NCBI GenBank assembly: GCA_039545315.1
Contig: BCIM01000003.1
Location: 797,799 to 861,798, forward strand
Source: Kondoa malvinella
Lineage: Eukaryota; Basidiomycota; Agaricostilbomycetes; Agaricostilbales; Kondoaceae
Direction of reading: 5' to 3'
DNA length: 64,000 nucleotides
Made by a program: the position numbers and the translations under genes. The stretch's first letter is position 1; each line of letters starts with the position of its first letter. Positions 1 to 64,000 of the stretch are shown one piece after another. The notes below the pieces were generated by a model, which was not told the DNA's origin, did not search any database, and was given only the letters and a program-made list of their open reading frames with translations.

Positions 1-280
1 GTAGAAGCGTGGCCCAAATTTGGTGCAATCGAGAGGTTGAGACCATGCAGTCGCAGGTCGCTGTGTACGAAGCTTTGGAAGGTGCACTCGGGAGCGCTAC
101 ATGATGACATACAGAGTGCTCCCAGCGCTTGGCTTGACCGTACGGGATGTTCAGCCATGTCTTGATAGGGACTTCGGCGCCGTGAGTGTCTGATGAATGA
201 CCAGAACCTTCGTATTTCGCAGTATTGAGGAAACCTTTGACAGGTCCAGTCTCGATGCTTAGGATAGGAAGAGCAGTCAT
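1..280 (-). CDS. Type-B carboxylesterase/lipase, N-terminal part, cut by window edge
   Basis: Two exons read leftwards from an ATG at 280: 280-113 (56 codons) and 60-1, separated by a 52-nt GTATGT...ACAG intron in phase 0. The peptide carries the typical N-terminal signature of the alpha/beta-hydrolase carboxylesterase family: a short strand with GPVKGF, then WLNIPYGQAKRWE, then after the intron RPATAWSQPLDCTKFGPRFY. This matches the family pattern G-x-hydrophobic-x-G, IPYA-x-P-x-GxxRF, then W...D....FGP. The catalytic serine region lies beyond the window, so activity cannot be judged. No signal peptide is visible at this start, so a cytosolic enzyme or a missed upstream exon are both possible. 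It is transcribed divergently from the BTB gene at 564. Confidence 0.75.
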   Translation of the reverse strand, partial: MTALPILSIETGPVKGFLNTAKYEGSGHSSDTHGAEVPIKTWLNIPYGQAKRWEHSVCHHVALPSAPSKASYTATCDCMVSTSRLHQIWATLL

Positions 281-563
281 GCTGTGCAACTTGGGAGCAG
301 GACTTGATGAAATCAACAGTCACAGCGAGATGAACGTGAAAGCCTGCGACAGGTAGACAGCAGACGGCCAACAACTTCGGACAGGCCTGATCAGTCGCTT
401 GGAAGAATCACAGCAACGTCTTGACTCTTGAGAAGAAGCACGAGGCGCTCTTTTGAGCGAAAGATAGTCAATGTTGAGAAGATAGAGCATCGCCTGTACG
501 GATTACGGACACACGGCGTCGAAGCGCTGGTCTTCTGCCTTCGCCTTAACACCGCGGCCAAAC
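281..563. promoter_or_regulatory. Divergent intergenic region
   Basis: This 283-bp gap lies between the divergent starts of the carboxylesterase gene and the BTB-domain gene, so it should hold both promoters. I see no gene-like reading frame with supporting splice signals and no obvious repeat. Confidence 0.4.
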
Positions 564-2712
564 ATGGACAGCACCATGCAGCGCAACAGACAATCTCCCG
601 TTCGCGGGGTCATGGCAGGAATCAGTTTCCCATCTTCGAGTCTGCCAGTTCGAACCAACGGTCAGCGCGGACCTTGGGATCCTTTCACTCAATCTCCTAG
701 TCCGAATGGTGGTCGGCTATCTGCTTCAAATAGCAGACAAGGCCGCGCATCGATGCCAATCAACCCACCTGCAAACACATCTGTAAACAGACAGTGGGCT
801 TCAACCATTAAGCACTGGCCTGGGCCTGCAGTGCCTCGAATGAGCGCTGCGTCGTCAAACGACTGGTCTTTCGTCGGGTTCTCTGCGACTATTTCCAACC
901 TGCAACAGCTGAGCGACGAGATTGAGCATCCAACGAACGGGACTGGGAGGTCAAGATCACCCACTGTCGATATCACTCGCTCGACTTCAGCGCACGGAAG
1001 CATCGAAGTCTTCTCTCATAGCTTTGCCGAGGGTCGATTCAAATGCGATATCTTCAAGTCACCGACTCTGCCATGGGCCTCGAGCGAGACGTCACGCGTA
1101 TCGGATCCTCTATCCGCCTCCCAGCATACTGTTCAGAACCATCTGAGCCTCTACCTCTCTTGTCGTAAGCTGAAATCCAGGATTATATATTCTTAGCTGA
1201 CTTTCATAGACATGAACGAGACCGACCTCATGGGTCAGGAGGTGGTTATTCCTACTTCTATCTATGTAGCTCTTCGCGACTCGAAGCAAGAAAGTGCAAC
1301 GCCGATCTGGGAGCTTTGGCAGTCGCATACCTTTGGCGATACTAGCGACTATATGGAATGCCATACCTTTCCTCTACCCTCCGCGTTGTTGCAGAATCTC
1401 AAGATCAGACAAAGCGATTCAGTTATTCTATCTATCCAAATTCAGTCGCCTGTATCGGCTTCTGCTGCTCAAGCCAAACGCGCGTCTCCTCTAGCTATTC
1501 CTCAATTCCCAAATGCTAGACTCGCTCCGAAGACGCTACTTAACGGTCTGCTGGATATGCTGGATTGTCCTCATACTTCCGATGTCGAAATCACCGTCTT
1601 CGAAAGATCCACACCGATCGAGTCATCAAACGGAGAAGCCGATCTAGGCACCAGTCAGTCCGAGACAGAAGAGCAACCCATACTATACCGGAAAAGGACT
1701 TTATTCGCTCATTCGGCCATACTAAGAGCTAGGAGCAGCTATTTTGATGCTATGCTGGGTGGGACAGATTGGAACGAGTCTGCATCAGAAACGAACGGCA
1801 AGCGTAGGCATCGCGTTACGCTGGAATTTGATTATGTCGCTGTTTATTGGCTATTGAGATTCCTCTATTCTGATCAAAGTGAGTTTACAGGTGCCATTAC
1901 CTAGCCATTCTGATTTGAGAATAGTCACATTTGACGAGAACGACATGACTCGGAACCTGCCTCGCAATGAGCCTACAACTATTCCAGTCAACCAGCTGAT
2001 CACTACTTGGCAACGGCTTGACCAAATTGCGATGCAGCAGGACGAAAGAGAGTGGCAGCCGAGCAGACGCAGCGCCTCTGATCCTGTCACCAGTCATACT
2101 ACATCTTACTACAGAAGACCTGCGCACGATTGTCGTTTCGCACCGACTTCCCCATGTGCCAGTCGGACTTCTGCAGATCAAATTTCAAGCGATGCTGCAT
2201 TGGCTCTGTCGAAGCACGCGTCTGAAAGCGAATCGAGCGAAGCGCCTGTAGCGCCTGCTATGGCTGATCCACATCCTCATCCCTTTGCTGTCGAGACACC
2301 TGGTACGACTTATTATCGAACGGCTGAACTGTCGCTTATTAGAAGTTCAGCTTCCGCTATAGCAATATACCAGATAGCGCATGCGTATGGCCTCACATCG
2401 CTAGCACGACTCTCGCTCGATCACATAGTTGACAACCTTACGCCAAGCACTGCTTTCCCCCTTTTGCTGTGGACGCATCTTTATTCCGAGCTACACAATT
2501 CCATCAGGATTTACGCATACCGGAATTGGTACGATATCGTGCATTCGGAAAGCTATCGCGCTTGTATGGATGAGGTCGCCATGGGAAATTGGCCTTCTTC
2601 TGGAGAGGTGCGTTTGCTTTGACTGCTTTATGCTCTGTCCTGTTCTGACTCGTGGATGTAGGTGCTCTATGAGCTGACTAGGTCGCTTGCTCCCAGTATG
2701 AGTACTTTGTGA
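564..2712 (+). CDS. MATH-like/BTB-POZ domain protein
   Basis: Four exons (564-1164, 1210-1878, 1925-2607, 2662-2712) join in phase to 667 residues. The N-terminal third is Ser-rich, then comes a MATH-like beta region (roughly residues 70-290). A BTB/POZ fold begins near residue 320 with the pattern SDVEITVFE...LYRKRTLFAHSAILRARSSYFDAML and continues to VAVYWLLRFLYSD. A long variable insert of about 130 residues follows. The C-terminal helices (IAIYQIAHAYGLTSLARLSLDHI) match the end of BTB domains in fungal MATH-BTB proteins. Proteins of this layout usually act as Cul3 ubiquitin-ligase substrate adaptors; that role is inferred from the family. Start chosen at the first ATG that keeps the MATH-like region open; the context is AAACATGG. 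The 54-nt last intron leaves a 17-codon final exon. Confidence 0.75.
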
Positions 2713-2936
2713 GCTTTATGACCTGTACATTATGCTTTGTATACTTGTATTGTAATTTGTCTAATCTCTCGTTGTCAGGCTTGTCCTCTCGTCTGCAACA
2801 TACAAGCCTCATGCAGCGACTCCTGAAGCCAGGACGGATTGACAACCGGAATCCGGGGATAAGGTAGGTTCTCGATTTTTCCTTCAGCCGCCCTTGAGCC
2901 TGATCAAACGACGACCGAGCAACGCGTGCATTCGCT

Positions 2937-4025
2937 ATGGCCTTCCAGAATGAGACGTTGTCCAGCTTATTCGGCTTAGCCGTTATCGTGATAGTGAGTG
3001 TGCCGCTATTCATGCATGTTGACCAGAGCTTATCATGTCTTGTAGTGGGCATTCGCGCTTTTCCCGCAGGTTGTCCTCAATCAGCGACGAAAGGACGCCT
3101 CTGGTCTCAGTGTGGGCTTGCTGACCTTCTGGCTCGTGGGAGACATTTGTGGTTTAATTGGCACCCTATTGACGTGAGTGCAGACTCGCTTGGTGAAGAA
3201 AGCATGCTGAAGTTGTCCTAGACACCAGCTGCTATTTCAAAAGCTGAACAGCTCGTATCACTTGCTGATAGACGCTGTTTTATTGGGTCAATGGTTCGCG
3301 TTTCGTCAACGGGATGCAGAGAGGCAGCCGATATTTCAAACTCAGCAATGGGAGGATACGTACGGAAGCTTTGAGGAAGCGGCCAACACATTCACAGTAT
3401 GTCCCCATGCTCTACCTTGCGAGATCTTCTCAGGTGTTGCTTAGGACTCTGCCTTCTCACGTGTATACTCCGCCGTGGATCAACCAGGCCCTATAGGGAA
3501 AAGAACAGTATCATATCAGCAGTACATGACCTACTTCGCCTTCTTCTTTCTTTGGGCGCCAGTCATCTACTACTTTAGCTCGCACACAATGTGGTGGCCT
3601 CATTCGGCAAACGTAATAGAAACTGGGAAAGTATTGGCATACATTGGCGCGTTTCTATACATCTTCAGCCGCGCACCGCAAGTACGTATTCCCTCTAATA
3701 GCACAGTATGAGCGACTCACTTGAGGATTTCCCTTTTCAGTTTATGCACAATTATCAACGCCAAAGCTGCGTCGGTCTGAGCGTTTCGTCCTTTCTTCTC
3801 GCTACGCTGGCCAATACCTGCTACGTGCTCAGCATTACCCTCAACCCTCGTTCGCATACTGCCGATGGCCATTGGAACATGACGCATCTATGGAAGAGTG
3901 CGCCATACATGATTACCGCGGCCGGAAGTTTCACCTGTGATCTCTTGATCCTTGCGCAATGGAGGTATTATTCACAGCAAGCCAAGAAGTATCAAGCTGT
4001 CTCTACCTCGGAAAGCGCTGCATGA
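2937..4025 (+). CDS. PQ-loop repeat transporter, copy 1 (Ypq/PQLC2-like)
   Basis: Five exons (2937-2993, 3046-3173, 3222-3396, 3445-3681, 3741-4025) give 293 residues. The first PQ motif sits in WAFALFPQVVLNQRR and the second in YIFSRAPQ followed by FMHNYQRQS. Hydrophobic stretches are consistent with seven transmembrane helices. Proteins of this type (yeast Ypq1-3, human PQLC2) export cationic amino acids from the vacuole or lysosome; that substrate is family knowledge, not visible here. The downstream neighbour at 4241 is a tandem duplicate with the same exon plan. The region around the second PQ loop, with GLSVSSFLLATLAN and SHTADGHWN, is the most conserved between copies. Copy 1 lacks the intron that copy 2 carries directly after its first PQ motif. 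Confidence 0.87.
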
Positions 4026-4240
4026 TCATGAAGGGGTTCGATGGACCGCTTGCGGGTGTATATAATTCGTTTCTTGTTTAAGATGCTGCATCATGATATC
4101 CACTCTCTGCGCTGTCCCATCTGCTCTGTTGCAAGCACGCCCGGTCCGACAAAGCGATGTTTTCCCGGAATGCGATTTCTGACTTGCTCTCGACCACGAC
4201 CGAGTCTGGCTTGGATTGCTCTTCTCCGTGTAAGCAACTA

Positions 4241-5444
4241 ATGGTCTTTGAGAATGAACACCTCTCCAATCTCCTAGGCCTCGCTGTTATCTGCATTGTA
4301 TGTCCAAAATCAAAATGCATTTCTTTGCCCACGCTTATCTTTCGCTATGCAGTGGGTGTTTGCGCTTTTCCCGCAGGTCCGTCTCTAGTTGCACATATGT
4401 CCTAAGTACTCATGAGTCATCCAGGTTGTGCTGAACCAAAGACGCAAAGATGCCAGTGGCCTCAGTCCCATCTTGCTCGGATTCTGGCTTATAGGAGATA
4501 TTTGTGGCTTTATGGGCACTGCGCTGACGTACGTTCTCAGCCGGTCATGTGGCGCGAAAAGCTAATGCTTTGCTTTCAGTCATCAGCTGCTCTTTCAGAA
4601 GTTAAATTGCTTTTATCATCTTCTCATTGATGCGGTGCTCTTCATCCAATGGTTCACTTTCGTCCGTCGGAAACGCAATGCACCTACGCTTCGAGAAGCT
4701 ATTTATCAGGACGTCAAGTCGTATGGGAGCATAGCCGAATACGAGGCAGCAGGCGGCGACCCATTTACAGTATGTCCTTAGCCTACTTGCATAGTTAAAG
4801 CTCACATTGTCGCAGGACTCTGCCTTTTCCCGAGTATATTCTACGACCGAACAACCAGTACGAGTCGGAAAGCGCCGTGTTTCCACTCGACAGCTTGTTG
4901 CCTATGCTGCCGCTTTGCTATTCGTTACTCCGAGCTTGTGTTGGCTGTATTATCTTCTTGGATTTGCGCACACCTCGTTTAACAGCCCAGAGCGGTTAGT
5001 CATTTACGGAAAGGGTCTTGCTTGGTTTTGCGCTGCTCTATACATAACGTCAAGGATCCCGCAGTACGTTCATCTTTCACACGTACCAGTCGAGCAAGTT
5101 GAAGAGGACTTCTTGTCTTTTCTAGGTTCATCCACAACTATCAACGCAAGAGCTGCATCGGTCTATCAGCTACTTCCTTTTTCCTAGCTTCGCTCGCCAA
5201 TATTGCCTACGTCCTCAGTATCTTGCTCAGCCATAGATCTCACACTGCCGATGGTCATTGGAATTCAGAACATCTATGGAAGAGTGCTCCCTATCTAGCT
5301 ACCAGTGCAGGTTCTTTCGCCTGTGATCTCGTCATTATTGCGCAATGGAGGTGGTACATTTACAAAGCAAGAGCTGCAAAGGATCAAAGTCCGGGAAGTA
5401 CAGTACGTGTATCTTTCGACGGTTCTGGCTCTGCGACTGTTTGA
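4241..5444 (+). CDS. PQ-loop repeat transporter, copy 2 (Ypq/PQLC2-like)
   Basis: Six exons (4241-4297, 4353-4376, 4425-4528, 4580-4769, 4816-5063, 5126-5444) give 313 residues, closely related to the gene just upstream. PQ motifs occur in WVFALFPQ|VVLNQRR and SRIPQ|FIHNYQRKS. A second possible start at 4157 stays open through the promoter, but alignment to copy 1 favours 4241. The 24-nt second exon exists only because an extra 48-nt intron (4377-4424) splits the first PQ motif at a CAG|GTT junction. The last intron is displaced by one nucleotide relative to copy 1. The C-terminus is longer, with a charged, Ser-rich tail. A vacuolar basic amino acid transporter is the likely role, by family. 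Confidence 0.87.
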
Positions 5445-6145
5445 AAGAGGCTTGGCCATGGATGATGATAGGAGAGAGGATCCCCTTTTTGGGTTGTACA
5501 GTTGGCATCTCGTTTGTCGTTTAGCCGTTCATCATCATTTGCATTCATAATACCACTTGTTTTGTCATTCAGCCTGCATGCTCACTCTACTCTACTCTTC
5601 TAGCAGTTGCTATTCCTACTCTGAGATGTGGCCATGTGAAGACGATGCTCACATCCAAGTCGTGTCAATCAACGGTCTTTTGAGCTAAAGGACTATTGTT
5701 TGATCTACTGCGAACAGAAGCACACTCTCCTGCTCTCTTACTCTCTCATACTTTCAATTCGACAGATCCGACCCAACTTCGATCTACATTTTATATTGCT
5801 CTCAATTACCCGTCTCCACATCTGCTACGTATGCTTATAATGTAGTATCGAGTACAGAGGCTGTAACGATTCGCCACGAGACTACGCTTTTTTGGAAGTC
5901 ACGCATCGCCGAGGAAATGAGACTCCTTTGGCGATGCAAGTTTTACCGGGCTTGGTCATGCTATTTTTCTTTCGTAACAAGGGTACTGTAGGGTTGACTA
6001 CATACAGAGATCTCTCCAGAACGTTTCTCCCTTACTTCTTTACCTAAAGGTACTCTTCTGCTTGCTTCTCGTGATTCAGCCCTCCTCTCTTTTGCCCTTT
6101 TTCACTCTTTTCGCGCAACCGCCGTCAGTCTGTGTAGTCTCAAAC
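5445..6145 (+). promoter_or_regulatory. 700-bp intergenic region upstream of J-domain gene
   Basis: No coding region is supported here. The stretch from about 5700 to 6145 is pyrimidine-rich (CTCTC, CTTTTT blocks), typical of a fungal promoter and 5' leader ahead of the gene at 6146. I see no tRNA, repeat or conserved element. Confidence 0.35.
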
Positions 6146-8192
6146 ATGTCGCAGACCAACTATGAACGTATAAAGAATGCGAAAGGCGATGCCTACAAGA
6201 TTCTCAACTTGGATAGAGAAGCGACGGCTGAGGAAGTAAAGGCCGCATGTTTGTCGCTGTTTAGCCCTTTTACAGGTCACTCTGGACTGATTCTGGTTGT
6301 CTTGTGATAGACAAACAACTTGTGAGCAATGGATTGTTGCTTGGGTTGAAAGGATTCCGCTCAATATCCACCCTTGACGCTTTGACATAGGCACTCGAGT
6401 TTCATGTACGTTTTGCAATTCGGCCTTGTCGCATAATCCTAGCTGACGGTGGTGAAGCCGGATCGAATAAAGCTACCAGATGCCAAACCAGGAAGCTTTG
6501 AAGAAGATCTTGTTCGAGGTGTGCATCGCTTCTTTCAGTCGTATTGCGCCATTTCTGACCAGTCTCTATTGCTTCAGACTACAAGTACGTATCATACTGT
6601 CGGCACAGGATACAGCTAAAGCTAGTGCTTCCAGAGCGAAAGCAGGAGAGACGTTCAAGGTCAGCTGAACCGTGACATGGTGCACATGACATGACGAAGG
6701 ATTCTCATTATTGTCTTTCTGACGCTATAGGCCATTTCAGCGGCCTTCCACATTCTCAATGATGGTCAGTATCCTTTGTAGACCCGTCGGAATGTGGAAG
6801 TCTGACTCTTTCTTTTCCCGGAAAACCAGAAAAGAAGCGAGCAGAATACAACAAGACAAGTCCTGGACGGAATTTGACAGTAGCTACTTACAATCCTCGT
6901 GACTCGCATCGACCTCCATCAAGGTCAGGTTCATACGCTTCTTCACCAAGTTCAACAACCCCATCTTCATACGGCTCTTCATCCGCTTTCGGCTCTTCAC
7001 CTTCATCCATCTCTTCTTACTCAACTTCACCTCCTCAGAAAATAGACCCACAACGAGCCGCTTTAGCCAATTCTCAAAGAAGACGTTCAAGCGCCGCTAC
7101 AACCGCTCGACCCAACATGCAAGCTTTGGCCAATTTTGATGATCTTGGCGCTTCCCGTCATGGTCCAGTCGACCCTTATGATCATCTTCAGAACATGGGC
7201 ATGCAAGCACCCAACAACAGAAAAGATCCTTTCGACTTGTTTGTGGACATGTTTGGCGGCAATGCACCTGGAGGAGGAGGAGGAGGAATGTTTGATGATT
7301 TCGCTGGTGGAAACAGAATGACACAACCTCGAACTCGGCGTAATTCAATGGGCGGAGCTGGAGGTGCGCCTATGGATCCTTTTGCTGCTATGATGAATGG
7401 TATGGGCATGGGTGGTGATACGTTTGGCATGAGCCCTGAAGGAGCAGAAGATCCGTTCGCCAAGATGTTTGATGGTTTGTCTATGGGTGGTGAGGGGAAA
7501 TCGCCTGGTCAGCGAGGTGGTTTCGCACATTACAAGCAGACCAAGCGTCATCGGGATAGGTGAGGCAGAACAATCACTTACTCGTGGTATCATTGCTCAA
7601 AAGGGTGTAACAGATACGGTAACGTCACTGCTAGCATGCAGTCGAAGTCAGTCGCGGTCTACGATGGTGGTCCGGTAAGCTTCTTCTTTCTGCAATGAAA
7701 TCACAGACTCATTGACACGATCAGGCCGGCCAAATCTGCGTCGAAAACACCATGAAAGTTCAAGGGTTCAGACCTGCTAGCAGGACAGGCAGTGCAGGTG
7801 GCTCAAGAGTGGAGAATGTGCCGGAATACCCAGATCATCGCAGCTACACTCCTCAACCTCAAGGTCAACCACGCAGGAGCTACCAGCCTGAACGAAGCTT
7901 CACAGCACCAAATGTGCCTCAATCCCAGATTGCTGCGCCCGCACCTGCTTCCTACTCCAGCTCGCCATACCAAGCTCTACCTGCTCCAGCTCCTCAGCAA
8001 TCTCTTGCTCGCCGCATGTCGACCTCTTCCTCTCAGCCCAGCAACCCTTACTTGCCTCGCTTACCTTCTTCTGGTGCGCCGCTTGGCATCGAGCCTCCTG
8101 CATATCGCTCGGCTTACAGCTCGCCAATGTTGACAAACGGCCCTACTGATTACGGATCATCCGCTGGTCGAAGAGCACAAATCGGATGGTAA
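6146..8192 (+). CDS. J-domain (DnaJ/Hsp40) protein with disordered tail
   Basis: Ten exons sum to 504 residues: 6146-6248, 6311-6321, 6391-6405, 6458-6518, 6578-6584, 6635-6659, 6731-6764, 6830-7559, 7614-7674, 7725-8192. Residues 1-90 form a J domain: [31 protein letters not shown], with the HPD motif split by an intron between H and P, then KAGETFKAISAAFHILNDEKKRAEYN. The J domain stimulates Hsp70 ATPase activity (family knowledge). The rest is low complexity: a Ser/Pro-rich block, then Gly/Met-rich stretches reminiscent of the G/F region of class B J proteins. The segment VYDGGPAGQICVENTMKVQG lies before a Pro/Ser/Gln-rich tail. No Cys-rich zinc centre is present, so this is not class A. 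The 11-nt and 7-nt microexons are inferred from phase and homology and need cDNA support. Confidence 0.8.
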
Positions 8193-8480
8193 TTTTTGTG
8201 ATGGCCTTATTGCATGTGTCGGGTGGTCAATCCCTTATTCAGTCAATGGAATGGACCAAGCATGGTCCTATTGTTGTATTATAGTCTAGTCAATGTCCCA
8301 GAGCAAATGAAACAATACAAGTTGCTCATTGCAATGTGCGTAACGATCTAATGATAATAATACAAGTGCGCATGAGGTAACGCGAGAAACAACAATGAAA
8401 AGCTATTGTACAACCTTTGATCAATATCTAGCCAAGTCGAATGAGCGATTAAGCCAACAGGTCGACGGAAAGACGTACCT

Positions 8481-11400
8481 CTAGACAAAGAACTTCTTAT
8501 TGATCAGGAACAGCAGCAGATTCAGATTGACTTTTGCTGTTCCGTCTATGGCGTAGACTGTCCGCCCGTTGAATTGTGCATCGAGCTGGGGGATAGGTCA
8601 GCCAAGAGTTTAGGATCCGGCGAGACTGCTCACCAGATCAGAGTACAGCACCCTCGCAGCTGTCACCTCGGCCCCTAACAGCTGCGCCGAAACATCAAAG
8701 CAGCCGACTTGATCACAACTAATGACGAATTTGATGTGCTCGAAACGGCTTGGATTGATCTGGTCTATGCTGATGAGCACGCCGTCTTGATGCCTATGTA
8801 TCTGCCATCAGCAAAAAAATCACTTTGGTTGAAAAGAGACGCACAGCTTGGCAGCACTGTACACAAAAGAACCAAACTTGGGCTTCATTCCCTTCTTGGC
8901 CAAGCTCCGCTCGTGGAAGAATTGCGTGGTAAATGGTATCGTCAGTCGCTTCTTGCTCTTCTTGTGCATCGTAGTTTGACTCTGTTCCACATACTCATTG
9001 TACGAAGACAGCTGGGAGTCCAAGAATTTCCGCTTCGTGCTGAGAACGCCGAGGGTAGATTCCATGGTCGAAATCTCTCCTTGACGTTGAATGCGCTTGC
9101 GATGCTTCTGTCGGATGTCTTTCGCTATAGCATTGAGCATGCCTTGAAATTTATCCTGCCGCGATAGGCGACCAAGCCGTTCGAGCTGCATGATGTTCTC
9201 TATTGTTCTGGCTTTCAGCTCTCGGAAGGTGAGGCTAAAGGCGATGTTCGTTAGCCAGCGAGACAAGGTCTGTTCATCAGACCTACTGTGTGATGTCTTC
9301 CAGTTGAGAGAGATCGGGTGACGACTTTGGATTTCTCGGGTCCATGGCAATTGTTTCGTTAGCCCGTATCCGCAACCAAATCTCTTCATGTTCGGGTGTT
9401 ATGGGAGTTTTGATGGCGTCGAGCAGGTTGTCGCCAGGTTGTACTTTGAGTAGAGCTAGAACGTAGCGTTTTGCGCTGACCCAAAGGGCTTCTTCGTGAG
9501 ATTGTCCGTCTGTCGGGAGGTCAGCACGTTACATTCAGTCATTGCTGGCGGGCTTACTTGACAAGTTGTCATTCTTGACTTTCAGCTCAAGGGCGATCTC
9601 GCCTGCTCTTGCTCTACTCAATTCGTCCGAAGTGTAGGCTGGAGCTGGACCAAGTTCTTCGAGCAGTCTTCGCAATCGATCAGCACCTCCCGGAGCCTGA
9701 TTTGACCGGATTAGACAAGATGATGATGCTCTAGTGAACCCAGAAAAACTTACCACTGAGTCCACGTTTGTCTGTACCGTCCGATGCATAAAGTAGACTT
9801 CGTTGGGTGAAATGTAGACCCTTGGCTTGCTGTTTGCAGTGTGATCAAGGTATGCCGAAGCGTTGAAGTAAGTTTCTGCATCAGACACATTGATCACGTC
9901 GAAGAGCCAAGAAGAGAAGATTTGTGATGCTTTGGTAATGTAGTGATTAAGAGGTTCTAGAGTTGGATCTTTCTTTGCGTCGAACAGACGGCCAGCAGAG
10001 ATTTGATTGAGCATCTTTGAGACTTCGGCCAGTGCCCTTCTTTGTGCAGGCGCGATGACGATGTCCAGAACACCGAAGCTCTCGGGAGCGCTGTGAAATA
10101 CAGGTTTAGCCAGTGAGACGTGTCTCATGGATGACCTTACACAATGGCAGGATTGATGTATCGGTAGTAGACAAAGTGACACACAACCCGTATCAGACCT
10201 TCTTGTGGTTCGTTGCGGAACTTGGCCTGAAGGTCCGCGTGAGCTACTGTAAGAGAAAGAGAGGACTCTTACCCACCTGTAGAGCTGTGTACATCTCTCG
10301 GGCGATCCACCGTATACCGAACGGCATGCGGGAAGTTGACTGTACGATGGCTTGTAGAAATGTGTCGGTGAGTGCTCGCAGATGTTGCAGGTCTATTACT
10401 GACATCAGCATGAATCTCACAGCAGCTGAAGAAGGCTCACGTCGGATGAAGGTGTTTCTGGTCACATCGTCACCAAGAGCCTGCCTTCCGTCAACATCCC
10501 TTGGTCGAGGGCTCGCAAGACCAGTCCGCATCTCCTCGTCAGCGATAGTAGCCTTGTAGATCTGCCACGTAGCTTAGACACAGCCCAGTGAAGGAATAAA
10601 GCACCTACGACAACAGGGTCCGTCTCTAGATCGATCGACTCATCGTTGACGATAGCTTGAACATGCGGGGCTAGCATATCCTTGAAATACTTGCGCTCCT
10701 TAGCGCCACGTCCGTATTGCACGACGAGCTTGATGAAGAGATAGTCGGTGCGGATGAAGTCTTGCAAGACATCGACCGAGAGGATCTCTTCATGCAAGGA
10801 CCGCTGGAACAGCTTGAGGAGTAGGAACTCTTCTCGAGCATTTTGTGCTAGAATAAAGATGAGCTCGATTGCAACGCGGCGTCTGATGGGACATACCGTA
10901 TCCGAACAGCGTCAGAACAATCCGCTCAATGTCTTTGCGATCTTTCTCGCTGAATTCAATCTTGCTGAGGCGATGGAACAGCCGAGCGAGATATTCAGGC
11001 TGGGTCTGTAGGATATAGAACAGCTCTTGATATAGCTCGAGCTTTTGCCTAGTGCCCTTATCGAGGTTGCTCAAGGCAAACGGATCTTGATTGGCTGACA
11101 GGATCGAGCTCTGACCTTGAGTTTGCTGACCTTGCCGACCAGCTGCAAAGACTGCCTTCCGAGTCCGTAGTACTTCATCTAGGGTGATCTTGTTCTTGAC
11201 AAGCAAAGCGATCTTGGTATCTAGCTCGTTCACCTCGACTTCGATCTCTTGATTGTCGCGAATCGCCTTGACGACATCTTTGCGCAGCTGCTCAACCCGG
11301 ATCTCTTCAGCATAGTCGTAGTCAGAGTCTTGTAACAGATGCAGAAAGTTCTTGACTGTTCCAATAGGTACATTTTGGCCCATTGTGAGCTGATTGTATT

Positions 11401-14400
11401 GCTGAGCTTGTTGCTTCCGTCTGAAGATGGCTTGCACTTTGACGACCTTTTCCATGTGGTTATGGTAGTGACCAAGCATCTTCCAGAACCGCAAGCGAGC
11501 GAGGTGACCGCGCATGAGAGATTGCACAAAGGTGGCCGCTCCAGCGTTGTTTTGCAAATGGTGAAGCCAGGCGTAGTAGTAGTCGCGAGCAAGTATACCG
11601 CGAATTTGTGCTTGCACGCCAACGACATCGGGCGAGACGTAATTGAGCTCTTTGCTTTGCTGCTGAAGCTTCTTCCGCACGAGAGCTGCTCTAGCCAAAC
11701 TCTGGACGCTAGCAATTGATTGGGCGGTAGAGACATGTTCGAGCTGAACGCGAGTTCGAGCAGCGTTCCTTCGCGATATAAGACCTCTTGCAGCTGCTTG
11801 AAGCCCGACGACCTGCGGAGCGATTGTCTGGACGTGGGCAGTCTCTCGACGCGCCAATACTCCCCGAGCAGCAGCTTGTAAATCGACAACTTGAGGTGTA
11901 ATGGATCGCAGCGATCGCACTCGCTCAAGTAAAGCTCTTTCCGCTAGTATCCGCCTCGCTGCTGTTTGAACTTGAGTGATGCTTCGAGTAGCAGTCTGCA
12001 TATTGCCATTCAGCTGTTGCTGGGAGCGACGAATTAGGGCACCTCGAAGGCGCGCTTGAAAGTTGGTCATCGACTGATCATGCTGATCTAGCGCTTTGAT
12101 TGACTTCCAGAACTTGCGTCGGACCAGAACTCCGCGAGCTGTAGCTTGAGTCGCTATGGTGGTCCTGCTTTGCCATCGGAGCTGATCTTGCAGCGCATGG
12201 TAGCTTCGTCGCCGCAATGCGGCTTTTGCGTGCGCTTGGAAGCCAGGAAGGACACGATGAGCTGTCCTTCTATCCCCTCGCTTTTCTTGAAGTTGAGTCC
12301 GCGCTATCGAGCGGAGGCAGACGGACTGTAACTTAGTAGCCCAAGTATTGATCCGTCTATGCAATGTTCGGGCTTGTCTGAAGCGTTGACGAGCGAGATA
12401 GCCGCGAGCGCAAGCAGGGAAGCGATATAGGTCGAAGATGACTTCTCCGAGTAGGCGTTCCAGACGTTCCTCATCTGTTTCCGGCTCCGGCTCTGGTTCT
12501 GGCTCTGGCTCCAGCTTGAGATCTTTGGCTAGGCTCTTGAAATTTGGCATGACGAGATGATCGATTCCGCGTTTCGTCTTGTCAAGCTGCTCTTCCGAGA
12601 AATCTAGATGGTCGACTTTCTTCATGCGTTGCGCTTGACCCTGGGCGACCAAGAAGGCGCTGAGATCAAACACTTTTCAGCTCAAAGCAGGTAGATCAAG
12701 CAGGTCTTGCTCACCTCAGTGCATGTATACAATATATGACCTTTGGCATGTTGTTCGCGTCGTACAGGTCGGTAGTCTCGAAGATGTAGGTCTGACGAAC
12801 GAGGTTCAGCTCGGTGTCAGCCGCGCGGACTGAACTTACCTCGGGAAGATGTCTTTTCCTGATGAAAGTAAAGAAGTAATTGATATTGTCAGTGTGATGC
12901 CAGCTCAATTTCGGATGCTGTCAATAAAACACACCACAATCAGCTGGACAACTCAGCATGATGATGAAGCAACACTGACAGTGTAGATCCTAGGTACCGC
13001 TTTTCGTCCATCGAACACCCTTGCTAGTTTCGCCAAAGCCACACCATTCCTCAAGGCCTGCTCAAAATTTGCTACTCCGCCTGAAGTAACATCTGCTTCA
13101 GGTGCAGTTGGGTCGTAATCTACATCCCGCCGAAGTTCTCGATCCAGCCAAGCTTGAGCTCTGTGCACACGGAAGCCACCTCAATTTGATACAATACTGG
13201 ATAACGCAAGGCTTACTCTGCTACATGACTGAGGTACTCGAAAGCGGCCACATGGTGACGACTGATGTCCATAGCTCGAGCCGAGTTCGATGGCAAGACC
13301 ATGCCAGAGCTCGATATGGTTGGTTTGCGCGATAATACTACTCTTCCGTTACCTGTGCCAAGCCGTTAGTCAGCCACGAACCGTAACGTGTAAAAGGAAC
13401 AAACGATGTGTTTGTACTTCCCCCTTCGCCGAACCAGGCATATGCATCTCCCTCTGTGCATCCAAATCAGGCGAATGGAAGAATGCTCGCGGACTTTCGG
13501 GAGGTGACAAAGCCATCGCAGCTAAATCGGAGCGCAACCGAGGTGATTTGTACGGACTTGAAGATGCCGAAGGCGAGTAAGGAACGGGAGAATAGGCCGA
13601 GGTTGGTGCTGCTGGTGAGTAGGCTTCTTCTTCTTGATCATAGTGCTCTGACAGGCGATCGAGTCCATGCCTTGTTCCGTGACCGATTAGTTGCAGCGGA
13701 AGACCAAGGACAGTGCTTGAAGTTGTTGTCGAGCGCTGCAGGTCTAGCGTGGGTACTGAGCGAGTATGCCTATGCGAGCGATTGCTTGCTGAAACGACTG
13801 AAGAATAGTTGTTGGTGAAAGAGTCCGATCGCTTCAGGCCGGATGAAGTAGGGGTAGGGAAATCGTACTTGGCCGAGGAGGTAGAAGACTGGACGGATGA
13901 TCGCGCAGGTGTAGTATAAGATTGCCTGAGTTCAGGTCGAGGAGGTGATTTCGTCGGTTCCTCTGATGCATAAGAGAACTTGCTGAATCGGCTTTCCCGG
14001 TGTGACGGAGTAGAAGGGGCTGATGCTGTGGTATAAGTAGAGCTATTGGAGACGCTGGAAAGAGGAGCTCGTTCATTTCGTTCGAAGCTACTTGCGCGTG
14101 ATACTCGAGAGTCGGTTTCATCATGTCGAAAAGAAGAACTTGACGAATACCCAGAAGCGCTTGTAGGGCGATACGAAGGTGTAGATGTACTGCTGGAATA
14201 TGGAGGCTTCGGATCGCCAAAGAGATTGCCGCTGGCTGAAGATGCCGTCTTATGTCCTCTGCTCCAGGAAGGTGTGGTTCGATGCGAAGTATAGTCCTTG
14301 TTCAGATTGCTGTTCGAGAAGCTATCTCGTATTGAAGCAACAGAGTTCGATCTCGCTAGCGAAGTGACGGAAGAAGACCGTTCGAGCATTTTGGCCTGTC

Positions 14401-14590
14401 TGTCGAGAACACTCTGGCCGCCTCCCAGTCTTTGTCCATAATCATAGCTGCTCTTGCCTTCTGTTCCTTTCGTGTATTGCGAGACATACTCATTCGGGTT
14501 GGGTGTAAGAGGCGGCGGAGTCGAAGACCTTGAATCGCTTGAATTGACAGACGAGCTTCTGCCCAGCAGCGGCGTCGCAGTGGTATACAT
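8481..14590 (-). CDS. IQG1: IQGAP-family actomyosin ring scaffold (Iqg1/Rng2 type)
   Basis: A multi-exon gene of roughly 1,800 codons. A Ser-rich N-terminal region of about 395 residues (14590-13405) precedes a calponin-homology domain spread over several exons (13340-12675): HVAAFEYLSHVAEAQAWLDREL, FEQALRNGVALAKLARVFDG, SWHHTDNINYFFTF and FETTDLYDANNMPKVIYCIHA. A Glu-Pro repeat follows, then about a dozen IQ-like motifs of the LQAAARGVLARR kind (12430-11390). Next comes the RasGAP-related domain with QNAREEFLLLKLF, then FVYYRYINPAIV and APESFGVLD. The RasGAP C-terminal region ends with KRLTIPFTTQFFHERSLAKKGMKPKFGSF and stops at 8481-8483. IQGAPs organise the cytokinetic ring through actin, myosin light chain/calmodulin and formin binding. 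One splice site near 9290-9335 is uncertain. The long Ser-rich leader is unusual for the family. Confidence 0.9.
12475..12520 (-). repeat. Glu-Pro-coding hexanucleotide microsatellite
   Basis: Tandem GGCTCY/GGTTCT units inside the IQGAP gene encode EPEPEPEPEPE between the CH domain and the IQ repeats. The reading frame is kept. Such tracts are prone to length change between strains. Confidence 0.7.
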
Positions 14591-14953
14591 CTTCTTTGTA
14601 AATCACACAATTTGGGGTATCAACGTATCAAAGAGACAGGCTTGCGCTAGACATCGAAAGGAACAGCGTCTTCTAAAGTTCGGTCTCCTGTTTTGACGAC
14701 AAGCTCGGACCTCTTGACGTCTGGCCGGCGGAGATCACTTGTTGTATGTCTTGAAGAGGTCAATTGCTGGTTCTGAGTGCTCGCTAGCTCAATGCAGGAT
14801 TTGCTTCACTGCCGAGAAGAAGCAAGTGTTGCGACGATAAACAATAACAGACGCGTCAAAGTCTCATGCCGCTTTGGGACGTGTCAAAGACTGCAAAAGC
14901 TGGCAAAGGAGAGTGCATTGATTGCATATACATCCACAGAACATTGCGGCGTT
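14591..14953. other. Intergenic region between IQGAP start and CLPTM1 stop
   Basis: This 363-bp gap must hold the IQGAP promoter and the 3' end of the CLPTM1-family gene. A 5' leader is likely near 14600-14650. I see no further gene or repeat. Confidence 0.35.
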
Positions 14954-17615
14954 TTATTTGTCCTTCTTCGATTCCTTCTCGCCCGCGACCTTGATAGCAG
15001 CCTTGCCTGCTGGTGTGTCTGGCACGTCGCTCTTGCCTCCAACAGCAGCAACTTGGCCATACTCGTTGGCTCGAGTTGGATCCACTCTGTAAATGTAGTA
15101 CTGGTAGAGCCTGTCGATCAGATATTAGCACAATCCAGGTGAATAGTTGGTTGACTTGCAATACCAGGAAGACCACTGAAGCAATCGTGAGCATCAGTCA
15201 CGGATAGACAAGAAGACATCGTACCATCATCGCGGAAACATGCAAGTCGATGCAGCCAAGGCATCTGATAGAATCAACATCAATTGTTGACCAGTAAGGG
15301 CGAGAACTAGCCAAGTACCTTGATGCAGCTGCGAGGGAAACTGGGTGAGCGACAAAGTACTGTCGGAGTCAGCTACTCACAATGAGAAGAAGTCATCCAC
15401 GACAGTACTACAGCATGATCAGCCTGGTTTGCTTCGCTGCAGAAGGCAGCTCACGTCAAAGTCTTGTAAATCAGACTCTTCATAGGCAGATGCGCAACAC
15501 TCTTCAACTTGTAGTTGATGATCACTGTCAGAAATGTCGCATTGCTCGTATCGGTGTACACCGAAGAAATGGGCACTACTAACATTGAGGGATCTAAACA
15601 AAATAATTCAGCTTAGTGGTGACGTATTTGGGAGCAGACGCACCAGCTGCACAAAGCCGAACCTTGAACTTCACTGTCAGAGACGATTGTTGCAGACAAT
15701 GACCAAAGCTCACATGTATACGAATCTGCCCACAAATCAGACAAAGCATACTTGCCTAGAACAGGATGGACTCACGAAGTCAAAGTAGAGATGACAAAGC
15801 TATACCAACCACGATGCGTCTCATACACTAAACTATAAATCGTATATCCAGCCAACAACGGTATGGTGCCGTACGACACCAAACGGAAAGCGACTTTATC
15901 AAATTCTTGCGTTTGTCTCTCTTCTTCGCTAAGGACGTGCTTATCGTGGAATTCAATCTTGTACGGGAATGCGCCTTGTGAAGGTAACAGCTTGATATCG
16001 ACCGCTTTGGTGATTTTCCATGCTTCGATCAAGAGGCCCATGCCTTGGCTGAAGAGGATCATCCAGCTTGTGTTTTCGTTATTGTCCATGAGATAAAGCA
16101 GGATGATGAGTTGCACGAAGCAGTTGGTTATAATGGTCCGAACGGAGACTGTCAAGTGAAGCGAATTGAGCAATGCCGTACAGCAGTGATACTCCAGTCT
16201 ACTGACCTCCGACCATCTCTTTCTTCTGCCTCCAATGCGAAACATCACTACTGAATGCCAAGACTATACCACCATCAGCAGATTTTCGACCTTCCGAACA
16301 CCCAACATACATTCGAAAACCATATGCAAGATCGTAACGAGCACAGTAGTGATGAGCAGGTAAACGTTCGTTTCAGTAAGCATGCGCTTGATCTCGTCCA
16401 TTTCTGATCCAGTACCGGATTTTGCAGCTTCTTCGAATGAAGCCGTCATTTGGGCAAAGAGACTGAACTTCATTTGCGAGATGGATCGGAAGTCAACTCT
16501 GAGCGGAAGCTCGCTGTAAGGAAATAACTTATGTGAACCAATCAAGCATGGTCAAACGACAAAAGCTTACTTGACAGTTTCGTTGATTGGGTTCATGTGC
16601 TCGCGCAACATCCAGAATTCATGAGCAAAAAGCGTAGGATAGTAGTGCAAGTTATCCGTCTCAGCCGCTGTGTCGGCCACATGTGCAAAAGTGACGTGTT
16701 GCATCACAGGCGGAGTCATCGCTTGTCGTTGCAGAACTACATTCGGATCGTTTGTAATTGCGAGGGTCAGATTTGGAGCATAGTACGAGATGATGGGCGT
16801 TTCTTTCTCTTCTGGTTCTGCTTCTTCTGTTTCGTTGGCAGCTGAAAGCAGATTCTTGACTGTTCGGATCTTGCGCATAGGTGCATAGCGGGATAGTACT
16901 AGGCGAATACTATCAGCTCTGGCACGGTATATGGTCGAGATAAAGATACACACATTTACGCTTGTGCAATACATCTATACTTGAGCGACCTGGAATGATC
17001 TTTGCATCATCTCGCGCCAGATACATGTCCAGCCAAAGAGATCCATTGTTCTGTACGCTCTGTACAAAAAGTTTGCAGTCTTAGCTCTCCATGGAGCAAG
17101 ACAGCAATCCTACGTACAATTGGCACCTTGAATGACGTTTCCCAACTTTGCTCTGGCCATGTCCAATCGCCATATTGCACAGGATCAAAGGTATGATACG
17201 GTAAAGCAGGATCACGATATGCCGCAGATGGGTCATCAGAAGCAGACACGTAGACGCTGAGCGTAAGAGCAGATTGAGCTGGCCAAAGCGATACGGCCGA
17301 TTGATTGTTTGCTGTTGCTTGGTTCTTTACCGGTACAGGCACGGCTTTGTCTGTGTCTACACCACTTGAAGGGCCAGGCGAGTTCTTTTTGATGAAACTG
17401 CTGAAGGGAGATTTCTCGCTGGTGAGATAGCTCATTCCCGAGGTGATGACGACGTAGAGCGCAACATAGCGTCCTATTTTCTATAGCAGACAGACAGGCA
17501 GCATTACGACTCTTGAAGCGGCATAGGATGTGAGAGAGGTAGACACCTTGAACAGTCCAAGACTATCTTCTTCCGCTGCCGCCGGTGCTGGCGCTGCTGC
17601 TCCTCGTGGAGGCAT
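14954..17615 (-). CDS. CLPTM1 family (Cleft lip and palate transmembrane 1) membrane protein
   Basis: Read leftwards from ATG 17615. A short Ala/Pro-rich first exon (MPPRGAAAPAP...EEDSLGLFK) is followed by a membrane anchor (IGRYVALYVVITSGMSYLTS). A long luminal domain contains QSALTLSVYVSAS, DPALPYHTFDP, ETSFKVPIVR and PNLTLAITNDPN. Several C-terminal transmembrane exons follow, one with DNNENTSWMILFSQGMGLLIEAWKITKA. The gene ends with DRLYQYYIYRVDPTRANEYG and a Lys-rich tail (stop 14954-14956). The YxYRVDxxRxNE(Y/F)G motif is diagnostic of CLPTM1/CLPTM1L proteins, ER membrane proteins linked to lipid scrambling and receptor trafficking (family knowledge). Small exons in the 3' third (15200-15800) were not placed exactly. 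The gene is complete in the window. Confidence 0.88.
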
Positions 17616-17757
17616 CTTTCTGGGATTCCGTGTGTGTGTTTCTCAAAGTATCCACTCTATACCGACATCTCTTGTGCACGGGAGAAGGACGATTCTTGAC
17701 ACGTCTTGTGGTTGGCAAAGAAGCGTCGACCAGAGCATTGCATGGTTTGGACACACC

Positions 17758-19426
17758 ATGGCCAACTCTAATCCTGAAGAAAAGCTCTCTCCAGCTGCTA
17801 AACGAGTCATCTCTATCGTATTCTTCTGTCTATTGCTCGATCTGCTCGTTTGTTTGTCGTGCACTCATATCAACGAGAATCTCACACTGTCTACTTAGGC
17901 CTTTACTCTTATATTACCGCTGTTTCCAAGACTAGTCAATCACTATGTGACAGAGGAGCAAGGCAGCAAATCGATTCTGCGAACACTGCTCTCTGCGTCA
18001 AGTCAATTTCGCATCAAGCTACAGGCATTAGGAGGAAGACAAGGCAGCAGGTCCAAGGCGGATACTGTACTGCTAGGCGGTCTGCTTGGATCTGTATTCT
18101 CTTTGATGCAGCATGCTGTATCGCCCGTGAGTGTTTCGCTGTTCTACAGAAAGAAGCAGAGAATGATTGGATGCTCCAGTGGATCGGTGGACTGAGTGAC
18201 AAGCATGGAAGGAAGCCTATCTTACTGCTCACCATGATTGGGAACCTTGTCTCGGCAGGTTTATGGCTCTTTGCTGCGGACTTTGGCGTGAGTTGATTTC
18301 ATATTTCTTTCTCAATGGCACATCTGATCCGCGTGCAGACTTTCTTGAGCTCTCGTGTGGTGTCTGGCTTGAGCGAGGGCAATGTCCAATTATCGATAGC
18401 CATGCTGTCAGATGTGACGACAGAGTAAGCTGAATCTTCTACTACACGCATTCCAGGCTGACATGCCATCTATAGAAAGACTAGAGGCTCAGCACTAGTG
18501 TTGGTTGGACTGGCATTTTCATTATGCTTTACTTTTGGTGTACGATCTTTCCTGTCTGCAGCCTTCACAGAGCTGATCTCCTCAACAGCCACTCATGGGC
18601 GCCTACTTCGCATCAAGACCCATCTCACCGTCAACATTCTCTCTTCCTCTGAACGTATACGCAACTCCAGCATTACTAACGATTGGCATACTCATACTCG
18701 AAACTGCTTTGCTCGTATTCTTCCTACCTGAAACTCGCAAGTCTTCGCCATCATCTGGCAGCAACATACCAACATCAAAGAAAGACCTCGCTCGCCTTCG
18801 AAAGCTCAAGAACTTACATTGCCTCTTCCTCCTCATCTTCAGCGGCGCCGAGTTCACCCTCTCGTTCGCAACTTTCGACGTACTAGACTATTCCAACCTA
18901 CAGAATGGGAAGCTTCTCGGTAGCGTCGGCATACTCAGTGCACTGCTGCAAGGCGGCTATGTGAGGAAAGCAGCAAAGACACAAGGCGGAAGCATCAAGC
19001 TCATCAGGAATGGTCTGATGACCTGCTGCATGGCGCTGAGCTGTTTGGCTTTGCTACCGTATATGGAGAAGAAACCAATGCCGCTTTTAGCTGTATTGAG
19101 CGCTAGTTTGGCGTATACTTCAGCCAGTGTAGTCAACAGCTTGAACGCCGAGGCATCAAAAGCATGCGCGGAAGCATCGAGGGGAAAGGAGATGGGCAAG
19201 TTCAGGTCTGCTGGTCAGCTTGGACGAGCAGTGAGTTGATCATTGTACTTTGCGGATCTGACTAATCATATTGTAGATCGGTCCCCTTCTGTCTGCCTCA
19301 CTATACTACATTCTCGGCCCAACTCAGGCTTTCTCAGTCTTGCTCGTTGCTATGCTATCTACCTTCACCATGGCATCAAGCTCGGGATTATTGTCGCTTG
19401 CGAAGAAGGACAATAAAGTAGAATAG
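17758..19426 (+). CDS. Major facilitator superfamily transporter (MFSD10/TetA-like)
   Basis: ATG 17758 opens MANSNPEEKLSPAAKRVISIVFFCLLLDLL, followed after a 51-nt intron by AFTLILPLFPRLVNHY (first helix end). The A-motif loop between helices 2 and 3 is clear: QWIGGLSDKHGRKPILL. Further exons carry SSRVVSGLSEGNVQLSIAMLSDVTT, the PLMGAYFASRP helix, an LPETRKSS loop and C-terminal helices ending SLLSLAKKDNKVE. Twelve helices are plausible. Between helices 1 and 2 there is an extended Ser/Arg-rich loop (ILRTLLSASS...SRSKADTV). The subgroup resembles drug:H+ antiporters such as human MFSD10/TETRAN. The substrate cannot be read from sequence. The gene is divergent from the CLPTM1-family gene, with only about 140 bp between starts. 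Confidence 0.83.
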
Positions 19427-19777
19427 CCGATAGATGCTTGTAACTGTGTGATACAACCCTCGTGATGAGGTGTACCTTGGCTACATTGTCCTGTCCGTCT
19501 CGCATCGTGTCTTCGTCACTCGTCTCGTCATGTGGTAGGAGCAGGTAGTTGGAACGAGCGATGACGCAAGACAGCAAAGGCAATCAGAAGGATGCAAGCT
19601 CGAGAGCTGCCAGGACAGTGAAAATGAGAGAGCACAATGAAGATAGGATATCAGAGAGGATCTCGACTGTCTTGAGGAGAAGATGGAACGAAAGTCGCCG
19701 ATCGGCCAGACATCAAGATGTTGTACAGCTACACTACAGTGTCCTGGAACCCATTGTTCAGACTCTTTGCAATACTT
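19427..19777. other. Convergent intergenic region
   Basis: This 351-bp region lies between the 3' ends of the MFS gene (plus) and LITAF-like gene A (minus). No coding region, tRNA or repeat is recognised. Confidence 0.35.
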
Positions 19778-20476
19778 TCACTGTGCAGCTCTGATAAGCT
19801 CGATATTGTCTATGTAGACAGATAACGGACCTTCGGTATTTCCGCTAGCTCGATGATATTCCGCCAAAGAGCATCCACAAGAGCCACAGAAATGCTCCGT
19901 GTCCTTGCATTTCGAGAAACAGTAGGGTAGACAACAGAGACAAGCAACGAAGCACAGCGCTGGCCATTGTATGAGCTGCCGAAGCATAGGAATTAGAGTG
20001 GTTCCTTACCTAAAGCCCAGCTGAAGGTCCAATATCAGCTTTAAGTTCGCCGTATTCATCAACATACGCACATGTGAGTAACAGAACCTGTCTTAGATCT
20101 GGTAGTGGTAGCTGCTGCGATCCCGCATCGAGGACATTTGACCAGAGCAGCACTGTTGAACCTCAGTATATGACGTGATCAAGCTCTAGACAGCTCACTA
20201 GCTCTGCAGTCCCTGCAGAGGAGTGTAAACGTATTGCTGAGGTGGAATTGGATAGCCAGGAGCGTATTGGTGTTGCATAAGCGGCGGCTTGCCTTGGTCT
20301 GGCTGATTGAGGGGGGATGTCTGAGGTACGGGTGAGCGAGTCTGCTGCAATGGAGGGTATTGATCTTGTCGAGATGGGTCTTCGCTTCTAGCACCGGCAT
20401 GTCCTTGTGGCCGAGTGCCATTGACTGAACTTTCGATGTACGAAGGGGGCTGGCGTGAAGCAGCTTGAGAGGCCAT
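19778..20476 (-). CDS. LITAF-like zinc-finger membrane protein A
   Basis: Four exons (20476-20199, 20152-20072, 20020-20010, 19959-19778) give 183 residues. A Pro/Gln/Tyr-rich N-terminus with PPSY and PPQQY motifs leads to the LITAF domain: KCPRCG, then KTGSVTHIWALALCFVACLCCLPYC, then KDTEHFCGSCGCSLAEYHR. This is the split CxxC...CxxC zinc ribbon with an intervening hydrophobic segment that inserts monotopically into endosomal membranes. LITAF proteins bind ESCRT/Nedd4 through PPxY-like motifs (family knowledge). The third exon is an 11-nt microexon. The C-terminal tail after NTEG has no parallel in copy C and could reflect a missed final intron at GAAG|GTCC. A paralog lies just upstream on the same strand. 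Confidence 0.82.
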
Positions 20477-20781
20477 GAGTATATCGTGTAATGGTTGCGT
20501 GAGTAGCAGAGGATGACAGCAGAAGACGAAGACAACAGAGTGAGAAGATGGCTACTGAGATGGAGCATTCGCAGAATGTTATTTCAACCAGCTTTGTGCT
20601 AGAAACAGACGCATGCCTAGGGATACTTGACGCGGACTCGAGGCTTTGCGGAAAGTCGATAAGCCTCGAACGACAGCTAAATAGGGCAAAGAGATCAGTA
20701 GCTATTATCCTAAGATTACAGATTACAGATAGAGAGTCCATCCGGCTCCATGCATACGGTTCACATTGACAAGACCATGCC

Positions 20782-21467
20782 TCAATACCTCGAGTGAGCC
20801 AGGACTGCATCACGCGATATGAGCCTTTTGCCTGTGCTATTCTGAGCGGAACTCACCTTGAGTATTACCACTCGCTCTGTGGTAGATGGCCAATGGAGTT
20901 TGACAAGAACCACATAAGCTAATGAACCGCATGAGCATCGCATTCGCTGTAAGACCCTGCAACTGCAAGAACTGCAAGACTTACTGCTCCGAGTCCTTGC
21001 AAGTGGCTGTTTCGCAGCAGTATGGTATACAGAAGAGCAGAGTAACGAAGCACAGTCCTAATGCAGCAGAGTCAGCGGAGATTCGTCGACATAATGGGAT
21101 GCACACCTAACGCCCAAACTGCAATGCAAGTATCTCAGCTCCAGCTTTTCCGAGCTGCAATATACTCACTGTGTGTTATAGAGCCTGTCTTGAACCTGGT
21201 CTTTGTTGGACACGTTTGCCCGCACCTAGGACAGGTAGCGACAGAAGAATAGGCTTGGAGATGATCTAGTCCTATGCTCGTTTGATATTGCTGAGGCGGC
21301 AAAGGATAGCCATGAGAAGGGGCATGTTGCTGCTGGAATTGAGGCTGAGGAGTTGGCTGCGGCGGAGGATAATGCTGCTGTTGCTGTTGCATTGGTGCGG
21401 CTTGTGCAACATTGTGCGAAGTCGAAGCGCCCTCGTACGCTGGAGGTTCCGATACCACACGTCCCAT
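20782..21467 (-). CDS. LITAF-like zinc-finger membrane protein B
   Basis: Five exons (21467-21170, 21118-21107, 21057-20985, 20918-20857, 20804-20782) sum to 155 residues. The N-terminus contains PPAYEG and poly-Gln/Pro stretches, then DHLQAYSSVATCPRCG, KTGSITHIWALGLCFVTLLFCIPYC and KDSEHLCGSCQTPLAIYHRASGNTQG. These are the two CxxC halves and the membrane-inserting segment of a LITAF domain. The 12-nt second exon corresponds to the 11-nt microexon of copy A, with its 5' border moved by one nucleotide. The final 23-nt exon is the least certain part; an alternative acceptor would give a long unrelated tail and was not adopted. Tandem duplicate of gene A, same orientation. Confidence 0.82.
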
Positions 21468-21687
21468 GCTACTGTGCGCTTTGTGAAAGTCGAGTTGCTC
21501 GTTGCAAGATGACCTCGTTTCATGCCAAGCGAACCGTGAACGTCAGGTTCGAAGAAAGCCTCTCGCAACTGCATAGATGCGGAACTCTGACAAACACTAG
21601 GCATGTCTTGACAGCATTGACTTTCACGCGACATCACCAGTACCCAATTATAGCATGCAATCCCATTCAGTGGTACTTATATATCCA

Positions 21688-24347
21688 TCACTTCTTGCAG
21701 TCTATAGGCTTCTCTCCCAACGTCTCTTCCAGCATAACATCAAAACCAAAGCGACACCAAGGACCTCTGACCACTTCCAACAACTCTTGCCTTACAGCAG
21801 GATCAAACTTGTCCCAAGAGGAGAACACATTGCTCTTCCTGCTTTTGTATGCTTCGGCTTCCCCATTGAGCTCAACGACACATGCGAGTTGACCCAACGA
21901 AGGAAGATGTTCTTGAGGTAGGAGAAAGTTGAGCAGTGACATAAGAGTTGGAATAGGCGAGGAGCGCAAATCCTCGTATCGAACTTCATGCTTCAACAGC
22001 GGAACAGCAGCCCAATAAGTATCGTGTTCGACATATCTGCACAAGGATGAGCCCTGGAATTCACAACTCATGAGCGACATACCCTCGAGCGAGCTTGAGC
22101 ACGCTGTGTCGCTGATCTCGAGTAGATCCCAAATTTGCAATACCTTCAACTCGGCCCTATAGACTCGCTTAATCGGCGAATTTGTATCATAGATGATCAC
22201 GACCCACCTCGTGATCATGAGTCTGTCGGTAGTTCCAATACGAGAATACTTCATCCAACGGATTGCGTATGAGATGAACCGCGCGATCGAATTGTCGCCA
22301 GTATTGGTCTCCCATCACATTGTCTGTCGCGTAGCTAGACAGATCAGGATGATGCGTTTTGCGAAGAAAGGGGTCTGGCGGCGAAACGATGAGAAGTAGC
22401 CTCGAACGAGGCAAGACGTGGCTTACCATCTGAACATTCGCCATGAAAGGTCTCAGACAGTGTCCTGTCGCAATACACCGAGCTGGTTCGATAAGTCGTC
22501 GCTCGTTCTATCAGACCTCGGATGTAGCTGTTGCCGGACCCTAGTATGATCGCGTTAGCATGCCTCTATCAGACACGAAGGCATCTCACTCGGATAAGTA
22601 GCAAGAGCAGTGGTCGGAATCTGATCAGGATAGAAGGTAGTATTGATAGCGCCAGTAGGGCAACTTGCATTCGTAAGCGCATGAAGTTGCGAGCCCCAAA
22701 GACCAGCTTCGAGGACGACTTTCTCTGCCGGAAGGTCGACAGCCATTGCGCTCAATTCAGGTACTTCATCCGAACTCTCCCAATCTTCCATTGTAGCAGA
22801 TACGCTAATATGTAGTCCGGCCATGTATAAACCGGCGATTGAAGCGATGATGACTGGTATGACGAGAGGAAGACCATATTGAAGAAAGTACGAGCCAAGT
22901 GGTCGACGAGACGGTTTCAAGTCATCAATTTCTTCCATTGGATCTTGCTTGCGATTGCGGACAGGCGATGATAAAGGTGAGACTAGAAGAGCTTCTTTAT
23001 CTCCCGCGTCGAAAGAGCTGTCACTGTTGAGCGTTTCCATAGATTGGCTGAGCGTGATGCCTGTCTTCTTTGGTGTGTCCCAACTTCGGTTCATCTTGAT
23101 CCAAATACCGCTAAACACCCACATAACGCCCAGTACTGTCAGAGGGAAGCCGTATGCATGAGCAAACAGGAATCAGTCGTAGGTGCTGCTTGCTTACATC
23201 CGCCAGGTCCTAAAGAGCCAAAGTTGCCAAATGCACCGGCATTCAAAAGGATGGAAAAGAATTGTCGACAAGTCATGATGGTCGACGAAGTCGATGCGCC
23301 GAAAGCTGCAATAGTGTTGAGAAGGACGATGAGACCAATAGCTGATGTCGCGGAAAGCAAGATGATGTCCCCGACCAAAGCAGGTGATCGAAGCATGAGA
23401 CTGATACTTGGACCAATGGTAGTGAAGGAAGCCAAAGAGCCTAGGAAAGCAATACCAGCAGCGAAGGCATTGACGTAGATCTAGCATTCGTGTCAATTCT
23501 TTGCACCATCGGTTTCGGGCAAAGCTCACCATCTGATCCAATACAGGACTGTCAGGACCAAAAGGGTTGGAACTGTCAGGGTTCTTGCCAAATACCTTCT
23601 CTTGGGTGGTCGAAGTCAAGCCATCAAAGCCGAGATAGCCCAAAAGCAGCAAAGTACCGATAACGCCAGCCAGCCAAGCATCATCTCCGTCCGCTTTGAG
23701 CGTGTCTGCGTTGGGTCGAGAAAAGAGGTAAGTAGCGATACCGAGGATGACGACCCACTAGGTACACGTCAGAACATGCGGATGAGACGGTCGAACGACT
23801 TACAGCTGCAATCCATTGTTTAGCGGAATGTTGCTTTTTGTAGACCAGTCGACCAATGATCAAGACAGGCACCATCTTTGCACACTTTGCCAAAGCTTGA
23901 CTAGTGAAACCCACATAGCGTAGCGCTTCATATTGGCAAAAGGTAGACAAGAAGTTGAGAACAGCTACTGCAGCGTAGGCATAGATCGAGCTGGCGGGTT
24001 TGAGAGCTGAAGAGAGCCTGGTAGGTCCAGTAGAGACGTCGTTGCGTTTGAAGTAAGCTTGGGTTAACGCGATGCTGAGACCGACACAGGTGCTGAAAAT
24101 TCGATTGCAAAGAACGAGAATAGGAGCTGCGGACTTGATCAGCGGGATTAGATGGAGCGGAGTAGTGCTTTACCTGAGGTGAACTTCTCATCATTAGCAT
24201 AGACGCCTTTGAGGATCTTCTCTTGCAGCAGTCCATCTGCGATTGGACTCAGCGCACGCAGACTTGGGTCGGACGCAACGTACAGACTGAGTAGATGACG
24301 ACTAGGGCAGCGGCGTGGAAGCCTAGTGAGAGCGACGATTGGCTCAT
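21688..24347 (-). CDS. Fusion of SLC35B-type PAPS transporter and Golgi sulfotransferase
   Basis: Nine exons (24347-24284, 24236-24174, 24126-23804, 23757-23530, 23480-23198, 23135-22590, 22540-22427, 22374-22208, 22149-21688) total exactly 750 codons including stop. Residues 1-336 are a nucleotide-sugar/PAPS carrier of the SLC35B branch: YGLLQEKI near the start, GFTSQALAKCAKMVPVLIIG, GYLGFDGLTSTTQEKVFG, then FGASTSSTIMTCRQFFSIL and a last helix GLLGVMWVFSGIWIKM. The same exon continues, with no stop, through a Ser/Asp-rich linker to a helix (FLQYGLPLVIPVIIASIAGL). The sulfotransferase then shows a PAPS 5'-phosphosulfate loop TYPRSGNSYIRGLIE, KTHHPD, a 3'-phosphate motif LIRNPLDEVFSYW and RYEDLRSSP. 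SLC35 C-termini are cytosolic, so the extra helix would put the enzyme in the lumen. A PAPS substrate is inferred from the partner domain. Confidence 0.88.
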
Positions 24348-24703
24348 AGCAGAAAGATTGTGCGGAAAGGAGAATAAAGTGCTCGTGCAGCAGTATAGAG
24401 ACGAGATAGGTATGCGCGTCTGTCCGGAAGCTTTGCGATGAAAACAAAAGCACGAGAATGGTTCAAGAGCAACAAGTAGAAGGCCCAAGACATCAGCCAA
24501 AAAGGAGGAGGTACGAAGAGTTCCCATTTCCCACAGGACAGTTGGGCAGAATCAGCATGTCAGGGCATACGGCGATTTTTGGATGCGATGAGCAAGACGA
24601 CAAGCTAGAATAGACACTGTAAGACTTGCAATTAATTGCTTGAGAGGACACGGCTGCTCGGGGACGAGCTGTTGATATTTTGGACCCGACAGCGACGCCC
24701 AAA
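24348..24703. promoter_or_regulatory. Divergent promoter region, transporter-sulfotransferase and NDUFB9
   Basis: This 356-bp region lies between the divergent starts at 24347 and 24704. A minus-strand frame overlaps it at 24493-25026, but it runs antisense across the NDUFB9 exons and shows no domain. No other feature is supported. Confidence 0.4.
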
Positions 24704-25332
24704 ATGTCAATACAGCCTTTTACAGCCGCGCACAAGACATTGATACAAGTAAGACCTCGCGTATAAGACTGGAGCATCGCTAAGACGTTTGGTTCCCACT
24801 GTTCAGCGACTTTACCGCCATGCTCTGAAAGCGTCTCTCGACTGGAATATTCGAAGAGATCTCTGGCGAACAAGGTACGTCTGCGTTGGCCCTGTACTCT
24901 GTGTACTAGGTTCTGACCGGACGTGTACAGAGCTATCGAAATGCGAGTCCAATTCGAGCAGAACCGCAATGTCAAGGACCCTCGTGCTTTGGCTACCTTA
25001 TTAGCGGACGCACAAGAGCAAGTCAAAGCGAGGTCGCATCCCGATCCTTACAGACGTGAGTGCACTGCGTCTGTTCGGTTGACACCGTATTTTGACCATG
25101 TCATGTCACAGCACCTCTGTTCCCCGATGGCACAAAATGGTGAGTCTCAGCATGCACCTATGAGGAGCAGCATCTAATAATGTGCATAGGGAGCGCAACA
25201 TTCCCGTATGTAGTGCTTACTTGATACGTTGAAGCATGTCTCATGCCTTCAGAACAGCCTCGCATGTTTACAGCTGAAGAACGACACGAGGCATTAGAAG
25301 AGCTGCGATCTCAGAAACTAGCATACTGCTGA
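24704..25332 (+). CDS. NDUFB9: Mitochondrial complex I LYR subunit NDUFB9/B22
   Basis: Six exons (24704-24748, 24807-24874, 24931-25055, 25112-25139, 25190-25205, 25258-25332) give 118 residues. The LYR motif is at RLYRHALKASLDWNIRRDLWR, followed by AIEMRVQFEQNRNVKDP, the conserved ADAQEQVKARSHPDPYR and PLFPDGTKWERNIP. This is the accessory subunit of the matrix/membrane arm of NADH:ubiquinone oxidoreductase that recruits an acyl carrier protein (family knowledge). The length matches fungal B22 proteins. The last splice acceptor (AACAG before CCT) was preferred over an upstream one because only it keeps the frame. The 16-nt fifth exon is very short. Confidence 0.85.
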
Positions 25333-25702
25333 AAGGCGGAGCATTGAGGGCGTCTAGTAGTACTGTCAATATATCCATTTCCAAGCATCGCTTTGCGGAT
25401 CTTTGCCTCGCCCTCGTGAATATTCATAACTATCAAAAGTCTCGAGCTATGCCATGAGCAATGTGACATGACCATATTGAACCATTCATCCGGTTCCGTC
25501 CAACTTGGCAATTTCGCCATCCTCGGAGTCTTTCTTGCTCCAACCAATCCTCTCGAAGTGTTAGTATTTTCTGCTCTGATAGCTGCGGCCTTGCACCAGG
25601 CTGACCATCTGTGCTATCTCCAACAGCTTACAACCTTCGATTGAGCTCATTTCCTTCTTGAACACAATATCTTGAAATCTTTGCTACAAACACTCACACA
25701 AG

Positions 25703-27350
25703 ATGAGCATCTCGCACACTTCAAGCAAAAATTTCCAGCTCCCAGAGGGTCACTTCCTCTTCACTTCTGAATCAGGTAAGTGCATCGCGCCGATATCATG
25801 CAAAAAATGTCTTAAACACGTTCTTGGAACGAATAGTCGGTGAAGGTCACCCTGACAAGATTTGCGATCAAGTATCAGACGCTATCCTCGACGCTTGCTT
25901 GAAAGATGACCCTTACTCGAAAGTCGCCTGTGAGACTGCCTCAAAAACTGGTATGGTCAGTCGAAACAGTCGCTATTCAGGGTATTCCTGTGATAATAGC
26001 AATTGTTGGGTTGACAGATCATGGTCTTTGGTGAAATCACTACTCGCTCTCCTCTGGACTACCAAAAGATCATTCGTGGAACTATTGAAAAGATTGGCTA
26101 CGACGACTCGTCCAAAGGTTTCGACCACAAGACTTGCAACGTTCTCGTCGCTATCGAGCAGCAATCCGTCGACATTGCTCAAGGTCTAGACCACGGTGAC
26201 ATTGAGAACCACGGTGCTGGTGATCAAGGCATCATGTTTGGTTATGCTTCAGACGAATCAAAGAACCTCATGCCCCTCACCATCACTTTGGCTCATGACC
26301 TCAACCGCGCTATGGCCGATGCCAGACGTGATGGATCGCTAGCTTACCTCCGCCCTGATTCCAAGACTCAGGTAGCGTTGCACTCTTCCGGGTCTAGTCA
26401 TCTCACTAAATAGTGTCCCTTCTATAGGTTACTATCGAATACAAAAAGGCACCAGACTCAGGAGCCGTCGTCCCAATTCGCGTAGACACCGTCGTCGTGT
26501 CCGTCCAACACTCTGACGATGTCACCACCGAACAACTCCGTAAAGACGTCAAGGAGCAAATTTGCAAAAAGGTCATCCCTGCCCACTTGCTCGACGACAG
26601 AACCATCTACCACATTCAACCTTCTGGTCGTTTCGTCATTGGTGGCCCTCAGGGTGACGCTGGTCTGACTGGCCGTAAGATTATTGTTGATTCGTACGGA
26701 GGATGGGGAGCTGTGAGTCCAGCAAGTTGTGAGATTGAAGAGTGACGCTGACATCGGGCTGTACAGCACGGTGGTGGTGCTTTCTCCGGAAAGGACTGGT
26801 CAAAGGTCGACCGATCAGGCGCTTACGCTGGTCGATGGATTGGTGCGTGCTGGAAAACTGTCTTCAGTTTGTGTCTGATAGGTGTGCATAACCGTCACGT
26901 TCAGCCAAGTCATTGGTCGCTGCAGGTCTCGCCAAGCGATGTCTCGTCCAGCTGTCATACGCCATCGGTGTTGCTGAACCTCTATCCGTCTTCGTTGACT
27001 CATGTACGCATCTTCCTGTCGCATAGCTACGTTTAGCTGATCTGTCATCAGACGGAACCGGATCAAAGAAGGACTCTGAGCTCGTCAACATCATCCGCGA
27101 GAACTTTGATCTCCGTCCTGGTGTGATGGTCAAGGAGCTCGATTTGCAGAAGCCTATCTACGCTCAGACCGCCTGCTACGGTCACTGTAAGCTTCTTTTC
27201 CGGAAAAGTCTGATCGAGTGCTGATCTCTCAATGTCCAGTCGGTAACGACAAGTACGTCTAATATGCTTCCACAGGAACAAGAGATGCTTATTGCTGCTT
27301 GTGCTCGCTGCAGATACACTTGGGAACAGCCCAAGAAGCTCAAGTTCTAA
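25703..27350 (+). CDS. SAM1: S-adenosylmethionine synthetase
   Basis: Nine exons sum to 396 residues, the normal size. They include [39 protein letters not shown], the [12 protein letters not shown] signature and [12 protein letters not shown]. The [30 protein letters not shown]-loop-like signature and NFDLRPG near the C-terminus are also present. The enzyme makes S-adenosylmethionine from methionine and ATP in the cytosol. Active-site residues of both signatures are intact. Exon 8 (27240-27252) is a 13-nt microexon encoding FGNDK around the intron phases. Start context is ACAAGATGAGC. Boundaries: 25703-25775, 25837-25955, 26018-26371, 26428-26712, 26767-26842, 26905-27003, 27052-27186, 27240-27252, 27314-27350. 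Confidence 0.96.
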
Positions 27351-27617
27351 TTTGTCAAAATCGCAACGAGCTCAACCTCGACCCATTTGTGACAACAATC
27401 TTTCAATTCAGCAACTAGTATACCGCATTCAAAAAGCATCATTACATATATCAAGGGTCTTCTGCTAGGAAAGGGAAGGCTTAGGTGTAGAAGGACGGAG
27501 GGGAAAGTAGAGGGCAGGCAGATCGCCAAAAAAGCGTAGCAGCTAAGCAGTGAGCTAGCGCCTAGAAATGTCAAAAAGATTCAACATCGAAGCTGTCCCT
27601 GGATATCACTCCGACTA

Positions 27618-27832
27618 ACACGACGGGCAAAGAAGGTGTCAAGTTTTAGAACTTGACCGGCTGTCAAGTTTGCTGTCGAGTAGGCCCACATCTGAGATAA
27701 GCTGGACCGCTTAGATTGTTTTTCCGGCTGTTTGGTACAGTTCTAATTTTTTCAATGGTCTCAAGGCAAACAATGACGATGCCTGAGTACATAGGTAGCA
27801 ACAACTGTCGAAGAACTCACAGCCCGATCTCA
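27618..27832 (+). repeat. Left arm of long inverted repeat
   Basis: About 215 bp are repeated in opposite orientation at 35238-35457. Perfectly shared blocks include ACACGACGGGCAAAG at the outer edge, a 23-bp palindromic block around AACTTGACCGGCTGTCAAGTT, and a 22-bp block beginning GAGATAAGCTGGACCG. Similarity weakens inwards but continues past an ATG into ACGATGCCTGA and a splice-donor-like GGTA. The outer edge is sharp. I found no target-site duplication. Confidence 0.85.
27638..27670 (+). promoter_or_regulatory. Triple alternating half-site (left copy)
   Basis: Three 8-bp half-sites alternate in orientation: GTCAAGTT (27638-27645), AACTTGAC (27650-27657), GTCAAGTT (27663-27670), spaced by 4 and 5 bp. 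The set lies about 85-117 bp upstream of the ATG at 27755. The same arrangement recurs upstream of the mirror-image small gene at 35318. This looks like a binding site for a dimeric regulator; function is inference. Confidence 0.6.
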
Positions 27833-27919
27833 GATCTTATGGATGCTGTGCTCAAAGATTACGCTTGGACCTTCAAGCATAGACTTCATCCACGGGCCTT
27901 GACTTCATCCATACAATAG
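27755..27919 (+). CDS. Small orphan reading frame starting in left repeat arm
   Basis: ATG 27755 opens MVSRQTMTMPEYI. The unspliced frame runs to a stop at 27917-27919. A 39-nt candidate intron (27794-27832, GTAGCA...CTCAG) would yield about 41 residues continuing DLMDAVLKDYAWTFKHRL. Its first 13 residues parallel MVLNQSMQTMPDHL at the start of the mirror-image frame on the minus strand at 35318. That shared start is the only evidence for coding. No domain, signal peptide or CaaX motif is visible. Confidence 0.35.
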   Translation: MVSRQTMTMPEYIGSNNCRRTHSPISDLMDAVLKDYAWTFKHRLHPRALTSSIQ

Positions 27920-28977
27920 GGACTACTTCATCACTCTTCGCTCTTACCAGACTGTGTCTCTCTTTCGCATCGCTATTGTTTTTTTCATTCGATTCGCACC
28001 ATGCTCATACCATTCTTCGGTGCTCCATCCTTCGCTGGCAACGACCAGAGACCGTGGACCAGTGAGAGCCATGGCCTTCACAAGTACGAAATGTTTTGCA
28101 ACCCATCCTGTCTGCACAGTGCATGCTACACGTTACACTCAATGGTTTAAACAGATTGGGAATAAAGCTCCCGACAAAGCGAGCAGTAGGTACAGTGCTT
28201 TGCCTGGACTTCACATGCACTGACAAGTCATCCCCCAGCTAATCCCAGTTGATTAGTGATGTCATCGCCTGCTGAAGCTCCGTCTCACAGGTCTTTTCAA
28301 CTCTTGCCACCGTTGGCGATGTAGATCTGGCATCCACAGGTTCACCGCTCTCCGCTCATAGCATCGCGTATAGGTCGGCTACCTCGAGAACCAAAGAGCC
28401 GATATCGCGCTTGTTTCGCCGCCTATCACAGCCCGCCAGTGTGTGCACCCTTCTCTTTTTCCTGTGACCGCCAGCCTCTTACGTCAAACATTCATCGGAT
28501 TATCTAGAATACCGCATGCGAGAGTGAGCGTCTTCGAATTGTAAGCAAGGCCTTTTAGCCATACAGCCCCCATGAAGCACCATGCAGAAGTACCAGAGTA
28601 CACGCCTACCTCCTTGTTTTCTTCTCACTTGACACATGACACCGCTTTGGTCTAGAGCCTGAAGCTGGGCAAGCATTCACTTCTCCGACCCATTCCAGTG
28701 GAAAGGGTGCTCTTCTCTTCGCCTGTGACAGGCACTGGGATCTCGTTTGAAGCGCTCAAGCACAGTTGCTTCGAGTAGCCCAAGCTCTGATCGCACTCGA
28801 CCTCGGCACACCACCACCTTCAATTCAGGTCTTGCTGGCGACGTCGGCGTCCATCAGTACACCATTCTGCTCCATCTTTCCCAACTGGTTTGCTTTCCCA
28901 GTCTTGATCTTTGCTGGTCTCGTCGACAAATTCGTGAATCTCCAAGCTCCCGCTCGAGTTAGATTCACTGATTTTCT

Positions 28978-29790
28978 GTGCAAATAAAATCTCACCATGG
29001 CCAGCCCAGCATTGACGACACTGGGCTCGCGCACATCATTAGAGAACCTAAACCCGTTTTCGCTTTATCTTTCGACACGAGTAAAGTGCGAGAGGCATAT
29101 CAAGAAGCTGGAGTAGCTACACCAGCCAATATCTGGGCTGTCCGTGGCGTAGATGGCTTTAGCGAGAGTGAAAAGGACAAGGAAAGGGCTTGGACTGAAT
29201 TGGCTCGCACTCCAACTCAACCCACTGTTGCGCCCATGTCACGGGAACAGCAGCAGAAGACAAGTTCCTTCACCCTCTGATTTTCTGGAACGACAGGTGT
29301 GTGAACCCGGTGAATGTATTCATTCTTTCGATCCAGGCAAATAAAAGGGTGTCGTGCTACAACATTACGCCCGGACAACCAGGCCGCCTCTCATGAGGTT
29401 TGTCACATTCATTTGCTTCCAGACTTGTGCTCATGCAATTGAACAGAGCTACGAAACACCAGTCGAAGGTACCGAGGCTATCTATGGACATTTTGCGACC
29501 GACTGGCTTGGGTGAGCGTTCCTCTTGTTTCGTTGTATCTGATAGCTGACTGTTTTCCAGGTCGAGCACTTTTCAAGTCTGACGAGGGCAAGGACAATTA
29601 TGTCAGCTTGTTGCAAGAGATTAGCACAGGTAGAGCCCGTACTGCTGCAGAGCGGATGGGTATCAGCGCGGGCAAGATCACAAAGAGGTCAAATATGGCC
29701 AGGAACGAGATCGCCAAAGATTGCAGTAGCGCTTGTACAAGTTTAATGTTACAATGTTTCCGGGACTGTCTCTCACTTCTTACATAAGCG
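28978..29790 (+). other. Unresolved coding fragments, possible multi-exon orphan gene
   Basis: Two stretches have protein-like composition but no assembled gene. The first, 28990-29280, reads IIREPKPVFALSFDTSK, then VREAYQEAGVATPANIWAVRG and ERAWTELARTPTQP. The second, from about 29422 to 29785, reads AIEQSYETPVEGTEAIYGHF, then ATDWLG, a splice at 29511-29560 (GGTGAGC...TTTCCAG), and RALFKSDEGKDNYVSLLQEI. I could not find a start or a phase-consistent join between them. A competing frame from the ACCATGG at 28997 gives a short MASPALTTLGSRTSLENLNP peptide. It may be one gene, a decayed gene, or two. I do not recognise the family. Confidence 0.35.
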
Positions 29791-29859
29791 GACGGCACTA
29801 CTTCCAAACAGCATGAATGAATCCCTAACTCTCGCAAAGCTTCCCAATGCTAGTCAACG

Positions 29860-30983
29860 TCAGTCTACATACACGCAGTCTGAAAGATAATAATCTGGAG
29901 CCTTCGAGCTGTCCAAAGAAGCCATCCGCGGCGGCCAGTGATCCGCTATACCGTTGACAGTGCAAAGGCGTTCGGCGAAGTATGCACTGGTTGAGCCTTC
30001 AATCACGGTAGGCAAATCCCCCTTTGATGCAATCAGACGGGCGGAGGATAGAGGAGCCAAGGAAGGGCATAGGGTTTGGTGTCCAGCGAGAAAAACGTTC
30101 GTTTCCGCATCGAGAGGGGCTAGTGGAGGACAGGGAGGAGATGGAAACGCGGGCGAGAGCTCTGGCGGATTCTGATTGTACATATCGAAGTCCGTAAGCT
30201 GTGGAAAATCCGATATTTGAAAATGTGGTACGAATGAAGAGGAGGGCGAGAATTCTGTTGCAGAGATTGGTGGCAAAGCAGCTTGGTTGTCAACAAGATC
30301 AGGATCGAGCCACTCATCAACTGCTTTTGTTTCGCACAAGGTGTAGGCGTTCGCGAGTTCCGTTAATGAACTCCCTTCAAGCGTTTCGACAAAGCTGAGG
30401 TCAGAGCACGGTTGTCCAGCTCACTTGCGTAGCGTATTGTTGTCTTGCCAGAGACTGCACGAGCGCAGCCAAGTCAAATCGAACACGCTTTCAGGAAATC
30501 TTGGCAGCTCACAATTGCAAGAGGCGCAGCGCCGCTTCCATGCCCTCTTTCAAATCCACCGATTTTGAGCCGCGTCTTTATTAGATTCAAGACGGCGCTC
30601 TCTAAATGACTATCGCGGCAAATATGAGCGGATGTAATTGAGACAACGACAAGAGCACCAACACGTTGGGCAATCCGATTTTGAGCCTTCCGTCGTTCAT
30701 CAGCATCACTGTGCTGATGAAGGTCAGCCCAACGAGCAAATGTTGAGAGAGACAGAACTCGCGGACCCCGAGCGCGGGCCCTTCTCTTTCCAGGCGTTGG
30801 CTGCTTCGCCTTGGATTCTGCTCGCGCGCTGTTAAGTCTCTCTGGCTGCGTGACTGCGTCCAAAGACGTACTTGGTTTGCTTTGCGAAGTTTCTGCGGCG
30901 CAATCAAAATCTTCAAGATCTACACACCGCGGCAGAAATGAGACTTGGCTACAGGCGCAGCGACAGCAGCTGCAATAGCACAC
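29860..30983 (-). CDS. bZIP-like transcription factor, possibly frameshifted
   Basis: The N-terminal exon holds a basic stretch KRRARARGPR and then DADERRKAQNRIAQR, the start of a fungal bZIP basic region. Splicing at GTTGGT...GCGATAG adds SFRERRLESNKDAAQNR, completing NxxAQRxFR. The next 30 codons look like a zipper, DLKEGMEAALRLLQ then FLWQDNNTLRNFVETLEGSS across two in-phase introns, but they lie in another frame. Either a cryptic intron or a frameshift separates them. The C-terminal half is acidic and Pro/Ser-rich (VDEWLDPDLVDNQAALPP...) and ends at 29860. bZIP dimers bind DNA; targets are unknown. The start at 30983 is uncertain because the first residues are Cys-rich and odd. It lies inside the inverted-repeat island. 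Confidence 0.55.
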
Positions 30984-32850
30984 CAGGTTCTACTAGGCGT
31001 ATATCATAATCTGCGTCAGAGATTCTACATAGCGTAAGCGTTCGCATGTAGAAGGAACTCCGAGACACGAACAGTTGTTCATCTTGAGTCAAAGTAGTTG
31101 GTTAAAGACGAAGGATCGCCTTTGAGACTCTGTTGTGTGCAAAAGACACTCAAATCAGCAGGATTTCAACACCGGGCATTTGAGAAGGGCGGGGCCCGTC
31201 ACGCGCGAGAGGACGAACACGGACAGTGCGAATCCAGGCGAAATCGACTTCCAACGCATTGTGTTGTGCTTCTTCGCTGCTTAAGGTAATAGCAGAGTAA
31301 TGACGGAAACCCATATTGAAATTGAAAACTGGGCGGAGACGAAAGCAGACAGGGCTTAAAAGCCGAGCCAACTACGCTGCAAGAAGGACTTGGGGCTATT
31401 CCCTTGATCGCTTTGCGCTATCTAGGCAAGCCATTACGATGAGGAACTTGGCTAGTCGCTGATCGGTTTCAAGTTTGCGCCCCGGCCACCGCACCCTGCC
31501 TGTTCGGACGATGGACACTGTACAGTACGGTCATGCATGTATATAGCCCGTATCTGTTTCGCTTTGTATAAAGTATGAGCTTCGGCTCGGCTGGCTACTC
31601 TCTCGTTTCGCAATCGCCATCCAGCTGGGTGAATACTTCCCGCCGAGGCAATGGATAAATCTGCTATGAAGTACAAGATATGGATCAGACAGAACGCAGC
31701 TGTTACAATTACACTCCCTACTATGAACTTACACAGACGCTGCTGCTGAAATTAATGAACGTTCAGATTGAGGTTCAGATTGGCGCAGGATCTTCGCCAG
31801 AAATCGTTGATAGTATGACTCGCGATTAAACGTAGGCTCTTTTTGGTAGACTGGAGATGGAAGCTTTGGCACCTCGTGTTCCGCATAGACTGGAGTTGTG
31901 TCGAGCGAGTAGACAGGAAGAACGCAATCTGCGAACGAGGAAACTCGTCAGCAGCGTACATCAGCAGTCAGACAGAGACGGCAGACCTTGCTGGCCCGGA
32001 ATCGGTTCAGGCTGTCTACGTATAGCACAAATGAATCGCAAAGCGCAAAAGACGAAGATGGATCCAGAAATGGCACAGGTGATGATAATCACTTCAGCTT
32101 TGCTGTTGCAGTTGAGGGCTGTCCTCAGCTGCACATCCAATATGGTGTTCTAGGCACCATTCACCTCAAAGTATCGCCAGTAGATGTGTGTGTCTCGTCC
32201 AGCTGTGCCTGAGCACTGTATGCAGGGTCAATTGATATAGAAGACGGTAGACTGTAAGGGAGACTGACCAGCTTGCTTCATTTGCGCGATTGCATTGAGC
32301 GCATGCAGTATGCAGGCGCGTCAAGGCGAAAGCGATCAGAAGTATATATATGCTGAGGTAGCTGATAGACATTTGGAGAGCAGCGGAGTAGGTTTACTTG
32401 GGAGTGCGAGAGAAGCGGAAAGAAGAAGGTGAAGCGGAAGATACGAGCAATGCGCATGACCAAAGATGGCCCACTTGACCCGCAAGAAAGTGCCATATCA
32501 TGGCGACTAACTGAATAGTCATAGAAATGGGCATGAGCGTTGGCGACGCTGCTCGCTGCGTCCGCTCGATGAATCTTGGCCGATGGAAGGTTTCGCATCA
32601 AGTTGTGTGGCCGTCTTTCCTCATTAGAGCGTAAAGCAGGACTGATTGAACGCTGCGCCGTAGTCTGCAAGCATCAGTTCAAGGCCAAGGTAGAGACCCT
32701 TGAATGTGGTGGCATAAGTTCGACGTGGAGAAGTCAAAAAATGATCAAGTGAAGTGATGGCTACAACAGGTGTGGTAAAATATGGCCGTTCGCTACTGGC
32801 AGACAGCACTTGAGGATGCAAGCTCGACGAGACTGCATGGCAAGGAGGAT
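30984..32850. other. Gene-poor stretch inside the island
   Basis: For about 1.9 kb I find only short frames without domains, homologous partners or consistent splice sites, on both strands. There is no transposase, reverse transcriptase or recombinase signature. It may contain decayed sequence or untranslated RNA genes that cannot be recognised by eye. Confidence 0.4.
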
Positions 32851-33571
32851 CTACATCGAGAACGCCGACGACTCAGGATACTCGTGTTGCAGCTTCCGGA
32901 GAGCATCAGCTAGCTAGATGACAAGAGCTTCGAGGTACTCACAGGCAGCTCGGCCTGACGCGTTTTCGGTGTCTTAGGCGAATATGACACAGATTGCTCA
33001 TCGCCCATATTCCGCTTGTAATGGCCATGTGCATTCGCCTGACTGAGAACGATAGTGTTGCATGACAGTCGTTTAGTGAAGTCGTCGATAGTACCGTTGA
33101 TAGCCATACGCAGCTCTTCAGCTGCAAGGACAGCAACGAATCAGCTGTCATTGATGACCAACGGATTGCGAGTGTTCACCCGCGTCACGAATGCGTCTGA
33201 CATCTGTAGCCTTGACGTCCGCCCATCCTCGCTCATTGAAGCCTTCGGCGCCTTTGATTCTGCTGCCAAACTCGTGCATGGCTTGCTTCAACTCTGCCTT
33301 GCCACGGGCAACAACCTCTTGATTGACCAAGTGCTGCCTTTCTGCTTCTTCGTCGCTGTGGCAGTCCAACCCATCCTTTTTCAGAAAGACAGAGAGTCAG
33401 TGACTTGATACATGCAGCTAGAACAGGGTGAACGAGCTCACTCCGAGAGAGTTGAGCATGTCATTGACTGTTCCTCGAATGACTACTCAGCTATGGTCAG
33501 GTCCTACTGTCCCGATGCACCGAAAGCGAAAAGAACTGACTCTCGCCTGTCGCATGCGCAGTGTGAATCAT
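32851..33571 (-). CDS. Orphan protein A of a divergent paralogous pair
   Basis: ATG 33571 opens MIHTAHATGE, joined by a phase-1 intron to IIRGTVNDMLNSLG. A further intron leads to DGLDCHSDEEAERQHLVNQE, ARGKAELKQAMHEFGSRIKG and ADVKATDVRRIRDA. A phase-1 intron then leads to AEELRMAINGTIDDFTKRLS, and a last exon to LADALRKLQHEYPESSAFSM (stop 32851-32853). The protein is about 190 residues, largely helical and charged. It aligns over three blocks with protein B at 34394: HxAHAT(G/S)EI(I/V)R..VND(M/I)L, a central Ala/Glu-rich block, and AAE(E/Q)LR..IN..IDxF. The phase-1 introns fall at the same places. I do not recognise the family. The final exon has an alternative acceptor 4 nt downstream. Confidence 0.6.
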
Positions 33572-34393
33572 ATCCTGGACAGTCGAAGAGAGAACAAAGG
33601 GCATGTCCTAAGTTCTTTTAGCAAAAGTGTAGCTAATAAGGTAGAGAAGGGAAGAGGAGAGAAAGAAAGAGAAGAGAAGAGAAAGCTTCCTAAGTGCCAT
33701 TTGGTCATGCGAGTACGTACTGCCAAGCGAAGCTCCGCAAGTGCAAATGAAATCAATATCGCACATCGGACCGCGCAGGGAACACTGTGTGGACTGTGTG
33801 GAAGCAAGGCAGTGGCGAGCTGTTCATCTGACAAGAGCAAAAAGCGAGGACTTGAAAAGCTTGAACATATGCAGCGACTCGCTTGCGCAGCTGTGGCTCA
33901 GGCAAGCGCAGCGTATTCACTGCTTGATACCCGATTTGCATTGGTGTCTTGGGTGACTGTTGTCCAGCATGCATGATCTCTAACTCAATTTCGATTCGGT
34001 TCCCAAGAGGTGAACATTGATTGAAGTGCTCGAGTCAGGCGACAATCGAAATGACCATGATGAACACGAACCAACTTTCAACAGAAGAGGTGATCGCAAC
34101 GGTGCACGTGAGTACGGTCGCTCGAAGAGGTTGTTGGGCAATTGCTTATGTCACGATTCTAAATTGCAGCCTTCGTTACAGAGCTCTAGGCAGGACTTCA
34201 TGTTGGACGCCCTTGAGTCCTACTGGGCTATTCATCAGCCTTCCTTGCCTGTCCTTCAGGATTCGGAGCTGCCCTGCTGGACGGACAAAGTCGCTTTCGC
34301 ATTTGGTCATGCAATTGCTAGAGGAAGAATCCATCTCTCTTTACTTCTTCCTCTTCAACCACGCTTGACAATCGATACATTATCTCTACAAAC
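33572..34393. promoter_or_regulatory. Divergent region between orphan genes A and B, with polypurine tract
   Basis: This 822-bp region lies between head-to-head paralogous genes. It contains a strand-biased purine run of about 50 bp at roughly 33640-33690 (GAAGGGAAGAGGAGAGAAAG-type sequence). A plus-strand frame at 34017-34469 overlaps the first exon of gene B in another frame and has no domain support. The region probably contains both promoters. Confidence 0.4.
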
Positions 34394-35105
34394 ATGCCAG
34401 AAAGAATGCAAGGAGCTCTGCACGCAGCACATGCGACCAGCGAGAGTAAGCGAAAACTTCATTTGCTGATTGATACTAGGCTAACACAGTTGCTTACAGT
34501 CGTCCGAGCTTCAGTCAATGATATTCTCTTGGATCTTCCCGTCCGCTGTTCTACTAGCTGATATGAATGCGAGGCTCATCGCATATCCCCGCAGGCGCTT
34601 ATCGTCAAGAACTATGCAGCAGACCAAGTTGCTCATGCACATAACAAGGCTCTAGTCTCAGCCGGCAAGACGGACCTTGTACGCTCTTTGCATGAAATGC
34701 GTGGCGACGCACAATTCATCAAGGATGGGCCTCGCACTGCCATTTCCGGTGCAAATGCTAGTCATAGATTGCCTCAAGCGCAGTTGCATGAGAATGAGCA
34801 TGTTCAGGAGATGTGCATTGCTGGTCAGTTCTGCTCGACGAAGAAGTGGTCTATGCTAATCTGGACCGTCGTCAACAGCGGAACAACTTCGCGTAAGTAT
34901 CAATGCTGCCATCGACAACTTTTGTCAAGGCCTCTCCATGCATACATGCCCTGCCGAAGTGCGCACGTCAAACGCTGGTCTCGAGTCTGACCAGATTGTG
35001 GATCGACCTTGGCTCGAGGAGATCGTTATTGTGAAGGAAAATGGCAAGATCGAGGAGAGAGATGTACATGTTCCCTTGGTTCGCGTTGATCGATACCACT
35101 TGTAG
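34394..35105 (+). CDS. Orphan protein B of a divergent paralogous pair
   Basis: ATG 34394 opens MPERMQGALHAAHATSE, spliced in phase 1 to IVRASVNDILLDLP. A roughly 50-nt intron leads to ALIVKNYAADQVAHAHNKAL, ASHRLPQAQLHENEHVQEMC and then, after a phase-1 intron, AAEQLRVSINAAIDNFCQGLS. The gene ends with EIVIVKENGKIEERDVHVPL and VRVDRYHL (stop 35103-35105), roughly 190 residues. Three blocks align with protein A on the opposite strand and the phase-1 introns match. The C-terminus differs: B has a charged beta-like tail, A a short helical one. Function is unknown. The 3' end overlaps, antisense, a small frame read from the right repeat arm. Confidence 0.6.
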
Positions 35106-35318
35106 AATTCAATTCAATGGCGCATTGCATTGGTATTTCCTGCTCTTCTTCTCTACCTCTCGACGACGGCCTACGGAATGATATTTGCCCTCTGCTGATG
35201 ATGCGGTAGGCCATCTCATCTCGTGACGCAGAAAAGGTGAGATCGTGCTCTGAGTATTAAGACGGCTGTTCTTACCTAGGTGGTCAGGCATCGTTTGCAT
35301 GCTTTGATTCAGGACCAT
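35026..35318 (-). CDS. Small orphan reading frame starting in right repeat arm
   Basis: ATG 35318 opens MVLNQSMQTMPDHL. A 56-nt candidate intron (GTAAGA...CACGAG) joins it to DEMAYRIISRGQISFRRPSS and an Arg/Glu-rich tail stopping at 35026. The first codons and promoter mirror the frame at 27755. The 3' part overlaps the last 80 bp of orphan gene B on the other strand, so the true end may be earlier. No recognisable domain or prenylation motif. Confidence 0.3.
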
Positions 35319-35457
35319 CGAAAGCTAAAAGCTGTAAGAAAACGCAGGAAAAACCGTCTAAGCGGTCCAGCTTATCTCCGAAGAGGGTCCACTCGACATC
35401 AAACTTGACAGCCGGTCAAGTTTCATAACTTGGCACTCCCTCCTTTGCCCGTCGTGT
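35238..35457 (-). repeat. Right arm of long inverted repeat
   Basis: This is the reverse-complement partner of 27618-27832, about 220 bp, with long identical blocks at the outer edge and through the palindromic region. Together the arms enclose about 7.4 kb. The arms have diverged by point changes and small indels, so the duplication is not recent. Confidence 0.85.
35402..35434 (-). promoter_or_regulatory. Triple alternating half-site (right copy)
   Basis: Read on the minus strand, GCCAAGTT (35434-35427), AACTTGAC (35422-35415) and GTCAAGTT (35409-35402) repeat the arrangement and spacing of the left arm, with one changed base in the first half-site. They lie about 85-115 bp upstream of the minus-strand ATG at 35318. 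Confidence 0.6.
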
Positions 35458-35692
35458 AACCGTCTTCGCAAATCTCGCTCGATGCTGCATAAGGGCGACC
35501 GGCACCTCGCAGCTGCCAGTGAGAACAGACCTCTGTCTGTCTGTGTACGGTACCACAGAAGAGCAGTCTGAGCAAATGACGAAGGCCTACTTCTGCGTAC
35601 ACTGGCATGCCAACGACTGGCAGCTTTCCGTTGCTTGATACAAGGGATACACTAGATGCACTATGCACTCTGTTCAAGCAGTTGTAAGCTAC

Positions 35693-36987
35693 CTATACAT
35701 CCGCGTCTTCCGACAGAGACATGACTTTCGCTTCACTGTTGTCGTCTGACGCAGATCTGAGCGATCGTGCTGTACTGTAACCGTAGCTGTGCTTACCTTC
35801 AGACTTCAAACCATTACTAGCCGAGATGTTAGAACAGCACGAGACAAAAAGACGAGATTCGTACCTTGAGATCGAGAGAACAGTCATCTTTACAGGCTCA
35901 GCAAACTTACGACCGCTTGAAGCGTGGCTGCTTGTCTGACGTTCTGAAAGCACAGCATAAGCCATGTCAATTCTTCACTCCGTGGACGTACGCGAAGCAG
36001 CTTTAGCCTTTTTGCGTAGTCGGAACAGCGGTATCACGCCAAGCACAATGGCAGAGACCAGCGTGCCAAAGCCATGAAGCCACAGGATCGCTTTCTGTTA
36101 AATTCTTTCAAGCAGCAGCGGAGAAATGTGCCGATGGCGAGCAATGATGACAGCGTATTGTACCACGGCGGTGCAAAAGATCCAGATGCCTGAGTAGATC
36201 GTATAGACAATAAGGACCTTCAGCATGTCGTCCATGTTTCTGACAGTATCATTGGTCGTTTGTGCCTCGCGTCTGAATCTCAGACTGCTGCGCATGGCGC
36301 GGATCTGCTTTATGCTTAGCTTCGATGCCATGCAAAAGAGACGAAGAGAAGAGCGTTGTAGACATAGACGTTCGGCATGCGAATTTGAAAGCGACCAGCA
36401 TTTGCTAAATGTGTAGAGCGATACACAGCCAGCCCAGAGAATAGGATCCTTGGATGTATTATCGTCAAAGCAGCGAGATGTAGCGCGTGGACGGTACCAA
36501 CGAACAGGAGACAATCCAGCCTAGACACACCAGTGATACTAACGGTATAACAGCGAGAACGAGCCAATTAGACTGATCGGCGTATGGACTGATATATAAG
36601 ATGAGCAGATAGCCTGATGCGATATTGTAGCGACCCACTCGAGATTTTGGATTCTCCAAATAATGCAGCCAAACTGACCGCCAGTATATAGAGAGCAGAG
36701 AGGAAGCCATATGGTGAAGGCGTTGATAGTCAATACCTTGCGTTGATTATACTCATCCCATCGAGCGAGCCAGAAAGAAGGGCCGCTATGTTTCGACAAT
36801 TTCTGAATTGCAAGTGAGATCAAAAATATTGCTGTGGTCATTCCATGTAGGATTGCCAGGAAGATCAATTGTTGTCGATCGCTGTCAACAGGAGAGTCAG
36901 CAAATCGTTTGATATGACACCATTGGCTTACCTGTCCGACGCGGGAGGGTGAAGAAAATCGGTCAGTAACTTGACTTGGTCGGCCAT
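35693..36987 (-). CDS. Polytopic (about seven-helix) membrane protein, receptor-like layout
   Basis: ATG 36987 opens MADQVKLLTDFLHPPASD, then after a short intron SDRQQLIFLAILHGMTTAIF, INAFTIWLPLCSLYTG, YLLILYISPYADQSNWLVLA and VIPLVSLVCLGWIVSCSL. Downstream segments include a cytosolic loop with RSSLRFRREAQTTNDTVRNM and MLKVLIVYTIYSGIWIFCTA. The last helix is ILWLHGFGTLVSAIVLGVIPLFRLRKKAK, followed by a Ser-rich tail. Around seven helices with the long charged third loop recall fungal 7TM orphan (DUF6534-like) proteins. It does not look like a Ste3 pheromone receptor. Frames change twice around 36480-36640, so at least one intron there is unplaced. It sits directly outside the right repeat arm. 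Confidence 0.55.
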
Positions 36988-37185
36988 GGTGGATGAAGAG
37001 AGAGAGAAAGAGCCATTCGGTCGAGATTAGAGACGTCCAAATAACGCACGTGTCGTTTCATCGCGCTTTGACCTTGCACAGCGCAAGGATCTCCGCAGAA
37101 GTCAAGTTCCCAAAGAGCAGAAGAACTGTGAGGCCGTGCGCCACAAGTTGCTAATGTAGTCTCGGGTGCCGATGCGCAGGCGATT

Positions 37186-38234
37186 CTACTTGTGATGCCG
37201 TTCTCTTGCCTTCTCTCTCGCTAGATAGACAACTTCTTCCCAAGACACAGCCTGTTACAAGCCTATGGAACATCTTTATCAAAATATCAATGAGCGGGTG
37301 CGCTTGAGATACCTCTTTGTGTCCTCCCTTCCAATGCAGCGCCTGACACTCCTTACTACAGCTGATAGGTGCATTAGGCCATAGATGACTCGAAGCGAAA
37401 TTGGACCAACTACATGGCAAATTGACAAGCAGAACATGCCTTGTGCTGTGGCTTTGCGTCCTCTCCAACTGTCTTATATATTCCACATGCCAGACAAATG
37501 TCGGTATCGGAACGCAAATGAGAGATAGTCGTTGAGAAGTCAATACCGTCTAGGCGCTGACGAACATCGCCATCGCAACTTGTTTGACTCTTGTTCACGT
37601 GGTAGCAGTTGAGATAGTCGAGTCTTGGAGGGACGGGTACGCCGATAGCATAGGCGAAGAAAACGGCACTGGCTCTCGCTAGACCAGACTCTGCTTCGTC
37701 TTGAACGGCAATCAAGTTGTAGTAACGGTCCAGAACATCCAGCTTGTCAAGGAGCACAAGATTGGAGGAAGTCTTCTGAAGATCAAATTTTCGATACGCG
37801 TAGATTTTGCCATCCATATCGAGCTCTATCTCATGCCGGTACAGCAATCGCGCCAAAATGACCAGGTTTCTTGCGCACTTGTCCATCAATGGCTTGATTT
37901 CATCCTCCTCTCCCGTTTCGCTGTTGAAGACGAGCAAGCTACATAGCCAGAGGGCGCAAATCGATAATGCGTTACACAGTCGTCGCAAAAGCGCTTTGGG
38001 ATAATTCCTGAGGTTGGAAATGTCCATAAAGATGTAGACAGAGATATACAGGGCGTGTATGCGCTCCGTCATCCAGTGTTCGTCTTGTACTTGACTTTGC
38101 GTGAGTGCAGCCAAAGTTTCGAGTCGCGTCAGGAAATGGTCGAAATCAGTCGCTAGAGCCATGCGAAAGACAAAGTGTTGCAGGACGTCGTCCATAGGCT
38201 CGGTACGATATTGCTGTCGTTCGCCCAAAACCAT
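37186..38234 (-). CDS. MYND zinc-finger protein
   Basis: The long first exon encodes a helical protein (MVLGERQQYRTEPMDDVLQH...RALYISVYIFMDISNLRNYP-like region) and ends in a MYND finger: DICLACGIYKT, then KACSACQFA. A 50-nt intron in phase 2 leads to ICSKECQALHWKGGHKE, completing the C-x2-C...C-x2-C...C-x3-C...H-x3-(H/C) pattern. A final exon adds AVSWEEVVYLAREKARERHH (stop 37186-37188). MYND fingers mediate protein-protein contacts with Pro-rich peptides. The frame stays open upstream to about 38342 without an ATG, so the true start may be in an unplaced exon. Function beyond the finger is unknown. Confidence 0.68.
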
Positions 38235-38612
38235 ACAGCTTTGCGCAAAAGGTTCGTTGCCGGATTTGAGAGCTTCGCTGTTTGCATGATCAGCTTCACC
38301 CAACGTGTAGCCAGGCCAGGTGGAGAAGCACCTGAGTATCAATCATGGCACGACGACAGCTTCAAGAATGGAGCACAGCGCGTATCGCTACCGTGGGCTA
38401 TTTGGCTTTCAACGTTCTGCTTCCTACTTCAAGCGACCTGTCACGATGCTGCTCGTCACAGGCTTCTCCACTGCTCTCGCGCCTCTCTAGCATTATGGAG
38501 GCTGTCCCTCAGCTCGTTTGACGCGAGGTGTTCTCGGGAGAGGAAAGCACCTCGCTAGTTTGCATGATCTATTTGTGAAGACTCTTTGCTTTTGCATCTG
38601 TAACAATCAGTC

Positions 38613-39333
38613 ATGGCACAGTATCCAACAGAAAAGCGTGCTATAGCAAAAGACACCAAAGAAACTCTTGACCACCCTTTTCAACCGCTCAAGTCTTCCC
38701 GAAATACTCTGCCGCCCATCTACACCGCTACGGAGACATCCTATGCTGGAACCGAAGCTTCTTATCCTTCTCCTTCGCCACTCGAGTCTTTCGTCCAACC
38801 CAGCTTGACCTCACATGCGGAAGTCGCTGCAGCTCATCCTTTTGGTTTACCACGAAGCGCGACAAATAACTAGCGTTCAATGCTCCCAGAACCAGCGCGA
38901 CCGCCCTTGCAGACGTCACCTCAACCTTCTTTCGACTCGCAAACATCCCAGTCAGTTCCGGACGATCATCTTCAATCGCTAAAGAGCTGGTAAGCATTCG
39001 AATGCTCTTCGAAATATTGCTCATTATCCCGCTGCAGTCCCGCGGATGTCGTCTGTCCCAAATGCAAACAAGTCGGCAGGACTATCACAAAAGCTCAAAC
39101 TGGCTCAATCACGTATATTTGGGCGGCGATAGGTTGCGCGGCGACGTGTGTCCTGTGCTTTGTACCGTTCATGCTCGATGGTACGTCAGGGCAAGAATAG
39201 TTGGCCAAACCTGACTTTCATATTAGCAACAAGGGACGTCTCACATAGCTGCTCAAGATGCGAACGGCCATTAGCAGTGTATCATCGAGCTGCGGGAAAG
39301 ACAGAGGGTATGTTTGCAGGCGGCATTGTTTGA
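38613..39333 (+). CDS. LITAF-like zinc-finger membrane protein C
   Basis: Four exons (38613-38844, 38890-38989, 39038-39180, 39227-39333) give 193 residues. The N-terminus is Ser/Thr/Pro-rich with LPPIY. DDHLQSLKSC leads into VVCPKCKQVGRTITKAQTGS, then ITYIWAAIGCAATCVLCFVP and after an intron SHSCSRCERPLAVYHRAAGKTEG. Both CxxC knuckles and the hydrophobic insertion helix are intact. It is the third LITAF-like gene in the window, 17 kb from the tandem pair and on the other strand. The IWA segment, a microexon in copies A and B, is part of a continuous exon here. An endosomal membrane role is expected by family. Confidence 0.82.
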
Positions 39334-39755
39334 GCAGCATCCAGTCGCCGCCAACCGCTCACACCGGTATGCGTATCGCATGAACATGATACGCATACTG
39401 TGACTCTATGATGCAGCTTTATTACCGACAATGGTGCCTGCTAAAGACTCAAGCCTTGTCCAATCTTCCTTATCCTGTTACTCCTTCACATCCCAGGATT
39501 TTCCCTCTAATCGGGATTGACCAACCTGTCAGCTTACTGAGTCTACTCTATTTGCGCGGGTTGCCACGCTTGTCGAGCTATCCTGTCAACGTTGTTCCGT
39601 TCCGGCAACCTACCTTTGTGGCTCAGAAGATGGCCTCCCGTCGGAGTCTGATGTCCATTTCTCTTCTCTGCCTGCAGCCTATTGTACATCATCGTTTGGC
39701 TGCCTTGAAGACTGGCCTGCTTGTCATCTCTTCCTTCTCTCTTACTGTCTGCCCG
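39334..39755 (+). promoter_or_regulatory. Intergenic region upstream of disordered protein
   Basis: No independent gene is supported. The frame of the next gene stays open upstream to 39408, but the upstream residues are unlike the charged start at 39756, so I treat this stretch as promoter and leader. Confidence 0.35.
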
Positions 39756-40722
39756 ATGCGAGAATTCAGAACCAAAGCAAAGCAATTTGCCGGAAGGACA
39801 GTTGACAGGATTCGCAGATTGTCAGGAGAAGTACCTCTGACGGAGCAACAGCGTGTCGAGCGTGCAAGAGCCATCGAGGAATGCTGGAGAGAAGAGAGAG
39901 CGCTCCAAGCGGCAGGTCAGCATGGCAACGTTCCGACAGCCAGTCTGTCCACTGGTAATTCGAGTTTGCATCCTTCTGGAGCATCTCAGCAAGCCAATGT
40001 GGTCCCGGTACACTCAGGCTATGGTTACCCTTCTGCCTTGCGCGGAACTTCAAACAATGCTGGCCCAAGAGTCGAGAGGTCATCTGTGAGTCAAGCAGGA
40101 AAACCGCTCCCGAACACCTTCGCTGATGCTCCTCACAGTTTCAAGCACCTGCACAGACACGAGTTTCGACTGTGAGCATCGCGGGTGTGCACATGCATGC
40201 ACGAATTCGGTCCCAATGTCTGGTTGTCACAGTTCCGATCAGATCGCAGCTCGTTGCCTGCCGGACTTGGCTGGAATACTAGCTTGAGAGGCTCATCTGC
40301 AGAATCATTGGCTGTGAGACCAATCTTTGACGCTTTATGACAGCCTAACGATCGCCATGAACAGGGACATCATCAGCTACTGAACAGCCAGCGTCAGCAC
40401 GACAGGACCAACGACTCTGGAGACGAAACATTGCCATCTTACCACACACGAGGTCCAACGCCGGCGTCTACTGTACGCACAATTTTCTGCATTTATGTCC
40501 CGTCTAAGCAGCTTTGACTGTAGTGGGGCTCTTCGCACGGAGCTGTTGTTGATGGTAGACGAACTGCAGGCGAAGTGTATCGCCCAGGAGCTCCAGTCAG
40601 ACCTCTGGGTCTCGTTCGGCGTCCGTCTACGAGCAGCTCAGGAGTGAGTGCATGTCTCGACAGCCATGCTTGGTATTGACCTGTCAACTTTGCAGAGGTC
40701 TTTTGCGCCTGGACCTATTTAG
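39756..40722 (+). CDS. Mostly disordered Ser/Pro/Gln-rich protein
   Basis: ATG 39756 opens MREFRTKAKQFAGRTVDRIR followed by RLSGEVPLTEQQRVERARAI and EECWREERALQAAG, a charged helical start. The rest is low complexity. Phase-0 introns join FQAPAQTRVST, FRSDRSSLPAGLGWNTSLRG, a Gln/His/Asp-rich exon ending PSYHTRGPTPAST, WGSSHGAVVDGRRTAGEVYR and a last nonapeptide-like exon RSFAPGPI (stop 40720-40722). No known domain. The amphipathic N-terminal helix suggests membrane or protein binding, but that is a guess. Confidence 0.55.
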
Positions 40723-40998
40723 TACTCGTGGGCATCGAGATTGTCCCATGCTCTCGCATATACTTTGAACGCTTGTCTCGTATACACTTTTAGCTTTGAT
40801 CCCATTCGGTGCTAGTTTCCGCAGTATCTCATCACAAAATGACCTGAGCGATGTAAAATTGTGCGCACTCTCGATCGACATTTGCATAAGACCATAGTCC
40901 TTTCTACAAACAACACGATCACTTGTCCATCTGCACTGCACACTCATCACCTGATTCTAAGCCCCGACTTCAACGACAGCTACTCGTATCATCAGCTT

Positions 40999-42265
40999 TC
41001 ATACTATAACACCTGAATTGGACTCACGAGGTTGGAAGCTCCTCCGGTTCAACGCCTTCAAAGCCTGCTTCCTCATCCTACCATTGAAATTCTTACTTTC
41101 CAACTCATCCTCTTTAGCAGGTCCCTTAGGCTGTCTGAACGCAACAGCCCCATGATTCATGCTAGGCGGAGCGGTATAGTTTCTAAAACCTTGTGGACGA
41201 TCCAAACTCGATGGGTAATTCAATCCAATGCCTGAATGACGTTTCCTCTGTTCTGGTTCGGGCGTGAAAGAAGGAGCGGTGGGGTTGAAGGAAGAGGCAG
41301 CGGGGTTGAGCTTGATGGCTGAATCGGAAACGGCTCGTTGGGTCTTGGGCATAGGCTTGAGACCATCAGAAGCGACGGTAGTGGTGCTTTCAAACGAGGC
41401 AACTTCGCTGTTGCTGTCGCTGTCTGAACTTTGAGGTGAAGAAGTTGGGCTGGGGTATTTCTCGCCTGGTTCAGAAAGGACCAAAGTCGGTCCAGAAGGC
41501 GGGCTCATGTGCTTTCGACCGGCGAACTGACTTCCACCAGAAGAGTTGGAAGACGTCTTGCGGTGATGAGTCATAAAGACAGGCGTGGCTGGTTGATCTG
41601 GCAATACAGGCGGAGTAGCTGGTGGACTGAATGCGCCCGATCTTTTCCTAGCCAGCGCCTTCTCTGCTAATCCTTCCCCACCAGCAAACGACAACCTGCT
41701 AGGTCTCTTAGGTTGACGCAATTCACCCATATCTTCTGAATCACCGCTGTTGCTGCGCTGTTGCTGAGCTCGCTGAAGATTCTGCAAAGCGTTGCGACGG
41801 CGGGTGTCGGTGTTCTCGTCTGGAGAAGAGGAAGGCGAAGCGCTTCTGATGGGCGCTGAAGCGGGCATGTTGAGAGCAGACATGGGCGAAGCGCGTCTCT
41901 GAATGCCTTGAGGTTCGGCAGTCATGGGAGCAGAGTACTGGCCAGAGCTGGCAGCAAGGAATCGTTCCTGTAGCAGAGCGCAATGAAAGACGTTCTGAAA
42001 AATGAGTCATAGTGTTAATTACCTGCATTTCCATGTTTTGCATGCGCAACCTTTGCAATTGCATTTCCATCTGAGCCTGTTGCAAAGTGTACAACTCTTG
42101 CTGCTGTTGCATGAACTGCTGCTGTTGCATCTGAACATACTGTTGGGCTTGATTGTACGCGTTCTGCTGCGTGTTGTTGTTGTTGGTGGTCTGAACAGGA
42201 GGCGAGCCAGTGCTTCTACGCCAGCTGTTGCTACCAGCGCGACCTTGAGCTTGAGGGACGTTCAT
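40999..42265 (-). CDS. Gln-rich, Ser/Pro-rich low-complexity protein
   Basis: Two exons (42265-42023, 41967-40999) join in phase 0 across a 55-nt GTAATT...CTACAG intron to about 400 residues. The first exon is Gln-rich with a heptad-like tract (LYTLQQAQMEMQLQRLRMQN). The second contains KRPSRLSFAGGEGLAEKALA, a run of Pro/Ser motifs and a basic C-terminal segment MRKQALKALNRRSFQP. A strong donor-like GTGAGT at the last codons could instead splice to a different short 3' exon. Composition resembles fungal RNA-binding or polarity adaptors, but no domain is recognised. Confidence 0.6.
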
Positions 42266-43054
42266 CTTGACTTGAAGATGGATTTGGCGTTGAAAGAATA
42301 GAAGAGATCTATTTCCGAACCCGCTCAGCCTGTTTGCTCTCACCACTGTCACTCAGGGCTTGTACGCACTTGTCAAAGCTTATCAAAAGCGAGAATGAGA
42401 CGTTTGCTTGTATCAAACAAGTGCAAAGAGAGGCAGGCGAATGAAAAAAGGCGAAAGTGTCGAGGTTCGCGGGTGCGTGTTTGACGTACACGAGAGCGCT
42501 GCTTCAGAACGAGATTGCAGAGTTTACTGGATCTTCGTGAAATGCTGCGAGGCCTTTACGCTTGCTGAAGTCCAGAGCCGTCGAGTCGAGTAGCGCAAGA
42601 AGACAAGGTCCGAGCGAGTCAAAGGGAATTTATCTCAAGTCGCGGTCGGATTTGCAGAACAGGGTAATAATTATATGAGAGCGAGTGTTGTGGGTAATGT
42701 TACAGATAGAAGAGATCAGAAGGGGCACAAATGGGAGAAAAGAGGACACGGCAGAGAGCAAGAGGTTGGACAGCAACATGTTTTGCAGCGGAGGTCTGAT
42801 CGCCACTATGCTTGGTCAGCAGGGCAACGCTCTACACTATAGATCCCCTAGAAGTGTTATATCCTTGCCTTTGGTCTTCACCCTCGAGGGAAGAAGCAGA
42901 CAGGATTCAAAGCCTGAGCTATCACACATCTGCAGCAGGTAGGTGGAGCCATCGCAGCATGCAATGCACTAATGTAAATGCCTATACATGCCATGTTGAT
43001 TTAACGAGAGTCCAATAATCGAAACACGAAGGAGCTCACAAATGTATAGTCTCC
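42266..43054. other. 789-bp intergenic region
   Basis: This region lies between the start of the Gln-rich gene (minus) and the stop of the TFIIIC-like gene (minus). Short plus-strand frames at 42408 and 42685 have no domain or splice support. The part near 42266-42420 is probably promoter for the gene at 42265. Confidence 0.35.
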
Positions 43055-46000
43055 CTAATCATCCTCTTCATCATCTGCAGTCACTCCACTTGACCGACTA
43101 GCAGGTATATTATACCTCTCATCAGGTTCGCCAGCAGTGAAATCAATTCTGACCAGACCAGCAGCTCCACCGCTTGCTAACATGGACGCTCTTCGTAAAG
43201 ACTTGCTCCAACTCGCACAATGGATGCCAACCTCTGGAATAGTCGCTCCAGCTGGTTCAATCGACATTGCGCCTGGAACGTGAGCTGCTTTCGGGGCTTC
43301 TCGCTTGCTGCCGAGGGTTTTAGGTTGACCAGACCAGTACTTTGCAACAATTTAGACGAAGAATGGGGAAGAATGCTGGTGTGATCAGACGACTTACTTC
43401 GGGATAGAGGTTATCGAGCATTCTAAACTCGCCAGTCTTGCGACTAAAGTCCAGCCGATATAGCTTCTTGGTAAAGTGTGTCTGCAAATAGGCATAAGCC
43501 ATGCAGTCTATCAGTGGTCGAAAGACTTACGGAATGAGCACGCTTTTTCGCTCGGCGCATCGCGTTAAAGATCATGCATGTGCCATCTGCTGATGCCGTT
43601 GCAAAGAAAGGGTGAAAGTCGCTCGCTTCTATACCCTGCCCAGTCATTCAGCTTATTACCATCACGCAAAAGCAACAGCATACGTAGACGGGTGCATTGT
43701 GGGCATACATCTTGAGAGTGACAATGTTGCTTCGCGGTCGGAGACTAAACCCGCGTAGAGCGTATTCTTGGTCATCCATGATAACCAGACCAGTTGTAGG
43801 CATAAAACAAGCAGCGAAGGAAGCGGCTATACATCTTTTCAGCAGTTGTCCATGATATCACAAGGCGGGCTTACAGCGCTCGTGCATGACAGTCAAAGCG
43901 GAAGCAGCATCTCGGAGATCAAAGGCCGTGTGTGAGCCGTCGTAGCCTGCTGTAGTAACCATGCTTGGTTCTCCATCCAGATCTTCTTGGCATTGCTGAT
44001 CCAAAGGTGGAAAGCGCATGACCGTAATATCTCTGATTGGACTCATGTGCACAGCAAAGTAATGGTTCGGCACAGTTGAGCTGAAGCCTGAGCGAAGAGC
44101 TTCGGCGATATCCCAAACAGCGACGTGACCTAGTACAAGCGTTAGGGTATAAGGTCGACAATAGCTGTCTGGGCTGACCATTATCTGAGCCAGTGACGAT
44201 TCGCTCAGGCGAGCAGAAGGCCATACATGTGATTGCAGTATCCGGTAATTGAAGAGTGAGAAGTGACTTGGCTTGAACTGTAGCAACAATGAGTCGAGCC
44301 AAGCACCTGAGGATCCGACATACGATAAGTGACATAGCCATCGCCAGTCTTGAGCGCATCCGGGTTAGGTATGGATATAAAGTGGACAGCTCCGTCGGTG
44401 AAGACGCCAGCGAGAATGCCTAGTCGTCCAACTTCACCTTCTGCCGGAATCTACTGTAACATTAGCTTCGCCCATGCTGTTGGGCAGACTTTACCTTTTC
44501 CTGATCTCCGCCTCGTGGAATCCAAGCCAGCCGCCAAGCTTCGCCAAAGTCTGTACACATGCCAAGCTCGTACTTCATTCCCTCCCCTAGCTGACTTTCG
44601 TCGTCAGGTAATGATCTCGCAAATTCAGCAGGATTCGAGCAATCCATTGACCAGATCTGGATCAGCCCACGTCGAACAGGCTGTTGTAATCGAGCAGAGT
44701 CGCCTATCGGAGGCATGGTCGACAATGTGCCTACTGCTAGATATTCCTTTGCTAAGACATACGTCAGCGGTGATTAGGCAGCAGAAGAACAGGACAAACG
44801 AGCAGGTTCAGCATAGTCAGCTTGTGGACACCAATCGACTGCCCAGACGGGTGCGCCGGCATTGAACATGAATCCAGGCTTGTTTGGGACAACAGCATCT
44901 GTCAGATACAATGCCGTCGGTAAGGTCCGGGGACCCAACCAAAGCAAAGTACTGACTGAGACGCAAAGCCGAGAACCTTTCCATTCTAACCAGTTGCTGC
45001 CCGGCATTTGGCTGTGTCTCATCAATCAGACCAAGATAACACGTGATGCTCCCGTCAGGCGGGTCGTTCGGTTCGTCTGCATCCTGCGTCGGCGGTACAG
45101 ACTGAGAAGGTGTAGGGTTATCAATATCCATCTGACTGTCGTCGGGTGCAGGAGTGGCCAGCAACTCTTCCGCTTTAGATTTCGCTGCTTCCTTTCTGCC
45201 TGCTGCTGTTTCGTTGGCTGGGATTTTGGTAGGTAAGTAAATGGGTTTCTTGCGATTTGCATATACAGGTAGAGGAAAGTAAGGTATCGCCTGCCTGTCT
45301 CTTTGTCAGTGCTTCCTGTTAAAGTAAAAGTTTGACTGACTCGAAAGGTAGCACTTGTACCTCTTCTAACTTAGATGGCACCTCGTCGTACCACCCGCCC
45401 CATCGCTCTCTCTGAGTGCTTTTGCCTTTCCACCATCCGACGTCTTCACACATTTCCCAAGTAGGTCCATAAGGCAAGCCAGCCCAGAAATCCTGCGTCA
45501 CCGCTCTACCCAATTCGCCTGCTACTTCCACTTTCTTCACTCCTCCTTTACCTTGCTGATCAAAAGGTTGTTCCAATCTCAATGTCTCTTGCTCTACAAA
45601 CAAGCCGTAACTCTTTTCGTGGTTTGGTAAGCGAGTGCCAATATAAAGACTCTTTTCCTTGACCAAGCCACTGAAAGCTGATCCGCCTTCTCTATAGTGA
45701 CGAGCGGCTTTCGTAGGTTGGACTTTGGCAGGGTTTCTTTTCCTGGCTGCACCTTTGCCCACAGCGGATGATTCTGTGCGATTGTTGATCTTGCTCGTAG
45801 ATGCTTTCGGTGGTGGTGGAAGTGGTTCAAATTCGACTATATCTGATAAGACCGGACTAGCAGGGTCGGATTCTTCCTCTTCAACGACTTGTTCTGTTTC
45901 TTCTTCATCCGATGACGAAGCGACTTCTTTTCCAGAAGCTTCAGAAGCTTGAAAGACTGAACCATCAGAGCCTGAGCCTGAGTCATCGACTGGAGGTTGG

Positions 46001-46122
46001 GCAGGAGCTTCAGTTGAAGAGTCTGAATTGATTTCGCCGAAATCTACGTCGCCAAAGAATGCGTCGGGAGTGTATTTGACTGTGTTTGACGTAGACGCGC
46101 GGCCTGATTTACGGCGAGACAT
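43055..46122 (-). CDS. TFIIIC WD40 subunit (Tfc6/Sfc6/GTF3C2-like)
   Basis: From ATG 46122 a long acidic, disordered N-terminus (DDSGSGSDGS, SSSDEEETEQVVEEEESDP) contains a short basic AT-hook-like start MSRRKSGRAS. The second exon follows through a phase-2 intron with QAIPYFPLPVYANRKKP. The WD40 region then shows GAPVWAVDWCPQADY, a blade ending RGLIQIWSMD, AWRLAWIPRGGD, LGILAGVFTDGAVHFISI, FCSPERIVTGSDNGHVAVWD, SPIRDITVMRFPP and TTAGYDGSHTAFDLRD. It ends with SKSLRRASMLASGGAAGLVR and an acidic tail. This order matches the TFIIIC tau-B WD40 subunit, which binds B-box promoters of tRNA genes for RNA polymerase III. A generic WD40 protein remains possible. Some internal exons near 43300-44400 are approximate. 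Confidence 0.65.
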
Positions 46123-46481
46123 TACGACGGCGTGGTAAGATGAACTAGGCCTTCACGGAGGTAGACTATATGAGCAGCAGGTCAATGAGTCTTTGCTGAG
46201 TTCAAATGGATATCTCTGTTGCTGTTGACTCCAATAGAGGAAGACAAGTTCAAGAGAAGGCTAGAAGTAGCTCGTGCAGAGCGAATATAGCCAGACAGTG
46301 ATGCTCGACCAGAAATCAACAAGACATCTTGGTTTAGCCAGAGCTGACGAGACTGCGAAGGCAAGCAGGGATCAAGGTATTCTCAGCAAGCACTGATATA
46401 CTCCAAAGCAGGGCGCAAGGGTATCTTCACGTCCCTGTCGTGAACCAATCCAGGTCGACCACGAACATCCAACACGATAGG
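46123..46481. promoter_or_regulatory. Divergent promoter region, TFIIIC subunit and PRP31
   Basis: This 359-bp region lies between the divergent starts of two RNA-metabolism genes. No reading frame with support and no repeat. Confidence 0.4.
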
Positions 46482-48299
46482 ATGGATTTAGCAGACGAGC
46501 TCCTGCTTGACCTCGAAGGCGACGAACAAGTCGAAGAAGAAGTTCCACAGAATGATGCAGAGGAAGCTTTTGCCGTGCCATCCTTGCCTGCTTCAGCTTC
46601 AATTTCCAAGAAACGCAAAGCATCCGAAGAGCCAGAGCATGAGGAGTCTGAAATGCTGGTGGATCTGCCCGAGGGTGGTCAGAGACCTGCAGAAGAGCTG
46701 GATGCAGACGCTGTAGAAGAGATGGACTTGCTCTCGACTGCAGATGTCTCGAAAGTGGCCAAGCTGTTTACGCAGAAATCATTCCAGGATGCACTAGCCG
46801 TACGTCTCTCCTTTGCACTAGTCACTGGGTGTACACTGATCGTACGCTTGTTACAGAAAATCAAAGAATACAAGGACATTCCGCCTTCAGACATGTCTAC
46901 CTCTCAATCAGCAGAATATCAACTCATCGTGCAATCCAACAACTTTGCTGTAGAGATTGATAACGAGATGCTTCTTGTTCACAAATTCGTGCGGGATCAC
47001 TATGCACCTCGATTCGCGGAATTAGAACAATTGGTACCTCTACCATCAGACTATTGTCGAGCCGTTACCAAGATTGGCAATCCAGAAGATCTAGCTGGCT
47101 TGCAGGATCGCTTACAAGGCTTCGTACCACAAGCTACTTTGATGGTGGTCGTCGTTACTGCTTCGACGAATACCGGCAGACAGCTCACGCCGAAAGAATG
47201 GAAAGCGGTTCAACAAGCTTGCGACATGTGCTTCAAATTGGATATTGCAAAGATGGAGATTTTGGATTATGTAGAAAGCAGGATTACTGGATTGGCGCCT
47301 AATTTGAGTGCGATCATTGGTGCGAGAACGGCGACCAAGATTCTCGGTATGGCCGGTGGTTTGCATTCTCTGTCTAGACAGCCAAGTTGTAACATGCATG
47401 TGAGTGCAATTGCCAATCTCCGAAAGCAAGCACTAATATAGTCTGTTCACAGCTCTTCGGCGCGGCCAAACGAATCTCCATCGGTTTATCAACAGGTTCC
47501 CACTCTTCACAACGTCGCGGTGCAGGCTTTATCTACAACTCTCCTTTACTTCAATCCATACCAGAAGAATACCGAATGAAGGCTCAAAGAACAGTAGCTG
47601 CTAAATGTGTTCTCGCTGTCCGGATGGATTGCACCAACCCTACGAGCGATACGTATGGTCGTGGTGTGCTGGTTGATCTGGAGAAGAAATTGGAAAAGTT
47701 GCAAGAACCGCCGCCGAGTAAAGTGATAAAGGCTTTACCTGTGCCAAGAGAGGGTCCAACAAAAAGGAGAGGTGGTAAGAAGTGCGTGGTCGTTATCATT
47801 ATCCTCCTTCGGATGTTGCTGACGGAAATTGCACAGAGCGAGAAAGGCAAAGGAAGCTTATGCAATGACCGAGTTGCGCAAATTGCAGAATCGAATGGCA
47901 TTTGGTCAAGAGGAGGAAGAAGACTTTGGCATGGACGAGACGAAGGGAATGGGCATGATAGGGTCGTCTTCTGGTCGTATCAGAGCAAGTGGTGGAGAGG
48001 CTAAGAGCAAAGGTCCGTAAAGTCGTTGCGTTTCTGCCTGTGGCTAATTTGTTGCGCTTCTGCAAACAGCTAAACTATCCAAGATGAACAAGACAAGGTT
48101 GGAGAAGCTCAAAGGTCCTGCAGGCGGGACTGTCTCCGGTCTCAGCTCGTCGCTTGCTTTCACTCCAGTTCAAGGCATGGAGCTTGTCGATCCTTCAGCG
48201 CAAAAGAGAAAGCTGGAAGCGGCGAACGAAGCGTGGTTCAAGAACGAAGCATCCGGCAGTTTCTCTGTCGTGCCAGGCAAGAAGAAATTGATTCAATGA
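46482..48299 (+). CDS. PRP31: U4/U6 snRNP protein Prp31
   Basis: Five exons (46482-46799, 46857-47399, 47453-47781, 47837-48012, 48070-48299) give 531 residues. An acidic N-terminus leads to the NOSIC/Nop domain: [67 protein letters not shown] and [40 protein letters not shown] then [15 protein letters not shown] follows. The Prp31 C-terminal domain has [20 protein letters not shown] and a Lys-rich tail ([15 protein letters not shown]). Prp31 binds the U4 5' stem-loop with Snu13 and bridges U4/U6 and U5 in the tri-snRNP. Length and domain order are typical. Start chosen at [14 protein letters not shown]. Confidence 0.96.
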
Positions 48300-48441
48300 G
48301 GGAATGTATTCAACATGATGCTACATGGCTATGACATTGCTATGTACATGAGTTTTGCTATAACATGCTGGAGTCCATTGACAAATCTACTGGCGTCGTG
48401 ATAGGTCGTCAAACATTTCGTGATGGTATTGGGAGCTAAGT

Positions 48442-49967
48442 CTACTGCCATTGACCGAGAGATCTTCTTCGCCGAGACTGGATGTCGGCGTCGCTGACTC
48501 TTTGCCAGTCTCTCCAGCCGGCGTGCATGCTGGACAGTACATAAGTATGGTAGATTGAAGAAGGAGATTTTAGCTCACAGCAGAACGAATGCTTGTGCTT
48601 CTGGTGATTCTTCTGTTAGTTCCTCCCATCGGATAGGATCAACTACGTTCCCGAGTACACCTACACCGGATCAGCCAGTGCACTGAAGCTCAAGGGGCAG
48701 ACCTACCATAGCTATCTATCGATGCTTGGACTGCTGTTCTGCCGCCTTCCGCGTAAGGGATCTAATGGTCACCTCTCAATAAGAGGCTCGAGATGAAGTA
48801 GAGAAAGTGACCGACCATTGAATCATCTATGCCGTATTGCGACACGCGATAAGTCGCCGCAGCCATAAGCGCTGTCGATGCCAAGTCGACAAATTGACTT
48901 GTCGAATCCGAGCCAAGGTAATTGTAGAGTCCGCCAGTGATTGGACTGCGATATCTCCATGATTGCTGTGTGATTTGTGCTGCCCAATTGCCAAGCTCGA
49001 CCAACTGGGCCGACATCGATTCGCGGAAGGATGACTTCTCGATAGTAGCGTAGACGCGCATGATTCCCATAGCAGCCCAAGCGTTGCCTGTCGCCCAAGC
49101 ACCTTCGTCTTGCCAACTTCCCAACCGGACATGCGCCCAAAGATATTCGTCCGTCAATAGCTCATCTTTGTATAGTCGACACTGATCGTAGGCCATCTGT
49201 AGAAGCGTTTCATTGTTCTGAACGAGACCATAGAAGGCTAGGAAAGGCGGCGCTGGATCACAATTATCAGATCCGATGCAGGTCGGTCTTTTACAGAAAC
49301 ACACTCATGTAGACCGAATCGGACTGAACAGCAGTCAGTCCTGGATATAGCACGAGATGGTATAGCTTACCCAAAGCTGCGCTTCTTCCTGTCTATGTGA
49401 TATCGCTCCGCTTGGGCTCCTTGGCGCCTGCATCAATGCCTCGAGCTGATTTGCCGCTGCTTCCATATAATTCAACTCCCCGCTTTGCATCATGCCCGCC
49501 AACAGTACAGGCACGCCAAGACTCGCTGGATCCGCCGCAGATTCGTCGGGCATGAGCTGTAGCTGTCCAGCTGGAATATTTGACACCACGCCTTGTACTA
49601 TGTCTTGTACGAGCGGTATTTCATCCAGATTCTGCTCGCTCAGATCCGGTAGACCTGGACCAAATACACTAGACATCGAGAACATTAGCGGACTGAATCG
49701 CTGTTGATGAGACCACAAGCTTGCCTGTACTGGCTGTACTGAATCTCGAGAAGGGCTCTACGAAGCAGCGAGATCAGTCCAAGGGTAATACCCTTGGTGA
49801 GATCCGACATACTCTGCTATTGTACCGAGCACCCAAGATTGATCCGTGTCCAATGCCAGCGTTCCCCGGACCAAGTCCAGCTGATCGCTCGTCAGACCCG
49901 CTGGAGTCGATTGCGCCGCAGAAGATGCTACAAGCCCTAACAGGCCGAGTAATATAGATCTGTTCAT
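48442..49967 (-). CDS. Secreted six-hairpin glycosidase (GH105/GH88-like)
   Basis: ATG 49967 starts a clear signal peptide (MNRSILLGLLGLVASSAAQS). The mature part shows alpha/alpha-barrel features: WVLGTIAEYVG, VPVLLAGMMQSGELNYMEAA and DSVYMSVFLAFYGL with a splice inside. It continues with QCRLYKDELLTDEYLWAHVR, EGAWATGNAWAAMGIMRVYA and GLYNYLGSDSTSQFVDLAST. The last exons are AEGGRTAVQASIDSYG, GVLGNVVDPIRWEEL and HAGWRDWQRV (stop 48442-48444). The SVYM and WATGNAWAAMG patterns match unsaturated uronyl hydrolases that trim pectin-derived oligosaccharides, with an aspartate as catalytic acid. The exact substrate is uncertain. A plant-associated or saprotrophic lifestyle would fit. Confidence 0.7.
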
Positions 49968-50104
49968 GACCGCGTTCGAATAGAGAAGTCGTAATTAACG
50001 ACGTCTTCTGATAAGTTCGCGCTTTTGCAGGCGATAAGGTTTTTGACTCGAGGTCTTGACGCTAACGGTCTTTTGAAAGCAGATCAGGTTCAAAAAGGTC
50101 GCCA

Positions 50105-50446
50105 ATGTTCAGGAATTCGAAATTACGGGCTCGCGACTCGAAGGCAGACTTGGGACTTGGCGAAATGGTCGATCAGTCGAATGACGTAATCAAAGATTGT
50201 GCTGTTACTGCTGGTATGGTCAAGACAAGAGCAGGAAGAGAGCAGCTGGATGCGTTTAATGATGTTGTCATGTACAAAAGAAGTCGCTCTGTTTCAGAGA
50301 ATCGATTCTGGAATCATCTAAACCTTCTGTCCTTCATTCACCTCTTCCGGCTGCGACCTGTCCTGCTTGACGACACGTTCAGGCAGCAGCAGATCCACAT
50401 TCAGCACGAAGAAGAGGACGGTAGCAAGCCATTCGACGGAAGCTGA
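50105..50446 (+). CDS. Hypothetical small protein
   Basis: An uninterrupted 113-codon frame from ATG 50105 encodes MFRNSKLRARDSKADLGLGE and an Asn/Arg-rich middle, ending QQQIHIQHEEEDGSKPFDGS. It lies in the gap between the glycosidase promoter (minus) and the 3' end of the membrane protein gene (minus). No domain is recognised and a chance frame is possible. Confidence 0.3.
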   Translation: MFRNSKLRARDSKADLGLGEMVDQSNDVIKDCAVTAGMVKTRAGREQLDAFNDVVMYKRSRSVSENRFWNHLNLLSFIHLFRLRPVLLDDTFRQQQIHIQHEEEDGSKPFDGS

Positions 50447-50587
50447 TAGTAGGTAGTAGGCGACTTTACCTGCCAAGAACGGGTCAATACTGTCCGTACT
50501 ACTTGATGTCGCTACATACCACCAGATGAGGTAGGATTAGGCGGTGTATGCACTGCAGCTAGCTTGTAGCAGCCAGAGGTGAGCTAT

Positions 50588-51485
50588 TCATTGCTTCAGT
50601 CGCATCAACCAGACGGTCAATGAGCCTACCAGCAAGGCAGCGATGCTTCCCAGAAGGAAAAAGCCTTTTGTGGACAACACTTCAAGCCGAAACATCTTGA
50701 GGCCAATGAGGAGAAGAAGAACAGTTACGACGATGAACAGGGCTGATGTAGCCATTCTGCTGTACTTTAGTTTGGATCCTACTTCGATCAATTCAGCAAG
50801 CTTACCGCAGCGATCTGATTAGATTCAAGTCGCTGGCGGAAGCTGTCGAACTGATCTTGGTACCAACAATCTAGCATACTGTCAGCCCAAAGTGAAAATA
50901 CAGTTGGAAGAATTTACAATACTCATGACCACTGCCGCAATAGAGCTCAGGTTGATGATGCGTACAAAGGTCTTGTATGTGCTTGAATCGTCTTGCTGGC
51001 TAATCTGATCGCTGTCCAAGCATCGACTATCCACACAGCGTTAGATTAGCAGATCTGTGCATCATCTGCTCACATGAGGATGGTTGCAAGAGGTTCGTAG
51101 ACGAGAATGAAGCCAATCAAACTCATCGTCTGCATGGCAATACTGCTCGCATGTCAATCTCTGCGTCAGTGAGGCAGCGTCAGACTGACAACAAGCCTGT
51201 GCCTTGATGACCTGTACTGATGTAGGCGCGGAGGGAGAAAGCAATAGCTTGCATGAGTAGTGCCGTAGCTGGTCTGAATAGAATCCATTTGCTTGCTGAA
51301 GTGACACATCGGTATATCGACAAAGGTAGAGGTAAAGCGAAAAAGATGGCAAAAATGATTGAGACAGCTAGATCAAGCGAGCGTACGGGTACTGTAGGAG
51401 TCAGAAGGTGAGGAATCAGTTGGCTATAGAACCTACAGCCGCCAGCAATAATCAATTGGGATGTGAGGTCTTGCTGACTAGACAT
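50588..51485 (-). CDS. Polytopic membrane protein, RTA1-like layout
   Basis: ATG 51485 opens MSSQQDLTSQLIIAGG, then LDLAVSIIFAIFFALPLPLS, ASKWILFRPATALLMQAIAF and after an intron IAMQTMSLIGFILVYEPLAT. Further exons carry YKTFVRIINLSSIAAVVMSI, a soluble segment DCWYQDQFDSFRQRLESNQI, and two closing helices FIVVTVLLLLIGLKMF and GFFLLGSIAALLVGSLTVWL ending LKQ (stop 50588). About seven helices with short loops resemble RTA1/Rsb1 lipid-translocating proteins, but I see no decisive motif. Function unknown. Confidence 0.55.
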
Positions 51486-51696
51486 GATGGGCAGATGATT
51501 TCGAGACTTTCTGGGAGACGTCGTGTGCTTCTGCTAAGGAGACCACGATGTCTGGCCTTTAAATACGAAAGCACACGAAATCCCGAAACCCCGAATCAGA
51601 TCACTTCCCTCTCGCACAAGCATCTTGAAGACAGAGAGAGAACGCAAAGACAAAGCACAAAGTAGCGCTACATGATAGAGGCTGGACCAACCGCCT

Positions 51697-53905
51697 ATGG
51701 CTGATATTGACGTGGAGAGCAATGCATCAAATCAACGTGTTTTGAAATATGGCAAGACTGTGAAGGGTAATGGGAAGGCAGCAAGTTGCGAATCATGTAG
51801 GACAAGCAGAATCAAGTGCACAAGGGACGAAGGAAGCGCTGGATGTCGCAGTTGCCTAAAGAAAGGACTGTTATGCGTTCAGCCAGAGGTGCGATATAAG
51901 GACCGGACGAGCAGAGGTAGTGCTCAAAAGAAGTATGTCCGGCTATCAACTCGCTACGTGCCGCTGATATTCCCTACAGGAGTAGCAAAGAAGCACCAGC
52001 GTCGAACTTCAGCATGTCCACTAAGGAGACTTCTCTGACTACCCTAAGCCAGGCGTCTGTTTGTGCTCTTCTACCCGATATTGTGGACAAAGAGCGCGTA
52101 CTGGCATCTCTCCTGTGAGCACATTCTCTCCTCCTGATTAGCTGTGAATTCCTAAGGAGAATGCCAACGCAGCGACACTCTCTTCTCTTCGATGACTTGG
52201 GCTCCGCCAATCATGAGATGGAAAGTAATGCAACAAAAGTTCGAAGATGCTGGTGCGGTCTCATGTCAGCCAGACACGCCTTGAAGAGCTGAGCCATTCT
52301 GCAGGACGTCGAGCAGACCAGCTGGAAAGCGACTTGCGACCTCTCGCTCTCACACTCATCGCTTTCGGAGCTTGCATCACTGATCACAAGTCAATTACTG
52401 GCCAAGGCTTGCTCAGACTCGCCGATGCCGACCATTTTGCAACTATGGACACTTTACTATGCGCGCAGAACAGGCAAAGGACTTGCCATGAACTGATGAC
52501 AAGAGCCGTTGACTCAGCTGCTGAAGTCGGCATTTTCCAAAAACCTACAGTCGAGCGCATTGCGACCTCTCAACTCTTGGGTCGGTCCACTTCAGTCTCT
52601 TTCAGGCAGTCGGAAACTGATTATATGCAGCTGAGCTGCTTGATTTCGGTCCCTTTGAAGAGACGCAAGCTACTCGGGTTTACTTCCATACCGGTCTGGC
52701 TATGACGAGATCGTTAAACGAGCGCTGCAGCAAGGATCCAAGTAGCTTACAATCAGCTCACGGCTGGCACATCAGCATGGTAAGGTAGACGAATCATCAT
52801 TGCGTTCCACTGACACATTATATGTCCTACAGATAGATGCTTGGTCTGCCCTCAACCGAGCGTCATATCCTTCCATACCCGACTACGAGCTTCCAGATCT
52901 CTTGCACGACTTTGGCAAGATCGAGCCTGATCAACACCCTCCTCTGTCCTTGTCGCTATTGGAAAATGCTCTTCGATCAAGTAGTCCAGAAAACTCTATG
53001 TATTTTCTGGCACTGATATGGTATCGCTTGCTGAAGATAACGCGTGGCATTGCCTTTGCGGTTGTCCCACGTACGTGTGCTAGAGTGAACATTTGAGCTG
53101 AACCTCATTGCTGCATCGCATCCACAGTACTCAAGTCACCTTCTGTCAGCAAGCTTCAATCCGCTTTGGAGCCGTTCTTCTCGAATCTGAGCGTATTCCT
53201 CGACTTTTGCGACCTGGCTTGCCGCTACTTAGACCTGCACTCGGGGCACCAAGATGCAACAGCAAATTTACTGTCTCAAATACGTGCTAATGTCACTACA
53301 AATCTCGAAGCTTGCTTTCTCCTGGCATTGCAATTACCCCTAGCAGTTGAACCGCACTTGCAGCAGCTCAGAAACACGCAACAGAATCTCATATGTACAC
53401 CTGAAGACTACATCAACTACTCGCAAGCCGTGATAGACACCGACGGAAGACTTCAAGCTCTAATCTTCCGTTGCGCTCGAAGATTTGCCAAAATGCTTGC
53501 TGTTAGTGTCTCATCCTAATCTTGATCTCGAGCCTGATCTGGTAAACAGGTCATACCCCTGTCGGAAGTTATTCTGCCCTTTTCCCGGACGACGTTTGTC
53601 TCTCACGCTCTCGGTATGGCTTGGGTGGTGTGCTTGATATCCCAGCTGACCTCGTTGTGCCAGGATATTGGTGTGAACGATTGCTCGATGAACCCTTAAC
53701 ATCACAGTATACAGCGCTCGACAAGGCGAACGAGGCGAACATCTTTATCCGTGCAATCAGAGCCCAAGGCTGGGTCAAATCTGACAGAGTAAAACAAGCC
53801 CGCATGTTACAAGCGAAGCTCAAGATGCTGGACCAGCCGACGTCGAGCATGTCAATAAGTTCTGTGCTGACTGATGGTTGCATCGACCCCAGTCTCCTGC
53901 AATAG
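51697..53905 (+). CDS. Zn(2)-Cys(6) fungal transcription factor
   Basis: ATG 51697 leads to the binuclear cluster SCESCRTSRIKCTRDEGSAG followed by CRSCLKKGLLC, with six correctly spaced cysteines and a basic linker KDRTSRGSAQKK. Downstream exons form the helical fungal-specific domain: LRPLALTLIAFGACITDHKS, TMDTLLCAQNRQRTCHELMT, IDAWSALNRASYPSIPDYEL, EPFFSNLSVFLDFCDLACRY and SHALGMAWVVCLISQLTSLC. A phase-0 intron (GTGAAC...CACAG) then joins YTALDKANEANIFIRAIRAQ to the end at 53905. Exon borders between about 51940 and 52300 and near 52690-52810 are not resolved. The regulated pathway is unknown. Its neighbour downstream is a secreted glucanase. Confidence 0.8.
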
Positions 53906-54251
53906 AGTTGCGGGGCTGACTTGCTTAGAGGTCTCAGGCCTACTCTGTCACCTGCAAGACTCTGAACCTCCCACGCACGGTCAAGGCTTCATTCGCTGAC
54001 ACTCGGAAATCTCAGCACGTTCTCGGCCGAGCAGCGTAGTCATGGGGAACATAGGAAGGTCCTGGCAGTGTCGTCAAGGCGAAAAGAAGTTTGGTCGCTC
54101 AGGAGCCGCGCATTCGAAGGCATTCTCCCATCAGTCGATCTTTCGACCGAGCTCGGACCCGCCTATTCGCTCGACTTGCTGCTTTATCAAGGCTTTATGT
54201 TCTTTTACACCTCGACCATTTCGTTTTTCACACATTCATTCTCCACACAAC
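53906..54251 (+). promoter_or_regulatory. Upstream region of GH71 gene
   Basis: This 346-bp region between the regulator and the glucanase becomes pyrimidine- and ACAC-rich just before ATG 54252. Overlapping frames here lack support. Confidence 0.35.
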
Positions 54252-56181
54252 ATGCGCTGGACGTCGTCTCTTCTATTTCTGCTCTCAGCCTGTCATCTAG
54301 CCACAGCACAGCGAGCTGGTTCTCGCCGCGCTTCCCTGCATTCTGATTCGCAATTGGTACCTAGAGCTGTCTCTGGCTGCGTCGATCATGCCAAGATGGG
54401 CCAGCGTCTGCTGTTCGCCCACTACATGGCGTAGAATTCACCTCACAAGCGTTGGAAATGAACTGATTGATCCTTTAGGATGGGCACGCCTCCTGATGGA
54501 AAGTACATGACGGACATCCGTACTGCCGCTCAATCCGGTATACATGCTCTTGCTCTGAACTTTGGCGGGTGAGTTGCTTCTTGGTCATTTCATGAGATGC
54601 TAAAGTGATCACACAGCTGGACCTCTGAATTTCAAAGATGGGAAGGCGTGCTCGACGCAATCTATTCCGAAACGGCCAAATACAACGCTCTAGGAGGTGA
54701 CTGTGCTCTCGATTCTGCAAGATCCAATGCTAAAGATCTATAGAATCATGCCCGATCAAGCTATTCATCTCTTTCGACATGACTTCAGTCAAAGACCCTG
54801 CGATGATAGTCAGACTCTCGCTCAAGTACCAAGACCATCCAGCCCAGCTCTACGTCGACGGTAACAAGATGATGGTTTCCTCTTTCGAAGATGATTTTGT
54901 CAATGTCAATGCTTTTGACTGGAAGAGTAAGTACTCTCTTTGCCTTCTGTATACTGGCTGACTGAGAATTACAGAGGTAGTACTTGACAAGATCAAAGCG
55001 GGTCTTACTGGAGCTGAGCTATACTTCATGCCTGGAAGTGTCGTCAAGGATCCCAAGAAGCTCTTTTCGAGAGCAAACACCAACGGGATCTTCACCGTAC
55101 GTTACATATCTTGTCATTCTACTATCACACTAGAATATGTCCCTAGTGGCTTCATCCGTCTACTTCGGTCGCAGACGAGGCAGCTTTGGACAAGGCGTTT
55201 GCGGCTCAAGCAAGTTCGACAGCAAAGGATTGGTGCGTCGGCGTGGCTCCCTGGTTTTTCAAGCATGTGAGCCTGCTAAAGAACGTTTCTAAGCTGCAGA
55301 GCTGACAACAGTCCAACAGCTCGAGGGTTACAACTGGTGTAACAAACAAGACGAGCAAGTCTATAGCCTCTTGATAGCAACCGTCATGTGCTTACGCTTG
55401 GCTCTGCTCAACAGACAAATCTTTGTTCCCCGACTGCAGAATGTTCAGAAGCTCAAGCCGCGCTTCATTGAGCTTCTGACTTGGGTAAATCCACATAAGA
55501 TCTAATAAAGATGTCATGCTCATGCGCTTGCTGACAGAATGACTTTGGAGAAAGCTCGGTAAGGTCTATGTTCATGGAGGCAGCATGGTCGACTGACGTT
55601 GATGTGTGCGACTCCTCAGTACCTCGGTATGTCTGCGAATTTTTGCGTTGTCTGCACGCTAAATTTGACTGCTCTTAGGCCAAAACGACCCGAATGCATA
55701 CACAACGATCAAGTACGCTCAATGTTCACACGCCGGTTTCTTAGGAATCGCCAAGATTTTCGCAGACACCATGGCGTCTGGCAAGACTGAAGTCGACATG
55801 AGCACTACGAAAGAGCAAGTCTTTTTGATCTACAGAACGCAGCCTTTCAAGACTCCTGGCAGCAACGACCCAATCGGCGTACCAAAAGACGGCAACTTGA
55901 AGGATGAAATCTTCGTAGCCTCGTTCCTGGCCAAGTCCGCTCAAGTTACGCTCACCAATGGCGGTAGGACGACGACTTTCACAGCTCCCACGGGTGTTAG
56001 CTTGAAATGCGTGCCATTCAAGACTGGATCTGTCGCTTTGGTACGTTCTCCCGAAGCGTTCTATCGTCTTCTAACAAAGGTGCAGGATGTCAAACGAGGC
56101 AGCACTTCGTTCATCTCCAAGAAAGGTCCTTCAATCGTCTCGCAGCACAAAATCTACAACGCAAACGCTGTTGCTATCTAG
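54252..56181 (+). CDS. Secreted GH71 alpha-1,3-glucanase
   Basis: ATG 54252 starts a signal peptide (MRWTSSLLFLLSACHLATAQ). The GH71 core follows: GQRLLFAHYM, an intron, KYMTDIRTAAQSGIHALALN FGG, W(T)SEFQRWEGVLDAIYSETA and KLFISFDM. The following exons contain AQLYVDGNKMMVSSFEDDF, AELYFMPGSVV and DEAALDKAF-like helices, and later exons such as NDPNAYTTIKY ending KIYNANAVAI (stop near 56179-56181). GH71 enzymes hydrolyse alpha-1,3-glucan, a fungal cell-wall polymer. The order FAHYM...ALN...FISFDM...SFE follows the family. About eight short introns interrupt the gene; those between 55090 and 55620 are approximate. Confidence 0.82.
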
Positions 56182-56537
56182 TCGCATCGTATCCTCTGGT
56201 AGCGGCGAGCGTCTCCTTGTTGTATCGGTAGCTTGGCAGACCATGTATTGGTGCAGCTTAAAGCAGGCTTCTGTTCAGTTTGCGTTGTGGATGCCATATT
56301 TGACCCAGCTTGTTACCCTCAACCCATACCCTCAGCGCAGTGATACCCAAGAAGAAAGCGATACCAGCCTTCTAGAGCTCTACATCGTTCTTTTGCCAGA
56401 GCAGCAAACGCCTTACCAAGGGTCCCATTACCAGCTTATCATTGCTTCGCGACAACGCTTCTCTGCGTGCCCAAACCAGTCATCAACGGAGGCTCTGTTG
56501 CATCACTCTTTTACACTACTGGCTTTCCTTTGGCCTA

Positions 56538-57000
56538 ATGCCTAGTCAAAATTATGCCAATTCGCTATCGTCAGTTTATGTCCCTGAGTCTTCCCTTACA
56601 CCTGCTGGACCTTTGCATGCAGATACACCCAGCAATGTCGAAATAGAAAAGTTCATCACGCCGCATCTGCAGCTTACAGTGAGGAAGTTGGTTTCCCTTG
56701 CAAGGGCGCATAACCCGTCCTGGAATCTTGATGCAAAGCGGATCCGAGCTGTAAAGGAGGAGCTACAGCGAAGCTATCGAGAAAGGGGACAGCCTAAACC
56801 CAATCAACCCAGAGACAGCGCCGTACGTCACAAACGGTTCCGTCTTCCGACTTTCTAACTCTGATATCTAGGTGCCTTTCATCAAATTACAGCTCACGGA
56901 TAGCCGGCACCTAGTCGAGTGTGTCTTGAAGGCGCCTACGGAATTAGCAGACGCAGTGACCAAGATGCAGCAAGCTTCAGCAGTCGAAGCCTTGCAATGA
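56538..57000 (+). CDS. Small orphan protein
   Basis: Two exons (56538-56822, 56872-57000) join in phase 0 to 137 residues. The protein reads MPSQNYANSLSSVYVPESSL, then a helical VEIEKFITPHLQLTVRKLVS, WNLDAKRIRAVKEELQRSYR and after the intron VPFIKLQLTDSRHLVECVLK. The intron has a GTACGT donor and TATCTAG acceptor. No domain is recognised. Its TGA overlaps an ATG of the next frame. Confidence 0.5.
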
Positions 57001-57524
57001 TGGGTGGTTTCAGCCTATCCAATGCAGACAATCCGCTCGAGCAAAAGTTATGGAACATGTGCTCCTGGCAATGCTGTCACTGTGACAGCTACGCGCGCAA
57101 ATTCCTCTGGGGTTTCTTGCTGGTATCAAAACTCGACATCGGGACTCCGTTCGCGCTGTGCCAAATCTGGCCTGCGTGCAAATCGCGAGCTTGTTTGGAT
57201 AAGACAATGTTGTCGGCGAATACCCGGGCGAAGGGCAAAGCACCCAGATCGTTCTTTCTGTTAGTTTTGCCCAAGTGAACACTGCTCGTCGCTGACTGAG
57301 CTTGTAGTCTTCGGTCCAACAATGGAAAGGATATACCACTTCAATCACCCTCAGATCCGGCTGAAGACTCAGATTGGGCACTTTGGGCGTATTTGATCGC
57401 CGCTGTATTACTCGTATGGTCGGCCTGGAACTTTCTCTCCTTCTTTTGGCGACTTGGAATGTTCATCGTCCGTTGGATCATGCATTGGGCCGTACTTCTA
57501 TTCAACTGGTGCTTCTCGCCATAA
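56997..57524 (+). CDS. Putative small membrane protein overlapping the upstream stop
   Basis: ATG 56997 (in ATGATG, overlapping the upstream TGA) opens MMGGFSLSNADNPLEQKLWN. A 33-nt intron with GTGAAC donor, CTGACTGA branch-like sequence and TTGTAG acceptor would join ...LLVLP to NLRSNNGKDIPLQSPSDPAE. The end is strongly hydrophobic: WALWAYLIAAVLLVWSAWNF, MFIVRWIMHWAVLLFNW, stop 57522-57524. The hydrophobic C-terminus looks real. The first exon is less certain and the intron is at the lower size limit. It could be the 3' exon of another gene. Confidence 0.35.
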
Positions 57525-58065
57525 GCCTGTACAAAAGCAACAAGTCTTGATCAGCAAGGGCTCTGCGAAGATCACAACTGTAGGCTTTCTCAGAGCTCAC
57601 ATGCACGTGGCTAATCATTCGCGTCTTCTTGGGTCACAGCTCACCGTCTTATCTTTGATAGCATGCGCGAAACTCAGCTTTGGTTCTGAAATTTGAAACC
57701 GTGTCAAATGTCACTCTACTGGAGCACCTCGTTCCATGGCAGCACTCTACTCTCGCTACTATCTACCATGCAGATCAACAGGTCATTGCTACCAAGGGTG
57801 GGCCAGCGAGGCGAATACGGGAAGTCGCAGAGGTCGGAATAGTTGGATCACCTTGAAATAGGCTTGAATGAATTTCGCCTGGTAGCGCAATGATAGCGCT
57901 TACCAGTTGTTCTCTCCCATGCAGCAACTCTGCTAGAGCTAGCTGCCAAGGTAATCTTGCCTTTCTTGACGATCTTTCAACGAACGTCGTGCCTATTTCA
58001 CCTGCTCCGAAGCCAACACTTTATTGAGGACCGTACAGCATACAGACACATATTTGAATACGCTC
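57525..58065 (+). promoter_or_regulatory. Intergenic region upstream of vWA gene 1
   Basis: No gene is supported in these 541 bp. A short near-palindrome (TGGTAGCGC...GCGCTTACCA, about 57882-57905) caught attention but does not fold as a tRNA. Confidence 0.3.
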
Positions 58066-59317
58066 ATGGCACACAATAATCCCTTCAATGACCCGCCTGA
58101 CATGGCTGGCGAAGCTCCGCCAAGTTACAGGTCCGCAGGATAGCCTTCCTACGACTTGAACAGTAGCTAAATAAGCTTCAAGACTCAGTCAACAGTATGG
58201 CCCCCCCAGTGGTGCTCCTCCGCCATTGGCCCAAGTGCCTCAAGCGGGTCCGTCACTCAATCGATACAGCTCGCAATCTTCTCAGCACAGCACCTACAAT
58301 GCTCCTCCACAGGCACCTCAGCAAGTAGCATCTTTGAAACGCAGCAGTACTTCAGAGAATCAGGTAAAGGCTAGACCGCGAACATGCAATCTTGGCAAGC
58401 TGATGTTGATCGTACAGATGGCCATCTTGAGACGCTTCGAGACGGTGTTCTTGATAGACGACAGCTCTTCCATGCAAATTGATAATCGTTGGAACGAGGC
58501 TATTAGTGCACTCATGGGAATTGCCGAGAAAGTGCAGCAGTGTGAGTGCCTTTCCGGCTAGCCCAGCATGTGCTCACGACGATGTACAGACGACTCGAAC
58601 GGCATTGATATTTACTTTCTCTGCTCGCCGGTCCATCAGCAAAATATACGAACGATGCAAGGTGTTCAACAGCTGTTTCAGCAAGTCAGGCCCATGGGTG
58701 AGAATACTCCTACGGAAACGAAAGTGGAAGAGCTGCTCGAGCCGTATGTCACTGCCTGTGAACGAGCGAAAGCAAGCGGACAACCTCTTCCAAAACCGAT
58801 GAACCTTCTTGTGCTCACCGACGGGGCCTGCGATGATCCACCTACTTTGGCCTATGCCCTAGCGGGCTTTGCGGAAAGGCTAGAAGACGCCCGCTTACCA
58901 CTTGCTCAGCTAGGTATCTTCGCTGCTTGTGGTACTTGTCGACGTGCTGACCCTATTATAGGTGTGCAGATGGTACAGATTGGTAGCGATCCTGAGGCTA
59001 CAGGTAATAGCTAGATCTGTGGGTTGGATCAGGAACTCATGATCCCCTGCTTGTAGCCGCTTTGCAAGAGTTGGATGATGACCTGAAGACGAATGTGAGC
59101 TTTAATGTTCCGTAAGAAGCCTGTCTGTGCTGAGGTTGCCTTCTAGTATGGCATCAAGCGGGACATTGTCGATACTTTAGAATTCAAGGGTCACATTGAC
59201 GCCAACTTCTTGTTGAAAGCTCTTCTTGGTATGTCAACTCTCGCCTCTTTATTCTGCCAGTAGGCCTGACAATGTTGTATAGGTGGCGTCAACAGGCGAG
59301 TTGCTCTCCTCGGCTGA
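58066..59317 (+). CDS. von Willebrand factor A domain protein 1
   Basis: ATG 58066 opens MAHNNPFNDPPDMAGEAPPS, a disordered Pro/Ser/Gln-rich head (PPSY, YGPPSGAPPP). The vWA domain follows: RRFETVFLIDDSSSMQIDNRWNEA with the MIDAS DxSxS, GIDIYFLCS, KPMNLLVLTDGACDDPP and AQLGIFAA. The end VQIGSDPEAT, ALQELDDDLK, IKRDIVDTLEFKGHI and LLGGVNRRVALLG stops at 59315-59317. The MIDAS Asp/Ser residues are intact, so metal-dependent ligand binding is plausible. Ligand and location are unknown; there is no signal peptide, so it is intracellular. A related gene follows in tandem. Internal splice sites near 58920-59150 are approximate. Confidence 0.72.
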
Positions 59318-59730
59318 CGTACAAGTATACTGAACTCCTCGTGCAGATCTCAAGACAACAAGTCGATTTGAAGCTGTGCTGAACAGCGCCTGTACTGTAA
59401 TATTCGCCTGTATCATCATGCTCCCAATGTCCCACCGCAATACGATCTGTACAATTGTCAGACAGCATACATTGCCTTGTGGCATATCGTAAGTACGTGG
59501 CGGTCGCTCAGTCGGCACTGCTTTGCCCAGAATTTTCTTCTGATCATTGTTCTCTCCGATTCCTGGCCGAGTCTAGCACCGCTTGTTCTGTTCTGCTCTG
59601 GAACGGCCAGCTATCCAGACTTTTTCTTGCTCTACACTTCAGAGTCCGGTCCATTCAAGCCGCTGCTGAAAGCGTCAGCTTACCTTGTCTCTCCGCAAAG
59701 TCTATCTGTCATCCTTCTGTTCTTTGTATA

Positions 59731-60954
59731 ATGCGTCGAGCTTTTCCAAGTCGTTCCAACTCTGCTGCAACTCCTCCAGTCTCTGCCACAACAGCAGCCA
59801 ACACGCATCAGAACCGAAGAGCGTCAAGTAATGATGCAGGAACCGTTCGCTTCAACATAACGGAACTGAATGAAGCTCTACCCATCCCTCTTCCCCCAGC
59901 ATATAGTCAAATACCACGCTATAGCGCTCCATCTCAGCCTCCGCCGCGTTCCAATCTGAGGCAACCGCATAACAGCGCAGGAATTCTGACAACCGAACCG
60001 ATCGACCCGAGAGGTCCGACAAGAGCCAGGTCAAGGACAGAAGATCCGTTGATGATCTTGCAACGATATGATTGTACGTTTCTGGAAGTACACAGAGATC
60101 GAGCTGATAGTTTCGCAGTGTGCTTCTTGATTGATGATTCCCCAAGCATGATCAGCTTATGGAACCAAGCAAGAGGTAGATCCTTCCTGTCGTCGAACCA
60201 CATGAATGTGCTAATGTATACGAAGCAGAGGCACTTAAAAGCGTAGTCGACATCGCAGTCAAGTACGATCGAGATGGGATCGATTTATTCTTCTTCAACG
60301 CCTACGAAGAGCTACCCAATTGTACAAGCGCCAATCAAGTAGAAGCACTGTTCAAGACTGTTATACCTGACGGAAGCACACCTACCGCTATTCGGCTTGA
60401 TGATATCCTGCGACCTTATATCGATGGTTGTGAAGACGCGAAGGCAAACAGAATGCAATTGCCCAAGCCGAAAGTCATCGTCGTGATAACTGATGGTGAA
60501 GCGTTAGTATCGCTCGGTGCTGTGTCGCTTTCGTACTGATCAGCTGGTGTTTAGGGACGATGAGGAAGGAGTCGTGGATGTGATTGTTGAGATGGCTCAA
60601 AGACTAGACGCTGCTCGTTGTCCGCCTTTCCAGCTTGGTTTACAATTGTAAGTCATCTCCTCTGCGAAGAAGGCAAAAGCTCATGACGGACAGTGTGCAA
60701 ATTGGCTCAGACCCAAATGCCACTGCCTTCCTTCGACGATTGGACGATGATTTGAAGGAACAGCACGGATGTAGGGATATCTGTGATACGAGGACATACT
60801 CTAGGTCGAGAGCGATGAGCGGTGATTGGATCATGAAGGTGTTACTGGTCTGTCCTCCTTCTTCTCGTCTGATCAGCAATAGGCTGAAACGGGCTTCCAG
60901 GGCTCAATCAATCGCCGTATCGATGCTCAAGCGGAAACGGATTCGCAGACATAA
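59731..60954 (+). CDS. von Willebrand factor A domain protein 2
   Basis: ATG 59731 opens MRRAFPSRSNSAATPPVSAT, a disordered head with PPAYSQIP and SQPPPRSNLRQP. The vWA domain shows YDCTFLEVHRDRADSFAVCF LIDDSPSM (MIDAS DxSxS), DIAVKYDRDGIDLFFFNAYE, KPKVIVVITDGEA and LDAARCPPFQLGLQ. After an intron, VQIGSDPNATAFLRRLDDDL and a final exon GSINRRIDAQAETDSQT stop at 60952-60954. The last splice (CTG|GTCTGT...TTCCAG) was chosen because it restores the ending seen in vWA protein 1. The domain insert VHRDRADS differs from copy 1. It is a tandem paralog of the gene at 58066, clearly older than the PQ-loop duplication. Confidence 0.72.
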
Positions 60955-61607
60955 ATTTGGCAAGTCGTGGCTTTGGATCGATGTTTGGGCTGTTGTACAT
61001 TGCATTTTACACTTGTTACATAGCACGAAGCCTTGTCATACAGGCGGCTTGAGCTCATTCTTGCTCTCCAGATTGAAGCGGACGTTTCTGCTTGATCTTC
61101 AGCATGACTTCCGCTAAACATTGATCATGCTCACCTATTGTAATTCGCCCACATTTCTGTAATGGCCGCAGTGTTCTCGTTGTGCTTGTTGATCTCCTGC
61201 TGCGGGTTTGAGCTCGATTGATAGGTCGCACACAAGATGCCTCACGCCCAAAGAACGCGTTAATTCGCCCATTGCTTCGTTCAGCTTTTCCTGTTACAAG
61301 TCTCAGCTGATGTTCCAAGCAGCTCTTGGATTGTTTGACTGAACCACATTGCCTATAATACGCGACAAAAGCACCACCTGTCAACAAGTTTGAGTGCATG
61401 CAATTCGCGATAGTCGGATCATGCGGACCTGCTGCTCTTCGTAGGGATTCTCCATCACCTCGCAGCCAGCTTTCCAACCTGTTGGCGCGTCCTTGGTGTT
61501 CCGGATTTAAGCGGATTTAAGCTCCGCGCTGCTGATCGGCAAGCACGCAATATTTTCCTGCAAGTCTTTCTTGAGCCTCTACCACCCACGGCCAACCCTA
61601 TTCAAGC
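60955..61607 (+). promoter_or_regulatory. Intergenic region upstream of MET10
   Basis: This 653-bp gap contains two copies of TAATTCGCCCA (about 61140-61150 and 61261-61271) and a tandem GCGGATTTAA repeat just before 61530, candidate promoter elements for MET10. Antisense frames here lack domain support. Confidence 0.4.
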
Positions 61608-64000
61608 ATGGCATTGATCAAAGCAAACGATCTAGTGTGTGAGCTATCATTCACACCTCTTACAAGTGTTCGCAGCTGATATTGACTGCAGTACGACACG
61701 CCACGGAACAATCGTCTGCTCTCTTTGTCTTTGATGGCTTCAGCTCGCAAGTAGGCGCAGTGCCCAAATCCACAAGCCACTTCAAGATTGAAACTCGAGC
61801 TGGTTCATCTGCCGCTGTTCTCGGTTACATTCGATCTTTGGGCGGAAAATCCTCTGCCGATGTCAAGCCCATTACAATCCTTTGCACGCCGACTTCCTTG
61901 ATCGAATTGACTGCTGTACTATCTGCTGCTCTGCCAAAGGTATCTGAAAGACCACCTTTGGTCATTCAAGTCGCTTGCTGTGAACCTGCAACTGAAGCAA
62001 AGCGAGACGATGAATTGCCTTCGCTACAACGTCTGCCTGCGGTTGGCGCTCTTTTAGCTGCTCTTCCATCCTCGAAAGTGCAAGGCAAGAACAATTACAG
62101 CCCAGCTGTGTTGCTATCTGGTGGTGCTGGCGAAGGTGTTCAAGAGATTGCTGCTGGTTTGAAGGCGGTTGATGGATTGGTTGCTAGAGGATCAGATGTT
62201 ATTCATGCATGGGAGGCAGTTGTAGCTGGTCAAGAGGTGTCCTCTACTTTGGCATCGGCTGCTTCGAATGGCATGGATATGGATTCAGCTAGCGAAAAGA
62301 AGCCTCTTACCGAAGCTGATGTCAAGTCTATCGTCAACACCGACTTCTTTGCATACCACGGTCCGGCCAGCCCAAGCAAAGTCATCGTCTTGCCCTCGTC
62401 TTTACATTCGGCCAATGCACTAGCTGCTTTATCGACCGCAACAGCTACCGGTCTGCTCATCGCACGGGTACTTCGTCCTTGGTCCGCTGAGCAACTCAAC
62501 GCCGCCATCCCTGCCTCAGTGAAGGAGGTTCACGTCCTCGAAGGCACCTTTAACGGCAAAGCATTCTTCTACGACGTCTTGTCAGCCGTTCAAGAAGGCA
62601 CCACTCCTCGCCGTGTCAGGACATTGACTCTCCCACCCAATGAAGTCTGGACTGTTGCTGACTGGAATCAGCGTTTCGCTCGTTGGGAAGAAGGAGAAGC
62701 CAAACCTGCTGCACCTTCCTCTCTCATCTCAGGCGATAGCAAGTTGGCCGTCTTCTGGGCTGGCGATGAAGGCAAAACTTCTGGGTTGGCCGATCGACTT
62801 GCTAGTCAATTCGCCAACCAAGGCGGTGTAGACACTCGTCTGCTCAATGAATTCGATAATTATTCTGGCAAGGATGGCGGATTGCAACGATCTGCTCTAC
62901 TCCTCTCGCCTCCTGGATCAACGCCAGCCATCCAACATTCGCTACAAGCTCTCGTCGAGACTTCTGCACCTGGCCTGCTCTTCTTGTCCTCCCCAGCATC
63001 CATTTTGGCAGCTTACAGTCCGCTCGTCACCGCCGACAAGGACACTCAAGTCATCTTCTCCAACTCTTCCTGGACACCAGAGGAATATGGCGAAAAGCTC
63101 AATGCGGCGGACAAGTCTACTTTGATTGCTCGTACTGGTGAAGGCAAAGTGTGGACTTTGGATGTCGCAAGCGTCGTCTCTGCTTCTGGCCTATTGGCAA
63201 GTGATGGTTTGGTCGAAGAAGCAGCTTTCTTCCTTCTATACTACTCTTCCATGCCTGCTGAAGAAGCTACTGCCACCATTGCCAAACTGCTCGGTCTCTC
63301 TCCAGCCGGTGGTGAATGGTCCTTTGAGGCTTTTAAGGGCCTTGTGGAACATACTCGCAAGGCATTGAAACAAATCAAGATGGTGCCTTATGAAGGTGAA
63401 GGTCAACCTGCCGCCGCAGCCGAAGTCGACACTGCCTCAGCAGAGAGCATCAACCCTCTTCCAGCTCATATCATGTCAAACGCTATTGGTCCAAACAAGC
63501 AAAAGAACTTCCCTGATGCTCTACCGACCGCTCCACCAGCTTGGCACATTGCTGCCAAACAGCTCCTCTTCCCTGAAGCTTACGGTACTCAAATTGATGC
63601 TACTCGACCTGATCTACCAGAAGAGAACTTTGTTCTTACCGTCACAGAGAACCGTCGCCTCACTCCACTCGACTATGACCGAAACGTCTTCCATCTCGAA
63701 CTTTCTACCGCTGGAACGGGACTCAAGTACACTGTCGGTGAAGCGCTTGGCGTACATGGTTTCAATGATGCAGATGAAGTACAAGAATTCTTGGATTGGT
63801 ATGGACTGGATGGGGATGCGATTGTTACACTGCCAGATCGAGAGCATGCGCACCTCAAGAGCGAGGCCAGAACCGTCTTCCAGATCTTCCAGCAGAATCT
63901 GGACATTTTCGGCAAACCTGGTAAATCATTCTATGAAGCTTTGTCGAAAGTCGCTTCGAACAGGGAAGAATCGAGGCATTTGCGTTTCGTTGGTTCAGCG
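61608..64000 (+). CDS. MET10: Sulfite reductase (NADPH) flavoprotein alpha subunit, 5' part
   Basis: A 31-nt first exon (61608-61638, MALIKANDLV) splices with a GTGAGC donor to a long exon open from 61692 to the window edge. The N-terminal half resembles the pyruvate:ferredoxin-like domain of fungal Met10 (LRHATEQSSALFVFDGFSSQ, LLSGGAGEGVQEIAAGLKAV). The start of the FAD-binding domain is diagnostic: AAKQLLFPEAYGT, LPEENFVLTVTENRRLTPLD YDRNVFHLEL, KYTVGEALGVHG, EARTVFQIFQQNLDIFGKPG. About 778 codons are present. The FAD/NADPH-binding C-terminus is beyond the window. The enzyme passes electrons to the hemoprotein that reduces sulfite to sulfide in sulfate assimilation. No truncation is visible inside the window. 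Confidence 0.93.

Follow-up and report, generated by a model that had tools for sequence, protein, structure and literature searches.

A predicted PAPS carrier and sulfotransferase encoded as one conserved polypeptide in Pucciniomycotina fungi

The DNA analysed here, a stretch of 64,000 nucleotides from Kondoa malvinella (hereafter the window), harbors on its minus strand a gene that starts with the codon at 24347, stops at 21688 and joins a carrier module to a sulfotransferase module. Both ends had been placed at these positions in a preliminary description made from the sequence, and the spliced frame bears them out. With canonical GT-AG introns, the gene comprises ten exons separated by nine introns of 46-62 nt and encodes 736 residues followed by the stop codon; the nine exons and 750 codons (749 residues) proposed earlier were not reproduced. 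Exon 1 (24284..24347) carries the start codon and the onset of carrier helix 1, and the carrier continues through exon 2 (24174..24236), exon 3 (23804..24126), exon 4 (23530..23757) and exon 5 (23198..23480). These include K123 and K126 on exon 3, equivalent to SLC35B1 K117 and K120, D195 and Q202 on exon 4, equivalent to D183 and Q190, and R298-Q299 on exon 5, where SLC35B1 has R276-K277. The last carrier helix, GLLGVMWVFSGIWIKM, opens with the final residues of exon 5 and continues in exon 6 (22590..23135), the joining exon, which encodes in addition a predicted cytosolic linker, an extra helix (helix 11, residues 408-426; 22819..22875), a predicted luminal stem and the start of the 5'-phosphosulfate loop. 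As previously claimed for this exon, it runs from the end of the carrier through the extra helix into the second module without a stop codon. Hydropathy and flanking charge predict helix 11 to be a type II signal anchor. The sulfotransferase module extends over exon 7 (22427..22540), with the remainder of the PRSGN loop (residues 502-506), C526 and C538; exon 8 (22208..22374), with K546 and H548 (22360-22352) and the 3'-phosphate loop LIRNPLDEVFSYW (22273-22235); exon 9 (22083..22156); and exon 10 (21688..22036), which encodes the C-terminus (RYEDL, C673, C715, C734) and the stop codon. The motifs TYPRSGNSY and LIRNPLDEVFSYW are both present exactly as first read.

Alignment with 34 relatives carrying both modules supports most of this exon structure. 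Seven of the nine exon junctions are gapless in 30-34 of these relatives: junction 1 in 30, junction 2 in 31, junction 9 in 32, and junctions 5 and 6, which flank the joining exon, in all 34. The two junctions that bound exon 8 (7 and 8) are gapped in every one of the 34, the window protein being a little shorter than its relatives in these places, and they are therefore less certain.

A search with the full chain retrieved relatives aligned over 99% of its length, with identities of up to 46% and a best E-value of 1.2e-190; such full-length matches rule out a chance open frame. Forty-three homologues were found with the full-length query. In 34 of them both modules are present, each aligned over more than 150 residues; these consist of 32 NCBI gene models and two open reading frames (ORFs) from other sources. 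One member, P0025, is counted by alignment length and Pfam label, its enzyme part aligning badly (12% identity). The 32 NCBI models span three classes of Pucciniomycotina, with representatives in the Microbotryomycetes (Meredithblackwellia, Rhodosporidiobolus, Sporobolomyces, Microbotryum, Rhodotorula, Phenoliferia and Pseudohyphozyma), in Mixia (Mixiomycetes) and in Atractiella (Atractiellomycetes). A close relative of the window organism is also in the database, as a 189-aa piece with 94% identity to the window protein (P0080).

The join is also crossed by ORFs of non-NCBI origin, which are probably unspliced, judging from their sources. Nine were inspected, and the seven selected for bridging helix 11 and the PAPS loop (P0002, P0031, P0040, P0047, P0048, P0052 and P0055) have no stop codon from one to the other; the stop between the modules that the preliminary description had envisaged for relatives is thus absent from them. 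The other two either start near the PAPS loop (P0046) or lack the motif (P0074). Carrier motifs are found in P0002, P0031 and P0040, one of three in P0047, and none in P0048, P0052 and P0055; P0040 terminates inside the PAPS loop, and three further non-NCBI ORFs (P0039, P0041 and P0205) stop shortly after helix 11. P0002 is a 757-aa frame running without interruption on a 2593-base contig, compatible with either a transcript or a gene free of introns. Because seven non-NCBI ORFs bridge the join and 34 relatives have both modules, an artefact of gene modelling is ruled out. The fusion of carrier and sulfotransferase is real as coding sequence and conserved: the single polypeptide first proposed for this locus is encoded by one frame in the window and recurs as both modules in 34 of the 43 homologues.

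Pairwise identities computed separately for the two modules are strongly correlated (r = 0.94, with none of 2000 permutations as high), as expected of one old fusion and not of repeated swaps, relatedness alone also raising such a correlation; 28 of the 35 fusions entered this comparison, the incomplete or irregular P0023, P0024, P0025 and P0031-P0034 being omitted. Rhodosporidiobolus microsporus has two fusion genes, P0009 and P0010, listed on contigs of equal length; their locus numbers differ by five, and they probably arose by local duplication.

Gene models with only one of the modules are also present among the relatives, so that either the fusion is missing from some species or copies, or some of the models are wrong. 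The carrier-only models P0035-P0038 (Rhodotorula, Meredithblackwellia) keep helix 11 and end soon afterwards. Two of these models were placed in the carrier tree, where P0038 (Meredithblackwellia) is next to the fusion P0028 (support 100/100) and P0035 (Rhodotorula) lies within a group of fusions (97/95); their nesting among fusions suggests enzyme loss, unless the models are truncated. The enzyme-only models are P0044 (Meredithblackwellia) and P0049 (Cystobasidium). The latter, from Cystobasidium minutum (Cystobasidiomycetes), has by eye an N-terminal hydrophobic stretch of its own and falls inside the fusion enzyme group of the sulfotransferase tree. Outside the subphylum, an ascomycete carrier from Chlorociboria (Leotiomycetes; P0113) terminates in a helix similar to helix 11, as do two kindred ORFs, P0205 and P0041. 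The tails of P0113 and P0205 (DAFWKIP or DAIWGTNP) look, by eye, like the beginning of the enzyme module. These three sequences may be truncated models of the same fusion, which could then predate Pucciniomycotina, or helix 11 may have preceded the enzyme.

One long frame could still give rise to separate working products, through an internal start in the linker (for instance at residue 353, the Met of SQSMET) or through alternative transcription, which would yield a type II sulfotransferase anchored by helix 11 and a carrier produced or processed separately. This arrangement would draw on the two in-frame Met codons of the window linker, on a helix 11 that could by itself act as signal anchor, and on the existence of the enzyme-only and carrier-only models; the linker is, however, devoid of Met in nine of the 35 proteins, and the uninterrupted frame of P0002 likewise argues for a single chain. 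We consider separate products unlikely.

The carrier module contains a UAA domain (PF08449) over residues 14-336, scoring 123.1 bits against a cut-off of 26.2 and covering positions 8-309 of the 311 of the profile (E = 1.7e-35), and its closest solved structure is human SLC35B1 (E = 4.8e-22). Functional residues of SLC35B1 were taken from PMC12267056. Seven of the 11 compared are kept in the window carrier (E33, Q113, K117, K120, D183, Q190 and R276) and four are changed (S118, R194, Q254 and K277); of the six nucleotide contacts described there, four are kept, K277 and Q254 being the ones that changed. The Arg276-Lys277 pair, which holds the alpha-phosphate in SLC35B1 (PMC12267056), is not present in the window carrier, where helix 9 has R298-Q299. 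The position of K277 is occupied by Gln in 12 of the 13 fusions compared, window included, and by Gln, Leu or Ile in ten sequences named B2 or near them, these names being automatic ones from the source records. A separate SLC35B1-like paralogue on contig 9 of the same genome keeps R276-K277. For the PAPS-transporter-like carrier first described, this difference from SLC35B1 at the Arg-Lys pair is indirect support.

The position of Q254 is Leu in all 19 of the fungal SLC35B2-like sequences compared, and Gln in ten other SLC35B2-like sequences and in the SLC35B1-like gene of the own genome; Leu is a possible marker of the fungal carrier type. In a carrier tree of 30 sequences, with carrier relatives taken as the best 120 of 485 proteins, P0033 removed and human SLC35B2 and SLC35B3 left out, 12 of the 35 fusions and six carrier-only sequences form one group of 18 (100/100). 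This fungal group is separate from SLC35B1 and the own-genome paralogue (99/98), with long branches and without a resolved join to the B2-named sequences.

If the carrier instead moved a nucleotide sugar or another adenine nucleotide, for example by exchanging ATP and ADP in the manner of SLC35B1, the enzyme would be fused to it for location only. SLC35B1 is indeed the closest solved relative, and of the four residues with which it contacts phosphate, three are kept (K117, K120 and R276), yet the fourth is the Lys replaced in the fusions and B2-named sequences alike, the genome already has its separate gene with Arg-Lys, and the fused partner is a PAPS-type enzyme. Moreover, according to PMC12267056, SLC35B2 imports PAPS and has substrate-binding residues in common with SLC35B1. 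A different substrate thus seems improbable to us. Less probable again is a degenerate carrier serving only to anchor and target the enzyme: several functional-site residues are lost in the fusion P0033, which deviates at K120, D183, Q190 and K277, but most compared residues are kept in the window carrier, conservation is higher in the carrier than in the enzyme (50-58% versus 40-49% identity between the window and 27 other fusions), and carrier-only models are nested in the fusion clade.

The C-terminal module is more distant from its known relatives. Its Pfam sulfotransferase matches are weak and below their cut-offs, and its match to the solved structures of cytosolic sulfotransferases is weak too; with a profile built from the C-terminal modules of six proteins, SULT1C3, Teg14 and StaL are matched at E-values of 4e-6 to 2e-5. 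The loops that bind PAPS are kept, with PRSGN of the 5'-phosphosulfate loop in 34 of 35 proteins and, in the 3'-phosphate loop, R577 in 32 of 34 and S585 in 33 of 33. K546 and H548 (KTH) are kept in 33 of 33 and may correspond to the catalytic Lys/His pair of the SULT enzymes. The SULT1C3 profile alignment does not place the KTH of the window on that of SULT, and the equivalence therefore rests on the motif. The predicted model of an enzyme-only relative has a fold like that of PAP-bound sulfotransferases, at 13-20% identity over the alignments shown; Foldseek gave TM-scores of 0.41-0.50, normalized to the query, among its best 11 matches, and a second aligner was clearer. An animal protein named sialate:O-sulfotransferase 1-like (P0077) matches with 31% identity over 56% (E = 1.5e-14) and is outscored by a bacterial one (P0072). 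In the sulfotransferase tree, built from 15 of the 35 fusions together with 26 of the 59 matches of the enzyme search, the animal sequences fall outside the fungal group. No WSC domain was matched in a Pfam scan of the window protein at E 0.1.

Over its best stretch of 19 residues, helix 11 reaches a mean hydropathy of 1.44-2.98 across the 35 proteins. Lys and Arg are more numerous before than after the helix in 31 of them and equal in four, and downstream of it six cysteines are conserved, each in 31-34 of the 32-35 proteins compared. N-glycosylation sequons after helix 11 number two in the window and are absent in 11 of the 35. The charge asymmetry and the six cysteines support a luminal enzyme and lend indirect weight to the location first proposed for it. 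Structure prediction, suggested earlier for the window protein, was run on the relative P0002: the whole-chain model displays the carrier, helix 11 (380-405) and the enzyme. With a pTM of 0.49 and pLDDT below 50 for the 36 residues directly after helix 11 and for shorter stretches up to residue 455, it therefore does not fix how the modules are placed. A cytosolic enzyme, using cytosolic PAPS while the carrier moves the product or something else, would suit the disordered stem of this model, the missing sequons and the high score of the bacterial P0072, but it is the least probable of the arrangements considered, given the charge asymmetry, the conserved cysteines and an animal relative (P0077) from the vertebrate WSCD1/WSCD2 family, which comprises sialate:O-sulfotransferases shown to be membrane-anchored type II PAPS enzymes of the Golgi (PMC9304399).

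The rest of the genome (19.1 Mb in 20 contigs) was searched for further sulfation genes. Loci of the APS kinase type, the PAPS reductase type and the inositol-phosphatase family, a family that includes PAP phosphatases, are present. The sulfotransferase profiles PF13469 and PF00685 had no match in the genome and missed the fusion itself, which makes them too blunt to indicate absence, and PF03567 matched nowhere, controls included. With protein queries, P0053 found no sulfotransferase in the genome and P0050 matched only two exons of the fusion locus, the positive control. Since these family searches are insensitive, it is a weak inference that the fusion would be the only sulfotransferase of this genome. 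No sulfation gene was recognised beside the fusion among the 20 Pfam-scanned of 47 chosen long window ORFs. On the strand opposite to the fusion gene, and roughly 1.4 kb upstream of it, the window encodes an S-adenosylmethionine synthetase N-terminal domain (25707-26186, plus strand). At its end lies a 786-aa frame truncated by the window boundary (61643-64000, plus strand), with a FAD_binding_1 domain and weak likeness to NADPH-cytochrome P450 reductase; this could be a P450 reductase or the flavoprotein subunit of a sulfite reductase.

Taken together, the gene probably encodes a bifunctional membrane protein of Pucciniomycotina, combining a Golgi PAPS importer and a luminal sulfotransferase in one chain. 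The N-terminal, SLC35B2-like module would carry cytosolic PAPS into the lumen of the Golgi, helix 11 would span the membrane and place the C-terminal sulfotransferase in the lumen as part of the same molecule, and the enzyme would transfer the sulfonate to an acceptor of the secretory pathway, most likely a glycan. We infer PAPS as the transported substrate, the luminal topology, the Golgi location and the sulfation of a glycan; since domains that are fused tend to share a function, the fusion supports the view that these fungal SLC35B-type carriers are PAPS carriers. Going further, the carrier might hand PAPS straight to its tethered enzyme and so fix the acceptor, a channelling that we hold to be possible, though doubtful; the fusion may equally just keep the two steps in one place. 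The same protein may even supply all luminal sulfation of these yeasts, because the blunt searches detected no other sulfotransferase in the genome.

In the Golgi, a transferase and the carrier of its donor are usually two proteins, and it is an old question whether they work as complexes; with a conserved single chain, the cooperation of carrier and transferase can be tested directly. If the fusion acts as proposed, secretory products of Rhodotorula, Sporobolomyces, Microbotryum and their relatives should be sulfated, a subject on which no work appears among the papers listed in searches of the open-access literature. Among the same listed papers, which leave most subscription papers outside their scope, no fusion of a transporter with a sulfotransferase is described, in agreement with what had been stated at the outset. 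The architecture is new to us, with both modules coming from known families. A channelling protein of this kind would be, to our knowledge, the first fusion of a transporter with a transferase to occur naturally in the SLC35 family.

Compared with known systems, the carrier resembles the PAPS transporters SLC35B2 and SLC35B3, also named PAPST1/2, slalom and PST-1, in its full-length UAA domain and, as in the B2-named sequences, in having no Arg-Lys pair; it differs from them by the extra helix, the C-terminal sulfotransferase and the Leu in place of Gln254. SLC35B1 (HUT1), the ER ATP/ADP exchanger, is the nearest solved structure and has most of the compared residues in common with the fusion, but it has the Arg-Lys pair of helix 9, and its counterpart in this genome is a gene apart. 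On the enzyme side, SULT1/2, StaL and Teg12 have the PAPS loops and, judging from the modelled enzyme-only relative, the fold of the catalytic core in common with the fusion; in contrast to them, the fused enzyme is low in identity, membrane-bound and probably luminal. WSCD1 and WSCD2 are approached through the name of the animal match, whereas the fusion has no WSC domain, is anchored by carrier helix 11 and groups apart from the animal sequences. The acetyltransferases of the CASD1/Cas1p type, in which a membrane part is joined to a luminal transferase-type domain, follow a similar logic with unrelated families and with an acetyl donor instead of PAPS.
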